Assembly: GCA_017511805.1 (NCBI GenBank)
Contig: JAFWJA010000015.1
Span: forward strand, 511,098 to 575,097
DNA: 64,000 nucleotides
Direction: 5' to 3'
DNA from: Bacilli bacterium
Lineage (GTDB): Bacteria > Bacillota_I > Bacilli_A > RF39 > UBA660
This document shows, one piece after another, positions 1 through 64,000 of this stretch. How positions within the stretch are numbered: the stretch's first letter is position 1; each line of letters opens with the position of its first letter. The notes under the pieces were generated by a model, which saw only the letters and a list, made by a program, of their open reading frames with translations, ran no database searches and had not been told where the DNA came from. Position numbers and translations under genes: made by a program.

Positions 1-1158
1 TTTTCTTCTAGTTCTTGTTGAAATCTAACTCCATCAAATAAATCTTCTCCATAATCTTTAGGAGTAACACTAACTACTAATGCAGAATTAGCTATCTTAC
101 TATCTCTTTTATAATTACTCATTCCATTAATTGCTAGTCTATTTTTTTCAGATGATGCATTAACTACATATCCACCTGGACACATACAAAAAGAATAAAC
201 TCCTCTACCAGATGCTGTATTATAAGTAAGCTTATAACTAGCAGGTCCAAGTTTATTGTAATGTTCTTTATATAAAGACCTATTTATATCTTCTTGTCTA
301 TGTTCTATTCTAACTCCCACCGCAAACGGTTTTGACTTCATATCTATATTCTTACTTTGTAGCACCTTAAATGTATCTCTAGCACTATGACCAATTGCTA
401 GGAATAAATAATCACACTTAATCTCTTCTTTATCGTTAACTATAATACTAGAAACTGAATCATTAGTTATATTAATATCTGTTAATTTAGTGTTATATCT
501 AAATTCACCACCAAAACTAATTATCTTATTTCTAATATTTGTTACTACTGTTCTAAGAACATCTGTACCAATATGTGGTTTATAATCATACATTATTTCT
601 TCTGGTGCACCATTTTCTACAAATATCTCAAATACTTTTTTCATTCTAAATAATTTATCTTTAACTAAAGTATTTAATTTACCATCAGAAAAAGTACCAG
701 CTCCTCCTTCACCAAATTGTACATTTGAATCAGGATTTAATTCATTACTTTCCCAAAACTTTTCCACAGTTTTAACTCTATCTTCTATTTTTTCTCCTCT
801 TTCTATTATTAGAGGTTTATATCCGTTTTCAGCTAATACATATCCTAAAAATAAACCAGCTGGGCCTGATCCTACTATAATAGGTCTACTTGTTACAGGA
901 TTAGTTCCTGTTATTTCAAAGTTATAGTCTTCTTGTGGTGTTTTAAATATATCTATGTTCTTATTTTTATTTAAGAACTCTTCTTCGTTATCTATTTCTA
1001 TATCAAAAGTATATACAAATAATAATTCTTTTCTAGCATCGATAGATTTTTTAACAATATTATAATTTAGTACTTTAACATTTAACTTCTTTTCTATTAT
1101 TTTATCTAGACTAGTATTATTATCTATATTTACCTTTATATTTCTTACTCTAATCATT
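1..1158 (-). CDS. FAD-dependent dehydrogenase, COG2509 type (3' end outside window)
   Basis: The reading frame is open from an ATG at 1158 to the left edge of the window, giving 386 residues with the C-terminus missing. A Rossmann FAD-binding motif IVGSGPAGL lies near residue 95 after a roughly 90-residue N-terminal domain. Further along are FGEGGAGTFSDGKL and CMCPGGYVVNA, which are typical of the large COG2509 flavoproteins of Firmicutes. The substrate of this family is not established. The start overlaps the end of the upstream flavoprotein gene by 9 bases, so the two are probably translated from one mRNA. The family call is firm; the reaction is unknown. Confidence 0.85.
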
Positions 1159-2334
1159 TTTACCTCTTATAGAATTACCAGCTTTTATTGCAGATATTAT
1201 TGCAAATGAAATATTATAACCACCACAATCACCATCTATATCAAGTAATTCACCAATTATATATAAATTAGGTACTAAAGTACTTTCAAAAGTATCACTT
1301 ATACCAATTAATTTAACACCACCTGCAGTTACTTGTGAACTATCAAATGATTTTGTTCCGGTAACAACAACTTCAAACTCACGAAGATTAGATAGTAATC
1401 TTTGTTTTGAGAATATATCTAAATCTTGATAACAAGAGTTCTTATCTATATTTGATTTTTCTAATATAATTTTTACTAATTTATCATTTAAAGTTCTTAA
1501 TAATAAATCTTCTACACTTATTCTAGGTTTAGAAGCAAAATACTTTTCAGAATCACCTGCATTAGGTAAGAAATCTATTTTTACTATTGGATTTTCAATT
1601 AATGGAACATATCTACTTAAATTAAAAACACATATACCACTTATTCCATAATCAGTTAATTGTAATTCACCTATTTCTTCTTTTATTAATTTATCCTTAT
1701 TATAAATACCTACTTTAACATCAGTTCTAATTCCAGATAACTTTTTAAATATATCTCCTTTAGCAGTTACTTGAACTAAGCTTGGATATAACTCGGTAAC
1801 ACCATGTCTAAATTTCTTAACTAGTTCATAACCTTCACCAGTAGATCCTGTTACTGGATAAGATTTAGATCCAGTTGATAGAATTACATAATCACATTTT
1901 ATATCATTATTAATAACAAAAGTTTTACCTTCTTTATTAATACTTCTTACATCATAATTATAAATAACTTTTATATTATTTCTTTCTACTTCTATTACTA
2001 ATGTATCTTTAATAGTAGAAGCTTTATTTGAAAATGGATAATAATAACCATTCTTAATCTTATATTCTATTCCTAAATTCTTAACGAAATTTAAAACTAT
2101 TTCTTTATCATCTTCTTTAATATATTTAGATAGATCAGCATCTTCAACAGAATGAAAATGATTAATACTAAAATCATCATTTAAGAAGTTACATCTACCA
2201 TTACCAGTTACTAATATCTTTTTACCTAATGTACTATTCTTTTCTAAAATAATAACCTCATTATTATCGCCTTTAACTGTTAAAGCAGATACTAAACCAC
2301 TTATTCCTCCACCAACAATTACAATTTTTTTCAT
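1150..2334 (-). CDS. HI0933/BaiN-family NAD(P)/FAD-dependent oxidoreductase
   Basis: Protein of 394 residues. It begins MKKIVIVGGGISGL, a dinucleotide-binding motif at the very N-terminus. It has the GNGRCNFLN motif near residue 47 and the C-terminal GGYNISFAIISA segment that characterise the HI0933 (BaiN/YhiN-like) flavoprotein family. Most members have no assigned reaction, although BaiN itself is a bile-acid dehydratase-pathway reductase; transferring that role here would be speculation. The ATG at 2334 was chosen because AGGTG sits six bases upstream; a GTG at 2343 lies inside that ribosome-binding site. It is followed with overlap by the COG2509 flavoprotein. Confidence 0.88.
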   Translation of the reverse strand: MKKIVIVGGGISGLVSALTVKGDNNEVIILEKNSTLGKKILVTGNGRCNFLNDDFSINHFHSVEDADLSKYIKEDDKEIVLNFVKNLGIEYKIKNGYYYPFSNKASTIKDTLVIEVERNNIKVIYNYDVRSINKEGKTFVINNDIKCDYVILSTGSKSYPVTGSTGEGYELVKKFRHGVTELYPSLVQVTAKGDIFKKLSGIRTDVKVGIYNKDKLIKEEIGELQLTDYGISGICVFNLSRYVPLIENPIVKIDFLPNAGDSEKYFASKPRISVEDLLLRTLNDKLVKIILEKSNIDKNSCYQDLDIFSKQRLLSNLREFEVVVTGTKSFDSSQVTAGGVKLIGISDTFESTLVPNLYIIGELLDIDGDCGGYNISFAIISAIKAGNSIRGKND

Positions 2335-2351
2335 GAAAATCACCTATAATA

Positions 2352-2357
2352 ATTATA
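2352..2357 (-). promoter_or_regulatory. Extended -10 promoter for the flavoprotein pair
   Basis: Read leftward, TATGATATAAT (-10 at 2352-2357) lies directly after the T-tract of the hairpin at 2362-2388. The first gene starts about 18 bases downstream. There is no clear -35; the TG one base before TATAAT is the usual substitute. Confidence 0.55.
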
Positions 2358-2361
2358 TCAT

Positions 2362-2390
2362 AAAAAAGATACTTAAAATTAAGTATCTTT
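2362..2390. terminator. Bidirectional intrinsic terminator
   Basis: A perfect 10-bp stem (2367-2376 with 2379-2388) with a two-base loop is flanked by six A on the left and a short T-run on the right. On the minus strand it would stop any transcript crossing the toxin locus before it enters the flavoprotein genes. Confidence 0.75.
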
Positions 2391-2428
2391 TTCTATTTTT
2401 TATCGTTTTTTACTAGGTATAAATACAA

Positions 2429-2460
2429 ACGTTTGATATAATGTTACTGGATACGTTTGA
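2429..2460 (+). promoter_or_regulatory. Toxin promoter with two ACGTTTGA direct repeats
   Basis: A consensus -10 TATAAT lies at 2437-2442. The octamer ACGTTTGA occurs at 2429-2436, immediately before the -10, and again at 2453-2460, about 24 bases later and straddling the expected transcription start (near 2449). No good -35 is visible. Two identical octamers around a start site look like operator half-sites or upstream elements; the binding factor is unknown. Confidence 0.5.
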
Positions 2461-2465
2461 AATAT

Positions 2466-2475
2466 ATCAGATGTT
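2466..2475 (+). promoter_or_regulatory. 5' arm of a 10-bp long-range pairing with the toxin 3' UTR
   Basis: ATCAGATGTT at 2466-2475 in the toxin leader is the exact reverse complement of AACATCTGAT at 2595-2604 after the stop codon. The same 3' element can also pair locally with TCAGATG at 2622-2628, so two mutually exclusive folds are available. Confidence 0.6.
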
Positions 2476-2497
2476 CTCCCTTTTTAACAGAAGGGAG
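2476..2497 (+). promoter_or_regulatory. Hairpin sequestering the toxin ribosome-binding site
   Basis: CTCCCTT (2476-2482) pairs perfectly with AAGGGAG (2491-2497) across an eight-base loop. The second arm is the core of the very strong AAGGGAGGTGAT ribosome-binding site of the small peptide gene at 2506. Folding would block ribosome entry, a standard feature of type I toxin mRNAs. Confidence 0.7.
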
Positions 2498-2505
2498 GTG
2501 ATATA

Positions 2506-2580
2506 ATGACTAAAAGAGAAAGATCTCTATACTTCATTATACTCCTTCTATTTATTTTAATATTTATGATATTACTATAG
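2506..2580 (+). CDS. 24-residue membrane peptide, candidate type I toxin
   Basis: An ATG at 2506, preceded by an unusually strong AAGGGAGGTGAT site, opens a 24-codon frame ending in TAG. The peptide has a basic, polar head (MTKRERS) and then one uninterrupted hydrophobic helix (YFIILLLFILIFMILL), with no other domain. This is the build of small type I toxins (TxpA, BsrG, Fst and holin-like peptides) that damage the membrane when overproduced. Supporting context: the ribosome-binding site is buried in a hairpin, the 5' leader is complementary to the 3' UTR, and convergent terminators imply an antisense RNA. I do not recognise an exact family, and toxicity is inferred from architecture. Confidence 0.7.
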   Translation: MTKRERSLYFIILLLFILIFMILL

Positions 2581-2588
2581 TAGAAAGC

Positions 2589-2628
2589 AAAAAAAACATC
2601 TGATTTCAACAACTGTTGATTTCAGATG
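2589..2628 (-). terminator. Terminator of the putative antisense RNA
   Basis: CATCTGA (2597-2603) and TCAGATG (2622-2628), with a second inner pairing CAACA/TGTTG, form a hairpin. On the minus strand it is followed by eight T (A-run 2589-2596). It would end a leftward transcript overlapping the 3' UTR of the toxin message. Confidence 0.6.
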
Positions 2629-2700
2629 CTATCCCAAGGGATTACGTCTGATTCTAGCAATCAAGCGTATCCTTTTTTTATTGTATGAAGTTTCCTTCAT
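2590..2700 (-). ncRNA. Candidate antisense antitoxin RNA
   Basis: A leftward promoter ends near 2708 and a T8 terminator lies at 2589-2628. Together they define a possible RNA of about 105-110 nt, fully complementary to the 3' UTR of the peptide mRNA. This is the arrangement of TxpA/RatA and BsrG/SR4. Existence and ends are inferred from promoter and terminator only. Confidence 0.45.
2639..2679 (+). terminator. Terminator of the toxin mRNA
   Basis: GGAT-ACG at 2639-2646 pairs with CGTATCC at 2666-2672, with an inner TGATT/AATCA stem, and is followed by seven T (2673-2679). It lies about 60 bases after the peptide stop codon. Confidence 0.65.
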
Positions 2701-2707
2701 TACAAAC

Positions 2708-2736
2708 ATAATAACATAAATAATAATATTTATCAA
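2708..2736 (-). promoter_or_regulatory. Promoter for the putative antisense RNA
   Basis: On the minus strand TTGATA (2731-2736) and TATTAT (2708-2713) are separated by 17 bases. The expected start is near 2700, just beyond the toxin-mRNA terminator. It lies immediately after the stop codon of the metallophosphoesterase gene. Confidence 0.5.
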
Positions 2737-2741
2737 TATAT

Positions 2742-3644
2742 TTACATTCTTACTAGTTTTCTATTTTTTAATTCTAATTTGTTTTTATTACCTTTTGTTA
2801 CATTAATAATATCTACATCTGGTATAAATATTTTATTAATTGGTTTTCTAATATTACCTAGACTAAATGATTTAGCTATTTTAGTTACTCCATTATTAAT
2901 AATTAAACTAGCTTTATTATCATAATATGATCCATAACCATTTTTTAATAATAATTGTCTATATGGACCTACTAAACCAGTTTTCTTTTTAGATTTATCT
3001 TGAATAAAAGTTGGTGTTAAACATCCATGATTATGACCACATAATATTAAATTCATTTCATTAATTATTGCCATTATAGTTAATATTTTACCTTCATGTA
3101 ATAATCTATTTGGTGAATGTGATAATAAAATATTATAAGAGTTTGAATCAATATGTCCATTAAAACTAGTTATAATATTATTAAATACTCTTTCATCTTC
3201 ATCATGCATATAGTAACTTAATGGAAAATTAAATGCATTTATTGTAACATTATCATTATGTTTTACTGATTCAAATTTTTCTTTTAATATAGTACAATCT
3301 GATGTTTTTTCAAGTTTGTTGAAGAAATCTAAATTAGGTTCTTCATTTTCTCTATATACTACCCCTTTATCACATATATCATGATTTCCTATAGATATAT
3401 ATGTTTTAGCAAGTGTACCTATTTTACGTAATATAAGAAGTAAATCTTTATTTCTAGTATCATGTATTTGATCAATAATATCACCTGGCATACATATCAT
3501 ATCTACTTTTATTTGTTTTAATAATTCATATATTTCATCTAAAGTTTTTACTTCACTATGTATATCACTTATACTAGCAATTCTCATATTTTCTTTAACT
3601 TTTGGATTCTCTTCTACATAACTGTTAATTCTTATTTTGCTCAT
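2742..3644 (-). CDS. Calcineurin-like metallophosphoesterase
   Basis: Protein of 300 residues with all the metal-binding blocks of the calcineurin-like phosphoesterase fold in order: SDIH, GDIID, GNHD, a histidine in LLSHSP, and GHNHG. These ligate two metal ions in an enzyme that cleaves phosphoester bonds. The protein has no signal peptide or membrane segment from this start, so it is probably cytosolic. The start at 3644 was chosen because AGAGGTG lies at the right distance upstream; the open frame extends further upstream without such a site. It has its own TTGACA promoter. The substrate cannot be told. Confidence 0.82.
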   Translation of the reverse strand: MSKIRINSYVEENPKVKENMRIASISDIHSEVKTLDEIYELLKQIKVDMICMPGDIIDQIHDTRNKDLLLILRKIGTLAKTYISIGNHDICDKGVVYRENEEPNLDFFNKLEKTSDCTILKEKFESVKHNDNVTINAFNFPLSYYMHDEDERVFNNIITSFNGHIDSNSYNILLSHSPNRLLHEGKILTIMAIINEMNLILCGHNHGCLTPTFIQDKSKKKTGLVGPYRQLLLKNGYGSYYDNKASLIINNGVTKIAKSFSLGNIRKPINKIFIPDVDIINVTKGNKNKLELKNRKLVRM

Positions 3645-3669
3645 TTTTAACACCTCTACACGAAGAAAT

Positions 3670-3698
3670 ATTTTAGCAAAATTATACTCTTTTGTCAA
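3670..3698 (-). promoter_or_regulatory. Promoter of the metallophosphoesterase gene
   Basis: TTGACA (3693-3698) and TAAAAT (3670-3675) are separated by 17 bases, just after the galE terminator and 25 bases before the AGAGGTG ribosome-binding site. Confidence 0.7.
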
Positions 3699-3701
3699 AG
3701 T

Positions 3702-3728
3702 AAAAAAAGAAACAATTATAATTGTTTC
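3702..3728 (-). terminator. galE terminator
   Basis: A perfect 20-base palindrome (3709-3728) is followed on the minus strand by seven T. The galE stop codon lies inside the hairpin. Confidence 0.85.
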
Positions 3729-4723
3729 TTTTGATAATTCCAACCATCACGGCACATATCTTCAAGATTTTTTGTTGCTTCAAATCCAAGTTCATTTTTA
3801 GCTTTAGAAGGATCTGCATAACACTCAGCAATATCTCCTTCTCTTCTTGGAGCAATCTTATATGGTACATCAACATTATTTACTTTTTTAAATGTTTCAA
3901 CCATTTCTAAAACACTATATCCTTTACCTGTACCTAGGTTATAGATAAATATTCCATTATCTTCTTTATTTAGTTTATCTAACGCAAGTAAATGACCTTT
4001 TGCTAAATCTACAACATGTATATAATCTCTTACACCTGTTCCATCTTTAGTATTATAATCATTTCCAAATATAGATAATTCTGGTAATATACCAGCGGCT
4101 ACTTTAGTAATATAAGGCATTAAATTATTTGGTATACCTTTTGGATCTTCACCAATAAGTCCTGATTCATGAGCACCTACTGGATTAAAGTATCTAAGTA
4201 TACATATATCCCATGTGTTATCTGATTTATATAAATCTTGTAATATTTGTTCTATATATAATTTTGTAGTTCCATATGGATTAGTTGTTCCACCTATTTT
4301 AGATTCTTCTGTAATAGGTACTTTCTCTGGATTTCCATATACAGTAGCACTTGATGAGAATACAAACTTTTTAACATTATACTTCTTCATTGTTTCAAGA
4401 AGTATAACTGCTCCACCTATATTATTTTCATAATATTCTAGTGGTTTTTGTACTGATTCACCTACTGCTTTATATCCTGCAAAATTTATAACTGAATCTA
4501 TATCATTTTCTTCAAATACTTTTTCAACTGCATCTCTATCTAAATAATTTATTTCATAAAATTTAAAGTCTTTATTAGTAATCTTTTTAATATTATCTAA
4601 TACTTCTTTTTTACTATTAGAAAAGTTATCTATAATAACAACTTCTTCACCTTTATTAAGTAATTCAACTACAGTATGAGAACCAATATAACCAGCCCCA
4701 CCTGTAACTAATATTTTACCCAT
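3716..4723 (-). CDS. galE: UDP-glucose 4-epimerase
   Basis: Protein of 335 residues, the normal length for GalE. The NAD-binding motif GGAGYIGSH is at the N-terminus. The catalytic pair is visible as SSATVYG followed by YGTTK (Tyr-x-x-x-Lys), and DPKGIPNNL and GTGVRDYIHV are both GalE-specific blocks. It interconverts UDP-glucose and UDP-galactose, supplying galactose units for surface polymers and permitting galactose use. It follows the pyrophosphatase gene by 8 bases, with AGGAG between them, so the pair is an operon. Confidence 0.96.
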   Translation of the reverse strand: MGKILVTGGAGYIGSHTVVELLNKGEEVVIIDNFSNSKKEVLDNIKKITNKDFKFYEINYLDRDAVEKVFEENDIDSVINFAGYKAVGESVQKPLEYYENNIGGAVILLETMKKYNVKKFVFSSSATVYGNPEKVPITEESKIGGTTNPYGTTKLYIEQILQDLYKSDNTWDICILRYFNPVGAHESGLIGEDPKGIPNNLMPYITKVAAGILPELSIFGNDYNTKDGTGVRDYIHVVDLAKGHLLALDKLNKEDNGIFIYNLGTGKGYSVLEMVETFKKVNNVDVPYKIAPRREGDIAECYADPSKAKNELGFEATKNLEDMCRDGWNYQKKQL

Positions 4724-4731
4724 AATTACTC

Positions 4732-6345
4732 CTATTCAATAACAGATAATATTGCTGGAACTATTTGTTTCTTTCTAGAAACTAATCCATCAATATAAGT
4801 CATTTGTTCAAATGCTTCATTATTAAATCCTGACGATAATACTTCTTTAAATTCTTCTGTATATATTACAAATGAACCATTCTTAATTACATCAGTAATA
4901 GCAAGCATTGTATATTTACATCCTAAACTATCATTTACTTTTTGTAATTCATCTAAGAATGAAGTCATATCATTTTTGATTGAATCTATATCTAATGTAA
5001 ATATTTGACCAACAGCAAATTTAATATCATTTGATGTAAATGTTTTTAAATCTGATGTTATTATTTCTTCTTTAGTTTTACCTTTTAAGCTTGTACCAGC
5101 TTTAAACATTTCAACAGCGTATTTTTTATAATCTAATTTTAATTGTTTAGCAAGTTCTTCTACTACTTTCTTATCTAATTCTGTTGTAGTTGGACTTTGT
5201 AATATTAAAGTATCTGATAATATACCTGAAAGCATTAATCCAGCCATATCATTTGGTATTTTAACATCACTTTCTTTATATAATTCATGAATAATAGTAT
5301 TAGATGAACCAACAGCCATATTTCTAAAGTTAATTGGTAATTTAGTACTAACACTACTAATCTTATGATGATCTACTATTTCAACTATTTCTGCTTCTTC
5401 TATACCAGGAGCACTTTGTTCAAATTCTTGGTGGTCAACAAGTATAACTTTCTTATTATTCTTTTCAACTATATCAGTTATTCTTATTAAACCTAAACAT
5501 TTATTCTTACTATCTACAATTGGATAGTTGTTATGTTTTAATTTCTTAGTTTCTTCTACAAAGTCATCATAGAAATCTGTTTCTTTAAAGCTAATAGAAT
5601 TTTCATGTAATATAGTTTTAATTTCATTACTTAAGTTTATTAATTTAGCAGTTTCGAATGTATCTAAGCTAGTTCTAATTATATTAATTTTATTCTTTTT
5701 AGCTAATTCTAAATTTTCTTTATCTATTTCAAGTGAACCAGTTACAATTAATAATTTTACTTTACTTTCAATTGCGTATTTATGTATTTGATGTCTATCA
5801 CCTACTAATAATATATCTTTATTAGTTAAAGCAATATTATCAAAGAATGTTTTACTTTTATAAGAAGCAACAATTAAGTTACCATCTATTTCTTCATCAT
5901 ACTTTAATATTTTCTCACCATTAATAGTATTAATAATATTTTCATAAGTACTATCTAATGATTTAATATTACCACTAAACATTTCTTTAGCAATATCTTT
6001 TAAAGTAACTATACCTAAGAACTCTTTATCTTTACCTACTACTGGAACACCAGTAACAATATTCTTAGAAATAAACTCATATACTTCTTTAATTGGCATT
6101 TTTTCATCAACAAAGAATCCTTTATGATATTTAATATCTTTTAATTGTAATCTAACATCATTTAAGTATTTTGGTTCTTTAACTTTAAAATAATCTAATG
6201 CATATTTAGTTTCATCATTTACATGACCTAATACTCTAGGTTCTGTATTTAAACCAATTTGATTCTTTAAATAAGATAAAGTTATAGCCGCTGTAGTAGC
6301 ATCTGTATCTGGTCTTTGATGACCAAAGATATATATTTTTTCCAT
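4732..6345 (-). CDS. ppaC: CBS/DRTGG-domain manganese-dependent inorganic pyrophosphatase
   Basis: Family II pyrophosphatase of 537 residues, longer than the usual ~310 because a regulatory insert splits the DHH domain. The N-terminus has GHQRPDTDA. Two CBS halves lie around residues 70-125 and 240-300, with a DRTGG-like stretch between. The second metal/DHH block (VDHHKI) is near residue 332. The C-terminal DHHA2 domain ends with SRKKQIVP, the phosphate-binding signature. It hydrolyses pyrophosphate; CBS modules of such enzymes bind adenine nucleotides and adjust activity. First gene of an operon with galE. Confidence 0.95.
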   Translation of the reverse strand: MEKIYIFGHQRPDTDATTAAITLSYLKNQIGLNTEPRVLGHVNDETKYALDYFKVKEPKYLNDVRLQLKDIKYHKGFFVDEKMPIKEVYEFISKNIVTGVPVVGKDKEFLGIVTLKDIAKEMFSGNIKSLDSTYENIINTINGEKILKYDEEIDGNLIVASYKSKTFFDNIALTNKDILLVGDRHQIHKYAIESKVKLLIVTGSLEIDKENLELAKKNKINIIRTSLDTFETAKLINLSNEIKTILHENSISFKETDFYDDFVEETKKLKHNNYPIVDSKNKCLGLIRITDIVEKNNKKVILVDHQEFEQSAPGIEEAEIVEIVDHHKISSVSTKLPINFRNMAVGSSNTIIHELYKESDVKIPNDMAGLMLSGILSDTLILQSPTTTELDKKVVEELAKQLKLDYKKYAVEMFKAGTSLKGKTKEEIITSDLKTFTSNDIKFAVGQIFTLDIDSIKNDMTSFLDELQKVNDSLGCKYTMLAITDVIKNGSFVIYTEEFKEVLSSGFNNEAFEQMTYIDGLVSRKKQIVPAILSVIE

Positions 6346-6370
6346 AATTTAAAACCTTCTTCCATGTTTA

Positions 6371-6399
6371 ATTATAATATATTTTTATATATTAGTAAA
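6371..6399 (-). promoter_or_regulatory. Promoter of ppaC-galE
   Basis: TTTACT (6394-6399), a 17-base spacer and TATAAT (6371-6376) lie between the preceding terminator T-tract and the AGAAGG ribosome-binding site. Confidence 0.7.
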
Positions 6400-6400
6400 T

Positions 6401-6426
6401 AAAAAAAAGACTTATAAATAAGTCTT
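6401..6426 (-). terminator. Terminator after the tail-anchored protein gene
   Basis: AAGACTTAT (6407-6415) pairs with 6418-6426 across a two-base loop and is followed on the minus strand by eight T. The preceding gene's stop codon is inside the stem. Confidence 0.85.
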
Positions 6427-7039
6427 ATTTCATATTCAATAATATTATAACCGCTACTACAAATAGTACAACTGATAATAAGAATATACTAGCAATACCA
6501 GCTTCTCCATTTAATACAAGTTTTTGATTTTGAGCTGCTGCCTCTTCTTGTTTTTTCTTTGCTATATCATCAGCATACATTGTAGTCATATCTGAATAAA
6601 ATTCTCTTTGTTCTTGTGTTATAACTCCATCTTTAAAATCATTATATACTTTTATTGGAGTTTTATAATATATTGGTATATTAGCAAGAGCATCTTCTAA
6701 ACTAATATTTACATTCTTTGCTTTTATTTCAGCATCTATTTTTCTTATTTCTTCATCTGTATAACCATTTATTTCTTTTATATCTTGTAAAACTGAAACA
6801 CTATCAACTTGATTCATTTGATTTTGTGGCATAACTACATTAGGTTTAATGTCTTCTATTTCAGGAACTGGAGCACTTGTTTGAGCCTTTAACTCTCTAA
6901 CAACAGTCGCTAAAGTTGGATCATTATTAACATAAAACTCAGCTTCTTTTTCTTGTGGTGTAGGTATATAATTTGGATCATTAACTCTTTTCTTTAATAA
7001 ATCAGAATAAATACTTACCTTTTCATTAATTGTACTCAT
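6425..7039 (-). CDS. Tail-anchored protein of unknown function
   Basis: Protein of 204 residues with no family I recognise. Most of it is hydrophilic and acidic, with Pro/Gln/Asn-rich stretches around residues 50-80. A single C-terminal hydrophobic helix (IFLLSVVLFVVAVIILL) ends at NMK, so the bulk should face the cytosol. It starts with a good AGGAGG site and follows the hybrid histidine kinase by 9 bases. Because the two are cotranscribed, it may be an accessory or output partner of that kinase. That link rests on position only. Confidence 0.7.
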   Translation of the reverse strand: MSTINEKVSIYSDLLKKRVNDPNYIPTPQEKEAEFYVNNDPTLATVVRELKAQTSAPVPEIEDIKPNVVMPQNQMNQVDSVSVLQDIKEINGYTDEEIRKIDAEIKAKNVNISLEDALANIPIYYKTPIKVYNDFKDGVITQEQREFYSDMTTMYADDIAKKKQEEAAAQNQKLVLNGEAGIASIFLLSVVLFVVAVIILLNMK

Positions 7040-7048
7040 ATTATCCTC

Positions 7049-8875
7049 CTATTCTAAAACCTTATCTAACTTCTCTTTTATTTTATCTCTAGTGAATGGT
7101 TTAGCAACATAGCTAGAAAAACCTTCTTCTAAATACTTTTCTTTAGCACCTTGTACAGCATCTGCTGTTAAAGCAATTACTGGAGTATCAAAACCTTCAA
7201 TCTTTTTAAATTCAACCAAAGTTTCTTCTCCACTCATTTCAGGCATCATTATGTCTAAAAGTATTATATCATATTTTTCTTTATTTACCATATCTATTGC
7301 TTCTTTTCCACTTAAACAAGTGTCAATTTTTACACCTAAATCAGATAAAGCTCTTTCAGCAACCTTTATATTTAACTGATTATCATCTACAACTAATAAC
7401 TTCTTTTTAGTATAATCTATCTTTTTGTTTGCTTTTTTAGACTTAGATTCTTTAACAACTGGTTTTTCCATTAGACTAATTTTTTGATTAATTGTAACAA
7501 CAAATATAGATCCTTTTCCATAAGTACTATTAACATTTATTGTTCCACCCATCATATCAACTAATTTCTTAGTAATAGCAAGACCTAAACCAGTTCCTTC
7601 AATTGTAGTATTTCTTTCAACATCCAATCTATCAAATTTATCAAATAATCTACTTATAGATTCTTTCTTAATACCTCTTCCAGTATCTTGTACACTTATT
7701 ATTAAAGAACAAATTTTATTTTTATTTATACATTTGATATTAAAATTAATTTCTCCCTCATCAGTATATTTTACCGCATTAGATAATAAATTATTCACTA
7801 TTTCTTTAACATGTACTTTATCACCAATTAATTCATAAGGTATATCTTCAGCGAAATTAGTTTTTAATACTATTGATTTAGAACCTATTCTAGTAGCATT
7901 TAATTTAGCAAGTGTTTCCATTTCCTTTTTAAAATTATATGGAGCACTAACTAAATCTAACTTATTACTTTCTATCTTACTTATATCTAAGATATTACCA
8001 ACTATTTCTATTAATGTATTAGATGCATCAACTATATCTTCAGAGTCTTCTTTAACTTGTTTTGGCACTTTATTTTTAAATGTAAGTATATCTTCAGATA
8101 GACCCGCAATTGCATTTAGAGGAGTTCTAATTTCATGAGACATACTAGATAAGAAATCAGATTTAGCTCTATTAGCTCTTTCTGCTTGTTCTTTTGCTAT
8201 ATTAAGTTGTTCTATTAATTGTACATCAGGGTTTTCAATTGTAAAGAACATTAAAAATGTTACAAATGTTTCCATACCAGATACTAATAATAGTTCTGGA
8301 TTTATTTTTTGAATTATAACAACACCTGTACCTAATATAGCATATATAATAAGTGGTATATATTTTTTATTTAATCCTTTTTTTATACCAAAAATAAAGA
8401 ATGCTACATTTAAAATGACATCAACTGCTGAAGTTAAATATGTGAAATTAGCCGCAGGTCCATATGTATATATTACTTTATTTTCATTAAAATAATATAA
8501 TGGTAAAAATGCTATTATTAGACAACATAGAACACAACCTGTTAAGAATAGTAATTTAATAGAACTATTTTCTACTATTCTTTCTGCTCTTTTAGTAAAT
8601 GTAATAATAAATACATATAATACAAAAAATGTTCCCCAAAAAAAGAAAGACATTAATAAAAACTTAGAAATAAATTCATTTATAAAACTATTACCGCCAC
8701 CATTTTGAATGGTAAATGAACTAAAAATAGCTAGTATAATAGTAAATAAATTTGTTATTATCATGTATTTAAACATCTTATTTTCTACAGTCTTAATTCT
8801 AGGTTTACTAAAATAAATTACTGTTAATAATACTATATAGAAAAAACTACATATTGTAAAAATGTTATTAGACAT
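7049..8875 (-). CDS. Membrane hybrid histidine kinase with receiver domain
   Basis: Protein of 608 residues. Roughly six to seven hydrophobic helices fill residues 1-215. A linker helix leads to the HisKA block [13 protein letters not shown] with the phospho-acceptor His near 247. An ATPase domain follows, with N ([13 protein letters not shown]), G1 (DTGRGIK) and G2 (GTGLGLAI) boxes. A C-terminal receiver domain has VVDDNQ, phospho-accepting Asp near 541 ([11 protein letters not shown]) and the conserved Lys near 592 (AKPF). There is no DNA-binding output and no separate response regulator nearby. ATG at 8875 is used because GGAGG precedes it. The membrane part is not a domain I can name. Confidence 0.9.
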
Positions 8876-8903
8876 ATTAGCCTCCATTTTATTTTCTATA
8901 AAA

Positions 8904-8932
8904 ATTATATAACAATAAAAAAATAAAATCAA
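8904..8932 (-). promoter_or_regulatory. Promoter of the histidine kinase operon, overlapping a terminator
   Basis: TTGATT (8927-8932) and TATAAT (8904-8909) are separated by 17 bases. The -35 hexamer lies within the stem of the preceding gene's terminator, so the two signals share DNA. Confidence 0.65.
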
Positions 8933-8950
8933 TAAGTATTGATTTTATTT
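8917..8950 (-). terminator. Terminator of the acyl-CoA ligase-like gene
   Basis: A perfect 14-bp stem (8921-8934 with 8937-8950) has a two-base loop and a following T-run on the minus strand. Confidence 0.85.
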
Positions 8951-10834
8951 AAGCACTAAACTTTTGTTATAGTTATTATATGTTTCTTCTTCTAAATTTT
9001 TGTTATTTTCTAGTAATTTTTCTAATTCTTCTTTTAATTTTTTATAATCAACTTTACCTATATTTGTAACAGGTAATTTGTCTATAAAAATGAAATTACA
9101 AGCAACATCTCTAAATGGTAATTGTTTAGAACAATACTTAGTTAATTCAGGTTTTATAGTATCTTTATCAACACCATCTTCAAGTACTACAAACGCAACT
9201 GGTATATGACCATTTCCAAATCTATTAGCAGCCATATCTACAACAGCAGATTCTTCTACACCTTTAAAAGAATTTATAACATTTTCTATTTCCAATGGAT
9301 AATTATTATGTCCATCTGGTCTTACTATTGTTCTTTTAATTCTACCTTTTACGTATAAGAATCCTTCTTTATCTATATATCCATAATCTTGACTATGTGT
9401 CCATACTCTTCCATCACTATGAAGCATTCTAACTTTTTTCTCTTCTTCTTCGTTATCTAAATAACCTTTCATCATAGTAGGTCCAGTAATACATATTTCA
9501 CCTATTTCATTATATTGTAATTCTTCATCTGTACCTGGTTTAAATATTCCAACTATATTTGTTGGGAATGGAATACCAACACTACCAACTTTATTTACTA
9601 TAGTTGAACTAGTAATAGCTGCTCCACCTAATTCTGTCATACCAAATCCTTTAGTTATTTTAGCTGCACAATTATGTTCTTTTAAAAACTGATTTAGTTT
9701 TTCTTCAAGAACTATATTCATAGAATCTCCACCAACAGCTGGATAAACTATAAATGATAAATCTACTCCATCTAATTTTTTACTCTTTGTTAACATATCA
9801 AAATGACTTGGAACACCTAATACTTCATTAGGTTTATATTTTATTATTAAATCTGGGAACTTTTCAGGATCAAATTTAGGAATAATAGTACAAGTAATTC
9901 CAACTGATAATGGTAAATGAATACCATTATTTAAACCATACGCTATAAAAGGTGGCATTATATCTAACATTACTTGTTGTCTTTCTATTCCAAGATTTGC
10001 AGTAGCATAATGAAATGCCATAGAATTAAAATTATCATTTGATAGAATTGCACCTTTAGAAACTCCTGTTGTTCCTCCTGTATAAACTATTGCAGCAGGA
10101 TAATTCTTTTCATATTCTACTGATTTTACTTCATTTATTTTTCTTCCATTATTTATAAATCTACTCCATTTATAATATTTAGAAGTATCTATTTTAGGTA
10201 ACTCTTTACTAGAATTCTTAATAACATTTAATGGAAATATTAAAGAATCATAAGCACTAATTGTTACAAAAGTATTTGCTTTTAATTTATCTTTAATTTT
10301 TTCTATTCTAGGATTTAATAAATTAATAGAAAAAATTAGTTTACTATTTGTTTTATTAAAAATTTCGATTAATCTATCTTCATTTGTTCTTGGATCGACC
10401 ATATTAGCAACTGCACCTAATTTATTTAATGCATAAAATAAGTATATTACTTCAGGTGTAGTAACACTTGCAATTGATACTGTATCTCCTTTTTTAACAC
10501 CATATGATACTAATGCTCTAGCAGTTTTATCAATCTCTTTAAATAGTGTTTTATAATTAATTTTCTTACCATAATAATTAATTGCTATATCATCTAAATG
10601 ATCTTTATTTTGTTCATATAAATAATTATAAGCAGTCATCTCAGGCATCTTTTCATTTATTGCTTCATCACTATAAAAAGAATACCAAGGTTTATCTTTA
10701 GATGCATATCCAGTTAATGGACCTTGTAATTCTCCTGTCCCTATTTTCTTTAAATAAATATTCCTACATTCTGCATCTTGAGTTGATAAATCTGATATTT
10801 TTTTATTTAAAACAACTTGATCTTCATATTTCAT
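8945..10834 (-). CDS. AMP-binding acyl-CoA synthetase-like ligase
   Basis: Protein of 629 residues of the ANL (adenylate-forming) superfamily. The phosphate-binding loop YTGGTTGVSKGA lies near residue 250, the A5 motif appears as GFGMTELGG, and the hinge/A8 region as YGYIDKEGFLYVKGR. The C-terminal lid carries the catalytic lysine in NIGKVDYKKL. Such enzymes activate a carboxylate with ATP and usually pass it to CoA. The chain length suits a fatty-acid or similar acyl-CoA ligase, but the substrate is not readable. A strong AGGGGGA site precedes the ATG. It stands alone, with no beta-oxidation genes nearby. Confidence 0.85.
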   Translation of the reverse strand: MKYEDQVVLNKKISDLSTQDAECRNIYLKKIGTGELQGPLTGYASKDKPWYSFYSDEAINEKMPEMTAYNYLYEQNKDHLDDIAINYYGKKINYKTLFKEIDKTARALVSYGVKKGDTVSIASVTTPEVIYLFYALNKLGAVANMVDPRTNEDRLIEIFNKTNSKLIFSINLLNPRIEKIKDKLKANTFVTISAYDSLIFPLNVIKNSSKELPKIDTSKYYKWSRFINNGRKINEVKSVEYEKNYPAAIVYTGGTTGVSKGAILSNDNFNSMAFHYATANLGIERQQVMLDIMPPFIAYGLNNGIHLPLSVGITCTIIPKFDPEKFPDLIIKYKPNEVLGVPSHFDMLTKSKKLDGVDLSFIVYPAVGGDSMNIVLEEKLNQFLKEHNCAAKITKGFGMTELGGAAITSSTIVNKVGSVGIPFPTNIVGIFKPGTDEELQYNEIGEICITGPTMMKGYLDNEEEEKKVRMLHSDGRVWTHSQDYGYIDKEGFLYVKGRIKRTIVRPDGHNNYPLEIENVINSFKGVEESAVVDMAANRFGNGHIPVAFVVLEDGVDKDTIKPELTKYCSKQLPFRDVACNFIFIDKLPVTNIGKVDYKKLKEELEKLLENNKNLEEETYNNYNKSLVLK

Positions 10835-10879
10835 TTTTAGTTCCCCCTAACAATTATAACCATATTAATATTACTACAT

Positions 10880-10910
10880 AAAAAAAGATGTGTCAATGCT
10901 TTACACATCT
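10880..10910 (-). terminator. Terminator of the ASCH gene
   Basis: AGATGTGT (10886-10893) pairs with ACACATCT (10903-10910) and is followed by six T on the minus strand. The gene's stop codon lies inside the hairpin. Confidence 0.85.
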
Positions 10911-11284
10911 TCATAATTCCATAAACCAAGTTGTCCTTTCATAGGAATAGGCTTATCATACTTAACAATATTCTCTAATTTCCATGCAAAATCTTCAGCG
11001 TGATTACTTTTTCCATACACTGTTTTATCTATTTTTATTAATTCATTTTGAAACTCAGGTGTCACTTTAATACAATCTACTAAAGTAGCTTCTCCCATTA
11101 TCATACCAGGCTTAATATCTATATCATAATCTTTAAATCTAATAAGATTTTCTTTTTCTAAATCTTTTCCAGCATGAATTAAAATCTTCCCTCTATAATT
11201 TGTTTTCCTTGATCTAAACTCATATTTTTTATAACCTTCTATTATCAAAGATGCCCAAGGTTCTTTAATAGTTAATGCCTTCAT
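10901..11284 (-). CDS. ASCH-domain protein
   Basis: Protein of 127 residues. The N-terminus has the ASCH hallmark: a KEPWASLI block, then the conserved YEFRSR, then GKILIHAGK. ASCH is a small PUA-like fold that binds RNA or acts on modified nucleosides (one member is an N4-acetylcytidine amidohydrolase); the role here is unassigned. The ribosome-binding site is weak. The gene is divergent from the GH25 lipoprotein gene and shares its 75-base intergenic region, which holds a promoter for each direction. Confidence 0.8.
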   Translation of the reverse strand: MKALTIKEPWASLIIEGYKKYEFRSRKTNYRGKILIHAGKDLEKENLIRFKDYDIDIKPGMIMGEATLVDCIKVTPEFQNELIKIDKTVYGKSNHAEDFAWKLENIVKYDKPIPMKGQLGLWNYEDV

Positions 11285-11301
11285 TTTATCATCTTATATT
11301 A

Positions 11302-11307
11302 ATTATA
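11302..11307 (-). promoter_or_regulatory. Extended -10 promoter of the ASCH gene
   Basis: TATGTTATAAT on the minus strand with the -10 at 11302-11307; no -35 visible. It is 18 bases before the ATG. Confidence 0.55.
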
Positions 11308-11313
11308 ACATAT

Positions 11314-11342
11314 TTTACTTTATTAATAATTTAATATATAAT
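11314..11342 (+). promoter_or_regulatory. Promoter of the GH25 lipoprotein gene
   Basis: TTTACT (11314-11319), 17-base spacer, TATAAT (11337-11342), then AGGTGAT before the ATG at 11359. Confidence 0.7.
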
Positions 11343-11358
11343 TATTTTAGGTGATAGT

Positions 11359-12612
11359 ATGAAGAAAAAAATAATTATCCTAATAGTTTTATTTATATTA
11401 TGTGGTTGTTCTTTTTATGATGAATATGAAATGCCAAAAGAAGTTACTTTAAAAACAATTAATTCTAAATTTGAAGTTTATAGTAAACCTAAAATATCTG
11501 ATTTAATAGAAGAAAAAAATGTAAAAATAATAAATGAAGATACAGTATTAAATACTGATAAAACTGGTAAAAAGAAAACTACTATAGAATATGAATATGA
11601 TGATAGAACATATAAATATGATGTAGAATATAACGTAGAAGATACTACTTCACCTACTATACTTTATACTGAAAATTATAATTATGCTTATGTTGGTGAT
11701 ACAAGTATTGAAAACACTGATTTATGTGAAAGTGCAGTTTTTATAGATAATTATGATAGAAAAGTATCTTGTAAAGTAGAAGGAACATATGACATTAATA
11801 CTCCTGGTTCATATGATTTAAAATATATTATTAGTGATAAAGATAATAATGTTATTGAAGACTCAATTACGTTTGAAGTAATAGATCCAGAAACTATTGA
11901 AGAAGATGATGAAGATGAAGAAGAAATAATAGAAGGAGAACAGGTTGAAATAGAAGAAACAGATTCTAGAATCCAGTTTAGTGATATCATAAATAATTAT
12001 AAAAATAAGAATAATATGATTGGAATAGATGTATCAAGATGGCAAGGAGATATTGATTTTGAAAAAGTAAAAAAAGCTGGTGCAGAATTTGTTATTATGA
12101 GAATGGCAGTATCAAATGGACCTAATGATGAAATAGGACTAGATTCTAAATTTAAACAAAATTTAAAGAATGCTAAAAAGGCTGGTTTAAAAATTGGAGT
12201 TTATGTTTATACATCACCTGCGACAGTAAAAGAAGTAAAAAAACAAGCTGAATTTATTGTTAAAGAATTAGATGGAACTAAATTAGATTTCCCTATTGCA
12301 TATGATTTTGAGAACTGGGAAGATGTAAGAAAATTAAAACTAAATATTCATGATTTAACTAATATGATGGATGAGTTTTATAAAATAGTAAATAAAGAAG
12401 GATATGAAGTAATGCTTTATAGTAGCAAATACTATTTAGAAAAAATATGGGGAACTGTAGATTATCCTGTATGGTTAGCTCATTATATAGATCAAACTAA
12501 CTATCAAGGTGATTATGTAATGTGGCAAATGACAAGTGATGGAAGAATAGATGGAATAGATGGTTCTGTTGATATAGACATATATTATAAGAAAGAAAAA
12601 AGAGAGAATTAA
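11359..12612 (+). CDS. Lipoprotein with Ig-like domain and GH25 lysozyme domain
   Basis: Protein of 417 residues. A short signal peptide ends in the lipobox LCGC, so Cys17 would be lipidated and the protein held on the outer face of the membrane. Residues ~90-175 look like a bacterial Ig-like (DUF5011-type) domain. A very acidic linker (EEDDEDEEE and similar) follows. From about residue 220 there is a glycoside hydrolase family 25 domain, with GIDVSRWQGDIDF, YDFENWED (acidic catalytic pair) and WLAHY. GH25 enzymes cut the MurNAc-GlcNAc backbone of peptidoglycan. A role in wall remodelling is likely. Confidence 0.92.
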   Translation: MKKKIIILIVLFILCGCSFYDEYEMPKEVTLKTINSKFEVYSKPKISDLIEEKNVKIINEDTVLNTDKTGKKKTTIEYEYDDRTYKYDVEYNVEDTTSPTILYTENYNYAYVGDTSIENTDLCESAVFIDNYDRKVSCKVEGTYDINTPGSYDLKYIISDKDNNVIEDSITFEVIDPETIEEDDEDEEEIIEGEQVEIEETDSRIQFSDIINNYKNKNNMIGIDVSRWQGDIDFEKVKKAGAEFVIMRMAVSNGPNDEIGLDSKFKQNLKNAKKAGLKIGVYVYTSPATVKEVKKQAEFIVKELDGTKLDFPIAYDFENWEDVRKLKLNIHDLTNMMDEFYKIVNKEGYEVMLYSSKYYLEKIWGTVDYPVWLAHYIDQTNYQGDYVMWQMTSDGRIDGIDGSVDIDIYYKKEKREN

Positions 12613-12629
12613 TTCTCTCTTATTTTTTT
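12596..12629. terminator. Bidirectional terminator between convergent genes
   Basis: A perfect 20-base palindrome at 12601-12620 with T-runs on both strands (12623-12629 rightward; A 12596-12600 leftward). It serves the GH25 gene, whose stop codon it contains, and the small membrane protein gene. Confidence 0.85.
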
Positions 12630-12835
12630 AACACCATTTTTTTCATTTTTTCATCTTTTGCACATTCTTTTTGTACATTACTACCATATACAAATGCAGG
12701 TGCAGTCCATAAAGCAACAGTTGCTGCCCCTATAGGTATAAATGGACTAACGGGTGCTAAAGCTATCACGCCAACTGATGTTGTAACAATTGCTATTTTT
12801 TTATAACTTCTTTTCTTTTTATTACTTTTTTCCAT
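12620..12835 (-). CDS. Small membrane protein, unknown
   Basis: Protein of 71 residues with a lysine-rich N-terminus and one or two hydrophobic segments (about residues 13-50). It contains PVSPFIPIGAATVALWTAP and ends in a lysine-rich tail. A GAGGAAG site precedes the ATG, and terminators flank the gene on both sides, supporting expression. I do not recognise a family. Confidence 0.6.
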   Translation of the reverse strand: MEKSNKKKRSYKKIAIVTTSVGVIALAPVSPFIPIGAATVALWTAPAFVYGSNVQKECAKDEKMKKMVLKK

Positions 12836-12866
12836 ATTAATACTTCCTCACCCAATTAATTCTATC

Positions 12867-12893
12867 AAAAAAAAGAACTTATTTCAAGTTCTT
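12867..12893 (-). terminator. Terminator of the exporter/GNAT operon
   Basis: AAGAACTT (12873-12880) pairs with 12886-12893 across a five-base loop and is followed on the minus strand by six or more T. It closes the eight-gene run that starts at 18153. Confidence 0.85.
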
Positions 12894-12894
12894 T

Positions 12895-13449
12895 TTATAC
12901 ACGATCTAGTTTATTATTTCTATAATCGTTTTCTAGGACTTCCATCCAAATTTCATCATGCCATTTTCCATCTAAGAAATAACATTCATGTCTTCTTCCA
13001 TATTCTTTAAATCCTAATTTCTTATAACAAGCAATTGCTCTATCATTAAAATCAAATACTCCTAGATTAATATTATGAAGTCTTAGTACATTAAAACCAT
13101 ATTCTAATAAAAGACTAATTACTTCTTCTCCTAATCCTTTACCTCTATATTCTTCTTCACCAATAAAGATACCAATAGTAGAAGTTCCATCTTTATAATC
13201 TGTATCCATAAGACCACAATTACCAATTAACTTATCATCTTCTTTAGATACAATTGCAAAAGTATGTCCACCTCTACTCATTAATTTTTCAACCCATTCT
13301 CTTTCTCCAATTGTAGTTATTACTTTTGAAGTAGAATGAATATTATCAGTAACTCTTCTATCATTCATCCACTTTGTATAATCATTAACATCATCTATTG
13401 ACATTGGTGATAGGTATATTCTTTCACTTTCTAACTTTTTAAAATACAT
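12895..13449 (-). CDS. GNAT acetyltransferase, RimJ/RimL-like
   Basis: Protein of 184 residues. It begins LESERIYLSPMSIDDV, as RimJ/RimL/SpeG-type GNATs do. The acetyl-CoA binding segment is IGIFIGEEEYRGKGLGEE, followed by LHNINLGVFDFNDRAIACYKKLGF, another typical block. It transfers an acetyl group from acetyl-CoA to an amine. The target could be a protein N-terminus, an antibiotic or a polyamine and is not decidable. Last gene of the operon; AGGAGGTAATACT precedes the ATG. A -10-like element (TGTTATAAT) at the end of the preceding gene could add an internal promoter. Confidence 0.87.
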   Translation of the reverse strand: MYFKKLESERIYLSPMSIDDVNDYTKWMNDRRVTDNIHSTSKVITTIGEREWVEKLMSRGGHTFAIVSKEDDKLIGNCGLMDTDYKDGTSTIGIFIGEEEYRGKGLGEEVISLLLEYGFNVLRLHNINLGVFDFNDRAIACYKKLGFKEYGRRHECYFLDGKWHDEIWMEVLENDYRNNKLDRV

Positions 13450-13469
13450 AGTATTACCTCCTTTTTTAA

Positions 13470-14003
13470 TTATAACACTTTTTTTCTATCAAATTCTTTT
13501 TTTAATCTTTCAGTAAGCGCTACTAAATAATCAAAATTTTCTACATATTCTTTTTGTAATTTTTCAAGAGTATTATACGCAAGTACATAATCAGATTTAT
13601 CAATATCTTTTTTATCAAGTGCTTCTTTTAATTCATCTTCATCTAGTACAATTGAATCTCCATTAGGTCTTATTACAAGATCTAAGTATAAATCATCTTC
13701 ATATGGAATGCCATTTTCAATACCCGTTTCTTTTGCTACATCAAAATACCACTCTATAAGATAATCTTTTTCATCATACATAATTGTAATTGCGTAATTA
13801 GAATTATCTGGATAAACTAAATACCATTTATAATTATCATTACGAATAAAGTATTCATTTCCATCAATATTAACCTTCATTGGATTTTCTACATCTAACA
13901 TCTTTAGATAGCAAAGATAACCTTTAAAATAATCTTCATCTATTCTCTTTTGATAATATTCGCTGGATTTATCATCATATTTAGTCGCAAATCTTCTTTT
14001 CAA
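13470..14003 (-). CDS. DUF402-family protein
   Basis: Protein of 177 residues. The conserved DUF402 core is visible: YDEKDYLIEWYFDVA, then DDLYLDLVIRPNG and LDEDELKEALDKK. Characterised DUF402 relatives are nucleoside di/triphosphate phosphatases or ribonucleotide-binding proteins; the exact reaction here is uncertain. It starts with TTG, overlapping the TGA stop of the upstream GNAT gene (TTGA), with AAGGGGATGG as ribosome-binding site. This overlap also shows that TGA is a stop codon in this genome. Confidence 0.8.
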   Translation of the reverse strand: MKRRFATKYDDKSSEYYQKRIDEDYFKGYLCYLKMLDVENPMKVNIDGNEYFIRNDNYKWYLVYPDNSNYAITIMYDEKDYLIEWYFDVAKETGIENGIPYEDDLYLDLVIRPNGDSIVLDEDELKEALDKKDIDKSDYVLAYNTLEKLQKEYVENFDYLVALTERLKKEFDRKKVL

Positions 14004-14587
14004 ATTACCATCCCCTTAATTAAGTACTTTTCATACTCCTCTTTATACTTTTCTAGTGATTCTTTAACATTGATATTGTAGTCTACTATAGTAGTTTTAT
14101 ACCTTTCATCATCGTACCATTCTTTTACTCTAACACCACCAAGTGCTTCCATAGTCTTCCAAGAAGCAGGATTATTTAAATCCGCATCCATAAATACTAC
14201 ATTAATACCATGTTTATCACATTCCTTTAAAGCTAGATATAAATTAATTTTATTATAGCCATTTCCCCTTTTTGTAGGTCTTATTGAATAACCAATATGA
14301 CCTCCTAACTTTTTTAATTTATCATTTAAAGCAAATCTTATATTACACATACCAATAATTTCATCATCTTCATTAACCATGAAATATTCTTCACCAGGAA
14401 CTCTAGTATCTGTAATAGGATGATTTCTGCTTTCTTCTCTATACTCTAGCCAACCTTCATAATTATCAAGATATCTATCTAATCCACCTGAACCATTAAT
14501 ATCAGATTTATATTCAATAAATTCTTTTATATAATCAATTGCTTTATCTTTATATTCTATTGTTGGAATTACATATTTAAATTTCAT
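14000..14587 (-). CDS. GNAT acetyltransferase
   Basis: Protein of 195 residues. The GNAT acetyl-CoA loop appears as HIGYSIRPTKRGNGYNKINL around residues 95-115. The following strand and helix include VVFMDADLNNPASWKTMEALGG. It resembles the COG3981-type predicted acetyltransferases, whose substrates are unknown. It lies between a P-loop kinase-like gene (11 bases upstream) and the DUF402 gene (overlapping). Confidence 0.83.
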   Translation of the reverse strand: MKFKYVIPTIEYKDKAIDYIKEFIEYKSDINGSGGLDRYLDNYEGWLEYREESRNHPITDTRVPGEEYFMVNEDDEIIGMCNIRFALNDKLKKLGGHIGYSIRPTKRGNGYNKINLYLALKECDKHGINVVFMDADLNNPASWKTMEALGGVRVKEWYDDERYKTTIVDYNINVKESLEKYKEEYEKYLIKGMVI

Positions 14588-14598
14588 ATTGCCACCCC

Positions 14599-15159
14599 CT
14601 ATAGTTTGAATTCTTTTATTACTTTATCCGCAACTTCTTCAGGAGATAGTTTCTCATTATTTATTCTTAAATAATTATCAAAATCTAGTTCTCCTTCATT
14701 AGAGTTCATTCTATATTTATCCATTGAATCCACTAACTCTTTATTACTTCTTTCAACATCTCTTTTTGTAGGTTTTTCTTTTAATCTTTCTTCAGTAACA
14801 TTTCTCTTTAGTCTTTCTTCTAAATCAGTTTCAAGTTCTACTAGATAGAATTTTCCACCATTCTTTTCATACTTTTCTTTTAAATCTTTGACATATTTAA
14901 CATCATTTTCATCATTAAAATCTATGATATAAGTAAATATTAGATCTACATCATTTTTAATAGATAGATCAAATACTTCTTTTCTTATTACATTTCTTAA
15001 TTCTTTAAATGATGGTGTACCCCAACCAAATATTCTAGAAGGTATTTCTAGACTATCATGATTAGTAGATACTGCCCAGTTTATTTTCTCTTTAATAGCT
15101 TTTGCTACAGTCATTTTACCTACTGCTTGAGGTCCACATATTATCATTAAGTTAGCCAT
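14599..15159 (-). CDS. P-loop nucleoside/small-molecule kinase-like protein
   Basis: Protein of 186 residues with a Walker A motif at the N-terminus (CGPQAVGKMT) and a lid rich in Arg/Lys (RNVTEERLKEKPTKRDVERS). This resembles shikimate/chloramphenicol-phosphotransferase-like AAA_33 kinases. The start at 15159 is set by AGGAGGTATAAT, which is made of the last codons and stop of the upstream GNAT gene; a longer frame upstream lacks this spacing. The phosphate acceptor is unknown. Together with three GNATs in the operon it suggests small-molecule modification. Confidence 0.72.
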   Translation of the reverse strand: MANLMIICGPQAVGKMTVAKAIKEKINWAVSTNHDSLEIPSRIFGWGTPSFKELRNVIRKEVFDLSIKNDVDLIFTYIIDFNDENDVKYVKDLKEKYEKNGGKFYLVELETDLEERLKRNVTEERLKEKPTKRDVERSNKELVDSMDKYRMNSNEGELDFDNYLRINNEKLSPEEVADKVIKEFKL

Positions 15160-15160
15160 A

Positions 15161-15604
15161 TTATACCTCCTTTTCAAATATTATTCTTTGTTCTTTATAC
15201 CCTAACTTATTATATAATTTAATCGCAATATCATTAAATGTATAAACATTTAATTCTATTCTTTTTACTTCTTCTTTTTTAGAAATCTTTTTGATTTTCT
15301 CCATTAACAGACTACTATATCCATTTCCTCTTTCTTTCTCGGTAACAACTAATTCATCAATCCATAAAACCTTGTTCATTTTTTCTCTTATCTCATAAGA
15401 AAGAAATCCTACTAGAACATTATCTTTATAGTAACCTATAATCTTTATTCCATTTTCTATTTGTTCAAAAACATATTCTTTTAACTCATCAATTGTTCTT
15501 TTTTTAAATATATCTTTTCTATGATTATAATGATATAAAAATCCTTCATAATAAATAGCAAAGAATAAATCATTTAAGTCTTCTTTGGTTAGTTCTCTTA
15601 TCAT
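15161..15604 (-). CDS. GNAT acetyltransferase
   Basis: Protein of 147 residues. The acetyl-CoA binding motif is ERGNGYSSLLM near residue 95, after the strand LWIDELVVTEK. The C-terminal NVYTFNDIAIKLYNKLGYKE completes the GNAT fold. It is preceded by TTAGGAGGACAT and follows the ABC permease gene by 8 bases. The substrate is unknown. Confidence 0.84.
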   Translation of the reverse strand: MIRELTKEDLNDLFFAIYYEGFLYHYNHRKDIFKKRTIDELKEYVFEQIENGIKIIGYYKDNVLVGFLSYEIREKMNKVLWIDELVVTEKERGNGYSSLLMEKIKKISKKEEVKRIELNVYTFNDIAIKLYNKLGYKEQRIIFEKEV

Positions 15605-15612
15605 ATGTCCTC

Positions 15613-16407
15613 CTAAACATTAACTACTGCCATACTGCTACTTGTATATCTTTTTAATCCTCTATTGAATAAGAATACTGCCAATATCATATTAAATACT
15701 GCAAATCCTATTAATATTAATAATTTAGTAATTGAGAAATCTTGAAATAAAGTAACTGGTAAATAAATAGCAAATCCAACTGGTATAATAGTGTGCATTA
15801 ATATAGTTACAAAGTTACCAAATACTGTATAAGGATATAAACTAAAACTTATATATGAATCAGTAAATGTTTGTTTTGTATCACTAAATCTTATAAACCA
15901 GAATGTAATACTATTTACTATTATAAAGAATGAAAGCATTATTAAAAATGAGAAGAAGGAACATATTAAGAACAATAAGAATTGAACAGGATTATGATAA
16001 TAAATAAAGAATATTATTATTCCAAATAATAAATCTCCTAAAGCAGATATTTGTGTTTTAGAAGTTAATACTCCTATTAAAGGACTTTTTGGTTTTGTTA
16101 AGTATTTATCAAGAGCACCTTGTTCAATATATTTTGCTATATTATCAACACCCGCGAAGAACAAATAAACCATTCCATATGTTACTGTACAAAGTGCAAC
16201 TGCAAGCATTTGATCTTCAAATGTATATCCACCAAAGTCTGGTTTTAAACTAAAGAATACTAACCACTGAACAACAATTGAACAGTTATTTAACATCATA
16301 AGTAATACATTCATTAAGAATGATGCTCTATTTAACATTTCTCTTTGTACATTATATTTTATTGATAATAAAATATATCTTAAATTGCTTCTAACCTCCG
16401 TTAACAT
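15613..16407 (-). CDS. ABC-2 exporter permease (COG3694-like)
   Basis: Protein of 264 residues with about six hydrophobic helices. The Gln/Lys-rich cytosolic loop IEQGALDKYLTKPKSPLIG is a signature of the ABC2_membrane_6 family. With the two upstream genes it forms the three-gene COG4586/COG4587/COG3694 exporter, whose cargo is not established. Its ATG overlaps the end of the other permease gene by 17 bases. The upstream site GGGGAGTG is weak but well placed. Confidence 0.85.
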   Translation of the reverse strand: MLTEVRSNLRYILLSIKYNVQREMLNRASFLMNVLLMMLNNCSIVVQWLVFFSLKPDFGGYTFEDQMLAVALCTVTYGMVYLFFAGVDNIAKYIEQGALDKYLTKPKSPLIGVLTSKTQISALGDLLFGIIIFFIYYHNPVQFLLFLICSFFSFLIMLSFFIIVNSITFWFIRFSDTKQTFTDSYISFSLYPYTVFGNFVTILMHTIIPVGFAIYLPVTLFQDFSITKLLILIGFAVFNMILAVFLFNRGLKRYTSSSMAVVNV

Positions 16408-17176
16408 TTAATTTTTTCACTCCCCTTCTATATACTAAATTTACTAATACTAAAACTATTGCTAAGTATATTACTTGTGCCATTAATATATAAGTTGCAT
16501 CTACTAAATTAAAATTAACTATTAATTTAGTTGGTCCATATGTAATAACATAAGCTGGTGTATATTTTAAAATACTTTGTAATACTCCTGGCATCATATC
16601 AATTGGAAAGAATACACCAAATATTAATAATAATTTGTTATATAACCAATGTAATGGTCCTGCATCTTCCATAAAGAACGCAAATAATGATATTAATATT
16701 TGTATTAAACCATTAATTGAGTATGCCAATATAAAAGATATAATCATTATTAAAGAATACTTAATTTGAAATGTTTCTAGTGGTCCAACAAATATAAAAC
16801 CAAATATAATTGATATTGGAATCATTATCATTAACCTAATTAAACCTTCAGCTAAGTAAGTAGTAAATATATAACCTATATAGCTATATGGTTTAGTCAT
16901 AATATAAGCAATAGAACCAGATTTAATTTCCTCTATAGGTCTTTCTCTAGCTACTCTACTTACACCCATCATAAATAATTCTGCAATTATCAAATACCAC
17001 ATCATTTGATTTATAGTAAAACCACCTATTTTATTTGTTCCATCATATACATAATCCCATACACAATAAAATACGAATATGTGCAAAAAATATGATATAA
17101 CTCTAAATACTACTTTTGAAAAATAAGATAACTCATTAATAAAAGTATATTTAAATATATATAAATACTTTCTCAT
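16391..17176 (-). CDS. ABC-2 exporter permease (COG4587-like)
   Basis: Protein of 261 residues with about six membrane helices. The loop ERPIEEIKSGSIAYIMTKPYSYIG is the paralogous counterpart of the loop in the neighbouring permease, suggesting a heterodimeric channel. Its start overlaps the TGA stop of the ATPase gene by four bases (ATGA), implying coupled translation. Confidence 0.86.
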   Translation of the reverse strand: MRKYLYIFKYTFINELSYFSKVVFRVISYFLHIFVFYCVWDYVYDGTNKIGGFTINQMMWYLIIAELFMMGVSRVARERPIEEIKSGSIAYIMTKPYSYIGYIFTTYLAEGLIRLMIMIPISIIFGFIFVGPLETFQIKYSLIMIISFILAYSINGLIQILISLFAFFMEDAGPLHWLYNKLLLIFGVFFPIDMMPGVLQSILKYTPAYVITYGPTKLIVNFNLVDATYILMAQVIYLAIVLVLVNLVYRRGVKKLNVNGG

Positions 17177-18153
17177 TTCTTTTCCTTTTTATATATAGAA
17201 CTAATAATATCTTCTAGTGGTATGTTAGATATATTAATATCTATAATATTATCTTGATTTAATAAATTAAGTACATCTTTTATATTCTTTTTAGTAGTAT
17301 CTACTTCAAGTTTTAAATTATAACCCTTATCTTTTAATATAGTAATACCATCTACATCATCTAAATTAACTTCTTCACTCATTTTAACTTCAATAATCTT
17401 TTTATTCATAAAATGATATTTTAATTCATCCATAGTAGTATCCATAACAATAGTTCCATCATTAACTACAATTACTCTCTTACATAATTTTTCTATATCT
17501 GATATGTCATGACTTGTTAAGAATATAGTAGTTTTAAACTCTTTATTCAATCTTTTAATAAGAGTTCTAATATTCTCTTTAACAACTGGATCAAGACCTA
17601 TAGTAGGTTCATCTAAGAATAATATTTTAGGATCATTAATTAATGCCGCAACTATCTCACATCTTATTCTTTGACCTAAACTAAGACCTCTTACAGGTGT
17701 ATTAATAAAATCCTTTAAATCAAATACGTCTATATATTCTTTAATCTTCTTTTCAATAACAGAATTTGGAATATCATACATAGTTCCAATAAATTTAAAA
17801 TTATCATATGGAGTTAAATGAAGCCATAATTGTTCTTTTTGACCAATAACAGAAGAAATCTCATAAGATAATTTCTTTCTATCTTTAGTAGGATCATATC
17901 CTAGAATATTAATTTTACCACTATCAGGATATAGAATACCTGTAAGCATCTTAATAGTAGTACTTTTTCCCGCACCATTTGGTCCAATAAATGCGATTAC
18001 TTCACCTTTTTCAACTTCAAAAGATATATTATTAACAGCTTTCTTTGTTTTATATTTAGGTTTAAATATAGCTTTAATACTACCTTTTAAACCTTTTTCT
18101 TTTTCTTTTACTCTAAACTTTTTATTTAAATGTTTTACTTCTATCACTGCCAT
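17173..18153 (-). CDS. ABC transporter ATPase (COG4586-like)
   Basis: Protein of 326 residues. Walker A is GPNGAGKST near residue 58, the signature motif is LSLGQRIR, and Walker B is ILFLDEPTIGLD. The H-loop is in LTSHDISD. The ~80-residue C-terminal extension after the nucleotide-binding domain is common in exporters of this group. ATG at 18153 is preferred over a GTG nine bases upstream because AGGGAG precedes it. First gene of an operon of eight. Confidence 0.9.
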   Translation of the reverse strand: MAVIEVKHLNKKFRVKEKEKGLKGSIKAIFKPKYKTKKAVNNISFEVEKGEVIAFIGPNGAGKSTTIKMLTGILYPDSGKINILGYDPTKDRKKLSYEISSVIGQKEQLWLHLTPYDNFKFIGTMYDIPNSVIEKKIKEYIDVFDLKDFINTPVRGLSLGQRIRCEIVAALINDPKILFLDEPTIGLDPVVKENIRTLIKRLNKEFKTTIFLTSHDISDIEKLCKRVIVVNDGTIVMDTTMDELKYHFMNKKIIEVKMSEEVNLDDVDGITILKDKGYNLKLEVDTTKKNIKDVLNLLNQDNIIDINISNIPLEDIISSIYKKEKK

Positions 18154-18182
18154 AATCTTCACTCTCCCTATTTTATACTTTA

Positions 18183-18188
18183 ATTATA
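18183..18188 (-). promoter_or_regulatory. Extended -10 promoter of the exporter/GNAT operon
   Basis: TTTGTTATAAT with the -10 at 18183-18188, beginning in the T-tract of the preceding terminator. A TG dinucleotide precedes the hexamer by one base. Confidence 0.5.
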
Positions 18189-18190
18189 AC

Positions 18191-18226
18191 AAAAAAATGT
18201 TAATAAGAATAATCTTACTAACATTT
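18191..18226 (-). terminator. Terminator of the 158-residue unknown gene
   Basis: AAATGTTA/TAACATTT (18195-18202 with 18219-18226), then one mismatch, then TAAGA/TCTTA form a long stem followed by seven T on the minus strand. Confidence 0.85.
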
Positions 18227-18236
18227 AGTTTAAAGT

Positions 18237-18713
18237 TTACGCTTTTTTTTGTAATATAAATCCATCACTTAATTCTTTACTAATTTTATCAGTAATAGAA
18301 TAAGCTATTTCATTAATATTTTTTGTATCACAATTAGAAGTACCAATAGATAACGCAATTAAAGCTTTATATCTTTTTTCATCACCTATTTTAAATTTAT
18401 CTACCAGATATTTATAATGAGGATTATCTGGTTTACTTAAATCAAAATACTCAGATGAATTAAATACTTTTCTTTCATGATATAGATCTTCGATTAATCC
18501 TGCGAATAATAAAGTACCTATATCCTTTTGAAAACCTATCTCTTCTAACTTTTCTAACGCAACTAAACTAATATTAGTTTTTTTATTCTTTTCTTCTTGA
18601 ATTGATTCATTTCTCGCTGTTAAATAAATATCTTTTTCATCTTGTCCTTGTTCTAATAATGATTCGACTAGTTCATCTAAATCATCATAATAATATAAAA
18701 ATCTGTCTTTCAA
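18237..18713 (-). CDS. Unknown soluble protein behind a structured leader
   Basis: Protein of 158 residues, predicted mostly helical, with no membrane segment and no family I recognise. It begins MKDRFLYYYDDLDELVESL. The second half has a DEKRYKALIALSIGTSNCDT stretch that looks like a regular helical domain. It starts with TTG behind AAAGGAG. The gene stands alone between a consensus promoter with a 137-nt leader and a strong terminator, so it is a separately regulated unit whose control is probably post-initiation. Confidence 0.65.
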   Translation of the reverse strand: MKDRFLYYYDDLDELVESLLEQGQDEKDIYLTARNESIQEEKNKKTNISLVALEKLEEIGFQKDIGTLLFAGLIEDLYHERKVFNSSEYFDLSKPDNPHYKYLVDKFKIGDEKRYKALIALSIGTSNCDTKNINEIAYSITDKISKELSDGFILQKKA

Positions 18714-18850
18714 TATAATCTTCTCCTTTCTTAAGTTTATTCGCGTAAGGCAAAGAAAAACACGAAAATCAACTTATATAGCGACTCCGTGTTATACGTG
18801 TAGGTTTCCCCGAGATAGCTCACAAAATATTGCTTATATCTCCTCACTTG
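18714..18850 (-). ncRNA. Structured 5' leader RNA, class not identified
   Basis: A 137-nt untranslated leader precedes the TTG start at 18713. GAGATA/TATCTC pair at 18812-18817 and 18837-18842. A terminator-like hairpin is formed by ACACG (18788-18792 on the minus strand) and CGTGT (18760-18764), followed by T5CT3. An identical ACACG nine bases upstream (18797-18801) offers a competing partner, so alternative folds are possible. The arrangement is that of a riboswitch or attenuator, but it does not match the consensus of any class I can recall. Confidence 0.5.
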
Positions 18851-18856
18851 TTTTTG

Positions 18857-18885
18857 ATTATATAAAATTTTTATTTTTTTGTCAA
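18857..18885 (-). promoter_or_regulatory. Consensus promoter of the structured leader
   Basis: TTGACA (18880-18885), exactly 17 bases, TATAAT (18857-18862). This is the only perfect consensus promoter noted in the window. It starts three bases after the preceding gene's stop codon. Confidence 0.8.
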
Positions 18886-18888
18886 CTT

Positions 18889-19662
18889 CTATGCAGATTT
18901 CATTCCTTTTATTTTTCTTTGTTGCTCTTGAATTTTACTTATTTTTTTATTCTCTGCTAATACTTCTCCTGTATAATTTAAATGTTTAATGATTGCCTTA
19001 TCTATCCTTGATTCTTCTTGATTACCAAACATTGCTCTTAAAATCATTTTCATTTTTTCTATTTCTAATAAATTACCTTCTTTATTTAAATAATCAGCCA
19101 TAGTAATAATCATTTTTTCTTCTTCACTTACATCTTCTTTTTCTGCATCTAATTGTTCTCTAATATTTCCTAACACTGTTTTGGCTTTAGCTTCTATAAC
19201 TTGTCTTACTTCATCATTAACCTTAATTTCTTTTTTTGTTCCAAACAAACTATTACTAGAAGTAGGTAAAACTTCACTACCTAATCTATCCACCAATTGA
19301 TCATATAATTCATCATTTGTTTTTGTTGATGATGTTGCATAATTTGTTATTACATAATGTATTTCACCTGTATCATAGATTATTGCATGCGCTACTACTG
19401 GATCATAATCACCCCAATTATAGTTTTCACTTCCAGCATGAAAACTTAATACAACTCCATTTTCAAATACTTTTAGAGAACTATATTCTTCATGATCCGC
19501 ATGGTTTCTTCTAGAATCAGCGAATATTCTATCTATATCGTAAATATAACGAGATAAAATACTTCTTCCATCAGCAAAATAACCTAATCCATCCTTATCA
19601 TTTTTTATCCATTCTAAATAGTTTTCTTTTTCTGTTCCAAATTCATATTCAATTATTTCCAT
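18889..19662 (-). CDS. Unknown protein, paralogue of the one at 32215-33015
   Basis: Protein of 257 residues. It starts MEIIEYEFGTEKENY, has a central block SSLKVFENGVVLSFHAGS and then YDTGEIHYVIT and NDELYDQLVDRLGSEV. The same ordered blocks recur in the 266-residue protein encoded at 32215-33015, so the two are paralogues of a family I cannot name. The N-terminal half looks beta-rich; the C-terminal third is helical and charged. No signal peptide or membrane helix is visible. GGGAGG lies well placed before the ATG. Confidence 0.7.
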   Translation of the reverse strand: MEIIEYEFGTEKENYLEWIKNDKDGLGYFADGRSILSRYIYDIDRIFADSRRNHADHEEYSSLKVFENGVVLSFHAGSENYNWGDYDPVVAHAIIYDTGEIHYVITNYATSSTKTNDELYDQLVDRLGSEVLPTSSNSLFGTKKEIKVNDEVRQVIEAKAKTVLGNIREQLDAEKEDVSEEEKMIITMADYLNKEGNLLEIEKMKMILRAMFGNQEESRIDKAIIKHLNYTGEVLAENKKISKIQEQQRKIKGMKSA

Positions 19663-19857
19663 ATAAACCTCCCATTATTTTTTTATATTCATTAGTTATA
19701 TCAAAGTCTATATCCATTTCATTTTCTAATTCTAATTCATTATCCTTATATAGTCCCTCTATATTTTCATTTTAACATATTTCATGTAATCGATTCAACA
19801 TTTTTCATCAATATACATTTTTTTACATTTTTAGTAGATTAATTTATATTTATTTGT

Positions 19858-19863
19858 TATAAT
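19858..19863 (+). promoter_or_regulatory. Extended -10 promoter of corA
   Basis: TTTGTTATAAT with the -10 at 19858-19863, 27 bases before the ATG; no clear -35. AAAGGGATGTGAT serves as ribosome-binding site. Confidence 0.5.
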
Positions 19864-19889
19864 AGGTCCGGAAAAAGGGATGTGATAAA

Positions 19890-20825
19890 ATGATTAAGAT
19901 TTATAAGACTACTAATATTGAAAACAAAATAAAGAAAATTAAAAGAATGAGTACTGATTCTTGGATTGATTTAGAGAACCCTACTAGAGATGAAATTAAT
20001 AGAGTTTCAGAAAGAACTGAAATTGATAAAGATCTTATTAATAAGATGCTGGATGCTGATGAGCTACCAAGAATTGAAGTAGATAAGAATGCAACATTAA
20101 TAGTATTAGATATACCTGTTATTAGTGAAGAAAGAGAATATATTACTCACCCACTTGGTATTATTATTACTAAAAGTAATTATATAATTACAGTATCAAC
20201 TAAAAAAATAGATATATTAAATGATTTTAAAAGAAATATAGTTAATGATTTTAAAACTGCGAAAAAAACTAGATTTGTTATACAAATATTTATTAAGACT
20301 ATTAATAAGTACTTAAAAATCTTAAAAGAGATAAATAAAGATATTGATGAAAAAGAAGATGTATTAAAGAAATCTACTGAAAATAAAGATTTAATTGATT
20401 TACTAAAAATAGAAAAAACACTTGTGTACTTTATTACATCTTTAAAAGAAAATGCTGTTGTTTTAAATAAGTTAAAAAATGGAAATATTATATCTTTATA
20501 TGAAGGTGATGCAGATCTTTTAGATGATGCAGTTGTTGAAATGAACCAAGCAATAGATATGGCAACTATTTATAGAGATATCTTATCATCTATTACTGAT
20601 ACATATGCTACTATAGTATCTAATAACTTAAATAACGTAATGAAGTTCTTAGCGGGTATGACAATAGTTTTATCTATACCTACAATTATATCTTCTTTCC
20701 TAGGTATGAATGTACAATTTGGTGCTATTGGTATTAATGAGTATTCCGCTATTATTATATTTATTGGATCAATAATTCTATCAATAATAGTTGCTATTTG
20801 GTTAAAGAAAAAAGATATGTTATAA
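19890..20825 (+). CDS. corA: CorA-like magnesium/divalent cation channel
   Basis: Protein of 311 residues. The long N-terminal part is cytosolic and ends in an extended helix. Two C-terminal membrane helices follow, with the diagnostic GMN motif (SSFLGMNVQF, residues ~272-274) at the end of the first. The C-terminus is LKKKDML. CorA pentamers admit Mg2+ and sometimes Co2+ or Ni2+. It is a single-gene unit ending in a shared terminator with holA. Confidence 0.92.
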   Translation: MIKIYKTTNIENKIKKIKRMSTDSWIDLENPTRDEINRVSERTEIDKDLINKMLDADELPRIEVDKNATLIVLDIPVISEEREYITHPLGIIITKSNYIITVSTKKIDILNDFKRNIVNDFKTAKKTRFVIQIFIKTINKYLKILKEINKDIDEKEDVLKKSTENKDLIDLLKIEKTLVYFITSLKENAVVLNKLKNGNIISLYEGDADLLDDAVVEMNQAIDMATIYRDILSSITDTYATIVSNNLNNVMKFLAGMTIVLSIPTIISSFLGMNVQFGAIGINEYSAIIIFIGSIILSIIVAIWLKKKDML

Positions 20826-20838
20826 ACATATCTTTTTA
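20808..20838. terminator. Bidirectional terminator between corA and holA
   Basis: An 11-bp stem (20811-20821 with 20825-20835) has T-runs in both directions. It contains the corA stop and abuts the holA stop. Confidence 0.85.
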
Positions 20839-21783
20839 TATTTCTAATAAAAACATTTCAAATCCAAAGAACTTGTCTACTTCACCAGTAACTATTTTAT
20901 AATCTAAATTTGATAACTCTACTAATTTCTTTTTTAAATCTTCTATTTCAAAACTACTTTTCATAGCTAAATTAATTCTATAAGGATGTTCTTTTAAAGT
21001 AGTTACTATTTCTTTTTCACTATAACCACCCTGTCTCATTAATTTAACTTGTAATATTAATCTAAATTGATTAGATAAAGTAACTAATAATTTAATAGGA
21101 TCTTCTTTAGCTAGAACTAAATCATTATATATTTCCATAATCTTAGTTTTATTTCTATTAACAATTGCATTAGTTAATTCGAATATATTCTTTTCAATAT
21201 TCTTAGTAATAACATTATCTATATCTTCTTTAGTAATCTTTTTATTAGTATCTTTATATATAAATAACTTTTCTAACTCATTAATAATATTAGATAATTC
21301 ATATCCTACTTTAGATATAATTAAATCTACTGATTCAGAACTAATTGAATAACCTTTATCTCTTATATAATTAGAAATATAATTATTCATATTATAATTA
21401 TCTATTTTATTGCATTCATATACTTTACTTACTTTAGATAAAGTTTTAGTTACTTTTTTTCTAGAATCTAGTTTTTCTTCTCTAACAATAAATACTATTG
21501 TTACATCCTCAAATGGATTTTCAATATATTTATTTAATTCATCTAATTCTTGTTCTGATAAAGATTTATTTGCGCATAAAAAATTAGAATTATTAACTAG
21601 TAATACTTTTTTATCAGAGAACATACCTACGGTAGAAGCCTCTAATAAAACTGAGAATATAGAATCATCATTTAAATCATATGAAATAATATTTTCTGAT
21701 TCTACTTTTGACTTCTTAATAATATCATTTATTTTTTCATCAATTAAATAGTTCTCTAATCCATATATTAAATAAAGATTCAT
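20836..21783 (-). CDS. holA: DNA polymerase III delta subunit
   Basis: Protein of 315 residues with the features of HolA: an N-terminal MNLYLIYGLENYLIDEKI, a DNA-clamp-loader-like ATPase fold lacking a functional Walker A, and ...KLFIYKD. Its C-terminal segment (LVTLSNQFRLILQVKLMRQGGYSEKEI) is the typical delta-subunit signature. In the clamp loader, delta opens the beta ring. The ATG at 21783 is used because AGGTGAGG lies directly upstream. Confidence 0.93.
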   Translation of the reverse strand: MNLYLIYGLENYLIDEKINDIIKKSKVESENIISYDLNDDSIFSVLLEASTVGMFSDKKVLLVNNSNFLCANKSLSEQELDELNKYIENPFEDVTIVFIVREEKLDSRKKVTKTLSKVSKVYECNKIDNYNMNNYISNYIRDKGYSISSESVDLIISKVGYELSNIINELEKLFIYKDTNKKITKEDIDNVITKNIEKNIFELTNAIVNRNKTKIMEIYNDLVLAKEDPIKLLVTLSNQFRLILQVKLMRQGGYSEKEIVTTLKEHPYRINLAMKSSFEIEDLKKKLVELSNLDYKIVTGEVDKFFGFEMFLLEI

Positions 21784-21811
21784 ATTCCTCACCTATATAC
21801 AATTATACAAT

Positions 21812-21837
21812 AAAAAAATGCATTATTTAATGCATTT
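21812..21837 (-). terminator. Terminator downstream of the 71-residue unknown gene
   Basis: AAATGCATTA (21816-21825) pairs with 21828-21837 across a two-base loop and is followed by T on the minus strand. A second small inverted repeat, CTAGTATA/TATACTAG, lies just upstream in the transcript (about 21848-21869). Confidence 0.8.
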
Positions 21838-21883
21838 TTTATAATTTCTAGTATAAATCATATACTAGCCAAATTGCCCCTTA

Positions 21884-22099
21884 TTAAGCTACATTCATTA
21901 CTAAGTTTCTAACTTTAGATAATGATGTTAAACCGTTTTCTTGTTTAACTTCTTCATCTAAACAACTAACACATGTATCATACTTAGTTAGTAACTCTTT
22001 TAATCTATTTAATTCATGCATTGAATATCCTCTAGTCTTACCTAGAGAGAATTCAAGCTTAATAATTTCCTTTAATTCTATTAAATCTTTTAATGACAT
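21884..22099 (-). CDS. Small unknown soluble protein
   Basis: Protein of 71 residues with no recognised family. It is helical and charged (LKDLIELKEIIKLEFSLGK), with a CVSC pair near residue 43. It has a strong AAGGGGTGAT ribosome-binding site, a TTGACA-17-TATTAT promoter and its own terminator, which together argue for a genuine and well-expressed gene. Confidence 0.65.
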   Translation of the reverse strand: MSLKDLIELKEIIKLEFSLGKTRGYSMHELNRLKELLTKYDTCVSCLDEEVKQENGLTSLSKVRNLVMNVA

Positions 22100-22132
22100 A
22101 AAATCACCCCTTCTTTTTGAGCAACGTGATAA

Positions 22133-22161
22133 ATAATACCACTAAAAAGAGATGTTGTCAA
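22133..22161 (-). promoter_or_regulatory. Promoter of the 71-residue unknown gene
   Basis: TTGACA (22156-22161), 17-base spacer, TATTAT (22133-22138), directly after the T-tract of the surface-protein terminator. The -10 region lies inside an imperfect palindrome (GTGATAAATAATACCAC) that could be an operator. Confidence 0.75.
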
Positions 22162-22171
22162 GTATACTGAG

Positions 22172-22196
22172 AAAAAAAAAGTAGAGTATTTCTACT
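22172..22196 (-). terminator. Terminator of the large surface-protein genes
   Basis: AGTAGA (22180-22185) pairs with TCTACT (22191-22196) across five bases and is followed by nine T on the minus strand. Confidence 0.75.
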
Positions 22197-25100
22197 CAAC
22201 TTTCTTTTTATTATTTGACTTTAATCTAACAATAATTAAGCTTCCTAAAATAACTACTATTCCACCTATTATTAAGCCATATTTAATTCTATCTATTCCT
22301 GTTGAAATATTAACAATTAATTCTGCACTTGCTTGTGGTTTTATAGATATTTTTTCAGTCTTAGGTTTGTTAGCAATTAATGAATTACCAATTACACTAC
22401 CATTTTCATCTACATAGAATACCGCAACATTTATTTCTTTCTTAGGTAATTCCATACCTGCTGGAGCTTTTGTTTCAACTATTCTATATTGACCTTCTTC
22501 TAAATAGTAAACTGTTGCTTCACCATTTAGTGTTCTAATAACTTTATTTTCACTAGTTGGATCTACTTTATAATATAGTTTTCCATTTAATTCTTCTTCA
22601 GTTACAGTTAAATCTTCATATTTCTTATTTTGATTTAATTTTTGAAGTTTATATTCTCCACCATCTATTAAGTTATTATGATCATCAAACTTATAGAATG
22701 TAAAGTGTGTTGGTTTATTTACTAAGTCTTTACCTGTATCAACTACATCACTAGTTTGTTTAATTTCTACTTCAACAAATCTATCATTTTCATCTTCTGG
22801 TAAACTATGTCCTTTTGGAGCTTTAACTTCTTCAATAACATAACATTTACCATAATCAAGATATTGAATTAGAATTTCACCAGCTTGCATTTCTACTCTT
22901 TCATTATTTTGATTAACACTCTTATCAAAATCAACATGTGTATCTACATATTCATCTAATGTTAGAGTTGAAACTATATCACTACATTTATTATCTGGTC
23001 TATCTGTACATGTTATTAGAGTATCAGTATCTTTTACTTCTCTATTTTCATAAACACCATCTCTTATAGTTTTTAATCTTAATAATGTTTTTTCTTTATC
23101 TTTTGGTTTAACAGGTCCACCACAAGTTGTAGATTCATATACTCTAAATTCAGCACCCTCTAATAAATTACCTTGTTCATCATATTTCTTAATTAATAAT
23201 GATGTTGGCTTATTAGGTACATCTATTTCATCAACTTGTACTGTTGTTGTTGAAATAGTAAATGCTGTTTCTGCATTTCTTCCAGTAGGTAATCTATATC
23301 CTTTTGGAGATGCAGTTTCAAGTAATACATAATTATAACCAGCTTCCATATATCTTAAAACTAGTTTACCATGATATGGGTGTAATGAAGTAACTGAATC
23401 AGTAACATTATCTACATTAGTAACTGTTCTATATACTTCTACACCAGAATCTTCTTCATCTCCATTGATAACACTTCTAGGATTAAACTTAACTAATGTC
23501 ATTCCTACTGCTGATCTTTCTTCTACTGTATCATAATCACTTGGATGACATTCTACGCCCTCAGCACATCTATATACTTCAAATGTAGTAGTTTCATCAT
23601 TAATTAATGTACCATATTTACTATCTCTCTTCTCAAAGATTACTCTTGTTGGTTTATCATTAATTACAACTGTTTCAGATGGTTTTGGTTGTGAAGGAGA
23701 TTCATTACAACAGTCTAATTCTATTTTAACTGTTCTTTCTGCTTCTGTTTCTGGTAATATGAATACTGATTTACCAGATACACTGATCTCTTCTATATAC
23801 CAATCTCTTCCTCTACATAAATGTGTAATATTAATATGTCCACCACAAGTATGTATTTCTTCTGTTAAATCAGATCTAGTTTGATCTGCTACATACATAT
23901 AATTTGAATGACTAGCATCTGTAGTACAAGAGCCAGTATTATCTGTTCTTAATAGTTTAACATAATGTTTAACTCCACCTTCTAAGTAATATACTTTGAA
24001 AGTTATTTCATCAAATGCACTTCTTTCTTCATCATTTTCAAATTTAACAGTATCACTAGGATCTACAGTTTTATAGAAATCATCTTTAGTAAATTCAACT
24101 TTTGTTGGAACATTTTCTAATTCTTTTGTAGCTACTCCTGCTCTACATGAATCTATTTCAGTAGAACTACTTGGTGAACTACATTTAGTTATTTCAAATT
24201 CAAATATTCTCTTATTTTGTTCAGAATACTTAGGTGCATAATATCCATAACAATTAGTTGCTGATGGACTTGTACAAGACGAATCACAACAACAATCCTC
24301 TTCTCTAATTGTGTATTTACCAACTGGTAAATGATATACAATTATTTTTCTATTATCGTTAAGATGTAATTCTTGTGTTGATGCACCTGTTGGTCCATCT
24401 ATATTATTATGTGCATATTCATATACACCTGGTGTTGATGTTGAAATTACATCAACTTTATTTCCACTATTATCATATATAGCAAATGGTATATTCTTTA
24501 ATTCAGCTGTTATAATTGCTTGAATATCAGGATCATTGCTTTCATCTGATACAGTCTTTGTAAATTCAAATTCTGTTCTATAGTTAGTAAACTTATTATT
24601 ATTACTCATAGCTTGTCTACTATCAGATGTTGTAAAACTCTTATGATCAGTATTACCAAAAGTATGATAATCTAGTGGTTTAGTTTCTGTAGCAGTATAT
24701 GTACCAACTGGTAACTTAATAACACATACCTCTCCAACATCAATATCATAACCAGATGAAGTATCTGAATTAGATACTAATGTAGATGCATCTGCTTTTC
24801 TTGTTACCATTTCATCAAATATATAACAACCTTTTGTACCAGTATTAGTAGAACGAGTACTTTTTACTTTAACATAATCACCATCTGAATCTGTTAATAC
24901 AAATTCTGCTCCACCTTTTTTATCTCCATCTTCATCTACTTTATAAAAATTTAATACTGATGACTTATTTATTAATTTATTATTTGGATTTGGTGAACCA
25001 GTTACCATATTATATGCAGATATTCCTGTTATACTTCCACCTTCAAATACATAACCTTCACTACTAGATTGTTCTTCTGCAACATAAGTCACACTATTTG

Positions 25101-26790
25101 CACCTGGAATTCTTGCAATACATATTTCACCATTTGAATCAGTTGTCATAGTTGTACCAGAAGAACTAGTTCCTTTGTAAACATAACAATTATCATAATT
25201 AGATGATCTAGCAGAAACAGTAATATAATTTGATGCTCCTGTAGCCTTTACTTTAAATTTAACTCCAGAAATACCATTTCCATCTTCATCTACTTTATAG
25301 AAACCTATACCATATGGTGCATTAGTTTTCTCTTTTGTAACACATGAACTTGTTGAACCATCATTTGTAGTAGCTTTTGAACAAGTACTTGTTGAAACGT
25401 AAGTTGATACACCACCTACTTCTTTATAATAATAATCTGTTTCAGTTGATAAACCAGTAAACTTTGCTATACCATCAGCATTTGTTGTTTTTGTAGCAAC
25501 AGCTGTTCCTGTACAATCAGAAGTTGTATATAAACTAAATTTAACTCCCTTTATATTATATGATGGTTTTTTAGCATCAGATTTTTCAATTTCAATACAA
25601 GTTTCTGTTTCTTCAGTTCCTGTATTCGTAACTTTCACTTTTTTATAATTATAACTACTTGGTGTTTTAAAAATTCCATCAGTAAAATCTACAATACCAT
25701 AGACACATCCATCAGCAGGACACGTCGTATCTTCCGTATCATAAACCGTGACATCCTGCTCCGGTGATGTTGTAGTTTCGGTATATGAAACTACATAACC
25801 AGTAGAATTTGACTCCCATATACAATAAACTTTATCTATATCTAATAATGCTTCTCCATCTTCCGAATCACTAGATGGATCATCTCTTTTCCAACCTAAA
25901 TAATACTTGTTACCTTTTCTATAACCAGTGTTACCAGTATCTGTTCTAGCTACTGCACCAGATAGATTTTTACATTGATAAGTTCCATTAATAAGGTTTG
26001 CTTCATATAATCTAAATTTTCTTGCTGTAGAATCTGAAGTTCCTTCTGGTTCATATACTTTATCTAATTCTATATATGCTTTTGGAGTTGTATATGTCCA
26101 AAATAGAATATCTTGATATGATTCACCATAATCTACATAATATATTTTTAAATTATCAAATTTCTTTTGATTAAATATTAAACCATTTGCAGTAGGATTT
26201 ACAAGTTTATCTTGCATATGTTTTAAACCTGTTATTTGATAATCTTTTAATCCTCTATCTCCTTGATATCCTTCTGAATGATAAGCTAAAGCTATTAAAG
26301 CATGTGAATATGCATATAAAAGATTCTCATTATCTACGTCTTCACCTTCACTAGATTTTATTACTCCTTCACTAACAAACATTTGCTTTATCGTTTCTTT
26401 ATTTTCTTCCCATCCTGGACCGCCATATAGGAAATATAAAAAATATTTATGAGATGTATTATTCCATACTATTAATTCCCCCTTATTATTATATGATTCA
26501 GTATGTCCAGTAATTGATTCATTCTTAGGTGCTTTTTCATTTGGATCAAGACAAAATGCATTATTTGTTCCTAAATCATTTGGTACTCCATTTACCTTGA
26601 ATAATGGTGTCCAACCTTTAGGAGATTTATGTCCATATTTTACTTGACTAACACTAGTATCGTGATAAATACTACCTGTAATAGTAACATCACTTGCTGA
26701 TACTTTATTATTGCTATAAAGTAACATACCTACAGTAATCAGACCTATTATTATTAAACTAATACTTATTATTCTTATTTTATTTTTCAT
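22192..26790 (-). CDS. Giant surface protein with repeated CnaB/SpaA-like domains
   Basis: Protein of 1532 residues. A signal peptide (residues 1-33) is followed by a region resembling a thioester adhesin domain (Cys80 in AFCLDPN, YGGPG near 123). At least seven prealbumin-like CnaB/SpaA repeats follow, most opening with forms of FYKVDEDGN or LIKKYDEQGN and closing with forms of VETKAPAGM, where Lys and Glu would form isopeptide bonds. The C-terminus has NISTG (1494-1498), a membrane helix and a KSNNKKK tail, i.e. a sortase signal that departs from LPXTG. Expected to be wall-anchored, pilin- or adhesin-like. Unusually rich in Cys (EEDCCCDSSC). Confidence 0.88.
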   Translation of the reverse strand: MKNKIRIISISLIIIGLITVGMLLYSNNKVSASDVTITGSIYHDTSVSQVKYGHKSPKGWTPLFKVNGVPNDLGTNNAFCLDPNEKAPKNESITGHTESYNNKGELIVWNNTSHKYFLYFLYGGPGWEENKETIKQMFVSEGVIKSSEGEDVDNENLLYAYSHALIALAYHSEGYQGDRGLKDYQITGLKHMQDKLVNPTANGLIFNQKKFDNLKIYYVDYGESYQDILFWTYTTPKAYIELDKVYEPEGTSDSTARKFRLYEANLINGTYQCKNLSGAVARTDTGNTGYRKGNKYYLGWKRDDPSSDSEDGEALLDIDKVYCIWESNSTGYVVSYTETTTSPEQDVTVYDTEDTTCPADGCVYGIVDFTDGIFKTPSSYNYKKVKVTNTGTEETETCIEIEKSDAKKPSYNIKGVKFSLYTTSDCTGTAVATKTTNADGIAKFTGLSTETDYYYKEVGGVSTYVSTSTCSKATTNDGSTSSCVTKEKTNAPYGIGFYKVDEDGNGISGVKFKVKATGASNYITVSARSSNYDNCYVYKGTSSSGTTMTTDSNGEICIARIPGANSVTYVAEEQSSSEGYVFEGGSITGISAYNMVTGSPNPNNKLINKSSVLNFYKVDEDGDKKGGAEFVLTDSDGDYVKVKSTRSTNTGTKGCYIFDEMVTRKADASTLVSNSDTSSGYDIDVGEVCVIKLPVGTYTATETKPLDYHTFGNTDHKSFTTSDSRQAMSNNNKFTNYRTEFEFTKTVSDESNDPDIQAIITAELKNIPFAIYDNSGNKVDVISTSTPGVYEYAHNNIDGPTGASTQELHLNDNRKIIVYHLPVGKYTIREEDCCCDSSCTSPSATNCYGYYAPKYSEQNKRIFEFEITKCSSPSSSTEIDSCRAGVATKELENVPTKVEFTKDDFYKTVDPSDTVKFENDEERSAFDEITFKVYYLEGGVKHYVKLLRTDNTGSCTTDASHSNYMYVADQTRSDLTEEIHTCGGHINITHLCRGRDWYIEEISVSGKSVFILPETEAERTVKIELDCCNESPSQPKPSETVVINDKPTRVIFEKRDSKYGTLINDETTTFEVYRCAEGVECHPSDYDTVEERSAVGMTLVKFNPRSVINGDEEDSGVEVYRTVTNVDNVTDSVTSLHPYHGKLVLRYMEAGYNYVLLETASPKGYRLPTGRNAETAFTISTTTVQVDEIDVPNKPTSLLIKKYDEQGNLLEGAEFRVYESTTCGGPVKPKDKEKTLLRLKTIRDGVYENREVKDTDTLITCTDRPDNKCSDIVSTLTLDEYVDTHVDFDKSVNQNNERVEMQAGEILIQYLDYGKCYVIEEVKAPKGHSLPEDENDRFVEVEIKQTSDVVDTGKDLVNKPTHFTFYKFDDHNNLIDGGEYKLQKLNQNKKYEDLTVTEEELNGKLYYKVDPTSENKVIRTLNGEATVYYLEEGQYRIVETKAPAGMELPKKEINVAVFYVDENGSVIGNSLIANKPKTEKISIKPQASAELIVNISTGIDRIKYGLIIGGIVVILGSLIIVRLKSNNKKKVE

Positions 26791-26827
26791 AACAAACTTC
26801 CTTTCCTTATTTTATATATAAATCTTA

Positions 26828-26861
26828 CTAGAAATATACTATTCAAATAGTATATTTCTAG
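26828..26861. repeat. 16-bp perfect inverted repeat at a gene junction
   Basis: CTAGAAATATACTATT and its exact reverse complement are separated by only CA. The repeat spans the last codons and stop of the 1491-residue protein gene. No T-run follows, so it is not a standard terminator; it may be an mRNA processing or stability element between the two surface-protein genes. Confidence 0.7.
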
Positions 26862-29800
26862 AAGATATTGTTATAACAGGTCTTACTTCTTTTAATGCAT
26901 TAGCATTATCTGATTTAATACCAGTTGAACTTACATATGATGCTTTACTATAAGTTGTATCATTTGAGCTAGCTAACCAATAATCTTCATTACCAGTTAA
27001 CCAATCTATGTTACTTAATGAACTTGTAGTTAAAGTTAAATATTCTTCTGATGATAATAATCTTACTCTAGAATCTACAAAGTCATATGATTGACATACA
27101 CCAGAGATATTACCACCATGTGATGCTACTTGTAATCCTGAAGCATCATTACATACTGCTACAGGATATAATACACCATAATCTAATGAAGTATTATATA
27201 CATTATTTAAGTATCCATTAATATTAGATTCTCCCCATTTATATATACTAGATGATGCATGTGTATGAGCCATCTTTTGAGGTATTGATCCAGAATCTGC
27301 TAATAAAGTTACTTTTTGATTTCCATCGGCTTCTAATTCAGTATTAATTACGTGCCAATCAAATCCAGCATAACTAACACTTTCACCTATTTGATATTCA
27401 TTTTCATTTACATATTCTTTATCACTAACACTATTATCTTGATATTCAACCATATCTATTATTGAAACTGTATTTATAAATGTTGTTGCTGTTTCTCTAG
27501 ATGGCATATAAAGTACAACTTGTAAATACTTTGTTTCACCTGGTTTAATTAATGTATCTGCTAATGAAGTTGAATAAGCTTTACCATTTACTAATACCCA
27601 ATCTTTATTTTCTGGTTCAGTTTCATCAAATATTAATCCTTCTGGAATACTTTCTTCTAATTGTGAAACATAACCAGGTCTTACGGAGTTATTTGTAATT
27701 GCTATTCCATAATATACTTTTGCTGTTGATAACTCACTCTTTCTAACATCTAAAACTACTTTAGATAAATTATTATAGTTTTTAGTTGTTACATTCCCTC
27801 TATAAGATAAATCTATCTTTGTAATATATTTTTTAATATCAAATCCAAAACTATATCTAGGAACAAGTCCCATATCATAGTTTTCTAATGATACATCTTC
27901 TCTTGTTACTAGAATTCCATATGGATCATTTGGAACTCTCTTATTACTAATTCTAGCAACTGTATCTGATACTTTATATGCATCAGAATCTACTCTTTCA
28001 TCAACAGATGCATATCTTAATGTTAAATCATATTTAGAACCATCGTATCCTAAATTAACATAGTATCTACCAACATCTAAGTTTTTAAATTCATATTTAC
28101 CTTCATTATTAGTAGTTGTTTCACTAATCTTTGTTTCTGTTTCTCCATCTATTTTATATAAAGTAACAGGAACATTAGCTACATATGAATCTCCTTCATC
28201 TTGTATACCATTTTCATTATTATCACTAAATACTTTACCAGATATTATTCTACTTACTACACTAACTCCAACTTTATTTGAAGTAGTCTTATCTAATACT
28301 TCAGAACCTCCAATAAAGTTATTAACATATTTGTCAGAATAATTATTATTTGTAGGTTTAATTATTAATTCAATGGCTTCAGTATAACTATCTTGTGGTA
28401 CTGAAATGTTAGTTATCTTAAATGCTGTTATTTCTTTAAATCCTTCTGTTAATTCTGGACATTCTACCCAAGTGTTATTTGAATCATCAATATCACTCTT
28501 TAATGTATTACTATTTTGTGTTGAACAATATATTTTTGCAGTTCCTAATGATGATGGAACAACTAATTTAGCTTCTACTGTACCTGATACATTAGAATCT
28601 CTTCCATCTTTTGTATAAGGTATTATATCCATAATAGTATAATTATCTACTTGACTATTAGTATTATTATAAACTGATAATAAATAACTAAATTCAGCAT
28701 TCTTTTCAACTATAGAACCAGCATTTCCTACTTTTTGTTCTAGAATTACTTTTGTTTCTCCATTTGCATATATAGTTAAATCTTTATATGACTTTCCAAA
28801 TAATGCATTATCTACTTCTTTATTAACATTTAAAGCTTGTATATAACTTCTAACTGTTACTGGTACACCAGAATCTTTTATCATAGAACTTAATACACTC
28901 TTAAATTCTACATAACTATTTTCTGCATTTGGTTTTGTATATGGAAGTATATATTCAAGTAATGTTTCATTTGATAATGGATATGCTCCAACTAAGAATT
29001 TATCTAATGTCTTATCTGCTACATAAGATAATTCTTTTGGTAATCTAACTTCCAATCTAACATATTTAACAAACCAAGTATCATCTGCGCCTACTTTTTC
29101 ATTATTGTCTGTTATTATTGGTTTAATTCTATAAATAATTGTTTCATTATCTTTTGTATTATAAACTGTTTTCATCTTATTATCAGATGTTCTATTTAAT
29201 ACTGTTATTTCTTGATCTGATGTATAACTAGCTATTCTTGCAGAATCGGCATAAGATACATCAACAACACCTACAACTTCATTTCCAGAAATAACTGGTA
29301 ATGTATAGTTATCTGGGTTAATTATATTTGCTTCTGTTGGATAGAAATAATGTAATTCATTATCATAGTCTGATGTTGATACAACTGATGCAACTTGATA
29401 TACTCTTGTGATATCAGCAACATTTCTAACTCTTAATCTAGTACTTACTTCTATGTTTGCACTATCTGGTAATGTTACACCATTTTTAGTTTGAACTATT
29501 ACTTTAGTTATTGGTATTTCTTCATTATTTGAATCTACAAAATCATTTATTTTATCAAAACTAGCTTCAACACCAGAATTTGCTGTTATGCATGGGCTTC
29601 CATATATATTTAATATTTGATCATTGTTTAATGTAGAAATATCTAGTCCTGAACAAGCTGCTGTAAATGCTGCTTTATCTTCTTCACTAACTCTTTGATC
29701 TAAATCACTAACAAAGTAATTTGTATTACTATAATTACCACTTACAAATTTTATTTCAAAATCATCTTTTGATATATTAGAGCAATCACTATCTCCACAA

Positions 29801-31314
29801 GTAACTTTTATATCAACCGAATTCTTATCATCATAATTTAATACTCTAAATGCATTTGGATTAACTTTTATTACTTCTTTTAATCCTTCATCTGATACTG
29901 TTTTTTGATAATCAAAACTTGTTTTATAAATTACTTCAGTTCCCTTTGATAAAGAACCAATTGTATTTTGTGAACTTAATCTAATATTATCTGTTGTAAA
30001 TAAACCAGAATCATATGAATTATCTGTAGATTGATAATAACTATTAGTTGCTACTGCACTACTATTATCTACACTATATATTTCTCCATTTGTTCCTTTT
30101 GCATATATTGAACTAGCTGAATAATTAACTGTTATATCATTTTTACCATCTTCAGTAGTTCTTGGAGAGAATGCTGTAAATGCATATGTTCCAATATAAT
30201 ATTTATTATTAATTGCTGTATCATCACTATTTAATGTTGGAAAATTAAATGCTGCTGAATAATCACTTATAGTTGTAATAAATGTATTGTCTGTTAAGTC
30301 TACATTTATTTCTCCTGGTACTTTAGTTTGTTTTTGATTTTTATTTGAATCAGTTGTACTATAAGGTGCACTTAATATTACTGCTTCTATATCATCTACT
30401 GGATTTGTACTATATAATCTAGCCCATTCACTATTTGTTATTAAAGATCCATTTCCAGTTGTTGTTAATGCTGAGTTAAAAGTTATATTTTCTGTAGGCA
30501 TATCTAAACCTTTAATTCCTTTATTAGGATCACCTTCTATATAAAGTCCAGATACAAATGTTATATATCTACCTTTTTTACCATCATATATAGCTTGTTG
30601 ACTATCTGTTGATGTAACTGTTTCCATTTTAATAGTTGCTTGTTTAGAAGATACTACTGTAGGCATATAATTTTGAAATTCTGCTTGAGAACCATATGTT
30701 CCATCTTCTACTTCATAATAAATATCATTAGAAGATGTATTACCTAAATTAACTCCACCATCTTGATCAGTGATTTCTCTAATATTGAATTTAGGATTAA
30801 TAGTTGTTCCATTAGGTGCTCCTAATACATATAAAGTAATACTATTTGTAATTCTATCAGTTGTTGATATTCCATCAAATGTATATACTTTTGTAACTTC
30901 TCCTGGAGCTGCATCTGGATCAAATGTAACATATTTAGCTTCTTCATCAGATAGTTCTACATTTATAGCAACAGTTTTGTCATAGTGTTCTGTATTACTA
31001 TTTTTATCAGCTATTAAATATTCAAAGTTATATGTAATAGTATCAAATGATCTAACTATTCTATTTGAATCACTAGAATCATTTCCTGCTACATAGTTTT
31101 CAATTGAACTATTTGATATAACAGTGTTATTCGTACCATCATATGTATCAAAATTTTGACTACCTGTCTTTATAGCTGTAATCTTCGCAGACTTAATCTT
31201 TATTTGATTATCATTTGAAGCCCTTACCATACTATAAAGTACTAAGCTAACTAACAATAATGTTACCACTACTGCTAAAGCAATAAAGATATTTTTATTC
31301 TTTTTATTATTCAT
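26839..31314 (-). CDS. Giant secreted protein with DUF11/SdrD-B-like and DUF6273 domains
   Basis: Protein of 1491 residues. Residues 10-33 form a hydrophobic signal or anchor helix. The middle is built of long Ser/Thr/Asn-rich beta domains. A stretch near residues 1060-1140 (SGKVFSDNNENGIQDEGD ... YEFKNLDVGRYYV) is an SdrD B-like repeat with calcium-type Asp/Asn spacing. A DUF11-like segment follows. The last ~190 residues (VGESVSYAGFDWHVI to VRPVITISS) match the DUF6273 pattern. There is no C-terminal sorting signal, so it would be secreted or held by its N-terminal helix. Probably cotranscribed with the next surface gene. Confidence 0.8.
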   Translation of the reverse strand: MNNKKNKNIFIALAVVVTLLLVSLVLYSMVRASNDNQIKIKSAKITAIKTGSQNFDTYDGTNNTVISNSSIENYVAGNDSSDSNRIVRSFDTITYNFEYLIADKNSNTEHYDKTVAINVELSDEEAKYVTFDPDAAPGEVTKVYTFDGISTTDRITNSITLYVLGAPNGTTINPKFNIREITDQDGGVNLGNTSSNDIYYEVEDGTYGSQAEFQNYMPTVVSSKQATIKMETVTSTDSQQAIYDGKKGRYITFVSGLYIEGDPNKGIKGLDMPTENITFNSALTTTGNGSLITNSEWARLYSTNPVDDIEAVILSAPYSTTDSNKNQKQTKVPGEINVDLTDNTFITTISDYSAAFNFPTLNSDDTAINNKYYIGTYAFTAFSPRTTEDGKNDITVNYSASSIYAKGTNGEIYSVDNSSAVATNSYYQSTDNSYDSGLFTTDNIRLSSQNTIGSLSKGTEVIYKTSFDYQKTVSDEGLKEVIKVNPNAFRVLNYDDKNSVDIKVTCGDSDCSNISKDDFEIKFVSGNYSNTNYFVSDLDQRVSEEDKAAFTAACSGLDISTLNNDQILNIYGSPCITANSGVEASFDKINDFVDSNNEEIPITKVIVQTKNGVTLPDSANIEVSTRLRVRNVADITRVYQVASVVSTSDYDNELHYFYPTEANIINPDNYTLPVISGNEVVGVVDVSYADSARIASYTSDQEITVLNRTSDNKMKTVYNTKDNETIIYRIKPIITDNNEKVGADDTWFVKYVRLEVRLPKELSYVADKTLDKFLVGAYPLSNETLLEYILPYTKPNAENSYVEFKSVLSSMIKDSGVPVTVRSYIQALNVNKEVDNALFGKSYKDLTIYANGETKVILEQKVGNAGSIVEKNAEFSYLLSVYNNTNSQVDNYTIMDIIPYTKDGRDSNVSGTVEAKLVVPSSLGTAKIYCSTQNSNTLKSDIDDSNNTWVECPELTEGFKEITAFKITNISVPQDSYTEAIELIIKPTNNNYSDKYVNNFIGGSEVLDKTTSNKVGVSVVSRIISGKVFSDNNENGIQDEGDSYVANVPVTLYKIDGETETKISETTTNNEGKYEFKNLDVGRYYVNLGYDGSKYDLTLRYASVDERVDSDAYKVSDTVARISNKRVPNDPYGILVTREDVSLENYDMGLVPRYSFGFDIKKYITKIDLSYRGNVTTKNYNNLSKVVLDVRKSELSTAKVYYGIAITNNSVRPGYVSQLEESIPEGLIFDETEPENKDWVLVNGKAYSTSLADTLIKPGETKYLQVVLYMPSRETATTFINTVSIIDMVEYQDNSVSDKEYVNENEYQIGESVSYAGFDWHVINTELEADGNQKVTLLADSGSIPQKMAHTHASSSIYKWGESNINGYLNNVYNTSLDYGVLYPVAVCNDASGLQVASHGGNISGVCQSYDFVDSRVRLLSSEEYLTLTTSSLSNIDWLTGNEDYWLASSNDTTYSKASYVSSTGIKSDNANALKEVRPVITISSRNILFE

Positions 31315-31353
31315 AAATACACCTACTCTTCTACTCTATTATCTATATATAAT

Positions 31354-31382
31354 ATGATATAACATTTTCCATATTTTTTCAA
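31354..31382 (-). promoter_or_regulatory. Promoter of the surface-protein pair
   Basis: TTGAAA (31377-31382), 17-base spacer, TATCAT (31354-31359), about 40 bases before the ATG. AGTAGGTG is the ribosome-binding site. Confidence 0.6.
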
Positions 31383-31454
31383 TGTTTTTTAAAAAAAAAT
31401 GAGTTATTTTTATTAAAAAAAATCTATAAAAAAAATAATTATTTATGAGTGATA

Positions 31455-31483
31455 TTTACTTTTAAAAAATAATATGTTAATAT
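31455..31483 (+). promoter_or_regulatory. Promoter of the 225-residue membrane protein gene
   Basis: TTTACT (31455-31460), 17-base spacer ending in TATGT, then TAATAT (31478-31483). Divergent from the surface-protein promoter. Confidence 0.6.
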
Positions 31484-31511
31484 TTAATTGAATAATAAAG
31501 AGGTATAGATT

Positions 31512-32189
31512 ATGAAAGATAATAAGAAGAAAAAAGTAGTTGAATTTTTAAATAAAGATGTTAAAAAGAAAAGAAAAGCAATATTGCTATTTTCATTAAT
31601 GCTTTTATTTGTAATAGCGCTATTAGTAGTTGCCAGTTACTTTAGAAACTTTGCTGAAATTAAATTAGCTGTTAATGAGAAAAAAATATTTACTATTGAA
31701 GATTTAATAGTTAATGATTTAAAATATGGTGATAATGAAGCTGCTGTAACTAAAAGTTTAGGAAAACCAAAAAGTGAAGAAGAAAAAGGCATTAATAAAT
31801 ATGATTACAAAATACTTAAATATGATGGATTAACAGTTTATCTAAAAGAAAGTTATAATGATTTTGTACTAAGCAAAGTTGAAATATATTCAGGAAAATA
31901 TGAAACTTCTAGAGGATTAAAAGTCGGATCAAAAATTACTAAAGTATTTAATAGTTTTAAAGTAGAAAATAGTAGCGGTGCTTATATGTATGGAAACTAT
32001 ACAAATAAAGCTTTAAAAGATAGTGAAATAAAAGATAATATTTATTATGGTGTAAGATCTAAAGAAAATGTATTATATGTTAATAGAGATGAAATAATAG
32101 ATGGAATACCTACAAACATAGCTAAATTAGATATAAAATATAGCAACGGAATAATAAAAAATATAACATGGTCATATGATGTAGAATAA
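31512..32189 (+). CDS. Membrane-anchored protein with two BamE-like half repeats
   Basis: Protein of 225 residues. After a lysine-rich start, one membrane helix (residues ~23-44) places the rest outside the cell. The exported part has a segment LKYGDNEAAVTKSLGKPKSE and, about 65 residues later, LKVGSKITKVFNSFKVEN. This spacing of Gly, Val and Gly resembles the small beta-beta-alpha SmpA/BamE-like or DUF4309-type fold seen in Gram-positive exported proteins. No function can be assigned. It diverges from the giant surface-protein genes. Confidence 0.7.
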   Translation: MKDNKKKKVVEFLNKDVKKKRKAILLFSLMLLFVIALLVVASYFRNFAEIKLAVNEKKIFTIEDLIVNDLKYGDNEAAVTKSLGKPKSEEEKGINKYDYKILKYDGLTVYLKESYNDFVLSKVEIYSGKYETSRGLKVGSKITKVFNSFKVENSSGAYMYGNYTNKALKDSEIKDNIYYGVRSKENVLYVNRDEIIDGIPTNIAKLDIKYSNGIIKNITWSYDVE

Positions 32190-32216
32190 AAAAAGAGATT
32201 TAAATCTCTTTTTTTT
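32187..32216. terminator. Bidirectional terminator
   Basis: AAAAGAGATT (32191-32200) pairs with 32203-32212, with A- and T-runs on the two sides. It serves the rightward 225-residue gene and the leftward paralogue gene. Confidence 0.85.
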
Positions 32217-33015
32217 ATACTGCTTTTTTCCTATTAGTCTCTCTTTCTATTTCCATAATAGTTTCCTGGCTTTGCATTAATTTTGATTTGTATTCTAAAT
32301 GCTTAGCAATGGCAGATTTAATCTCATCATCTGTCGCACTAGAAAACTCATACTTTATAACTCTAACCATCTGTTCAATAGTCCAGTTCCTAGCATTTAT
32401 ATTTAAATAATCAGCTATTTCCATAATAATACTTGCTTCTATTTGATTATCATCATTATTACTCATAATAATATCCAGATAATCTTTAATTCTAGTTAAA
32501 GCTACTCTAACTTTTTCTTTACATGCATTATTTATTCTTTCATTCTTATCTTTAGTTCTAGATATTTTTTCTGCTAATCCTTTTTTTTCTGGTATTAATT
32601 GTATTTCATTACCCATTTTATTATCTAATTCATCTACTAATTCATCATTTCTTCCACTTGAGAAGCCACAATAAGGAGCTCTTGTAATAACATAGTGAAT
32701 TTCACCATTATCATAGATATACGCTCTAGAATATATTGGAGAACTCTCATTATACCTTGGGTCCTCTACCCATTGTGAAAAATAAACTACTATACCTTCT
32801 TCAAATACTTTAATACTTGATATTTCCGGATCTAAATTTTCTACTGTGCCCATCTTTGTTGATGGACCTGTAATCTTATTTACTATTTCATCTACATTGG
32901 TAAACAAATAAGAAAAAAGCTTATGTCCTGTCGACATTATTGGATGATACCTATCTAGTATATCTTTGACTTCATTTGTTCTATTAATACCCATTCCATA
33001 TTCTATTATTTCCAT
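32215..33015 (-). CDS. Unknown protein, paralogue of the one at 18889-19662
   Basis: Protein of 266 residues sharing, in order, the blocks MEIIEYGMG, SSIKVFEEGIVVYFSQW, YDNGEIHYVIT and NDELVDELDNKMGNEI with the protein at 18889-19662. The C-terminal helical part (EASIIMEIADYLNI ... AIAKHLEYKSKLMQ) is also shared. The family is not one I recognise; there is no signal peptide or membrane helix. AGTAGGTGAT precedes the ATG. It has its own extended -10 promoter and a bidirectional terminator, so it is a single-gene unit. Confidence 0.7.
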   Translation of the reverse strand: MEIIEYGMGINRTNEVKDILDRYHPIMSTGHKLFSYLFTNVDEIVNKITGPSTKMGTVENLDPEISSIKVFEEGIVVYFSQWVEDPRYNESSPIYSRAYIYDNGEIHYVITRAPYCGFSSGRNDELVDELDNKMGNEIQLIPEKKGLAEKISRTKDKNERINNACKEKVRVALTRIKDYLDIIMSNNDDNQIEASIIMEIADYLNINARNWTIEQMVRVIKYEFSSATDDEIKSAIAKHLEYKSKLMQSQETIMEIERETNRKKAV

Positions 33016-33036
33016 TGTTTATCACCTACTATAATA

Positions 33037-33042
33037 ATTATA
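33037..33042 (-). promoter_or_regulatory. Extended -10 promoter of the paralogue gene
   Basis: TATGTTATAAT, -10 at 33037-33042, directly continuing the T-tract of the terminator at 33047-33073. Confidence 0.55.
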
Positions 33043-33046
33043 ACAT

Positions 33047-33073
33047 AAAAAAATAACTTTAAAAATGGTTATT
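33047..33073 (-). terminator. Terminator of the serS operon
   Basis: AATAAC (33052-33057) pairs with GTTATT (33068-33073) across a ten-base loop and is followed by seven T on the minus strand. An alternative longer stem with TAAAGTTATT at 33083-33093 is also possible. Confidence 0.6.
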
Positions 33074-33632
33074 CATTTATCTTAAAGTTATTTTCTAATA
33101 ATCTCTTCATAACAATTTCTTTAGGTGTCCAAAAACTACATTCCAATATATATCTTTGATTTCTATTAAAGAATACTTTTGCTAATAAAAAATCATTTAT
33201 GCTTTGTTTAATGCCCTTTTCTTTTTCTAAAAACTTACATGTGAATATCTTACATGCCATGCATGTTTTCATAGTACAAACACTATCTTTCAAGTATTTA
33301 CACTTGCCTCTTCCTGACCATTCACAACACCCATTCTTATGATTTGGATTTTCTTTTCTAAAACGTACACACACATCATTTTCAAACTCACAATAGTTCT
33401 CATTTATTATTCTATCATCTAGTTTCTTACATATTGTATCGTATATATAATTATATCTTTCTTCTCTAGTTTTATATTTAAGAACTTGTTTTACGTTGTT
33501 TAAATCTTCGTTTTTAGTTTTTAGTTCTAGGTCAAGGTTATTTTTATCACATAGTTTTACTATCTTTTTTAGTTCTCTAATACTATATTCATCTTTTAAT
33601 AATATTAGTTTATTATCTTTTATTTCGTACAC
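33069..33632 (-). CDS. Cysteine-rich protein of unknown function in the serS operon
   Basis: Protein of 187 residues. The N-terminal ~80 residues are helical and charged. Residues ~82-135 hold about ten cysteines in the order YCEF, VCVRF, GCCEWSGRGKCKYL, VCTMKTCMACKIFTC, suggesting Zn or iron-sulfur binding. The C-terminal tail has an aromatic helix (RYILECSFWTPKEI). Starts with GTG behind AGGTGATATA and follows serS by 8 bases, inside the T-box operon. I do not recognise the family; a metal-binding role is inferred from the spacing only. Confidence 0.68.
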   Translation of the reverse strand: MYEIKDNKLILLKDEYSIRELKKIVKLCDKNNLDLELKTKNEDLNNVKQVLKYKTREERYNYIYDTICKKLDDRIINENYCEFENDVCVRFRKENPNHKNGCCEWSGRGKCKYLKDSVCTMKTCMACKIFTCKFLEKEKGIKQSINDFLLAKVFFNRNQRYILECSFWTPKEIVMKRLLENNFKINE

Positions 33633-33640
33633 TATATCAC

Positions 33641-34930
33641 CTATTTATTTGGAACTAGTTTTTCTTTACCACCCATATATGGTCTTAATGCTTCTGGAAT
33701 ATTAACAGAACCATCTTTATTTAAATTATTTTCTAAGAACGCAATCAACATTCTTGGTGGTGTTATTACTGTATTATTTAAAGTATGAGCAAGTACTTTA
33801 TTTCCATCTTTATCTTTATATCTAATACCCAATCTTCTAGCTTGAGCATCAGTTAAATTAGAACAAGAACCTACTTCAAAATAAGTCTTTTGTCTAGGTG
33901 ACCAAGCTTCTACATCACATGATCTATATTTTAAATCTGCTAAATCTCCTGTACAACATACTAATTTTCTAACTGGAATATCTAGTGTTCTAAATAATTC
34001 TACTGTATAGTTAAGCATCTTAGTATACCAATCTTCTGATTCTTCTGGTTTACATATAACAATCATTTCTTGTTTTTCAAATTGATGTACTCTATATATT
34101 CCTCTTTCTTCTATACCATGAGCTCCTACTTCTTTTCTAAAACATGGTGAATAACTAGTCATAGTTATAGGTAGTTCTTCTTCTTTTAACATTTGATCTT
34201 TAAATTTCGCAATCATACTATGTTCAGAAGTACCTATTAAATATAGATCTTCACCCTCTATTTTATACATCATTGCTTCTTTTTCTTCAAAAGACATTAC
34301 TCCATTAACTGCATCACTTCTAATCATATATGGTGGAATACAATAAGTAAATCCTTTATCTATCATAAAATCTCTAGCATAACTTAAAACAGCACTATGA
34401 AGTCTTGCTATATCACCCATTAAATAATAGAAACCATTACCAGATACTCTAGCTGCTGCATCTTTATCTATACCATTAAAACTTGCCATTATATCAGCAT
34501 GATATGGTATTTCAAAATCTGGTACAACTGGATCTCCAATATGTTCTATATCAACATTCTTTGAATCATCTTCACCAACTGGTACATCATCAGCAACTAT
34601 ATTTGGAATCATGTACATAATTTCTTTAATTTCAGTACTTAATTTTTCTTCTTTTTCTTCTAGGTCTTTTAATTCTTCATTAATCTTAGTAACTTTATCC
34701 TTTAATGCAAGACCTTCTTCTTTCTTACCTACTCTCATTAAAGCACCGATATTATCACTAATATCATTTCTATCTTTTCTAAGATTATCTGCTTTTACTT
34801 TTACTTCTCTATATTCTTCATCTAACTTAATTACTTTATCAACTAATTCTAATTTTTTATCTTGAAACTTCTTTTTTATATTTTCTTTTACCTTTTCAGG
34901 ATTTTCTCTAACAAATTTAATATCTAACAT
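33641..34930 (-). CDS. serS: Seryl-tRNA synthetase
   Basis: Protein of 429 residues, normal for SerRS. It begins MLDIKFVRENPEKVKEN, followed by the long antiparallel coiled-coil arm (residues ~25-105) that holds the tRNA long arm. The class II catalytic motifs follow: YSPCFRKEVGAHG...YRVHQFEKQE (motif 2) and TVITPPRMLIAFLENN (motif 3 region). It charges tRNA-Ser, and its mRNA carries a T-box leader with a serine specifier. Confidence 0.97.
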   Translation of the reverse strand: MLDIKFVRENPEKVKENIKKKFQDKKLELVDKVIKLDEEYREVKVKADNLRKDRNDISDNIGALMRVGKKEEGLALKDKVTKINEELKDLEEKEEKLSTEIKEIMYMIPNIVADDVPVGEDDSKNVDIEHIGDPVVPDFEIPYHADIMASFNGIDKDAAARVSGNGFYYLMGDIARLHSAVLSYARDFMIDKGFTYCIPPYMIRSDAVNGVMSFEEKEAMMYKIEGEDLYLIGTSEHSMIAKFKDQMLKEEELPITMTSYSPCFRKEVGAHGIEERGIYRVHQFEKQEMIVICKPEESEDWYTKMLNYTVELFRTLDIPVRKLVCCTGDLADLKYRSCDVEAWSPRQKTYFEVGSCSNLTDAQARRLGIRYKDKDGNKVLAHTLNNTVITPPRMLIAFLENNLNKDGSVNIPEALRPYMGGKEKLVPNK

Positions 34931-34932
34931 TA

Positions 34933-35232
34933 TTATTCCTCCATTTCGTTATTTACTAATTCAAATCTGTATTTTTGTTTTATATCCGGATACTTTTCAT
35001 GATCTACTTTCGACATAAACATATCTAGTGGTCTTGCAGCATAATCTGCATCCCCTGTACAATCTGTTTCATATAATGGTTTATATATCATCAATAATTC
35101 ACCATCTTCAGTATGTTTCGAGACTCCAATTATCTCATATAAATACTTGTTTGGATTTTTTTCTAATTCTTCTTTTGATACAGTTTCTCTTTTAAAATGC
35201 TGAACAATATCTCCAATTTCAAATTTTCTCAT
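34933..35232 (-). CDS. DUF1653 protein
   Basis: Protein of 99 residues. KFEIGDIVQHFKRE, YLYEIIGVSKHTEDGE, IYKPLY and the RPLDMFMSKVD segment match the DUF1653 family, small soluble proteins of unknown role. It sits three bases upstream of serS in the same operon, so it is made under serine T-box control. Confidence 0.85.
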   Translation of the reverse strand: MRKFEIGDIVQHFKRETVSKEELEKNPNKYLYEIIGVSKHTEDGELLMIYKPLYETDCTGDADYAARPLDMFMSKVDHEKYPDIKQKYRFELVNNEMEE

Positions 35233-35241
35233 AACTCCTCC

Positions 35242-35496
35242 TTATTTCTTTAAAGTTAATTTTTTTGTTTTATTATCTATATAATAATTACCTAGTTGCA
35301 TATCTTCTTTATCTTTTAGTTTTTCACCATAATAAGATGTTGCTAGTCCTGAAACTGCTAGAAAAGAAGATGGCAATATTAATGATGGATCTGCAGTAAT
35401 TGATGCTACTCCAAATGATGCCAGTCCTAAAAACATACCTATATTACCTATATTTTCTACAGATGCATATAACTTTCTTTTAACTGATGTTCTCAT
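35242..35496 (-). CDS. Small membrane protein, first gene of the serS operon
   Basis: Protein of 84 residues. It has a basic start (MRTSVKRK) and two short hydrophobic stretches (IGMFLGLASFGVASI and LILPSSFLAVSGLATSY), followed by a charged tail. ATG at 35496 is set by GGGAGGTTAAT. A longer frame upstream would run through the T-box terminator and is not used. No recognised family. Confidence 0.7.
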   Translation of the reverse strand: MRTSVKRKLYASVENIGNIGMFLGLASFGVASITADPSLILPSSFLAVSGLATSYYGEKLKDKEDMQLGNYYIDNKTKKLTLKK

Positions 35497-35512
35497 ATTA
35501 ACCTCCCTAAAC

Positions 35513-35708
35513 AAAAAAAGGATAGTACCAAGGAGCCATAATGGCGGTACCATCCTTTATTTAACTTAATTAAATAACGGCTTTTAACCGGGCATTATTA
35601 TGCCACTAATAGGTAGATTCATAAAACATTTATATTAACTTTCACCAACCGTTAACTCTCTACTAATAAATTGTCTTATTACTAGTCCTATATCACTGCT
35701 TTATACAT
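35513..35708 (-). promoter_or_regulatory. Serine T-box leader (UCU specifier)
   Basis: On the minus strand the leader has the T-box elements in order: AGAGAG...GGTTGGTGAAAG of stem I, and the specifier loop GAA-TCT-ACC with TCT (Ser) at 35616-35618. The T-box sequence AAGGATGGTACCGCC follows at 35543-35557. A terminator hairpin (GGATGGTACC with GGTACTATCC) ends in seven T at 35513-35519. Uncharged tRNA-Ser would stabilise the antiterminator and let transcription continue into the serS operon. The specifier agrees with the downstream gene. Confidence 0.93.
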
Positions 35709-35710
35709 AA

Positions 35711-35739
35711 ATTTTATACCAATATATAATTATAGTCAA
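35711..35739 (-). promoter_or_regulatory. Promoter of the serine T-box operon
   Basis: TTGACT (35734-35739), 17-base spacer, TAAAAT (35711-35716), just upstream of the leader. Confidence 0.7.
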
Positions 35740-35740
35740 G

Positions 35741-35764
35741 AAAAAAGTTGTCATTTGACAACTT
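35741..35764 (-). terminator. Terminator of the 831-residue surface-protein gene
   Basis: AAGTTGTCA (35745-35753 read on plus) pairs with TGACAACTT (35756-35764), followed by six T on the minus strand. The gene's stop codon is inside the stem. Confidence 0.85.
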
Positions 35765-38258
35765 AATTTTCTTTCTTATTCATTCTGATTTTTAGTATGA
35801 AGAATATTACTCCTAGTAATAGTGTACCAGCTATAATAGCAGTCCATCTAATTACATCGTTACCTGTCTTAGCAACCCAATATCTACTAATCTTGTATAT
35901 TCTACTACTTCCATCACATTTTACAGTAATTTCTTCTCCAGAAATAGATATTTCTCCTTTTGATGATACATTACTTAATATAGTAGCTTCTGTTTCATCA
36001 TAAGGTATATTTATAATATAGTTAGTTTGATCTATTTTATAAACACTACTTAATAATACTGTATCACATGTACTAGGTGTATATAAACCATAGATTGTAG
36101 TATCATGATCAGGCATTGTGAACTCAGTCATAGCTTTTTTATCAGTAGCTGCTTCTGCCCAACCTAAGAATCTATTTTCTTCTTTAACACAAATCTTAGA
36201 TAAATCTACAGCAGTACCTGGAATAACTCCAATAGTTATAGGATCAAATTCAGCTTGTCCTCCATTAGTAGTACAATCATATGTTAAATTAACTAATGAT
36301 TCACCAATAATTACTTTTACTACATTTGTTTCTTTTGTTTCTTCTGCTCTTCCACCAACTGAATATTTAACAGAAGCTTTGTTTGGAATTTCTATATACT
36401 TATCAACTTCTCCAATATACATGAATGGAACTGACATTGTATAAGTAGTACCATATGCTTCATTTGAATTAAAGAATGCTGATGCTGTTGCATTAGATGT
36501 AGCAGTGATTTTATTATTTTCATCTAATGTAATATCAAAGTAAGATGTTATATCTTTACCTGATTTTGTCATTATAGTAATACCATCTTTTACTACTGTT
36601 AATCTTGGATCAACTGGATCTTCAAATGTATAACTAGTTATATGATTATTAGATGAGAATACATTTGGATATATTTTATTAAATCCAACTGAATTAGTTA
36701 CGTTATTATTTGGTATTGCTTGCGAAACTGTGAAGTATCCAATTTTACCTACTTCTACATTTTGATCTGAAACTCCCTTTTTAGGATTAGGGAATTTATA
36801 CCCTGTTGGTGATAAGAATCCAAATTTAATTCCTCCACCTGGCATTTCATATCTAAATGAGAATTCTCCTGCTAATCCAGTTGTTAATAGTTGTGCTGAA
36901 GTTAAATATGAGAATCCTGCTGTTGCATAATATGATTCTGATTCATTATATATTTGATTATAAATTGCTCTTTGTGCTCTCTTTTCTTCATCAGTTGCTG
37001 TATCAGAGTCAATTTTATTAATATTATTATCATAAGCAGTATTACACTTAGCTTGATATGTACAATAATAATCTATTGCTTCTTTTCTTGTTTTACCTTG
37101 TTCCATCAATCTATAAATTAAATTATAGTATTTTCCATGTAATTTATCTTCTTGAGATAAATCTGGATTTATGAAAATACCATTTGCTTTTTCTGTCATT
37201 CTAAAATTCCATGTAGACTTATTAGCTTGTGGAATAAATGTATTAACATAATCATTTGGTGTTAATGTTTTCTTTCCAGACTTATTATAGAATAAAGTTG
37301 AAGTTCCTTTTAATGGTTTCATACCTTCTTTTGCTTCGAATGTAACACCTGCTTCTGTTGCTCTTGAAATTACATTATCTGGATCTGAGAATGAATTTGG
37401 TGTTGTATCAAAATCGTTATAAGCAGAATTTACATGTGTAATACTTGTTGCTATTTGGCTCTTTGCAGTATCAACATGTGCTACTTTAACACCATTAACT
37501 ATATCCCAGTCAGTTAATTTTAATTTTTTATAATAAGTTATCTTAACATCTGTAACACCTGCTTCTGTATTCAAATTAAATGCTAATGGCATATTTAATT
37601 TAGTCATATATGAAGTTGTATGTGGTGTTTCTCCTTCAGTTGTAGTTTTTCCTGTAAATACAACTTTACCATCATCAGTTACATTTTGTATAACAGTATA
37701 AGATAAACCTATAGCTGCTAAAGGTGCTGTTAATTCTGTTCTTTCATCACCATCCATATAGTACATCTTACCATCTGTTTCATCGTATTCTGGATTTAAG
37801 GCTGCTGAACTTCTATATGTTTTACTGATTGATACTTCTAGCACAGCACTTAATGGATTTCCTTGTTGGTCATAACCACAATTAGTTATTATTAATTGAG
37901 CTACGTCACTTGGATACCATAATCTTACTGCTGGAGTTACCTTTCCATCAACATAATAGTTACCTGAAAATGCGATACCAGCTTTATTAACGTGATCCGC
38001 ATTTGCTAAATTCACATAAAATTCTGTATCCTCTGTATAATATAAAGTTGAATATGAATATTCATTATCTAGTTCAGTAGATTCTGACCAGTCTTTATAT
38101 GTAGTTGTTTGTTCTTCTGATGCTAAAGAATGTGTTCCTGTAACATCTCCTTTTAAACTTGTTCCATTTTTCATTAGTGTTGATAACGAGAATGATAATA
38201 CCGCAACTAATACTATCGCTGCTACCACTAATGATATTATTTTACTTTCTCTTTTCAC
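35763..38258 (-). CDS. Large wall-anchored surface protein with variant sorting signal
   Basis: Protein of 831 residues. A signal peptide-like helix (residues 6-28) is followed by a Ser/Thr/Asn-rich secreted body with no enzyme motif. Near residues 675-735 the segment VIPGTAVDLS...NRFLGWAEAATDKKAM...FTMPDHDTTIYGLYTP is an InlB/Flg_new (Listeria-Bacteroides) repeat. The C-terminus has VAKTG (795-799), a hydrophobic helix and a KIRMNKKEN tail, i.e. a sortase signal in which only TG matches LPXTG. Starts with GTG behind AGGAGGA. Probably anchored by the sortase at 49939-50688. Confidence 0.82.
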   Translation of the reverse strand: MKRESKIISLVVAAIVLVAVLSFSLSTLMKNGTSLKGDVTGTHSLASEEQTTTYKDWSESTELDNEYSYSTLYYTEDTEFYVNLANADHVNKAGIAFSGNYYVDGKVTPAVRLWYPSDVAQLIITNCGYDQQGNPLSAVLEVSISKTYRSSAALNPEYDETDGKMYYMDGDERTELTAPLAAIGLSYTVIQNVTDDGKVVFTGKTTTEGETPHTTSYMTKLNMPLAFNLNTEAGVTDVKITYYKKLKLTDWDIVNGVKVAHVDTAKSQIATSITHVNSAYNDFDTTPNSFSDPDNVISRATEAGVTFEAKEGMKPLKGTSTLFYNKSGKKTLTPNDYVNTFIPQANKSTWNFRMTEKANGIFINPDLSQEDKLHGKYYNLIYRLMEQGKTRKEAIDYYCTYQAKCNTAYDNNINKIDSDTATDEEKRAQRAIYNQIYNESESYYATAGFSYLTSAQLLTTGLAGEFSFRYEMPGGGIKFGFLSPTGYKFPNPKKGVSDQNVEVGKIGYFTVSQAIPNNNVTNSVGFNKIYPNVFSSNNHITSYTFEDPVDPRLTVVKDGITIMTKSGKDITSYFDITLDENNKITATSNATASAFFNSNEAYGTTYTMSVPFMYIGEVDKYIEIPNKASVKYSVGGRAEETKETNVVKVIIGESLVNLTYDCTTNGGQAEFDPITIGVIPGTAVDLSKICVKEENRFLGWAEAATDKKAMTEFTMPDHDTTIYGLYTPSTCDTVLLSSVYKIDQTNYIINIPYDETEATILSNVSSKGEISISGEEITVKCDGSSRIYKISRYWVAKTGNDVIRWTAIIAGTLLLGVIFFILKIRMNKKEN

Positions 38259-38281
38259 TTTCTATCTTCCTCCTATTATTA

Positions 38282-38310
38282 AATATATAATATTTTTACT
38301 TGATTTGCAA
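38282..38310 (-). promoter_or_regulatory. Promoter of the 831-residue surface-protein gene
   Basis: TTGCAA (38305-38310), 17-base spacer, TATATT (38282-38287). Confidence 0.6.
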
Positions 38311-38351
38311 TAAGTTATATACATTTTTATAAAAAAAAGTGTAAAAGAGTT

Positions 38352-38379
38352 AAAAAAAAGAATAGTATAAACTATTCTT
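38352..38379 (-). terminator. topA terminator
   Basis: AAGAATAGT (38358-38366) pairs with ACTATTCTT (38371-38379) and is followed by T on the minus strand. Confidence 0.85.
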
Positions 38380-40408
38380 CATGATCACATGCTGAGCATT
38401 TAATCTTATCATCTTTTTCCACAAGCATTGAATTACATTCTGGGCATTTATTACCAGTTGGTTTATCCCAATATGCTTCTTTACATTTAGGGAAATTAGA
38501 ACATCCGTAGAATACTTTTCCTTTTTTAGTTTTTCTTTCTACTATTTTATGTCCACATTTAATACAATCACATACTTCAACAACTGGAGCTTTTTCTCTT
38601 TCTTCTTTTTTAACGTACTTACATTTTGGATAATTAGAACAAGCAACAAATTCTCCATATCTACCTTTTCTAACTACTAAATCTCCTCCACAATCTGGAC
38701 AAACTTCTCCAGTTTTTTCTGCTTCTTTCTTTTCCATATTATCAAATGCATTTTCTACCATAGGTTCAAACCTCCTATAAAAATCTTCTAACAAATTATT
38801 CCAAACTACATCTCCATTAGCGATATTATCTAAATCTTCTTCCATCTTAGCTGTATATTTAACATTTATTAAATCACTAAAGAATTCTTGTAATTTATTA
38901 TTTGTTTCAATTCCTATCTCAGTAGGAATAAAATGTTTTTCAACTAGTTTAACATATCCTCTATCTACTATTGTAGACATAGTTGTAGCATATGTAGATG
39001 GTCTACCTATTCCAAGATCTTCCATCTCTTTAATTAATTTAGCTTCTGTATATCTAGCTGGTGGTTCAGTAAAGTGTTGTTTAATATCTAATTTATCAGT
39101 TACTAATACATCGCTTTTGTAACTTGCTATATTAGGTAGTTCTTTATCTTCACTCTTTTCTAAATCACTATATACTTTTAAATAACCATCAAATACTGTT
39201 ACTGTACCAGTTGCTTTAAATTTATAATTATTGTTATCAAGTATTATTGTAGTTACTTTTTGTTTAGCAGGTGCCATTAATGAAGCAAGTGCTCTATAAT
39301 AGATTAAGTTATATAATTTATATTCATCATTAGTTAAATATTCTTTCATCTTAGCTGGTGTTCTAAGAATACTTGTTGGTCTAATAGCTTCATGTGCATC
39401 TTGTACATTTTCTGTTTTCTTACTCTTTTTAACAGGACCAACATATTCTTTACCGTATTCTGTTTCTATATACTTATATGCAGCTGATACAAAGTCATTA
39501 GATAATCTAATTGAATCAGTTCTCATATAAGTAATAAGACCTACTGTTTCTGTTCCTATATTTATACCTTCATATAATTTTTGAGCAATAGTCATAGTCT
39601 TTTTAGAAGAAAAGTTTAATTTACTAATTGCTTCTTGCTGTAAAGTACTAGTTATATAAGGAGGTTTAGATTGTTTATTCTTATCCTTTTCTTCAGTACT
39701 TTCTATTTTATATGAATTAGATAATTCTTTTTCTATTTTCTTAGCTTCTAATTCATCTTTTATTTCTATTTTCTTATCTTTATATTTAAATAAAGACGCG
39801 CTAAATGATGGGAATAATGCATCAATAGTCCAGTATTCTTCAGAAACAAACTTATTTATTTCTTCTTCTCTATCACAAATAAGTTTTAAGGCAACACTTT
39901 GTACTCTTCCTGCACTTTTTCCACCAGTTTTAGATTGCATTAATTTACTTAATCTAAAACCAATAATTCTATCAAGTATTCTTCTTGTTTCTTGGCTACG
40001 TACCATTAAATCATCTATTTTTCTAGCATGATCAAATGAACTAGTTACTGCGCCTTTAGTAATTTCATTAAAAACAATTCTATCATATTCATCATCTTTA
40101 AGACCAAGTTCATCTTTTAAATGCCAAGATATAGCTTCTCCTTCACGGTCTGGGTCGGTAGCTAGATATACTTTATTAGCTTTCTTAGCTTCATTCTTTA
40201 ACATAGTAATATCTTTTTTCTTACCCTTGATCTCTATGTAATTAGGTGTAAAACCATTTTCTATATCTACTCCTAATCCAAATTTACCAGTAGTCGCTAA
40301 ATCTCTAATATGTCCCTTAGATGATAAAACTTTATAGTCACTACCTAAATATTTTTCTATAGTTTTACTCTTAGCTGGTGATTCCACTATGACTAAATTT
40401 TTACTCAT
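38372..40408 (-). CDS. topA: DNA topoisomerase I
   Basis: Protein of 678 residues, normal for a Firmicute type IA topoisomerase. The TOPRIM domain is N-terminal (LVIVESPAKSKTIEKYLG; TDPDREGEAISWHL). The catalytic tyrosine is in GLITYMRTDS near residue 295. The C-terminus carries three tetra-cysteine zinc ribbons (CPDCGGDL...CSNYPKC, CIKCG...CSNFPKC, CPECN...CSACD). It relaxes negative supercoils. It lies downstream of rnhB and rbgA in the same direction. Confidence 0.97.
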   Translation of the reverse strand: MSKNLVIVESPAKSKTIEKYLGSDYKVLSSKGHIRDLATTGKFGLGVDIENGFTPNYIEIKGKKKDITMLKNEAKKANKVYLATDPDREGEAISWHLKDELGLKDDEYDRIVFNEITKGAVTSSFDHARKIDDLMVRSQETRRILDRIIGFRLSKLMQSKTGGKSAGRVQSVALKLICDREEEINKFVSEEYWTIDALFPSFSASLFKYKDKKIEIKDELEAKKIEKELSNSYKIESTEEKDKNKQSKPPYITSTLQQEAISKLNFSSKKTMTIAQKLYEGINIGTETVGLITYMRTDSIRLSNDFVSAAYKYIETEYGKEYVGPVKKSKKTENVQDAHEAIRPTSILRTPAKMKEYLTNDEYKLYNLIYYRALASLMAPAKQKVTTIILDNNNYKFKATGTVTVFDGYLKVYSDLEKSEDKELPNIASYKSDVLVTDKLDIKQHFTEPPARYTEAKLIKEMEDLGIGRPSTYATTMSTIVDRGYVKLVEKHFIPTEIGIETNNKLQEFFSDLINVKYTAKMEEDLDNIANGDVVWNNLLEDFYRRFEPMVENAFDNMEKKEAEKTGEVCPDCGGDLVVRKGRYGEFVACSNYPKCKYVKKEEREKAPVVEVCDCIKCGHKIVERKTKKGKVFYGCSNFPKCKEAYWDKPTGNKCPECNSMLVEKDDKIKCSACDHEE

Positions 40409-40446
40409 ATATTTTCCTCCTATATATAATATTCTCCGTAACTAAA

Positions 40447-41073
40447 TTATTTCCCCTGTTTTTCTATTATTTTTTTAACAGGACCATATGTTTTTCGGTA
40501 CTCATCAAATATACCATATTTTTCGATTGCTTCCAAGTGTTTTTTTGTAGGATATCCTTTATGAGATGAAAATCCATACTCTGGATACTTCTTATCTAAC
40601 TCATATAATATTCTATCTCTAGTTACTTTTGCAATAATTGATGCTGCAGCTATACTAATACTTTTCGCATCACCCTTGATAATCTTTTCCACAGGTATAG
40701 ATAGTGTATCTATTTTCATTGCATCTGTCAATAAAACATCTATTTTTATTTTTTTATTTGCTTCTTTATAACTTTCTATCATACCTTTTCTAGATGCTTC
40801 TAATATATTTATTTCATCTATTTCTTTTGCGGATATAATTGATACTCCTACTGCTAGTGCATCATTCATAATTATATCATATAGTTTTTCTCTTTTTTTC
40901 TCAGTTAACTTTTTAGAGTCATTTATCTCAGAATTATTATAATCATTTGGTAAAACTACACACGCACAAACAACAGGACCAACTAGTGGTCCTCTTCCTG
41001 CTTCATCTGTACCCGCAATTACTTTATATCCTTCTTTAATATATTTATTCTCGTATTCTCTCATATTATTCAT
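40447..41073 (-). CDS. rnhB: Ribonuclease HII
   Basis: Protein of 208 residues. The metal-binding blocks AGTDEAGRGPLVGPV and LLTDAM, and the Ser/Lys-rich IIKGDAKSISIAAASIIAKV are all in place; DxD/E residues are intact. It removes single ribonucleotides and RNA primers from DNA. An ATG at 41073 is preferred because AAGGT lies nine bases upstream inside rbgA; the MREYENK ATG twelve bases further is also possible. It overlaps the end of rbgA. Confidence 0.95.
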   Translation of the reverse strand: MNNMREYENKYIKEGYKVIAGTDEAGRGPLVGPVVCACVVLPNDYNNSEINDSKKLTEKKREKLYDIIMNDALAVGVSIISAKEIDEINILEASRKGMIESYKEANKKIKIDVLLTDAMKIDTLSIPVEKIIKGDAKSISIAAASIIAKVTRDRILYELDKKYPEYGFSSHKGYPTKKHLEAIEKYGIFDEYRKTYGPVKKIIEKQGK

Positions 41074-41920
41074 CAAATGTTACCTTACCTAAATATCCTT
41101 CTCTTAAATCTTTGATTATAATGTTAGATACTTTATTATAATCAACTTCGTTACCTCTAACTAAACATCCTCTTTTTCTACCTATTAATTCATATGCATC
41201 TGTATAATCATCTTCATCTAAATAATCAAGTCCATATCTATTTATTAATCTATCTGGATAATTCTCGTACATATACTTTAATATATAACATGCAACTTCA
41301 TCTATTGGAAGTATCTCATCTTTAATAGATGAAAATGTAGCTAGATTATACGCAACAGTTTGATCTTCAATCTTTGGCCATAATATACCTGGAGTATCCA
41401 TTAATTCTAATTTATCATTAATTCTAATCCAACTAATACTTTTAGTAACTCCTGGTTTATCTCCTACAGTAGTAGCTTTCTTACCAGTAATCTTATTAAT
41501 TAATGTACTCTTTCCTACATTAGGAACTCCCATTATTAATACTCTATATTTTCTTTCTAGTAATCCTTTTTCAGTTCTAATATCATTTAACCCAATAAGA
41601 AGTTCATCAGTTAAATCAAATAATTTACCTAAACTTTTATCATTTATTAGATCTACTAAAAATACTTTATAACCTTGTTTCTCATAACGACTAATCCATT
41701 TATTAGTTTTATCCATATCACATAAATCTTTCTTAGTCATAATTATTACTTTTGGTTTATCTTTAATTAAATCATCTATATCTACTATTCTAGATGAATT
41801 AGGTATTCTAGCATCCACTACTTCATACACTATATCAATTAGTTTTAACTTTTCCCCAATCTCTCGTCTAGTCTTAGCCATATGACCAGGGAAGAAATTT
41901 ATATTAGTTTTTTCATTCAT
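41066..41920 (-). CDS. rbgA: Ribosome biogenesis GTPase A
   Basis: Protein of 284 residues with a circularly permuted GTPase order: G4 (TKKDLCD) and G5 come before G1 (GVPNVGKST), then switch regions with GDKPGVTKS and DTPGILWP. The N-terminus FFPGHMAKTRREI and a C-terminal helical domain are as in RbgA/YlqF. It acts late in 50S assembly. AAAGGAGGTAG precedes the ATG; an extended -10 lies upstream. Confidence 0.96.
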   Translation of the reverse strand: MNEKTNINFFPGHMAKTRREIGEKLKLIDIVYEVVDARIPNSSRIVDIDDLIKDKPKVIIMTKKDLCDMDKTNKWISRYEKQGYKVFLVDLINDKSLGKLFDLTDELLIGLNDIRTEKGLLERKYRVLIMGVPNVGKSTLINKITGKKATTVGDKPGVTKSISWIRINDKLELMDTPGILWPKIEDQTVAYNLATFSSIKDEILPIDEVACYILKYMYENYPDRLINRYGLDYLDEDDYTDAYELIGRKRGCLVRGNEVDYNKVSNIIIKDLREGYLGKVTFDE

Positions 41921-41947
41921 GAGTACTACCTCCTTTAAATCTCTTTC

Positions 41948-41953
41948 ATTATA
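41948..41953 (-). promoter_or_regulatory. Extended -10 promoter of rbgA-rnhB-topA
   Basis: TATGCTATAAT after a run of eight T, -10 at 41948-41953. No clear -35; a weak stem (GATTT/AAATC) precedes the T-run. Confidence 0.5.
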
Positions 41954-42130
41954 GCATAAAAAAAATAGATTTTGTATAAATCATAATCTGCTTTGTCTAA
42001 TTAATTCTATATAATCTACGAATAAATAACTGAAATAGTATAACATTTAGTTTCTCATAAGCAAGAATTCATATTACTTTCCCATAAATATATTTTTTTA
42101 GCAAATAATATGTAAAGGTACTCGATAAAC

Positions 42131-42160
42131 TTGACATCTTTAGTATAACTATTATATTAT
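42131..42160 (+). promoter_or_regulatory. Promoter of the 134-residue unknown gene
   Basis: TTGACA (42131-42136), 18-base spacer, TATTAT (42155-42160), then AGGAGGGATAAT before the ATG at 42187. Confidence 0.7.
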
Positions 42161-42186
42161 TAAACTGGTAGCATAGGAGGGATAAT

Positions 42187-42591
42187 ATGTATGGAGCAAT
42201 GAATCTTACTGATATGGAAAAAATAATAATTAGACAAAAATCATTACAAAACACTATAGAAATGTTACAAAATCCAGAAACAAATGTCTATTTAAGCCAG
42301 GAGCAAATAACAAGTGCATTATATTATATCAAATCTACTATAATGTATGATATAAAACATAGTAATGTTGAGTTAATCGGACAACATGCTGTAGGAAATG
42401 CAATAAAAATACAACAAACACCAATAGTTTATTCAACATTTAGTAGTGAAGAAAAGGAAGTATTAACAAAATTCATTATTTCACACACAATGCGTATGGT
42501 AAATAGATCAGTAAAAGAAGTACCAGAAAGTTTTAAAGCAAATGTTGAAAGTTATATTTCAGGAGAACATAAAGAAGGACCATCATTATAA
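42187..42591 (+). CDS. Unknown soluble protein
   Basis: Protein of 134 residues, no recognised family. The sequence is helical, with many Ile/Gln/Asn and the central segment LIGQHAVGNAIKIQQTP. No signal peptide or membrane helix. A clear promoter, strong ribosome-binding site and terminator show it is a self-contained expressed unit on the plus strand among minus-strand genes. Confidence 0.7.
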   Translation: MYGAMNLTDMEKIIIRQKSLQNTIEMLQNPETNVYLSQEQITSALYYIKSTIMYDIKHSNVELIGQHAVGNAIKIQQTPIVYSTFSSEEKEVLTKFIISHTMRMVNRSVKEVPESFKANVESYISGEHKEGPSL

Positions 42592-42593
42592 TT

Positions 42594-42625
42594 AAAACTA
42601 TCCAAATAAAATGGATAGTTTTTTT
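42594..42625 (+). terminator. Terminator of the 134-residue unknown gene
   Basis: AAAACTATCC (42594-42603) pairs with GGATAGTTTT (42613-42622) across nine bases and ends in a T-run. Confidence 0.88.
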
Positions 42626-42689
42626 GTTTTATATAATACATTAACTTAATATAGCAAATATTCAAAGTTTTTATTTCTAGACACTTTTT

Positions 42690-43163
42690 TTATAATTCTT
42701 CTATATATCCTGTTAATTCTTTTTTTATATCTTCTTCAGTAACATTAGATAAAGTATTTGCGTATTCAAGTACATCCTCTTCTTTTTCTAACGTTGATAT
42801 ATCTAAACCAACTTCTTTTAATATTGGTAATAGTTTATCTTCTAGATGTGGATAATATTTATACATAGTATCATATGCATTAAGTGGTTTATCATCTTTT
42901 GTATATCTAGCTGATTCCCAATCTAAGATCATTTCTATATAATCTAATCTTGTTTTTTCTAATTCGTTATCATGATGAGTAGACATAGCTCTATGATATT
43001 TTTCTATATCCTTTTTATCATAAAAAAGAAGTAAATACATCTTATCCATATCATGATGTTTTAATCTTTCAATCACATCTTCACTATTAAAATACTTTTT
43101 AGCTAAATAATCAAGTATCTTTCTATGTTTGTATGTATATACTAGTTTTTCAAAATTTTTCAT
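42690..43163 (-). CDS. DUF5662-like protein
   Basis: Protein of 157 residues. His-rich blocks are ordered LKHHDMDKMY near residue 34 and STHHDNELEKT near 62, followed by DWESARYTKDD. This pattern resembles DUF5662-type proteins, which have an HD-like arrangement of His/Asp that could bind metal, but no activity is known. Its ATG overlaps the TGA stop of the DHH phosphoesterase gene (ATGA), so the two are translationally coupled. Confidence 0.6.
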   Translation of the reverse strand: MKNFEKLVYTYKHRKILDYLAKKYFNSEDVIERLKHHDMDKMYLLLFYDKKDIEKYHRAMSTHHDNELEKTRLDYIEMILDWESARYTKDDKPLNAYDTMYKYYPHLEDKLLPILKEVGLDISTLEKEEDVLEYANTLSNVTEEDIKKELTGYIEEL

Positions 43164-44089
43164 GTTATCACCAATTTCTTTCTATCTTCTAATAACTTAA
43201 ATACTAAATATGTACTTGATAATAAATAATTTAGTTTTATTATATTATCTTCATAATATATAGTGGTTGTATTATTATCATAATTTAACCATATTAATAA
43301 ATACCCTAACTCTTTAGCTTTATTAATATAGTTATTTAGTTCATTATCATCATAACTAGTTATTTGTATTCTAGTTATCTTTTTATTATTTCTTAAGTAT
43401 TCTTTTTTATTTATCCCAAAATTCTTTTCAACACCTAAAGAAAAATTTGTAGTTATAAAATACTTTTTTTGATATTCTTTTACATCTATTTTTAAATTTA
43501 ACTCATCAAATAATTCTTTATCTATATCAGTAAATCTAGTACTTGTTAAATAATCTGTATCAGATAAAGTCGCAAGCCCTATTAAATATTTTTCTTCTTC
43601 GCTAAATTCATATTTATATTTAAACAGATCATATATTAACAAAGATGTAGATGCATATTCTATTTCCAGAATATTATCTATTTCATATTTAATTACATGA
43701 TGATCAAATGCTCCTAAAACATTTTCTTTTTTTAATCCTTGTAAATCATTATGATCTACTAATATAAAATAATTATCTAAATTATGAACAATTTCAGGTT
43801 GATATTTAAAATTTTCCTCTAATAATTTTTTATCATGGAATGTATAATCATAATTCTTATCTAGTATAGAAAAGTGAGAATTAATACCCATTGAATTTAA
43901 TATATTACTTAATATATAACTTGATATTATAGAATCAGCATCTGGATTATTATGACCAATGATATATACTTCTTTATTCTTACAAGAATTTAATATGTTA
44001 TTAATAATAGTTTGTATTAAACTATTTCTTAATTCATCATCTTTAAGATTTCTATTTTCAATTAATGAATATATTTCTTCAATGCTCAT
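43160..44089 (-). CDS. DHH-family phosphoesterase, family II pyrophosphatase paralogue
   Basis: Protein of 309 residues, the usual length of an unsplit family II pyrophosphatase. The metal blocks GHNNPDADS, VDHNDLQG and FDHHVIKY are present. At the C-terminus the canonical SRKKQ of family II enzymes reads DRKKL, so the phosphate-binding end is altered. It may hydrolyse a related substrate such as a short oligonucleotide, polyphosphate or c-di-AMP product instead of pyrophosphate. A second, complete family II enzyme is encoded at 4732-6345. Confidence 0.78.
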   Translation of the reverse strand: MSIEEIYSLIENRNLKDDELRNSLIQTIINNILNSCKNKEVYIIGHNNPDADSIISSYILSNILNSMGINSHFSILDKNYDYTFHDKKLLEENFKYQPEIVHNLDNYFILVDHNDLQGLKKENVLGAFDHHVIKYEIDNILEIEYASTSLLIYDLFKYKYEFSEEEKYLIGLATLSDTDYLTSTRFTDIDKELFDELNLKIDVKEYQKKYFITTNFSLGVEKNFGINKKEYLRNNKKITRIQITSYDDNELNNYINKAKELGYLLIWLNYDNNTTTIYYEDNIIKLNYLLSSTYLVFKLLEDRKKLVIT

Positions 44090-44101
44090 AATATCACCTC
44101 T

Positions 44102-44725
44102 TTATAACTTTTCTACTACCTCAATTTCTGGTAATAATTCTTTAAAAGTTTTACCATCACTTATGCTTCCTACTATAGATCCATAGTGAACTGGAATAGC
44201 TACTTTTGGTTTTATTATTTTAATTAATTCTGAAGCTTCAACAGGATCCATAGTAAAATGACCTCCAATTGGTACAAAAGCTATATCACATTTAACTTCT
44301 TTCGCTTCAGGGGTACTATCTGTATCACCAGCGATATAATAAGTTGTATTATTATAAGTAACTATATATCCTAACCAATTGTTTTCTCTTGGATGAAATG
44401 GTTTTGATATATTATACGCAGGTATTGTTTTAATATCAAGACCATCTATATTTATTTCGTTATATGGTTCTAAATAAATATAATTTTTAAATACTATTTT
44501 ACTAATAGTAACTTCCATAGATTTAGGTGCTATAACTATTGTATTAGAATTTTTAATTTTATTAATTGAATCTAAATCCATATGATCATAATGATCATGC
44601 GTAATAAAAATGATGTCAGCATCATTTTTATTTTCTTCTATTTTATATGGATCAAAATATATAGTTTTATCTAATTTTAATTTAATACTACTTTGAGTAT
44701 TAATCTCTATATAATCAGTATTCAT
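44102..44725 (-). CDS. Metallo-beta-lactamase-fold hydrolase (UPF0173-like)
   Basis: Protein of 207 residues. The metal site is FITHDHYDHMD (HxHxDH) near residue 37, followed by YYIAGDTDSTPE and a terminal IPVHYGS. These are the UlaG/YtkL-like (UPF0173) MBL hydrolases, whose substrates are mostly unknown. AGAGGTAAAT precedes the ATG, and the gene sits four bases after a P-loop protein gene. Confidence 0.85.
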   Translation of the reverse strand: MNTDYIEINTQSSIKLKLDKTIYFDPYKIEENKNDADIIFITHDHYDHMDLDSINKIKNSNTIVIAPKSMEVTISKIVFKNYIYLEPYNEINIDGLDIKTIPAYNISKPFHPRENNWLGYIVTYNNTTYYIAGDTDSTPEAKEVKCDIAFVPIGGHFTMDPVEASELIKIIKPKVAIPVHYGSIVGSISDGKTFKELLPEIEVVEKL

Positions 44726-44729
44726 ATAT

Positions 44730-45194
44730 TTACCTCTTTAATATTTTCTTTTTATCATCTATTTCTATTTTAACTGCTTCAATAGTAGATTTATCAATTT
44801 CATCTTCAATCTTTAATTGCATGTTTTTAGCATCTTCAAAATCTGCATTTCTTAATTTAGTTCTTTCTTCTAGTAATTCATCGGATATATGTAAATAAAC
44901 TATTAAATCACAATCAAGCAAAACAGTTCCAAACATTGGAACTCCAGGTTTAATAGTTAGTTTTGTTCTAACTAGTTCATCCATCTTTTCACCAATTTCT
45001 TCAGACCATGGTGTTTGGCATACATAATCTTTTTCTTCTTTAGTTAATAATGGAAATATTTCTTTATCCATATCTACACCAGTTTCTAGTTCATTAATAA
45101 GTGTAGATTTCCCAGTACAAGTTGTACCTAAAACACATATTCTTTTATTTTTATTGTTTTCAAAAATTTGATTCAGTTCTTCTATATTTGACAT
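44730..45194 (-). CDS. P-loop NTPase, kinase-like
   Basis: Protein of 154 residues. Walker A is GTTCTGKST at residues ~23-31, and a later VLLDCDLIVYLHISDELLEERT contains the Walker B-like strand and lid. It resembles small AAA_33/nucleotide kinase-like proteins. First gene of a four-gene operon (P-loop, MBL, DHH, DUF5662-like). The substrate is unknown. Confidence 0.75.
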   Translation of the reverse strand: MSNIEELNQIFENNKNKRICVLGTTCTGKSTLINELETGVDMDKEIFPLLTKEEKDYVCQTPWSEEIGEKMDELVRTKLTIKPGVPMFGTVLLDCDLIVYLHISDELLEERTKLRNADFEDAKNMQLKIEDEIDKSTIEAVKIEIDDKKKILKR

Positions 45195-45226
45195 CTTACC
45201 CTCCTGATTATAATTAGTATATATAC

Positions 45227-45232
45227 ATTATA
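45227..45232 (-). promoter_or_regulatory. Extended -10 promoter of the P-loop/MBL/DHH operon
   Basis: TATGGTATAAT, -10 at 45227-45232, immediately after the T-tract of the terminator at 45237-45261. Confidence 0.55.
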
Positions 45233-45236
45233 CCAT

Positions 45237-45261
45237 AAAAAAAGGAATCCTTGATTCCTTT
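45237..45261 (-). terminator. Terminator of the NUDIX-TIR cassette
   Basis: AAAGGAATC (45241-45249) pairs with GATTCCTTT (45253-45261) across three bases, followed by seven T on the minus strand. Confidence 0.88.
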
Positions 45262-45264
45262 TTG

Positions 45265-45894
45265 TTATTTATTTATAAGTTTTTTTGCATATTGATATTC
45301 ATCTATAGTCATTTGATGACCATAATCACTCACATCATCTAGTTTAATTAATTCTTTATACATTCTCATAAATACATAATTAAATGGTAAATACATACTA
45401 CCAGAATTTCTAAATCTTATAGGTATATGATTTGGTGAATTAAAATCTCTATCATATCCATTAATATGTGGTTGAATAGAAAACTCTATTTCAAAACTAT
45501 CTTCTTCTTTTTTTATTTTTAGGATATTAGATACATCATAAGCTGTTTCATCTGAATGCCAAGTAATAGTTTTATTATCTTTATCAAATAATTCATTATA
45601 CCTAGATAGATTATAATTTCTATATCTATCCTTTAATTCTTTTATTTCTTCAGCAGTATAACTATCAACACCAAATATATTTATATTTTCTATGTCATTA
45701 TATAAAGTTTCAAATAAACGATATAATTCACCATTTTCTTTTGTAATAGTAAAACTATGTCTATCACTTTCTTCTTTTGATCTAATATTCCAATATAAAT
45801 CTAAATTACCTGCGAAATATATTTCAAATTCAACACCATTTTCTTCTAATAAAACATCAATTCCAAATTCTGTTTTATGTTTTGTTAATTTCAT
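45265..45894 (-). CDS. Unknown protein, downstream partner of the TIR protein
   Basis: Protein of 209 residues, soluble, rich in aromatic and acidic residues, mixed alpha/beta in character. Examples are VEFEIYFAGNLDLYWNIR, YNDIENINIFGVDSYTAEE and ITWHSDETAYDVSN. No catalytic motif or family is recognised. AGGAGG lies before the ATG, and the gene begins 22 bases after the TIR stop with a shared terminator beyond, so it is cotranscribed with the TIR gene. A regulatory or ligand-related role with that protein is a positional inference. Confidence 0.62.
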   Translation of the reverse strand: MKLTKHKTEFGIDVLLEENGVEFEIYFAGNLDLYWNIRSKEESDRHSFTITKENGELYRLFETLYNDIENINIFGVDSYTAEEIKELKDRYRNYNLSRYNELFDKDNKTITWHSDETAYDVSNILKIKKEEDSFEIEFSIQPHINGYDRDFNSPNHIPIRFRNSGSMYLPFNYVFMRMYKELIKLDDVSDYGHQMTIDEYQYAKKLINK

Positions 45895-45916
45895 TTTAAA
45901 CCTCCTGAATAATCAA

Positions 45917-48292
45917 TTATTTTAAATAACTTTTTGCTTCTTCTAATGCTTCATCTAAATTATATATTTTTATTGAATAAGATTGATCATTATTTGAAAT
46001 ATATACTTTATCTTTTTCTAGTTTTCTTAAATTCTTAATATGACCTACTTTTTCATAGTCTTCTAAAATATATGAATCAAAAGAATCACCTATATAAATT
46101 CTATTATATTTATCTTTTTCAAAATAGTGATTTACTTTTCCTAATTTTTCTATTTTGTTTAATAGTTCTTTATCTTTAACACTATATATAGCTAAATCTT
46201 TATTAGTATAATTAACAAATAATACTTCTTTTTTATCATCATAGAATATTTTTTCTACTAAACTCTTATTCTTTATTTTGTATTCTTCTTTAATTTTATC
46301 ATAATCTGATATTTTAATAGAGTCATCTTTAACATAATCTAATTCTATATCTTCTTTTTTTATTTCTTTATTAGAATTTGTCTCATATAGTATTACTCTA
46401 TTATCATTATTAGGTATTAATAAAAATCCTTCTTTAGAAATTGTTACTTTAGAATAATCATCTAAATTAAAATCATATAAACCTAGGTTCTCTATTATTT
46501 TTCTAGTATCCATACTTAAATAATTAACTGAGCCATCATTTAAGAAAGCTAAATACAATTCTTTATCATAATATGAATATAGATTTATTATTTCACTATC
46601 TAGATTGAATACTTCTAATAGTTCACCATTATCTCCATCTAAAACTCTAACTGTTTGATAATTCGCTACTACTATATGATTTATATCTTCTGGATATGAT
46701 TTTGATATAAATTTACCAAAATTACTTTCAAATGATTTAGTCCAGTTTATACTATCTGAAATATAATCGTATGATACTACATACATATCATATTCAGTTC
46801 CATTTAATCTATTTAAAAGCATATATAAATTACCATTTTTAGTAATCATTCCAGATACTGAACTAGCATCTATTCTTGTAGAATTTATTTCTTTTGCTTC
46901 TTTTAAATCAATAACATGTAATTGAATATAATCTTCTTCATCTAAATTAATTTCATCACTTGTAGTTGATACAAATAGATAATTATTATCATCTGAATAA
47001 TACATCTTTTTAATATATTTATCTTCTGTTGATATATTACCTATTTCTTTATCTTCTTTTACATCATAAATATATAAATTTTTACTATCTAAATATGATA
47101 AATAATTCTCATTACCTGTAACTGACATATATTTTTTATCTTTTTTATATATTTCTTTTACTAATTTACCATCTTTTACAGTACAAATATTTATATTGCC
47201 TTTTTCATTTATATAAGCAAATTTATCATCACCTATAAAGCAAAATGAATTGTCTTCATAAGTTATTCCACTTACATTATAAATTTCTATTTTTTTCATA
47301 GTTTTAGTATTAAATAAAGATAATGATTCTGATTCATCATATACTAAACCATATTCATTATTATTACTACTTTTAATAATAGTAGCTATTCCATCTGTTT
47401 TTAATTCAGATACACTTTTATATGAAGAACCAACATCATATAAACCTAAACTTTCTACTAATTCATATTCTGCTTCTGAAGTATATGGCATATTAACACC
47501 ATCAAATTCAGTTAATGCTTGATATGAATATTTAATTGCATCATATCTATTATCATTTTTTAAAGATTCTCTAGCTTTTTTAGAAAGAGTTTCTGCTTGA
47601 TGTAATCTTAATGTATTCTTTTGAGAATTAATCTTAATAAGCATGGCAGATGTATAAATAGCAAATAAGAATAAGAATGATGCTACTATAATTGATGTTG
47701 TTATTATTCTTTTTTGTTTTCTTTGTTTATGTCTTTGCTTTAAATCATCATAGTCTAGTAAATACATAGGTGCAATCAATCTTAATTTTTCCGCTCTTAA
47801 TTTTTTTAACACTTCTTGTCTGTTTTTTCCTCTTACATCGGCCGCTAATGGTTCTACTAATATTTTTTCTTTTTTCTTTTTACCATTTTTTAAAGTGATT
47901 TCTTCTTCATCAAATAGTACTTCTTCTGGAAATGAATCACTTGGTTCTCCTTCAACTAATACACAGAATATATTTTTTCTTCCTCTTAATTTTTTAAAAG
48001 TTTGTATTTCTTTTTTACACCATAAAGATTCCTTTAATCTAGGAGAACATATTACTATTAAGTATTTAGAATTCTTTAATGCATCTACAATAGGATCTTC
48101 TAGATTACTAGATAATGGTAATTCATCTTGATCTCTAAATACTCTTCTAATTGTTTTTCCTTTTATACCTAGTTTTTCTTTTACATTTTTAGGTAAATCA
48201 TATGTTTCTAATATCTTATGTAAATTTTCTGCAACAAATTTATCTAATTCACAGTGCCTATAACTAATAAAAGCATCATATTTATAATCCAC
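45917..48292 (-). CDS. Membrane TIR-domain protein with extracytoplasmic beta-propeller
   Basis: Protein of 791 residues. Residues 1-~150 are a TIR domain: KYDAFISYRH (box 1), VFRDQDELP, and ICSPRLKESLWCKKEI, where Glu95 is the candidate catalytic acid of a NAD+-cleaving TIR. A strongly basic stretch (KQRHKQRKQK) precedes a single membrane helix (196-219), so the TIR is cytosolic. A helical TPR-like part (residues ~228-285) and a long region of WD40/PQQ-like beta-propeller blades follow, predicted outside. It looks like a receptor with an intracellular effector. Starts with GTG two bases after the NUDIX stop. Ligand and output are unknown. Confidence 0.85.
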   Translation of the reverse strand: MDYKYDAFISYRHCELDKFVAENLHKILETYDLPKNVKEKLGIKGKTIRRVFRDQDELPLSSNLEDPIVDALKNSKYLIVICSPRLKESLWCKKEIQTFKKLRGRKNIFCVLVEGEPSDSFPEEVLFDEEEITLKNGKKKKEKILVEPLAADVRGKNRQEVLKKLRAEKLRLIAPMYLLDYDDLKQRHKQRKQKRIITTSIIVASFLFLFAIYTSAMLIKINSQKNTLRLHQAETLSKKARESLKNDNRYDAIKYSYQALTEFDGVNMPYTSEAEYELVESLGLYDVGSSYKSVSELKTDGIATIIKSSNNNEYGLVYDESESLSLFNTKTMKKIEIYNVSGITYEDNSFCFIGDDKFAYINEKGNINICTVKDGKLVKEIYKKDKKYMSVTGNENYLSYLDSKNLYIYDVKEDKEIGNISTEDKYIKKMYYSDDNNYLFVSTTSDEINLDEEDYIQLHVIDLKEAKEINSTRIDASSVSGMITKNGNLYMLLNRLNGTEYDMYVVSYDYISDSINWTKSFESNFGKFISKSYPEDINHIVVANYQTVRVLDGDNGELLEVFNLDSEIINLYSYYDKELYLAFLNDGSVNYLSMDTRKIIENLGLYDFNLDDYSKVTISKEGFLLIPNNDNRVILYETNSNKEIKKEDIELDYVKDDSIKISDYDKIKEEYKIKNKSLVEKIFYDDKKEVLFVNYTNKDLAIYSVKDKELLNKIEKLGKVNHYFEKDKYNRIYIGDSFDSYILEDYEKVGHIKNLRKLEKDKVYISNNDQSYSIKIYNLDEALEEAKSYLK

Positions 48293-48294
48293 TT

Positions 48295-48840
48295 TTACAC
48301 CTCTTTTAATTTAGTCCTATACTCTTTTAATAATTCCATTTGATAATCAAAATCATCTTGTTCCCACTTACTAAATGAGAATTCAGAATTATTATCTTTT
48401 TTATATTGTTCTAGTTCTTCTATATCAAAATACTTAACTTGTTCTACTTCTTCTTTTTGTAATACATATTCTTCTTCTTTTAAATTAGATATAAATATAA
48501 AATTATATACATAAAAATTCTTAGAAGGATCTTTACTTTTATATACTGAGTATTGAATTATTTTATCATCATCTACTTTTAAACCTATTTCTTCAAATAC
48601 TTCTCTTTTAGCAGCATCTAATACTTCTTCTCCAGCATCTACATGTCCACCTGTTTTAGACCATAATCCTGGGTTTCTTTTCTTTGAAAGAGATCTTTGT
48701 TGTAATAGTATTTTACCTTCATTATTTATAATCCAACATGAAACATGTCTATGCCATAAATTCTTTTCATGAACTTCATCTCTACTTAATGAATAGTTTA
48801 ATGGTTCATTATTTTCATCAAAAACATCTATCATTTCCAT
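48295..48840 (-). CDS. NUDIX hydrolase
   Basis: Protein of 181 residues. The Nudix box is complete (GHVDAGEEVLDAAKREVFEE followed by IGL) near residue 70. It is preceded by WHRHVSCWIINNEGKILLQQR, as in the IPP-isomerase-like and YfcD-like Nudix subgroup. These hydrolyse nucleoside diphosphates linked to another group. ATG at 48840 is used because GGAGTG precedes it; an earlier GTG lies inside that site. It is directly upstream of the TIR gene, so a nucleotide substrate such as ADP-ribose is an attractive but unproven guess. Confidence 0.85.
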   Translation of the reverse strand: MEMIDVFDENNEPLNYSLSRDEVHEKNLWHRHVSCWIINNEGKILLQQRSLSKKRNPGLWSKTGGHVDAGEEVLDAAKREVFEEIGLKVDDDKIIQYSVYKSKDPSKNFYVYNFIFISNLKEEEYVLQKEEVEQVKYFDIEELEQYKKDNNSEFSFSKWEQDDFDYQMELLKEYRTKLKEV

Positions 48841-48859
48841 AATAATCACTCCACATAAA

Positions 48860-48865
48860 ATTATA
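48860..48865 (-). promoter_or_regulatory. Extended -10 promoter of the NUDIX-TIR cassette
   Basis: TATGTTATAAT, -10 at 48860-48865, immediately following the terminator T-tract at 48870-48895. Confidence 0.55.
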
Positions 48866-48869
48866 ACAT

Positions 48870-48895
48870 AAAAAAGGCTAATCTTTTAGCCTTTT
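48870..48895 (-). terminator. Terminator of the small lipoprotein gene
   Basis: AAAAGGCTAA (48872-48881) pairs with TTAGCCTTTT (48886-48895), followed by six T on the minus strand. The stop codon is inside the stem. Confidence 0.88.
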
Positions 48896-49216
48896 ATATT
48901 CTGCGATAAATGTATTACCTTCTTTTATAGTCATTACATCTTTATCAATTATACAATTATACTTTAATTCAGTCTCCATTATAGTTTGATATTTAATTGT
49001 TAATATTTCATTTTCATATGTATATTTAAAATCATCATATTTTTCACCATTAAAAGTAGTATAACCAGTTCCTGAATCTTTAAATGTAATAACAACTGAA
49101 CCTTCTTCGTTATTTTCCCAAGATCCAATAATTCCATTAGAACTAGATTTACTTTTACATCCTACTGTTATAAAAACCAAAGTAATAACTAATAATGGTA
49201 ATAAAAACTTCTTCAT
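48878..49216 (-). CDS. Small lipoprotein
   Basis: Protein of 112 residues with a signal peptide ending in a lipobox (ITVGC, Cys20). The mature part is a small beta-rich domain (IIGSWENNEEGSVVITF ... YTYENEILTIKY) typical of lipocalin-like/DUF5640-type exported proteins. Role unknown. It is the last gene of a run with the EEP nuclease and sortase genes. Confidence 0.75.
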   Translation of the reverse strand: MKKFLLPLLVITLVFITVGCKSKSSSNGIIGSWENNEEGSVVITFKDSGTGYTTFNGEKYDDFKYTYENEILTIKYQTIMETELKYNCIIDKDVMTIKEGNTFIAEYKRLKD

Positions 49217-49228
49217 ATTTTCTCCTTT

Positions 49229-49924
49229 CTATCCTTTAAAAGTAACATCTATTAACACAGGATAATGATCACTTATAATCAAGTCTTTAACAACTTCTTT
49301 ATTTTTTAATTTAAATTCTTTGCTTAAAAATATATGATCTATTTCTCTTTTATATTTAGAAGTTTTAAAAGTCTTTTCGTTTAGTTCAATTCTTTTAATA
49401 CCTAGTTCTTCCATCTTATCAATAAAACTAGTAAATATATCATTATTAGTTTTTAAATTAAAATCACCCATTAATACTTTTGGTCTATCATCATTTTTAA
49501 TTATTTCATATATTTTATCTAGTTGCTTAGTTTTAACTGATGGTATATATACTTCTAAATGTGTATTATATATACTTATTTCCTTGTCTTTATATTTAAT
49601 TACTACATGAGTAAGAATTCTTTTTGTTAATGAAGGAAATGAAGGTAAATGATATGTTTTAGATGATACTACTTCATAATTAGTTATTATAGGATTCTTT
49701 TCATTAATTCTTCTTAATAATATTTTAGATAGAAATCTAAATTTACCATTTATTTTATAATCATATTGTAAATCTTTTTTTATATCTTTATCTACTTTAG
49801 GAAATACTTCTTGAAGTCCTATAATATCAATTTTATTTTTATAAATATAATTATGTAATTCATCTACTTTTTTTCTTTTATATGTCTTAGAATCATTTTG
49901 TATATTAAATGTACTAATTTTCAT
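49229..49924 (-). CDS. Endonuclease/exonuclease/phosphatase-family protein
   Basis: Protein of 231 residues with the EEP fold motifs: STFNIQN at the start, IIGLQEVF near residue 40, YNTHLEV, LMGDFNL, and the C-terminal IDHIFLS and SDHYPVL. Family members cut DNA, RNA or lipid phosphoesters. No signal peptide is seen, so it is probably cytosolic. It follows sortase by 14 bases in the same direction. Confidence 0.86.
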   Translation of the reverse strand: MKISTFNIQNDSKTYKRKKVDELHNYIYKNKIDIIGLQEVFPKVDKDIKKDLQYDYKINGKFRFLSKILLRRINEKNPIITNYEVVSSKTYHLPSFPSLTKRILTHVVIKYKDKEISIYNTHLEVYIPSVKTKQLDKIYEIIKNDDRPKVLMGDFNLKTNNDIFTSFIDKMEELGIKRIELNEKTFKTSKYKREIDHIFLSKEFKLKNKEVVKDLIISDHYPVLIDVTFKG

Positions 49925-49938
49925 TATATCACTTCCTT

Positions 49939-50688
49939 TTATTCTATTAATTTAGCATGTACTATTACTCTTCCCGCTAAATCATCACTACATGTTGATA
50001 ATGTTAATATTTGTTTAACATTAGATAAATCTACTTCATAATTAAAATTAGATCTACTAGCTAGTTCATTAACAAAACTATTAAAATCTATATTACCAAA
50101 ATATGTTGTTATATAGTATTCTTCTGGATCTCTTGTATAAGTAGAAAATACTTCATATAAAAATGTACCTTGTTCTGTTACTAAAACTATTTGTCTATTT
50201 TCTTTTTTAGATCTCCATTCTTCTGTTAAAGTATTTTTTAATGTTCCAAACATAGAACCATCTTTTGTATTATGACCATATATTATTATATTTTTATCTG
50301 TACCATCAAAATCATTTCTATAATCAGCGAATATCCATCCTGATGCATTCCATGTTCTATCAAAAGTTCTTCTTAGATAATAACTGTTATCTTTACCTCT
50401 AACTACAACATAATCTATATTTGTACCCTTTACATTAAGATATGCGACTGTATTAGGATTATGAGCTTTTAATGCAGGAAAATCTATTTCATATTTTTTA
50501 TCTTCTGGTTCTTCTGGTTTAACTGTAATAGATTCTTCTGTTTTCTTTTTTAAATCTCTATTATCTTTATTATCTTTTAACCAACCTAAAATCTTCCAAC
50601 CAGAATAAATAAACATAGAAGCAAAAAATACTGTTAATAACGCTAATATAATTTTTTTAATGTTTATTTTTCTTTTTTTCTTTTCCAT
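49939..50688 (-). CDS. Class B-like sortase
   Basis: Protein of 249 residues. An N-terminal membrane helix (residues 11-32) is followed by the sortase barrel. The catalytic His is in IIIYGHNTKDGSMFG, Cys in LTLSTCSDD and Arg in AGRVIVHAKL. The helix insert EEYYITTYFGNIDFNSFVNEL before the Cys is typical of class B. It should cut a C-terminal signal and link proteins to the wall or to each other. Likely clients in this window are the proteins at 22192-26790 (NISTG) and 35763-38258 (VAKTG). Confidence 0.9.
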   Translation of the reverse strand: MEKKKRKINIKKIILALLTVFFASMFIYSGWKILGWLKDNKDNRDLKKKTEESITVKPEEPEDKKYEIDFPALKAHNPNTVAYLNVKGTNIDYVVVRGKDNSYYLRRTFDRTWNASGWIFADYRNDFDGTDKNIIIYGHNTKDGSMFGTLKNTLTEEWRSKKENRQIVLVTEQGTFLYEVFSTYTRDPEEYYITTYFGNIDFNSFVNELASRSNFNYEVDLSNVKQILTLSTCSDDLAGRVIVHAKLIE

Positions 50689-50719
50689 ATTTATCTCCTA
50701 ATATAATTATACACTATTT

Positions 50720-51625
50720 TTAATTATTATTTTCTTTTAACACTAATTCCTTTACATTTTTATTTTTATCTAAACTAGTTCTATATTTATTTAGTTCATC
50801 CTCTTTAATTGAATAACTAATTCCCCTAGTAAAATAATGACCTTGTTCTATTTCATTATTACTATTGAAAGTTAGTATAACTAATCTATCATGTTTTTCA
50901 TCTATTTCTACTAATGGTGTATGAGCATAATCAGTTAGACCACATGCATATTTAGCGCATCCTCCATCAATATTTAAATAGTTTTCACTTAAATTATATT
51001 CATATCCCTTTTCATCGTTTACAGGTGTGTGACCAATTATTGTAAAATAATTTTCATCACCTAAATTATTAGTTAATCTTCCCCAATCATCATATCTTCT
51101 TGTCCATACATAATAACTAACTTCAAAATTATTATCTTTTACTATAAGATCACATTCATCTTTTACTTCTTTAGGACATTTTGCATGTACTAATACAATT
51201 GGTTTACCATTTAGTTTTTCATTAAACTTATGATATAGTTTTAAATTAGATATAAAATCCACTACATCACTTTCTTCTTCATAAGTTAATTTTGTTTCTA
51301 GATATGCTGCAGTTGTTTCTGCGCCATTTGCGAACCATATATTATGATATGGCCATCTATAATTATCTTTTCTTCTATATTTAGATGCTTGATACATCAT
51401 TAATTCATGATTACCTGCTAAGTACTCTATTTTAAACTTTTTATTATTTTTAATTCTATCTATAACATCCATTAGCATTTCACCAGAATCTGGACCTCTA
51501 TCAATTAAATCACCATTTATATATAATGTTATTTCATCAGTTTCACTAATATTTTCAAGATACTTTATTATTGATGAATATATATTGCCATTACCATGTA
51601 AATCGCTTACTATAAAGTTTCTCAT
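50720..51625 (-). CDS. PPP-family serine/threonine phosphatase-like protein
   Basis: Protein of 301 residues. It has VSDLHGNGN at the start, INGDLIDRGPDS near residue 38, LAGNHELMM near 72, and a later TIIGHTPV. These form the bimetallic site of PPP phosphatases (PrpE/ApaH/PP1-like). The substrate may be a phosphoprotein or a dinucleotide such as Ap4A. GGGGTGTTAAG precedes the ATG, and its own extended -10 promoter follows the upstream terminator. Confidence 0.86.
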   Translation of the reverse strand: MRNFIVSDLHGNGNIYSSIIKYLENISETDEITLYINGDLIDRGPDSGEMLMDVIDRIKNNKKFKIEYLAGNHELMMYQASKYRRKDNYRWPYHNIWFANGAETTAAYLETKLTYEEESDVVDFISNLKLYHKFNEKLNGKPIVLVHAKCPKEVKDECDLIVKDNNFEVSYYVWTRRYDDWGRLTNNLGDENYFTIIGHTPVNDEKGYEYNLSENYLNIDGGCAKYACGLTDYAHTPLVEIDEKHDRLVILTFNSNNEIEQGHYFTRGISYSIKEDELNKYRTSLDKNKNVKELVLKENNN

Positions 51626-51641
51626 CTTAACACCCCATAGT

Positions 51642-51647
51642 ATTATA
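51642..51647 (-). promoter_or_regulatory. Extended -10 promoter of the phosphatase gene
   Basis: TATGTTATAAT, -10 at 51642-51647, directly after the T-tract of the terminator at 51652-51677. Confidence 0.55.
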
Positions 51648-51651
51648 ACAT

Positions 51652-51677
51652 AAAAAAAGTAGTTAAAAACTACTTTT
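51652..51677 (-). terminator. Terminator of the ABC transporter operon
   Basis: AAAAGTAGTT (51655-51664) pairs with 51668-51677 across three bases, followed by seven T on the minus strand. Confidence 0.87.
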
Positions 51678-53283
51678 AAACATTTATTGAATTAAATTCT
51701 TCAACACTCTTATTTTTCATGTATAGTAATAATAATCCTAGTATAACTGCATATATTCCAGTTATTATTAATAATGTCATATCAGTACCATACATCTTTA
51801 AGAATTTAAATAATCCATATAAAGTTAATCCTAGTAATCCCATACCAACAAATACTGATATAGTTGCACTAGTACTTTGTTTTACTACTTCAGCATCACT
51901 TTCAGCATCCATTTTTGGATATTTTAAATTCATTATAATACCTATTAATTCTGATATTAATGGTAATATTACAGATACCGCTAATACTAATAACATTTGT
52001 AATATAGTAAAGTCATATTTAATAAATAGAATCGCATTACCAATAAATATAAATGGTAGCATTACTAATACTGCGGATAATACTTTTGCAAGAATTAATT
52101 TACTAGTACTAACTGGTAAACTCTTTAATATATTAAATGATTTACCTTCAAGAGATATCATAGAACTAGTTATTGAAGTTAAGAATGATCCACCTGCAAT
52201 CAACGCAACAGATACTATTGGTATATACTTAACAACTTCTGCTTCAGTTATTTTAAATCCTTGACTCGCTATTAATCCAGAAAACATATCAAAGTTAACT
52301 GCAACTAATATACACATTATTAGATATAACACTAATCCTAATCCAGCATTAGTAATAAATACAGGTGAATTAGTAAATCTTTTCCACTCTTTCTTTATCA
52401 ATGCATTCATTACTGAATTAGTTTTAACTTTATAATCTTTTTTATAAACTACACTAATAGATTTAGTTCTAGAATTAATCTTAAAGTATATTTTACTAAT
52501 TAAGAATACAATAAGCGCAAATAAACCAACATTAATACCAATAAATATTAATAAATCCACTACTTTAAAATCAGTTACTAAATTAACAAACGCTCCTGCT
52601 GGATAATATATTTTAGTAATAATTTCATTTAAACTACTAGCATTTTCAGTTAATCTTTTTATAATATCTTGCAAGTTTAATGAAACATACATTAATCCTA
52701 CAAAGAATATAGTTGTAATAATAATTTGAACTAAGTTTTTATATTTAAATCTAGATGATAAACCAGATGTTATAACACCAATAATACATGATATAACTAT
52801 AGGTATTACTGGTAATAATAATATCATAAAGAATGATGTTAAATAGAATGTCCAATCAACATCTACTCTAATTGCATATGCCACTATTACTGGTAACATA
52901 AATACTGTATTATATAATAATTCAAATATATAAAATTTAAATATTCTTACAAATAATACTGTTGATCTTTTAATTGGTAATGATAACAAGAGATCATCAT
53001 CTTTACAATTAAATAATAAACTACCAGTCTTATATATACCCTCTATTAAAGTTAAAATAGCTGTTAAGAATACAAATAACGATAATACTATAAATGCTAA
53101 ATTTGATTGTTTTAGAGGATCTATAAACATATTTGCATAAGCAAAGAAACATAACATTATTAAACAATATATAAATATAGGTACAGCTTTACTTTGCTTT
53201 TTATTTTTATTTTTATTATTTATAATAAATAAACTCATCTCACTTGTAAAACAAGCTTTAATTAATGATATATATTTTTTCAT
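51676..53283 (-). CDS. ABC-2 family permease
   Basis: Protein of 535 residues with about twelve hydrophobic helices in two groups. It carries the ABC-2 permease pattern (LLLSLPIKRSTVLFVRI near residue 98 and FNILKSLPVSTSKLILAKVL near residue 380). The two related loops suggest an internal duplication. It follows its ATPase with a one-base gap. The cargo is unknown. Confidence 0.86.
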   Translation of the reverse strand: MKKYISLIKACFTSEMSLFIINNKNKNKKQSKAVPIFIYCLIMLCFFAYANMFIDPLKQSNLAFIVLSLFVFLTAILTLIEGIYKTGSLLFNCKDDDLLLSLPIKRSTVLFVRIFKFYIFELLYNTVFMLPVIVAYAIRVDVDWTFYLTSFFMILLLPVIPIVISCIIGVITSGLSSRFKYKNLVQIIITTIFFVGLMYVSLNLQDIIKRLTENASSLNEIITKIYYPAGAFVNLVTDFKVVDLLIFIGINVGLFALIVFLISKIYFKINSRTKSISVVYKKDYKVKTNSVMNALIKKEWKRFTNSPVFITNAGLGLVLYLIMCILVAVNFDMFSGLIASQGFKITEAEVVKYIPIVSVALIAGGSFLTSITSSMISLEGKSFNILKSLPVSTSKLILAKVLSAVLVMLPFIFIGNAILFIKYDFTILQMLLVLAVSVILPLISELIGIIMNLKYPKMDAESDAEVVKQSTSATISVFVGMGLLGLTLYGLFKFLKMYGTDMTLLIITGIYAVILGLLLLYMKNKSVEEFNSINV

Positions 53284-53284
53284 A

Positions 53285-53992
53285 TTAGGCTTCTAAATCT
53301 AAGAATACTTTTTCTAAAGACTTATCTCCTTTAACTTCTTTCATTGTACCTACTTTAACTAATTCACCTTTTTTAATTATTGCTACTCTAGAACATAATT
53401 TTTCAGCAACATCTAGAATATGTGTTGAGAAAAATACTATTTTTCCTTCTTTTAACATTTCTTGCATTACTTCTTTAACATCAAATACTGCTTTTGGATC
53501 TAGACCAACAAATGGTTCATCCATTATAAGTACTTTTGGATCATGAGCAAGAGCTGATATTAAAGCAACCTTTTGTTTCATACCATGTGAAAATGAACTA
53601 ATAGGACTATTTAATTTATCTTCTATTTCAAACATTTTCGCATATTTTTTTATATTCTTTTCTCTTACTTCTTCAGATACTTCATACATATCACATATAA
53701 AATCAATATAATCTATTGCTTTCATATTTTCATATAATTCTGGATTATCTGGTACATATGCCATTTCTTTTTTACATTCAAGAGTATCAGTTTTTATAGA
53801 TTTACCATTTATAAGTATTTCACCTTCATCAAAATCATGAATACCTACTATAGACTTAATTAATGTAGTTTTACCTGCACCATTATGTCCTATAAAACCA
53901 AATACTTCTCCATCATTAACGGTAAAATTAATATTATTTAATGCTTTTGTTTTTCCACCATAACTTTTACTAACATTTTTAATTTCTATCAT
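53285..53992 (-). CDS. ABC transporter ATPase
   Basis: Protein of 235 residues. Walker A is GHNGAGKTT, the signature is FSHGMKQK, Walker B is VLIMDEPFVGLD, and the H-loop is in FFSTHILD. It powers the adjacent ABC-2 permease. Its ATG overlaps the NUDIX gene upstream by 14 bases. Confidence 0.93.
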   Translation of the reverse strand: MIEIKNVSKSYGGKTKALNNINFTVNDGEVFGFIGHNGAGKTTLIKSIVGIHDFDEGEILINGKSIKTDTLECKKEMAYVPDNPELYENMKAIDYIDFICDMYEVSEEVREKNIKKYAKMFEIEDKLNSPISSFSHGMKQKVALISALAHDPKVLIMDEPFVGLDPKAVFDVKEVMQEMLKEGKIVFFSTHILDVAEKLCSRVAIIKKGELVKVGTMKEVKGDKSLEKVFLDLEA

Positions 53993-54392
53993 TTTTTATA
54001 CTTCCTTCCCAATATTTAATTGCGCGATCTAACAATCCTTTTTCATCTTCATATGTAACTAATAATACTGCTTCTTTTATAGGTACAAATAAAACTTCAC
54101 TAACCTCTATTTCTTGATTAATTAAGTTCTTTGTTATAGGTTTACCTATAAAATATACAACGTCTTTCATTACACCTTCTTTCGGACTATACGTGATCAT
54201 ATCTCTATAACCTGGTATTATTTCCACATCACAATTAGTTTCTTCTTTAACTTCTCTAATTGCAGTTTCTTCTTCTGTTTCCCCTTCTTCAACATGTCCT
54301 TTTGGAAAACCCCAGTGTCCTAAATTATGGTGAACCATTAATATCTTATTATCATCAAATACTAATACTCCACAAGATTTTTCTTTTTTCAT
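53979..54392 (-). CDS. NUDIX hydrolase, Ap4A-hydrolase-like
   Basis: Protein of 137 residues. It begins KEKSCGVLVF and has HWGFPKGHVEEGETEEETAI leading into REVKEETNC, a Nudix box with Asn where the final Gly is usual. The start and the WGFPKGH block are typical of bis(5'-nucleosyl)-tetraphosphatases. It would hydrolyse dinucleoside polyphosphates. It overlaps its neighbours on both sides, so the transcript is tightly packed. Confidence 0.85.
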   Translation of the reverse strand: MKKEKSCGVLVFDDNKILMVHHNLGHWGFPKGHVEEGETEEETAIREVKEETNCDVEIIPGYRDMITYSPKEGVMKDVVYFIGKPITKNLINQEIEVSEVLFVPIKEAVLLVTYEDEKGLLDRAIKYWEGSIKNDRN

Positions 54393-54892
54393 AAGCTACC
54401 TCCAGTTTTTCTATTATATAACTCCATAAATATTTTATCAAGTTCATTTTCTACTTCTCTATAGTTTTCAGGATATTGCATATAACCATTAGCAGAAATA
54501 TAATCTCCATTAATACACTTAATATGCATAGTAAATGAATCTCCATCTAATACATCTTTGTCATATTTAGCAAATCCATCCCAACTAGAAACATTATAAT
54601 TATTTAGTACTTTTAACACTTTATCTACAAAATTAGTGGCTACATTAATCTCTAATTTTTTTTCTTCCGGTACTTCATATGGTTTTATAGTTGCTAAATA
54701 ATTATCACCCTTTTTCTCTAAATGATAATAAATATTTGAATTCATCGCATATCCATTACTATATGAAAAATATAGATATTCAAGTTCTGTTATTTCTTTT
54801 TTATCTTCTTTTCTTAATAATAATATTGTACCTATAATAATTCCAATAACTACTACTATTACAGATATTATTACTATTATTTTTCCTTTCAT
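54389..54892 (-). CDS. Unknown membrane-anchored protein
   Basis: Protein of 167 residues. One N-terminal membrane helix (residues 4-26) is followed by an exported, beta-rich domain with YLYFSYSNGYAMNSNIYYHL and WDGFAKYDKDVLDGDSFTMHI. No family recognised. AGGAGGTATTA precedes the ATG, and the stop overlaps the NUDIX start (ATGA). First gene of the NUDIX/ABC operon. Confidence 0.68.
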   Translation of the reverse strand: MKGKIIVIISVIVVVIGIIIGTILLLRKEDKKEITELEYLYFSYSNGYAMNSNIYYHLEKKGDNYLATIKPYEVPEEKKLEINVATNFVDKVLKVLNNYNVSSWDGFAKYDKDVLDGDSFTMHIKCINGDYISANGYMQYPENYREVENELDKIFMELYNRKTGGSL

Positions 54893-54969
54893 TAATACCT
54901 CCTTAATTCTATATTAATTATACAATAAAATGATTAGATATTTTCATTTTATTTATAATAGATGTAAAC

Positions 54970-54997
54970 AAAAAAAGAAGAATTATTTTCTTCTTTT
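54970..54997 (-). terminator. Terminator of the P-type ATPase gene
   Basis: AAAAGAAGAA (54973-54982) pairs with TTCTTCTTTT (54988-54997) across five bases and is followed by T on the minus strand. Confidence 0.85.
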
Positions 54998-57331
54998 TAT
55001 TGTATTTTTAATCTTTTCTTTAAGATTACCATTATAATTATTTATTTTTTCCACAAGGAAAGTTAGATTTCTCATAACAGATATTTCCGCAATTGCGAAT
55101 ACTGCACATAATGAAGCAGCTTTTACTGAAATACTAGTTATATCAAATAAGTGATAGAAATAGTTACATCCTACTATAAATCCTAGTATACATATTACTA
55201 AAACCATAAATCTATATTTATTAAGTGGTCTTACAATATCCCATAAGATTAAGAATCCAACTACTGATAATAAATATGTACTAGCAGTACCTATTTCTGC
55301 TGCTGGTAATTCAAATAATTGTGAGAACATAACTAATGCTGCTATTGCAAAGAATGATGTTAATGCAGCTGGTAATGATTTAATAAGTGTTCTTCTAATA
55401 AATCTACCTTCTTGTTTTTTCTCATTTGCTTCAAGTGCTAGTAAGAATGCTGGTACACCAACATTAAACATTGATATTAATGATACTTGGTTTGGTTCTA
55501 GTGGATATGAAAATGCATTATATATTGAGAAGAATGCAAGTAATAATGAGAATATATTCTTATATAAGAATAGTATTGCAGATCTTGTGATATTATTAAT
55601 ATCTCTTCTTCCTTCAAATACTATCTCATTCATGTGTGAGAAGTCTGAATCAAGTAATACTACTTGAGCTGCTTGTCTTGCAGCATCACTTCCACCACCC
55701 ATAGCTATTGAACAATCAGCTTCTTTCATGGCAAGTATATCATTAACTCCATCACCTGTCATAGCTACTTTTAATCCATTAGCTTTTAAAGCTTGAACTA
55801 AATATTTCTTTTGTTCTGGTTTTACTCTACCAAATACAGTATATTTAGTAACTGCATCCATTATTTTTTCTTTAGTATCTAACATAGTAGCATCTACATA
55901 TTGTTCTGCATTTGCTATTCCTGCTGCTTTTGCTATTCTAGAAACTGTAACTGGATTATCCCCTGAGATTACTTTTATATTAACACCTTGTCTTTCAAAA
56001 TTATTAAATGTTGTTTTAGCATTTTCTCTTATTTCATTATGAAGTGCTACAAATAATATTGGTGTTACTACTCCATTTCTATCTTCTCTAACAAAAGCAA
56101 TAACTCTTTTACCTGTATTAGTATAATTTTCTATATTTATACTATTTAAACTTAATTGTCTATCATCTAATAAATATTCTGGTGCTCCTAATCTATATAT
56201 ATAATCATTAGTAACTACTTCAGAATACTTTTTCTTTGAATCAAATGGTCTTAATTCAATATAATCCATCGTTGCTTTTTCTTTAAAATAATCTCTTAAT
56301 GCTTGCATTGTAATATTATTATCAGGTAATGTCATTATATATTTTGATAATAATACTCGTGCTTCACTTATTTCTTCATCTGTTTCTTTATGAGCTCCAA
56401 ATGTTTGATACACTTCCATAACATCAGTAGTAATAGTACCTGTTTTATCAACACATAGTACATCTACTCTAGCAAGAGTTTCAATACTTCTCATGTCATG
56501 TAATAGTACTTTCTTTCTAGCTAATCTAGCTGCACTTAAAGCAAGAGCAACTGTAACTAATAAATATAATCCTTCTGGTATCATACCTATAACAGCACTA
56601 ACCATTTGAGTAATAGATTTTTGTAAAGATATTTCATTAATATATCTAGCTTCATAGAATAAAGCTATACCTATAGGAATGATTATGATACTTGCTACTT
56701 TAATAATAGTTTCAATATCTTTAATCATTTCTGATTTTCTTTCTTTTACTTCTTTTGCTTTCTTAGTTAATTTAGCTGCATAAGAATCTTCACCAACTTG
56801 AGTTAATTTAGCTACTAAATTACCTGAAGTTAAGAAACTACCTGATTTTAATTCAGATCCAGGTACCTTTTCTACTTCATCTGCTTCACCAGTAAGTAAT
56901 GACTCATTAACACCAGCCATACCTTCTAATACTTCAGCATCTGCTGGTACTTGTGAACCAGATTCTAATTTAATAACATCTCCAAGTACTAATAAATCAG
57001 ATCTTAATCTAACTTCTTCACCATTTCTATATACTGTATATTCAGATATATCTAATAATGCAAGTTCATCTAATACTTTCTTAGCTCTTAATTGTTGAAA
57101 TATACCTATTAATGTATTCGCAATAACTACTGGTAAGAATGTTAAGCTCTTAAAAGAACCAGTTACTATTAAAATAATAGATAAAAATGCAAATATAGCA
57201 TTAAAGTATGTAAATAAATTTGATAAAACTATTTGTTTAACTGTCTTACTAGATTTGTTTTCAATATAATTGACTTTCCCTTTTTCAATCATTTTTTCTA
57301 CTTCTCTAGTAGTTAATCCCTTTCCTTCCAT
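54983..57331 (-). CDS. P-type cation-transporting ATPase
   Basis: Protein of 782 residues. The phosphorylation site is DKTGTIT near residue 296, TGE in ESLLTGEADE is the actuator motif, and TGDGVNDILAMKEAD is the hinge. Membrane helices lie before the actuator, around residues 205-265, and in a C-terminal set. The helix before DKTGT has IPEGL, as in Ca2+/Mg2+ or related cation pumps (P2/P3-like), and not the CPC of heavy-metal pumps. The ion cannot be fixed from the sequence. Confidence 0.92.
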   Translation of the reverse strand: MEGKGLTTREVEKMIEKGKVNYIENKSSKTVKQIVLSNLFTYFNAIFAFLSIILIVTGSFKSLTFLPVVIANTLIGIFQQLRAKKVLDELALLDISEYTVYRNGEEVRLRSDLLVLGDVIKLESGSQVPADAEVLEGMAGVNESLLTGEADEVEKVPGSELKSGSFLTSGNLVAKLTQVGEDSYAAKLTKKAKEVKERKSEMIKDIETIIKVASIIIIPIGIALFYEARYINEISLQKSITQMVSAVIGMIPEGLYLLVTVALALSAARLARKKVLLHDMRSIETLARVDVLCVDKTGTITTDVMEVYQTFGAHKETDEEISEARVLLSKYIMTLPDNNITMQALRDYFKEKATMDYIELRPFDSKKKYSEVVTNDYIYRLGAPEYLLDDRQLSLNSINIENYTNTGKRVIAFVREDRNGVVTPILFVALHNEIRENAKTTFNNFERQGVNIKVISGDNPVTVSRIAKAAGIANAEQYVDATMLDTKEKIMDAVTKYTVFGRVKPEQKKYLVQALKANGLKVAMTGDGVNDILAMKEADCSIAMGGGSDAARQAAQVVLLDSDFSHMNEIVFEGRRDINNITRSAILFLYKNIFSLLLAFFSIYNAFSYPLEPNQVSLISMFNVGVPAFLLALEANEKKQEGRFIRRTLIKSLPAALTSFFAIAALVMFSQLFELPAAEIGTASTYLLSVVGFLILWDIVRPLNKYRFMVLVICILGFIVGCNYFYHLFDITSISVKAASLCAVFAIAEISVMRNLTFLVEKINNYNGNLKEKIKNTIKRRK

Positions 57332-57394
57332 GATACAACCTCACTTCATAAATCTATTTATTATTATACTATAGATTTTAATTATTGTTATTAT

Positions 57395-58012
57395 TTATTT
57401 ATTAAATTCAAAATATTTAAATCCTTTTCCTTCATATATTTCCATTGCGGTAGGTAAATTTAGTAACCTAGCAAAAAATAAGTTATATAATTCATCTAAT
57501 AAAAATATAGAACATAGACAAATACTTATAGTTAAGAATACTTTTTTAGGAATAGTTTTAGATAAACTTATTAAGAATGGAATAAGAACATACATTAAAA
57601 ATATACCTGCTATTCCAAAACCTAATACACTTCTTAAACAAATATATCCATTTATATTACCAAAATTAAGTATTTCTACATTATAATCCCAGAATCTAAG
57701 ATCAAAAAACTTATCTAATACATAACCTGCGGTAAATTCTAGTAAAGTAGCACTTATTATAGATAAAGTAAATACAGTTAAAGGATTACTTCTATATTTA
57801 TAAGTGACTCCAAACATTAGAAATGCTCCTATTGCGTAGATATTCATCCAAGGAAGAAAATTACCACCTTGCCAATAGAATTCTTTCATACCACCATTAA
57901 AATAATAGAATATAAATTCTATTATCCAACCTATTATTCCAGAGATAACAAATAGTAAACAAGCAATCCCTATCTTTTGCCATGTTTCCAATTCTTTAAC
58001 GTTATAATCCAT
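57395..58012 (-). CDS. CmpB-family membrane protein (putative ABC transporter permease)
   Basis: Protein of 205 residues with five or six membrane helices. The blocks GWIIEFIFYYF, FYWQGGNFLPWMNIYAIGA and LEFTAGYVLDKFFDLRFWDY are the hallmarks of the CmpB family (PF06541). These are often annotated as ABC permeases, but their role is not proven. AGAGGTGTTAT precedes the ATG. Confidence 0.82.
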   Translation of the reverse strand: MDYNVKELETWQKIGIACLLFVISGIIGWIIEFIFYYFNGGMKEFYWQGGNFLPWMNIYAIGAFLMFGVTYKYRSNPLTVFTLSIISATLLEFTAGYVLDKFFDLRFWDYNVEILNFGNINGYICLRSVLGFGIAGIFLMYVLIPFLISLSKTIPKKVFLTISICLCSIFLLDELYNLFFARLLNLPTAMEIYEGKGFKYFEFNK

Positions 58013-58061
58013 ATAACACCTCTATATTAGTATTATATCATATATAATATTTTAGGTGATT

Positions 58062-58090
58062 AAAAAAAACTTATATTTACATATAAGTTT
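58062..58090 (-). terminator. lepB terminator
   Basis: AAACTTATAT (58067-58076) pairs with ATATAAGTTT (58081-58090) across four bases, followed by eight T on the minus strand. It holds the stop codon. Confidence 0.87.
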
Positions 58091-58716
58091 TAATCAACTA
58101 TACCAATCTTATTAAGTGGCCATATTCTAAATGTAACTCTACCAATTATTTGTTCCTTTTTTATTATACCAATATCTTCTGATCTACTATCAAGAGATAT
58201 TGCTCTATTATCCCCCATAACTAAGTAACAATCACCTGGTATTTTCTTTAATCCTATTTTACTCATATCAAAATCTTCTGATTTTGATGAAGCAAATGAA
58301 TTATCTAGTTCTTTACCATCAGCATATACTTTATTATTTTTTATTTCTATTACTTCATTAGGTAGACCTATTACTCTTTTTATTATTCTTGTTTTTTCAG
58401 TTTCAGTTTGTTTAGTTTTCTCATTATATGAAACTTCTTCTACTTCAACAACAACAATATCATATCTTTTAATATCAGTCATTTTATATCTTAACTTATT
58501 TAATATTAATACTTGTCCATCTGCAAGTGTACTATCCATAGAAGGACCATCTACTCTAACAGGTTCAAATATAAATACTCTTATTATTATAACAACTAAG
58601 ATAATAGCTAAATAACTTAGTATTTCTTTTATAATCTTTTTCTTTTTATCCACAGGTTTCTTTTCAACAACTGGTGGAACTTGCTGTACTGTATTTACTA
58701 CTTTTTTTTCTTCCAT
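58090..58716 (-). CDS. lepB: Signal peptidase I
   Basis: Protein of 208 residues. A membrane helix (residues 29-49) is followed by the catalytic Ser in GPSMDSTL (Ser59) and the general base Lys in RIIKRVIGLPNEVI (Lys113), then GDNRAISLDSR. It removes signal peptides from exported proteins, including the surface proteins encoded here. The start at 58716 was chosen because GAGGTAATAA lies just upstream; a longer frame runs back into the rplS terminator. Confidence 0.95.
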   Translation of the reverse strand: MEEKKVVNTVQQVPPVVEKKPVDKKKKIIKEILSYLAIILVVIIIRVFIFEPVRVDGPSMDSTLADGQVLILNKLRYKMTDIKRYDIVVVEVEEVSYNEKTKQTETEKTRIIKRVIGLPNEVIEIKNNKVYADGKELDNSFASSKSEDFDMSKIGLKKIPGDCYLVMGDNRAISLDSRSEDIGIIKKEQIIGRVTFRIWPLNKIGIVD

Positions 58717-58734
58717 TTTTATTACCTCATACAA

Positions 58735-58763
58735 ATTATATAATACTAGCAATTTTTTTACAA
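58735..58763 (-). promoter_or_regulatory. lepB promoter
   Basis: TTGTAA (58758-58763), 17-base spacer, TATAAT (58735-58740), directly after the rplS terminator. Confidence 0.7.
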
Positions 58764-58764
58764 G

Positions 58765-58790
58765 AAAAAAACAAGTGTTTACTTGTTTTT
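58765..58790 (-). terminator. rplS terminator
   Basis: AAAAACAAGT (58767-58776) pairs with ACTTGTTTTT (58781-58790) across four bases. The stop codon is inside the stem. Confidence 0.87.
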
Positions 58791-59149
58791 TACTTTGTTT
58801 CTTTAACGTTTTTATTTCTTTCTTTAATTCTATAGTTAGCAATCTTGTCTCTTAAGAATTTTAATTTAGCTCTTCTTACTCTACCTTTTCTAACTACAGT
58901 AATTTTATCAATCTTTGGTGAATTAACTGGGAAAATTCTTTCAACACCAATACCTGAAGATTTTTTTCTAACTGTGAAAGTTTCTGAAACTCCAGAACCT
59001 TTTCTTTCAGTACAAACACCTTCAAATGCTTGGATTCTTTCTTTGTTTCCTTCAATAATTCTAACGTCTACTTTTAAAGTATCTCCTACTCTAAATTCAG
59101 GAACGTTTGGATTGATTTGTTTTTCTGTTATCTTTCTGATAATATCCAT
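58790..59149 (-). CDS. rplS: 50S ribosomal protein L19
   Basis: Protein of 119 residues with [46 protein letters not shown] and the Arg/Lys-rich [15 protein letters not shown] block, all typical of L19 at the 30S-50S interface. The start at 59149 is set by AGGAAGATTAAGT; the upstream frame runs through a leader hairpin and is not used. Confidence 0.97.
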
Positions 59150-59179
59150 ACTTAATCTTCCTTTCCTAATTATATAACC

Positions 59180-59209
59180 AGCAATCATTATTACGATAAG
59201 CGGATTGCT
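59180..59209 (-). promoter_or_regulatory. L19-type autoregulatory leader hairpin
   Basis: AGCAATC (minus strand, 59203-59209) and GATTGCT (59180-59186) form a 7-bp stem with a 16-base loop, between the promoter and the L19 start. Position and shape fit the L19 leader of Firmicutes, where excess L19 represses its own mRNA. Called from memory of that family. Confidence 0.55.
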
Positions 59210-59226
59210 TTTTTCAAACATTTACA

Positions 59227-59255
59227 ATACTATCATATTTTTCAATAAAAATCAA
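59227..59255 (-). promoter_or_regulatory. rplS promoter
   Basis: TTGATT (59250-59255), 17-base spacer, TAGTAT (59227-59232), just upstream of the leader hairpin. Confidence 0.6.
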
Positions 59256-59268
59256 CAATTTTTTATAT

Positions 59269-60321
59269 TTATTCCTCAGAACTTTTTCCTTTATATTTAT
59301 TCTTAAAAGCCATGTATTTAAAATAAATTTTAACAAAATCTTTTTTTCTAGTCTTTTTAACTAATTTATATGCCTTTTTCTCATTAGTTCTAAGCATTAT
59401 TATTCTTTTCTTAACAAATCTACTTATTTTAGGATTATCTTGCCAATTTTTAAAAACTTCATCAAATCTATCAAAATATTCCATAAGTATTTTTGTATTA
59501 TCTACTATTGATTTATCATTCTTAATTACTTTAGTAATACCCGTAAAGAATGCATTAGTTACAAGTAATCTCTGTATTCTATCTCTAATTACTTTACTAG
59601 ATTTCTTATATACTTCTTGAACTTTTTTAGCAGCATCTAAATATGCAGCATGTTTTTCTCCTAAAGAATTAATTAATGATCCTGATACTTGTACATAGTA
59701 ATAAACTACATCTTTAATAAATATCATGTTCTTTAATCTATATTTTAATTCATGTTCAAAAAGCATATCTTCATATCTTTTTAAATCTTCATCAAAATAT
59801 AGATCTTCTAATAATTCTTTTTTAATTAGTTTTCCAGTAATATAAGTTGCTTTATCAAGTACCTCTATATTATCTTCTAAACTACCCATAACTAAATCTT
59901 CTTTTGGTAGTTTACCTTCAGTAAAATAGTATTTCTTACCTTTATCTTCATACATAACTAAGTGATAACTATCTACTACATCACCATCATATTTTTCTAA
60001 TCTATCTACCATTATTTCAATACAATCTTTTGTTAAAACATCATCTGCATCTACAAACATGACATAATCACCAGAAAAAGTTTTTAAACCTATATTTCTA
60101 GTTTTACTAACACCATTATTTATTTCACTATAAACTGGTCTAATTCTACTATCTTTTAATGCATATTTCTTGATTATTTTAACTGAATCATCAGTAGAAC
60201 AATCATCTATTAATATTATTTCTAAATTTTTATAATTTTGATTTAAGATACTATTTAATGAACGAGGTAAATACTTTTCAGCATTATATACTGGTACAAT
60301 TACACTAACTTTTTTACTCAA
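59269..60321 (-). CDS. Family 2 glycosyltransferase
   Basis: Protein of 350 residues. It begins SVIVPVYNAEKYLPRSL, has ILIDDCSTDDS near residue 40 and MFVDADDV (DxD metal site) near 90; the C-terminal ~100 residues are basic and helical. It transfers a sugar from a nucleotide-sugar to a surface polysaccharide, teichoic acid or glycoprotein; the acceptor is unknown. Starts with TTG inside the trpS end, with only a weak AGGTATAG upstream. Confidence 0.88.
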   Translation of the reverse strand: MSKKVSVIVPVYNAEKYLPRSLNSILNQNYKNLEIILIDDCSTDDSVKIIKKYALKDSRIRPVYSEINNGVSKTRNIGLKTFSGDYVMFVDADDVLTKDCIEIMVDRLEKYDGDVVDSYHLVMYEDKGKKYYFTEGKLPKEDLVMGSLEDNIEVLDKATYITGKLIKKELLEDLYFDEDLKRYEDMLFEHELKYRLKNMIFIKDVVYYYVQVSGSLINSLGEKHAAYLDAAKKVQEVYKKSSKVIRDRIQRLLVTNAFFTGITKVIKNDKSIVDNTKILMEYFDRFDEVFKNWQDNPKISRFVKKRIIMLRTNEKKAYKLVKKTRKKDFVKIYFKYMAFKNKYKGKSSEE

Positions 60322-61354
60322 AATAATCTATACCTATAGCCTTTTTAACTTCTTTTAATGTTTTACTAGCTTTTTCTTTTGCTTTAATAGTACCTTCTTT
60401 TAATATCTTATCTACTTCGTCCATGTGTTCTTCATAATATTTTCTCTTTTCTCTAAAAGGAGTCAATAATTCTTCAAGAACTTCATATAATACCTTTTTA
60501 ATCTTAACATCACCTAGTCCACCTTTTTTATATTGTTCTTTCATTTCATCAAGTGAACTAAATTCTGAATATTTTTTAATTTGTTCATCATTACTAAATA
60601 CATCTAAATATGTAAATACCATGTTACCTTCTACTTTACCTGGATCACTAACATTTATATGATTAGGATCTGTATACATACTCATAACTTTCTTATGTAC
60701 TTCTTCAGATGAGTCTGCTAAATAAATACAGTTATTTAAACTCTTACTCATTTTAGCGTTACCATCTAAACCAGGTAATCTTTTTTCTATATCTGATTCT
60801 GGTAATATAGCTTCACATTCTACTAATGTATCTCCATATATTCTATTAAATGTTCTAACTACTTCATTAGTTTGCTCTAGAAGTGGTAATTGATCATCAC
60901 CAACTGGAACTAAATTAGCTTTAAAAGCTGTAATATCTGCAGCTTGACTAACAGGATAATTTAAGAATCCCATTGGTACACTAGTTTCAAAACCTCTTTG
61001 TTTAATTTCTGTTTTAATAGTTGGATTTCTTTGTAATCTAGAAACAGTAACTAAATTCATATAATAATAAGTTAAAGTAGTTAATGCATCAACTTCTGAT
61101 TGTATAAATATATTAACTTTATTTGGATCTATACCAACACTTAAATAATCAAGTATAACTTCATGTAAATTATCTTGTATTTTTTTAGGATTATCAAAAT
61201 TATCTGTTAAAGCTTGTGCATCCGCAATCATAACATACATTTCATCATAATTACCTTCATTCTGCATTCTAACTCTATTCTTAAGAGTTCCTATATAATG
61301 GCCTAAATGAAGTCTTCCTGTTGGTCTATCTCCAGTAAGAATAATATTACCCAT
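60314..61354 (-). CDS. trpS: Tryptophanyl-tRNA synthetase
   Basis: Protein of 346 residues, normal for TrpRS. Class I HIGH-type motif GRLHLGHYIG is near residue 14 and the KMSKS loop is KMSKSLNN near residue 206. The rest matches a bacterial TrpRS. AAGGAG is well placed before the ATG, and the gene follows trmD with a one-base gap. Confidence 0.96.
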   Translation of the reverse strand: MGNIILTGDRPTGRLHLGHYIGTLKNRVRMQNEGNYDEMYVMIADAQALTDNFDNPKKIQDNLHEVILDYLSVGIDPNKVNIFIQSEVDALTTLTYYYMNLVTVSRLQRNPTIKTEIKQRGFETSVPMGFLNYPVSQAADITAFKANLVPVGDDQLPLLEQTNEVVRTFNRIYGDTLVECEAILPESDIEKRLPGLDGNAKMSKSLNNCIYLADSSEEVHKKVMSMYTDPNHINVSDPGKVEGNMVFTYLDVFSNDEQIKKYSEFSSLDEMKEQYKKGGLGDVKIKKVLYEVLEELLTPFREKRKYYEEHMDEVDKILKEGTIKAKEKASKTLKEVKKAIGIDYFE

Positions 61355-61355
61355 A

Positions 61356-62453
61356 TTATCTACTCCTTCCCTTTTTATTATAATTTATTGTTTCTATTTT
61401 TTCCATCTCTTTCATAGATACTTCACTTTTTAAAGCGTCTAATTTAAGTAAAACAAGTGTTAAATATGCATCTTCTAAGTACTTACCATATAATGTAACA
61501 ATTAATTCTTGCATTCTATTTATTTCTCCTAAAACATAACTTCCGCCTTCATCATCTGTTTCATCATTTAAAACTATATCTATTTGTTTCATTAAAGTAT
61601 CTAGTTTCTTTTGTAAGTTCTTTTTAGCTATCTTGTTAATAAATGTTGGTTCAACAAGCATTACTTTATTAACATCAAATGATTTCTTTGGTTTAAATTT
61701 ATAAGCATCATCTATATTCATATTGATCATCTTTTTATTAGATGTATCATCCATTAATGAATATTTACCTATTACTTTTCTAACTCTATTTTTAATTAAA
61801 TCTGGTCTTTTTTCTTTAGTCTTTTTAATTTGTTCTTCTTTTCTCCACTCATCGATTTTTTTATGATCACCAGATAATAATACATTAGGTACTTTCATAC
61901 CTCTATATTCTCTAGGTTTTGTATATGTAGGATAATCTAATAAGTTATCTGTGAATGATTCATTTTCTTTAGATTCATTTTCTATTACACCTGGTAATAA
62001 TCTAGTAATAGAATCTGATATAGCCATTGCTGGTATTTCTCCACCAGTTAAAATATAATCACCTATACTTATTTCTTCATCTACAATAGTTTCTATTCTC
62101 TCATCAAAACCTTCATAATGACCACATATAATTATTAAGTCCTTTTCTTTAGATAGTTCTTTAGCTTTATCTTGAGTGAACTGTTTACCTTGTGGAGTCA
62201 TTAATATAACTTTACTATTCTTCTTTTTTAAATCTTCTACAGCTTCAAATACTGGTTCACATTTAAGTACCATACCAGCTCCTCCACCATAAGGGGTATC
62301 ATCTACTTGATTATGTTTATTATTCGCATAATCTCTAAGATTCTTAATATTAATTTTTACTTTATCTTGTTCTATTGCTCTTTTAATAATTGATTCAGTT
62401 AAGAATCCATCAAACATATTTGGAAAAAGAGTAAGTATATTTATCTTTAACAT
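61356..62453 (-). CDS. trmD: tRNA (guanine37-N1)-methyltransferase with C-terminal extension
   Basis: Protein of 365 residues. Residues 1-~220 are a complete Trm[28 protein letters not shown], the knotted SAM site [14 protein letters not shown], and the [15 protein letters not shown] substrate block. It methylates G37 of tRNAs. About 145 further residues (~221-365) form a charged helical region not part of normal TrmD (about 240 residues in Bacillus), including [20 protein letters not shown] and [16 protein letters not shown]. No family is recognised for the extension. The TAA stop of rimM shares one base with its ATG. Confidence 0.94.
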
Positions 62454-62929
62454 TATTCTAGACCCCCTATCTCTATAATGTATATTTTATTATCTTCAAT
62501 TTTTATAATAAAGTCTTTAACATATGGAATTAATATGTCACCTACTTTTAATACATCATTAGCTTTTGGATTATATATTACATCAGTTACTTTACCTAGG
62601 TTCTTATCACCCATAATAACTTCATAACCAATAAGGTCTTCTATATATACTTCACCGTCATCTAAAACTAAGTCTTCTTTATTTATATAAACTTGTCTAC
62701 CTTTTAAATATAGTACATCATTTATATTATTAAATCCCTCAAATGTAACCATATCAAATATCTTATGGAATCTATAACTATTAACTATGAACTCTTCTTT
62801 TTCTTTTCCAACATAAAACTTCATACCCTTTTTAAACACTTTATCTTTATGTCTAAAATCAGATAATATTCTAAGTTCACCTTTAATACCATGAGTATTG
62901 ACTATTTTACCAATATTTATAAATTCCAT
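62453..62929 (-). CDS. rimM: 16S rRNA processing protein RimM
   Basis: Protein of 158 residues with the RimM N-terminal domain ([19 protein letters not shown]) and the PRC-barrel domain ([19 protein letters not shown]). It assists maturation of the 30S head with S19. It sits between the TrmH-family gene and trmD, an order often kept in bacteria. Confidence 0.94.
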
Positions 62930-62937
62930 ATTATCAC

Positions 62938-63663
62938 CTACTTATTTAATTCATATAAAATTATAGATGCAGATACTGCTACATTAAGACTTTCACAATT
63001 ACTATTCATTTCTATGTATATGTTTTTATCTACAAGTTTTTTAACTTCTTCACTGATGCCGTTTCCTTCGTTACCCATTATTATAGCATATTTCCCAGCT
63101 TTTTGAACATTTTTTATGTCAAGTCCGTTTACAACATCAGTGCCATATACTGTATAATTATTTTCTTTTAATCTATTTATGATACTAGGTATATCTTCTC
63201 TAACAATATTAAGATGAAAATTCATACCTTGTGCACTTCTAAGTACTTTATTATTATATAGATCTACACTAGATTTACTAAGTACTATGTTTTTAATATT
63301 AAATGCTACTGCACTTCTTAGAATTGCTCCTAAATTACCTGGATCTTGTACTCCATCAAGTATTAATACTGGACTATCTAAATCTAGTTCTGATTTCTTT
63401 ATTTCACAAACACCAATTATATCTACCTTAGATGGCATTTCACTTATTGTACTCATTACTTTTTCAGTAACATATACTTTTTCTACTTCTAAATCTATTT
63501 CTCTTTCACATAAAATAATCTCTTTTAAAGAATTAGATTTATAAGCTTCAAGTACAAGATGTTCTCCTTCAACTAGAAATAACTTTTCACTATCTCTATA
63601 TTTCTTTTCTTTTAATTTTCTTAATTCTTTTATCTTTTTATTATCAACTGACTCAATTATCAT
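62938..63663 (-). CDS. TrmH-family (SpoU) RNA 2'-O-methyltransferase
   Basis: Protein of 241 residues. The N-terminal RNA-binding SpoU_sub_bind domain has EKLFLVEGEHLVLEA. The knotted methyltransferase domain carries GNLGAILRSAVAFN, YAIIMGNEGNGIS and the C-terminal LNVAVSASIILYEL. RlmB-like enzymes methylate 23S rRNA, and others act on tRNA; the target is not fixed by sequence. ATGA overlap with the upstream protease-like gene. Confidence 0.87.
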   Translation of the reverse strand: MIIESVDNKKIKELRKLKEKKYRDSEKLFLVEGEHLVLEAYKSNSLKEIILCEREIDLEVEKVYVTEKVMSTISEMPSKVDIIGVCEIKKSELDLDSPVLILDGVQDPGNLGAILRSAVAFNIKNIVLSKSSVDLYNNKVLRSAQGMNFHLNIVREDIPSIINRLKENNYTVYGTDVVNGLDIKNVQKAGKYAIIMGNEGNGISEEVKKLVDKNIYIEMNSNCESLNVAVSASIILYELNK

Positions 63664-64000
63664 TCTTGTAACTCCTTTCTATGTCTTTTATATTCAGGAT
63701 CATTTTCTGAAACTAATTGCCAGAATCCTTTACCATGATCAAAATGAATAAAATGCGATAACTCATGTACTATTACATAATCTAAATACTCTGGTTTTTT
63801 ATATATAAGTTCACTATTTAATGTAACCTTTTTTAACTTCTTATTGCATACACCCCATCTAGTAGACATCTTTCTTATTGTTAAACTTGGATATGGTACA
63901 TCTTCAGTAAATCTATCATAAATAGTATCTAGATGTTCTTTAAATACTTCTTTCATTTGTTTTTTATACCATTTTTCAATATCTGATTTATGTGCTACAT
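63660..64000 (-). CDS. YgjP-like metallopeptidase (5' end outside window)
   Basis: The frame is open to the right edge of the window, so the N-terminus is missing; 113 codons plus the stop are seen. The visible part has IRKMSTRWGVC and a zinc site HELSHFIHFDHGKGFW (HExxH with a following His), typical of YgjP/DUF45-type minigluzincins. An internal ATG at 63956 is unlikely to be the start because the preceding residues (HKSDIEKWYKKQ) belong to the conserved region. It overlaps the TrmH-family gene by four bases. Confidence 0.85.
   Translation of the reverse strand, partial: VAHKSDIEKWYKKQMKEVFKEHLDTIYDRFTEDVPYPSLTIRKMSTRWGVCNKKLKKVTLNSELIYKKPEYLDYVIVHELSHFIHFDHGKGFWQLVSENDPEYKRHRKELQE

Follow-up and report, generated by a model that had tools for sequence, protein, structure and literature searches.

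The window, the whole 64,000-nt stretch of contig JAFWJA010000015.1 (assembly GCA_017511805.1, Bacilli bacterium) that was analysed, carries on its minus strand a promoter, a structured leader and a run of exporter-type genes, listed here from the promoter onward in window coordinates.

18857-18885, minus strand: sigma-70-type promoter, TTGACA-17-TATAAT, 12/12 consensus match
18780-18850, minus strand: aptamer-like core with helices PA, P1, P2, P3 and P4 (consensus, covariation, MFE, covariance-model matches)
18844-18848, minus strand: PA 5' strand AGUGA, pairing with UCGCU at 18784-18780
18812-18842, minus strand: P1, GAGAUA/UAUCUC, topped by a conserved UAA...AGC internal loop and the variable P2
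18802-18811, minus strand: P3, a GGG/CCU hairpin adjoining P1 (95% of cells paired; outer extension covaries)
18788-18798, minus strand: P4, CGU/ACG, of variable length among relatives, its 3' strand common to the terminator
18780-18784, minus strand: PA 3' strand UCGCU, the switching strand, with AGUGA (core) or the terminator 3' arm as partner
18756-18793, minus strand: intrinsic terminator (hairpin 18793-18759, U-run 18760-18756)
18237-18713, minus strand: first gene, 158-aa Spo0A C-terminal-domain-like protein (TTG start, Shine-Dalgarno AAAGGAG)
17173-18162, minus strand: ABC exporter ATPase, DrrA-like (Pfam ABC_tran; best NCBIfam match drrA, below its cut-off)
15613-17176, minus strand: two ABC-2 permeases (ABC2_membrane_6, Pfam PF06182)
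15161-15604, minus strand: GNAT acetyltransferase (Pfam Acetyltransf_1), adjacent and on the same strand

The promoter has TTGACA at 18885-18880 and TATAAT at 18862-18857 with a 17-nt spacer, exactly as the first-pass annotation had read it from the letters. The expected start site lies near 18850, so that the RNA would begin just 5' of the closing stem, with CAAGUGAGGAGAUAUAAG as the predicted transcript 5' end. Among 194 members of the class, 150 have a -10 box matching at 5/6 or more positions within 25 nt upstream, against 107 in shuffles, and the median gap from this box to the conserved GUGAG is 10 nt.

The Shine-Dalgarno sequence is followed by six adjacent same-strand genes (14599-18713), the sixth encoding a 192-aa protein with a P-loop-like start. 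The product of the first gene had initially been described as a protein without known likeness, a description that no longer holds: its AF2 model (pLDDT 78.5), compared with the PDB, superposed on the C-terminal domain of Spo0A (1lq1 and 1fc3, Z 10.8 and 10.7, next best 4.3 (VIA); 95 residues at rmsd 2.4 for 1lq1), and the protein thus models as having the Spo0A effector-domain fold. Foldseek alone gave no significant match for this protein, no sequence match to PF08769 was found at cut-off (best E 0.055, in 1/12 relatives), and profile searches of the two small-protein families found behind the RNA against PDB chain sequences gave no matches. A separate, true Spo0A-type gene is present in the same genome. 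Stand-alone proteins of these two related families, one of them modelled as Spo0A-C-like, are the first genes at L104, L109, L146, L150, L157, L164, L175, L189 and the window, and stand between the RNA and ABC-2 exporter operons, mostly in uncultured gut Bacilli. A literature search on the exporter family of the window in the role of viologen exporter gave nothing usable. Elsewhere in the window, the minus strand encodes at 22192-26790 a surface-type protein of 1532 aa, with numerous domain repeats and an anchor-like segment at its C-terminus.

For the first 71 nt of the window leader, the MFE structure was exactly the core (-15.1 kcal/mol), in which PA (AGUGA/UCGCU) closes a junction holding P1 (GAGAUA/UAUCUC, bearing P2), P3 (GGG/CCU) and P4 (CGU/ACG). 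The GAGATA/TATCTC stem noted earlier is P1 (18842-18837 / 18817-18812). Since the whole leader is not more stable than its shuffles (z = -0.96), fold energy was not used as evidence, and the case for the structure rests on relatives. Across members, the core spans 70-110 nt with five helices, the RNA starting at or near it, and conserves GUGAG, the UAAG/AGC internal loop, UACAC and GGAGUC, the junction nucleotides being nearly invariant in sequence comparison.

Conservation of the stems in relatives, on which the initial proposal depended, was borne out by covariation, and the structure recurred with compensatory changes in about 195 distinct leaders. In a sequence-only MAFFT alignment of 17 leaders, 92.8% of cells were paired, with both-side changes at 17/23 pairs, and only 27-42% were paired after the strands were slid. 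In an alignment of 93 members, itself fitted to the covariance model, 93.9% of 2,077 cells were paired, 455 cells showed two-sided changes against 161 in shuffled data, and pairing was again lost on sliding. P1 was paired in 99.6% of cells with two-sided changes at all six pairs, and P4 in 91.7% with two-sided changes at 3/4 pairs. Mutual information, computed without supplying the structure on an alignment that was likewise fitted to the covariance model, ranked eight P1-P3 pairs at the top and recovered P4 too. PA is short and mostly invariant, so that its covariation rests on few compensatory variants (AGCGA/UCGCU, AACGA/UCGUU, CGUGA/UCACG and UAAGA/UCUUA). Two divergent Clostridia members (L221 1501-1611 and L222 1501-1608) are closed by UARGA/UCUUA stems, have a longer P4 region and are possibly a subclass.

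The terminator-like hairpin of the first-pass annotation is present at about 18793-18759 and is directly followed by GTGTTTTTCTTT; its 5' arm consists of the second ACACG (18792-18788) and GAGUC. For the class, a U-run was found within 85 nt of GAGUC in 188/193 members, against 75 after shuffling, and the region before it had a mean hairpin energy of -18.3 kcal/mol (-7.4 shuffled); a few members, for example L082 and L071, have no recognisable terminator. The UCAC strand of PA lies inside the terminator 5' arm in 170/188 members and the P4 3' strand in 130/188, and at least one of the two is reused as this arm in 187/188, so that core and terminator exclude each other. In computed folding of the growing window leader, the probability of PA was 0.92-0.99 up to nt 83 and collapsed as the terminator arm emerged, and that of the terminator was 0.99 from nt 92. 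As a side observation, the 3' arm of the terminator has a second possible partner in the segment just before the Shine-Dalgarno sequence (UUCGUG/CGCGAA in the window, 18735-18770; UUCGUGG/CCACGAA elsewhere), possibly as a post-readthrough hairpin; these pairing runs were 6.9 in Bacilli against 6.0 in shuffled tails, and in Clostridia they were not longer than in shuffled tails.

Homologous leaders turned up when 98 related genomes were searched at the DNA level; they occur within the genus and in further genera of the family, and the genes that follow them often differ. Using a covariance model built from the MAFFT alignment, the element was located in 60/386 genomes of the window's family (37/150 genera) and in 7/395 genomes of a class-wide sample, all seven belonging to that family. 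A second covariance model located it in 24/391 genomes of the class Clostridia, with six copies in one, and a pattern scan of named genomes gave Tissierella simiarum, Alkaliphilus transvaalensis, Lutispora, Clostridium senegalense, Sporosalibacterium and Thermoanaerobacterium saccharolyticum as carriers. On this sequence evidence, the RNA class spans Bacilli and Clostridia, and its carriers include many gut and anaerobic bacteria. The DNA-pattern match in L174 is not recovered by the covariance model and was discarded as a false positive. The 27 tandem pairs, whose elements lie within 350 nt of each other, include L079, L087, L093, L102, L117, L124, L134, L142, L149 and L015 (1478-1547 and 1599-1667), and in some pairs the first copy is of the GAGAUA type and the second has a different P1.

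Of the 36 non-redundant first genes in Clostridia, at least 21 encode GNAT acetyltransferases, and others encode MFS and ABC exporters, methyltransferases and glutaminyl-tRNA synthetase (GlnRS). In Bacilli, the targets are GNATs, DrrA-like ABC-2 exporters, S66 and S51 peptidases, a nucleotidyltransferase and the two small-protein families described above. One GNAT family occurs in 7/221 genomes, with the RNA directly upstream in five. A leuA-like gene at L171 was not counted as a target, because a distinct leader peptide rich in Leu (MFIVSNTTNLLLNLLLRL) and a further attenuator-like hairpin intervene between the element and this gene (about 6050-6260, minus strand).

At the element, whether in the window or at the other scanned loci, no Rfam 15 family scored as high as its gathering threshold, and a relaxed scan (E up to 5-10) returned nothing credible there, in agreement with the original view that the leader belongs to no described class; scans of the same DNA did recover true T-boxes, TPP, c-di-GMP-II and NiCo elements. 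Alignments of CRISPR-DR47, preQ1-II and PYLIS_5 to the window leader were at chance level and not reproduced in relatives; for PreQ1-II (RF01054), the alignment scored 16.8 bits (E = 2.3) against a gathering score of 47 bits, and its pairs do not match the conserved helices of the new RNA. In classical transcriptional ON riboswitches, such as the adenine pbuE type, the aptamer uses the strand that would otherwise form the terminator 5' arm, and the new RNA is alike in this respect but differs in fold and conserved nucleotides and has no Rfam match. It shares with T-box leaders (RF00230) the choice between terminator and antiterminator, but has no RF00230 match, shows neither a stem I nor a UGGN antiterminator, and is about half as long.

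No matching motif appears in the main-text passages covered from PMC11109978, PMC8632094, PMC6429828, PMC2864571, PMC8040213, PMC9788692 and PMC7736828; an unnamed earlier listing, for example in a supplement, is possible. Going by the main-text descriptions, guanidine-IV and Gd4v (PMC7736828, PMC9788692) resemble the new RNA in being leaders, mainly of Firmicutes, that have a Rho-independent terminator and are presumed to act as ON switches, and in having GNAT and drug-efflux genes downstream. In these descriptions, Gd4v is an orphan enriched in gut bacteria, and it is the nearest published orphan by gene content within the texts covered. Guanidine-IV and Gd4v are presented there as two hairpins with a pseudoknot, the terminator hairpin lying inside the binding structure (PMC7736828, PMC9788692), whereas in the new RNA a five-helix junction excludes the terminator, and this published architecture sets them apart. 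A further difference is that neither sugE nor a PRK07324 transaminase was found among the first genes examined for the new RNA.

Taken together, the leader is probably a new class of transcription-terminating ON riboswitch, with a toxic compound or a toxic-stress signal as its ligand. As in riboswitches, the 5' leader carries what by sequence appears to be a conserved, structured aptamer domain and an expression platform that excludes it (187/188 members, and modelled for the window leader). By sequence comparison, P1/P2, P3 and P4 are held in a junction by the short closing stem PA (GUGA/UCAC). Without ligand, the terminator would prevail and end transcription after about 95 nt of leader; binding of a small molecule in the junction would stabilise PA, block the terminator and allow the operon to be transcribed, which according to the main text of PMC7736828 is the usual arrangement of ON riboswitches with Rho-independent terminators. 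In the window, the Spo0A-C-like protein, the DrrA-like ABC-2 exporter and the GNAT would be placed under the switch. The toxic nature of the ligand is suggested by the exporters, acetyltransferases, methyltransferases, MccF-like peptidases and duplicate GlnRS found downstream. If this reading is correct, a riboswitch-like orphan class that occurs in two bacterial classes and that Rfam lacks would be a genuine gain; its fold is compact, its switching strand is explicit and its gene set suggests a role in detoxification. The identity of the ligand would name a toxic compound that gut and anaerobic bacteria encounter so frequently that they retain a dedicated RNA sensor for it, and would help to assign many unnamed GNATs and ABC-2 exporters and the duplicate GlnRS.

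The first-pass annotation had proposed an unclassified leader of the attenuator or riboswitch type with mutually exclusive folds. This general proposal is supported, the conserved alternation being that of PA (AGUGA/UCRCU) and P4 with the terminator. The specific switch that it had drawn, in which one CGTGT arm (18764-18760) chooses between two identical ACACG partners (18792-18788 and 18801-18797), fared less well. All three sequences are there and both pairings are possible in the window leader, but the first ACACG belongs to the invariant UACAC-G of the core and persists in members with a terminator arm unable to pair with it (for example L007 and L011), UACAC being retained also where the arm is UUCGUGGC or similar and pairs elsewhere. 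The toggle is thus not a conserved switch, and as the mechanism of the class it is very improbable, since the conserved conflict is that of PA and P4 with the terminator. Equally improbable are an unregulated terminator that has a fold upstream of it by chance, and a DNA element that is mobile or repeated; tandem copies and a patchy distribution would suit such an origin, but two-sided covariation extends across two bacterial classes, the genome of the window has one full copy, viral, phage and plasmid collections gave no match to the element, and the order of promoter, element, terminator and gene is consistent.

The mutually exclusive folds fit equally well with an attenuator whose core is bound by an RNA-binding protein, in place of a small molecule, so that termination is prevented; the core could equally be stabilised in this way, and in Bacilli members the first gene often encodes a protein of DNA-binding-type fold (Spo0A-C-like). 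In Clostridia, however, the RNA precedes many unrelated genes with no common protein encoded alongside, the invariant positions fall within a compact junction and an internal loop, as would be expected of an aptamer, and tandem copies are a riboswitch habit, which together make a protein effector unlikely, though less so than the other alternatives to a small-molecule riboswitch. More doubtful still is attenuation mediated by a tRNA or a ribosome, in which the core would sense uncharged tRNA or a stalled ribosome. It draws on the three genomes in which the RNA stands 5' of a GlnRS, in each case a second copy, and on G825, in which a related GlnRS is preceded by a T-box instead of the RNA. Most controlled genes are, however, unrelated to tRNA charging, neither a T-box nor any other Rfam family matches at the element, and P1 varies in sequence with its pairing kept, so that it is not coding. 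Nor were leaders enriched in start codons with a Shine-Dalgarno sequence, ORFs of this kind being present in 49 leaders and in 57 after shuffling.

For the riboswitch reading, the GlnRS copies also bear on the nature of the ligand. The RNA-linked copies group apart from the housekeeping ones (support 100/100) and carry HIGS where housekeeping GlnRS has HIGH, as does the T-box-preceded relative in G825. Among the 391 sampled genomes, five were seen to have a HIGS-type GlnRS, and the RNA is present in four of these five (Fisher p = 5e-5, uncorrected for kinship; GlnRS read at the 30 best loci only). The ligand might be an antibiotic-like attacker of aminoacyl-tRNA synthetases, of the aminoacyl-nucleotide or glutamine-analogue type, which would induce a resistance set of RimL/MccE-like GNATs, an MccF-like S66 peptidase, exporters and the duplicate HIGS GlnRS. 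This proposal, tentative and rather unlikely, is the most specific one consistent with the duplicate GlnRS, with GNATs of the RimL type and with the S66 peptidase, which we take to be of the MccF type, though the cases are few. Were the ligand an antibiotic, the RNA would join the very few natural RNA switches that respond to such a compound. The HIGS GlnRS subfamily, mostly a second copy, was seen in some Clostridia (L247, L248, L249, L250, L251, L263 and L239), and the leaders 5' of it are this RNA, a T-box (L251) or another terminator-like leader (L249). At L247 and L239, a short ORF lies between the element and the start of the HIGS-type GlnRS, with ...KGFCTMQIYQ... in common, and is perhaps a further leader peptide.
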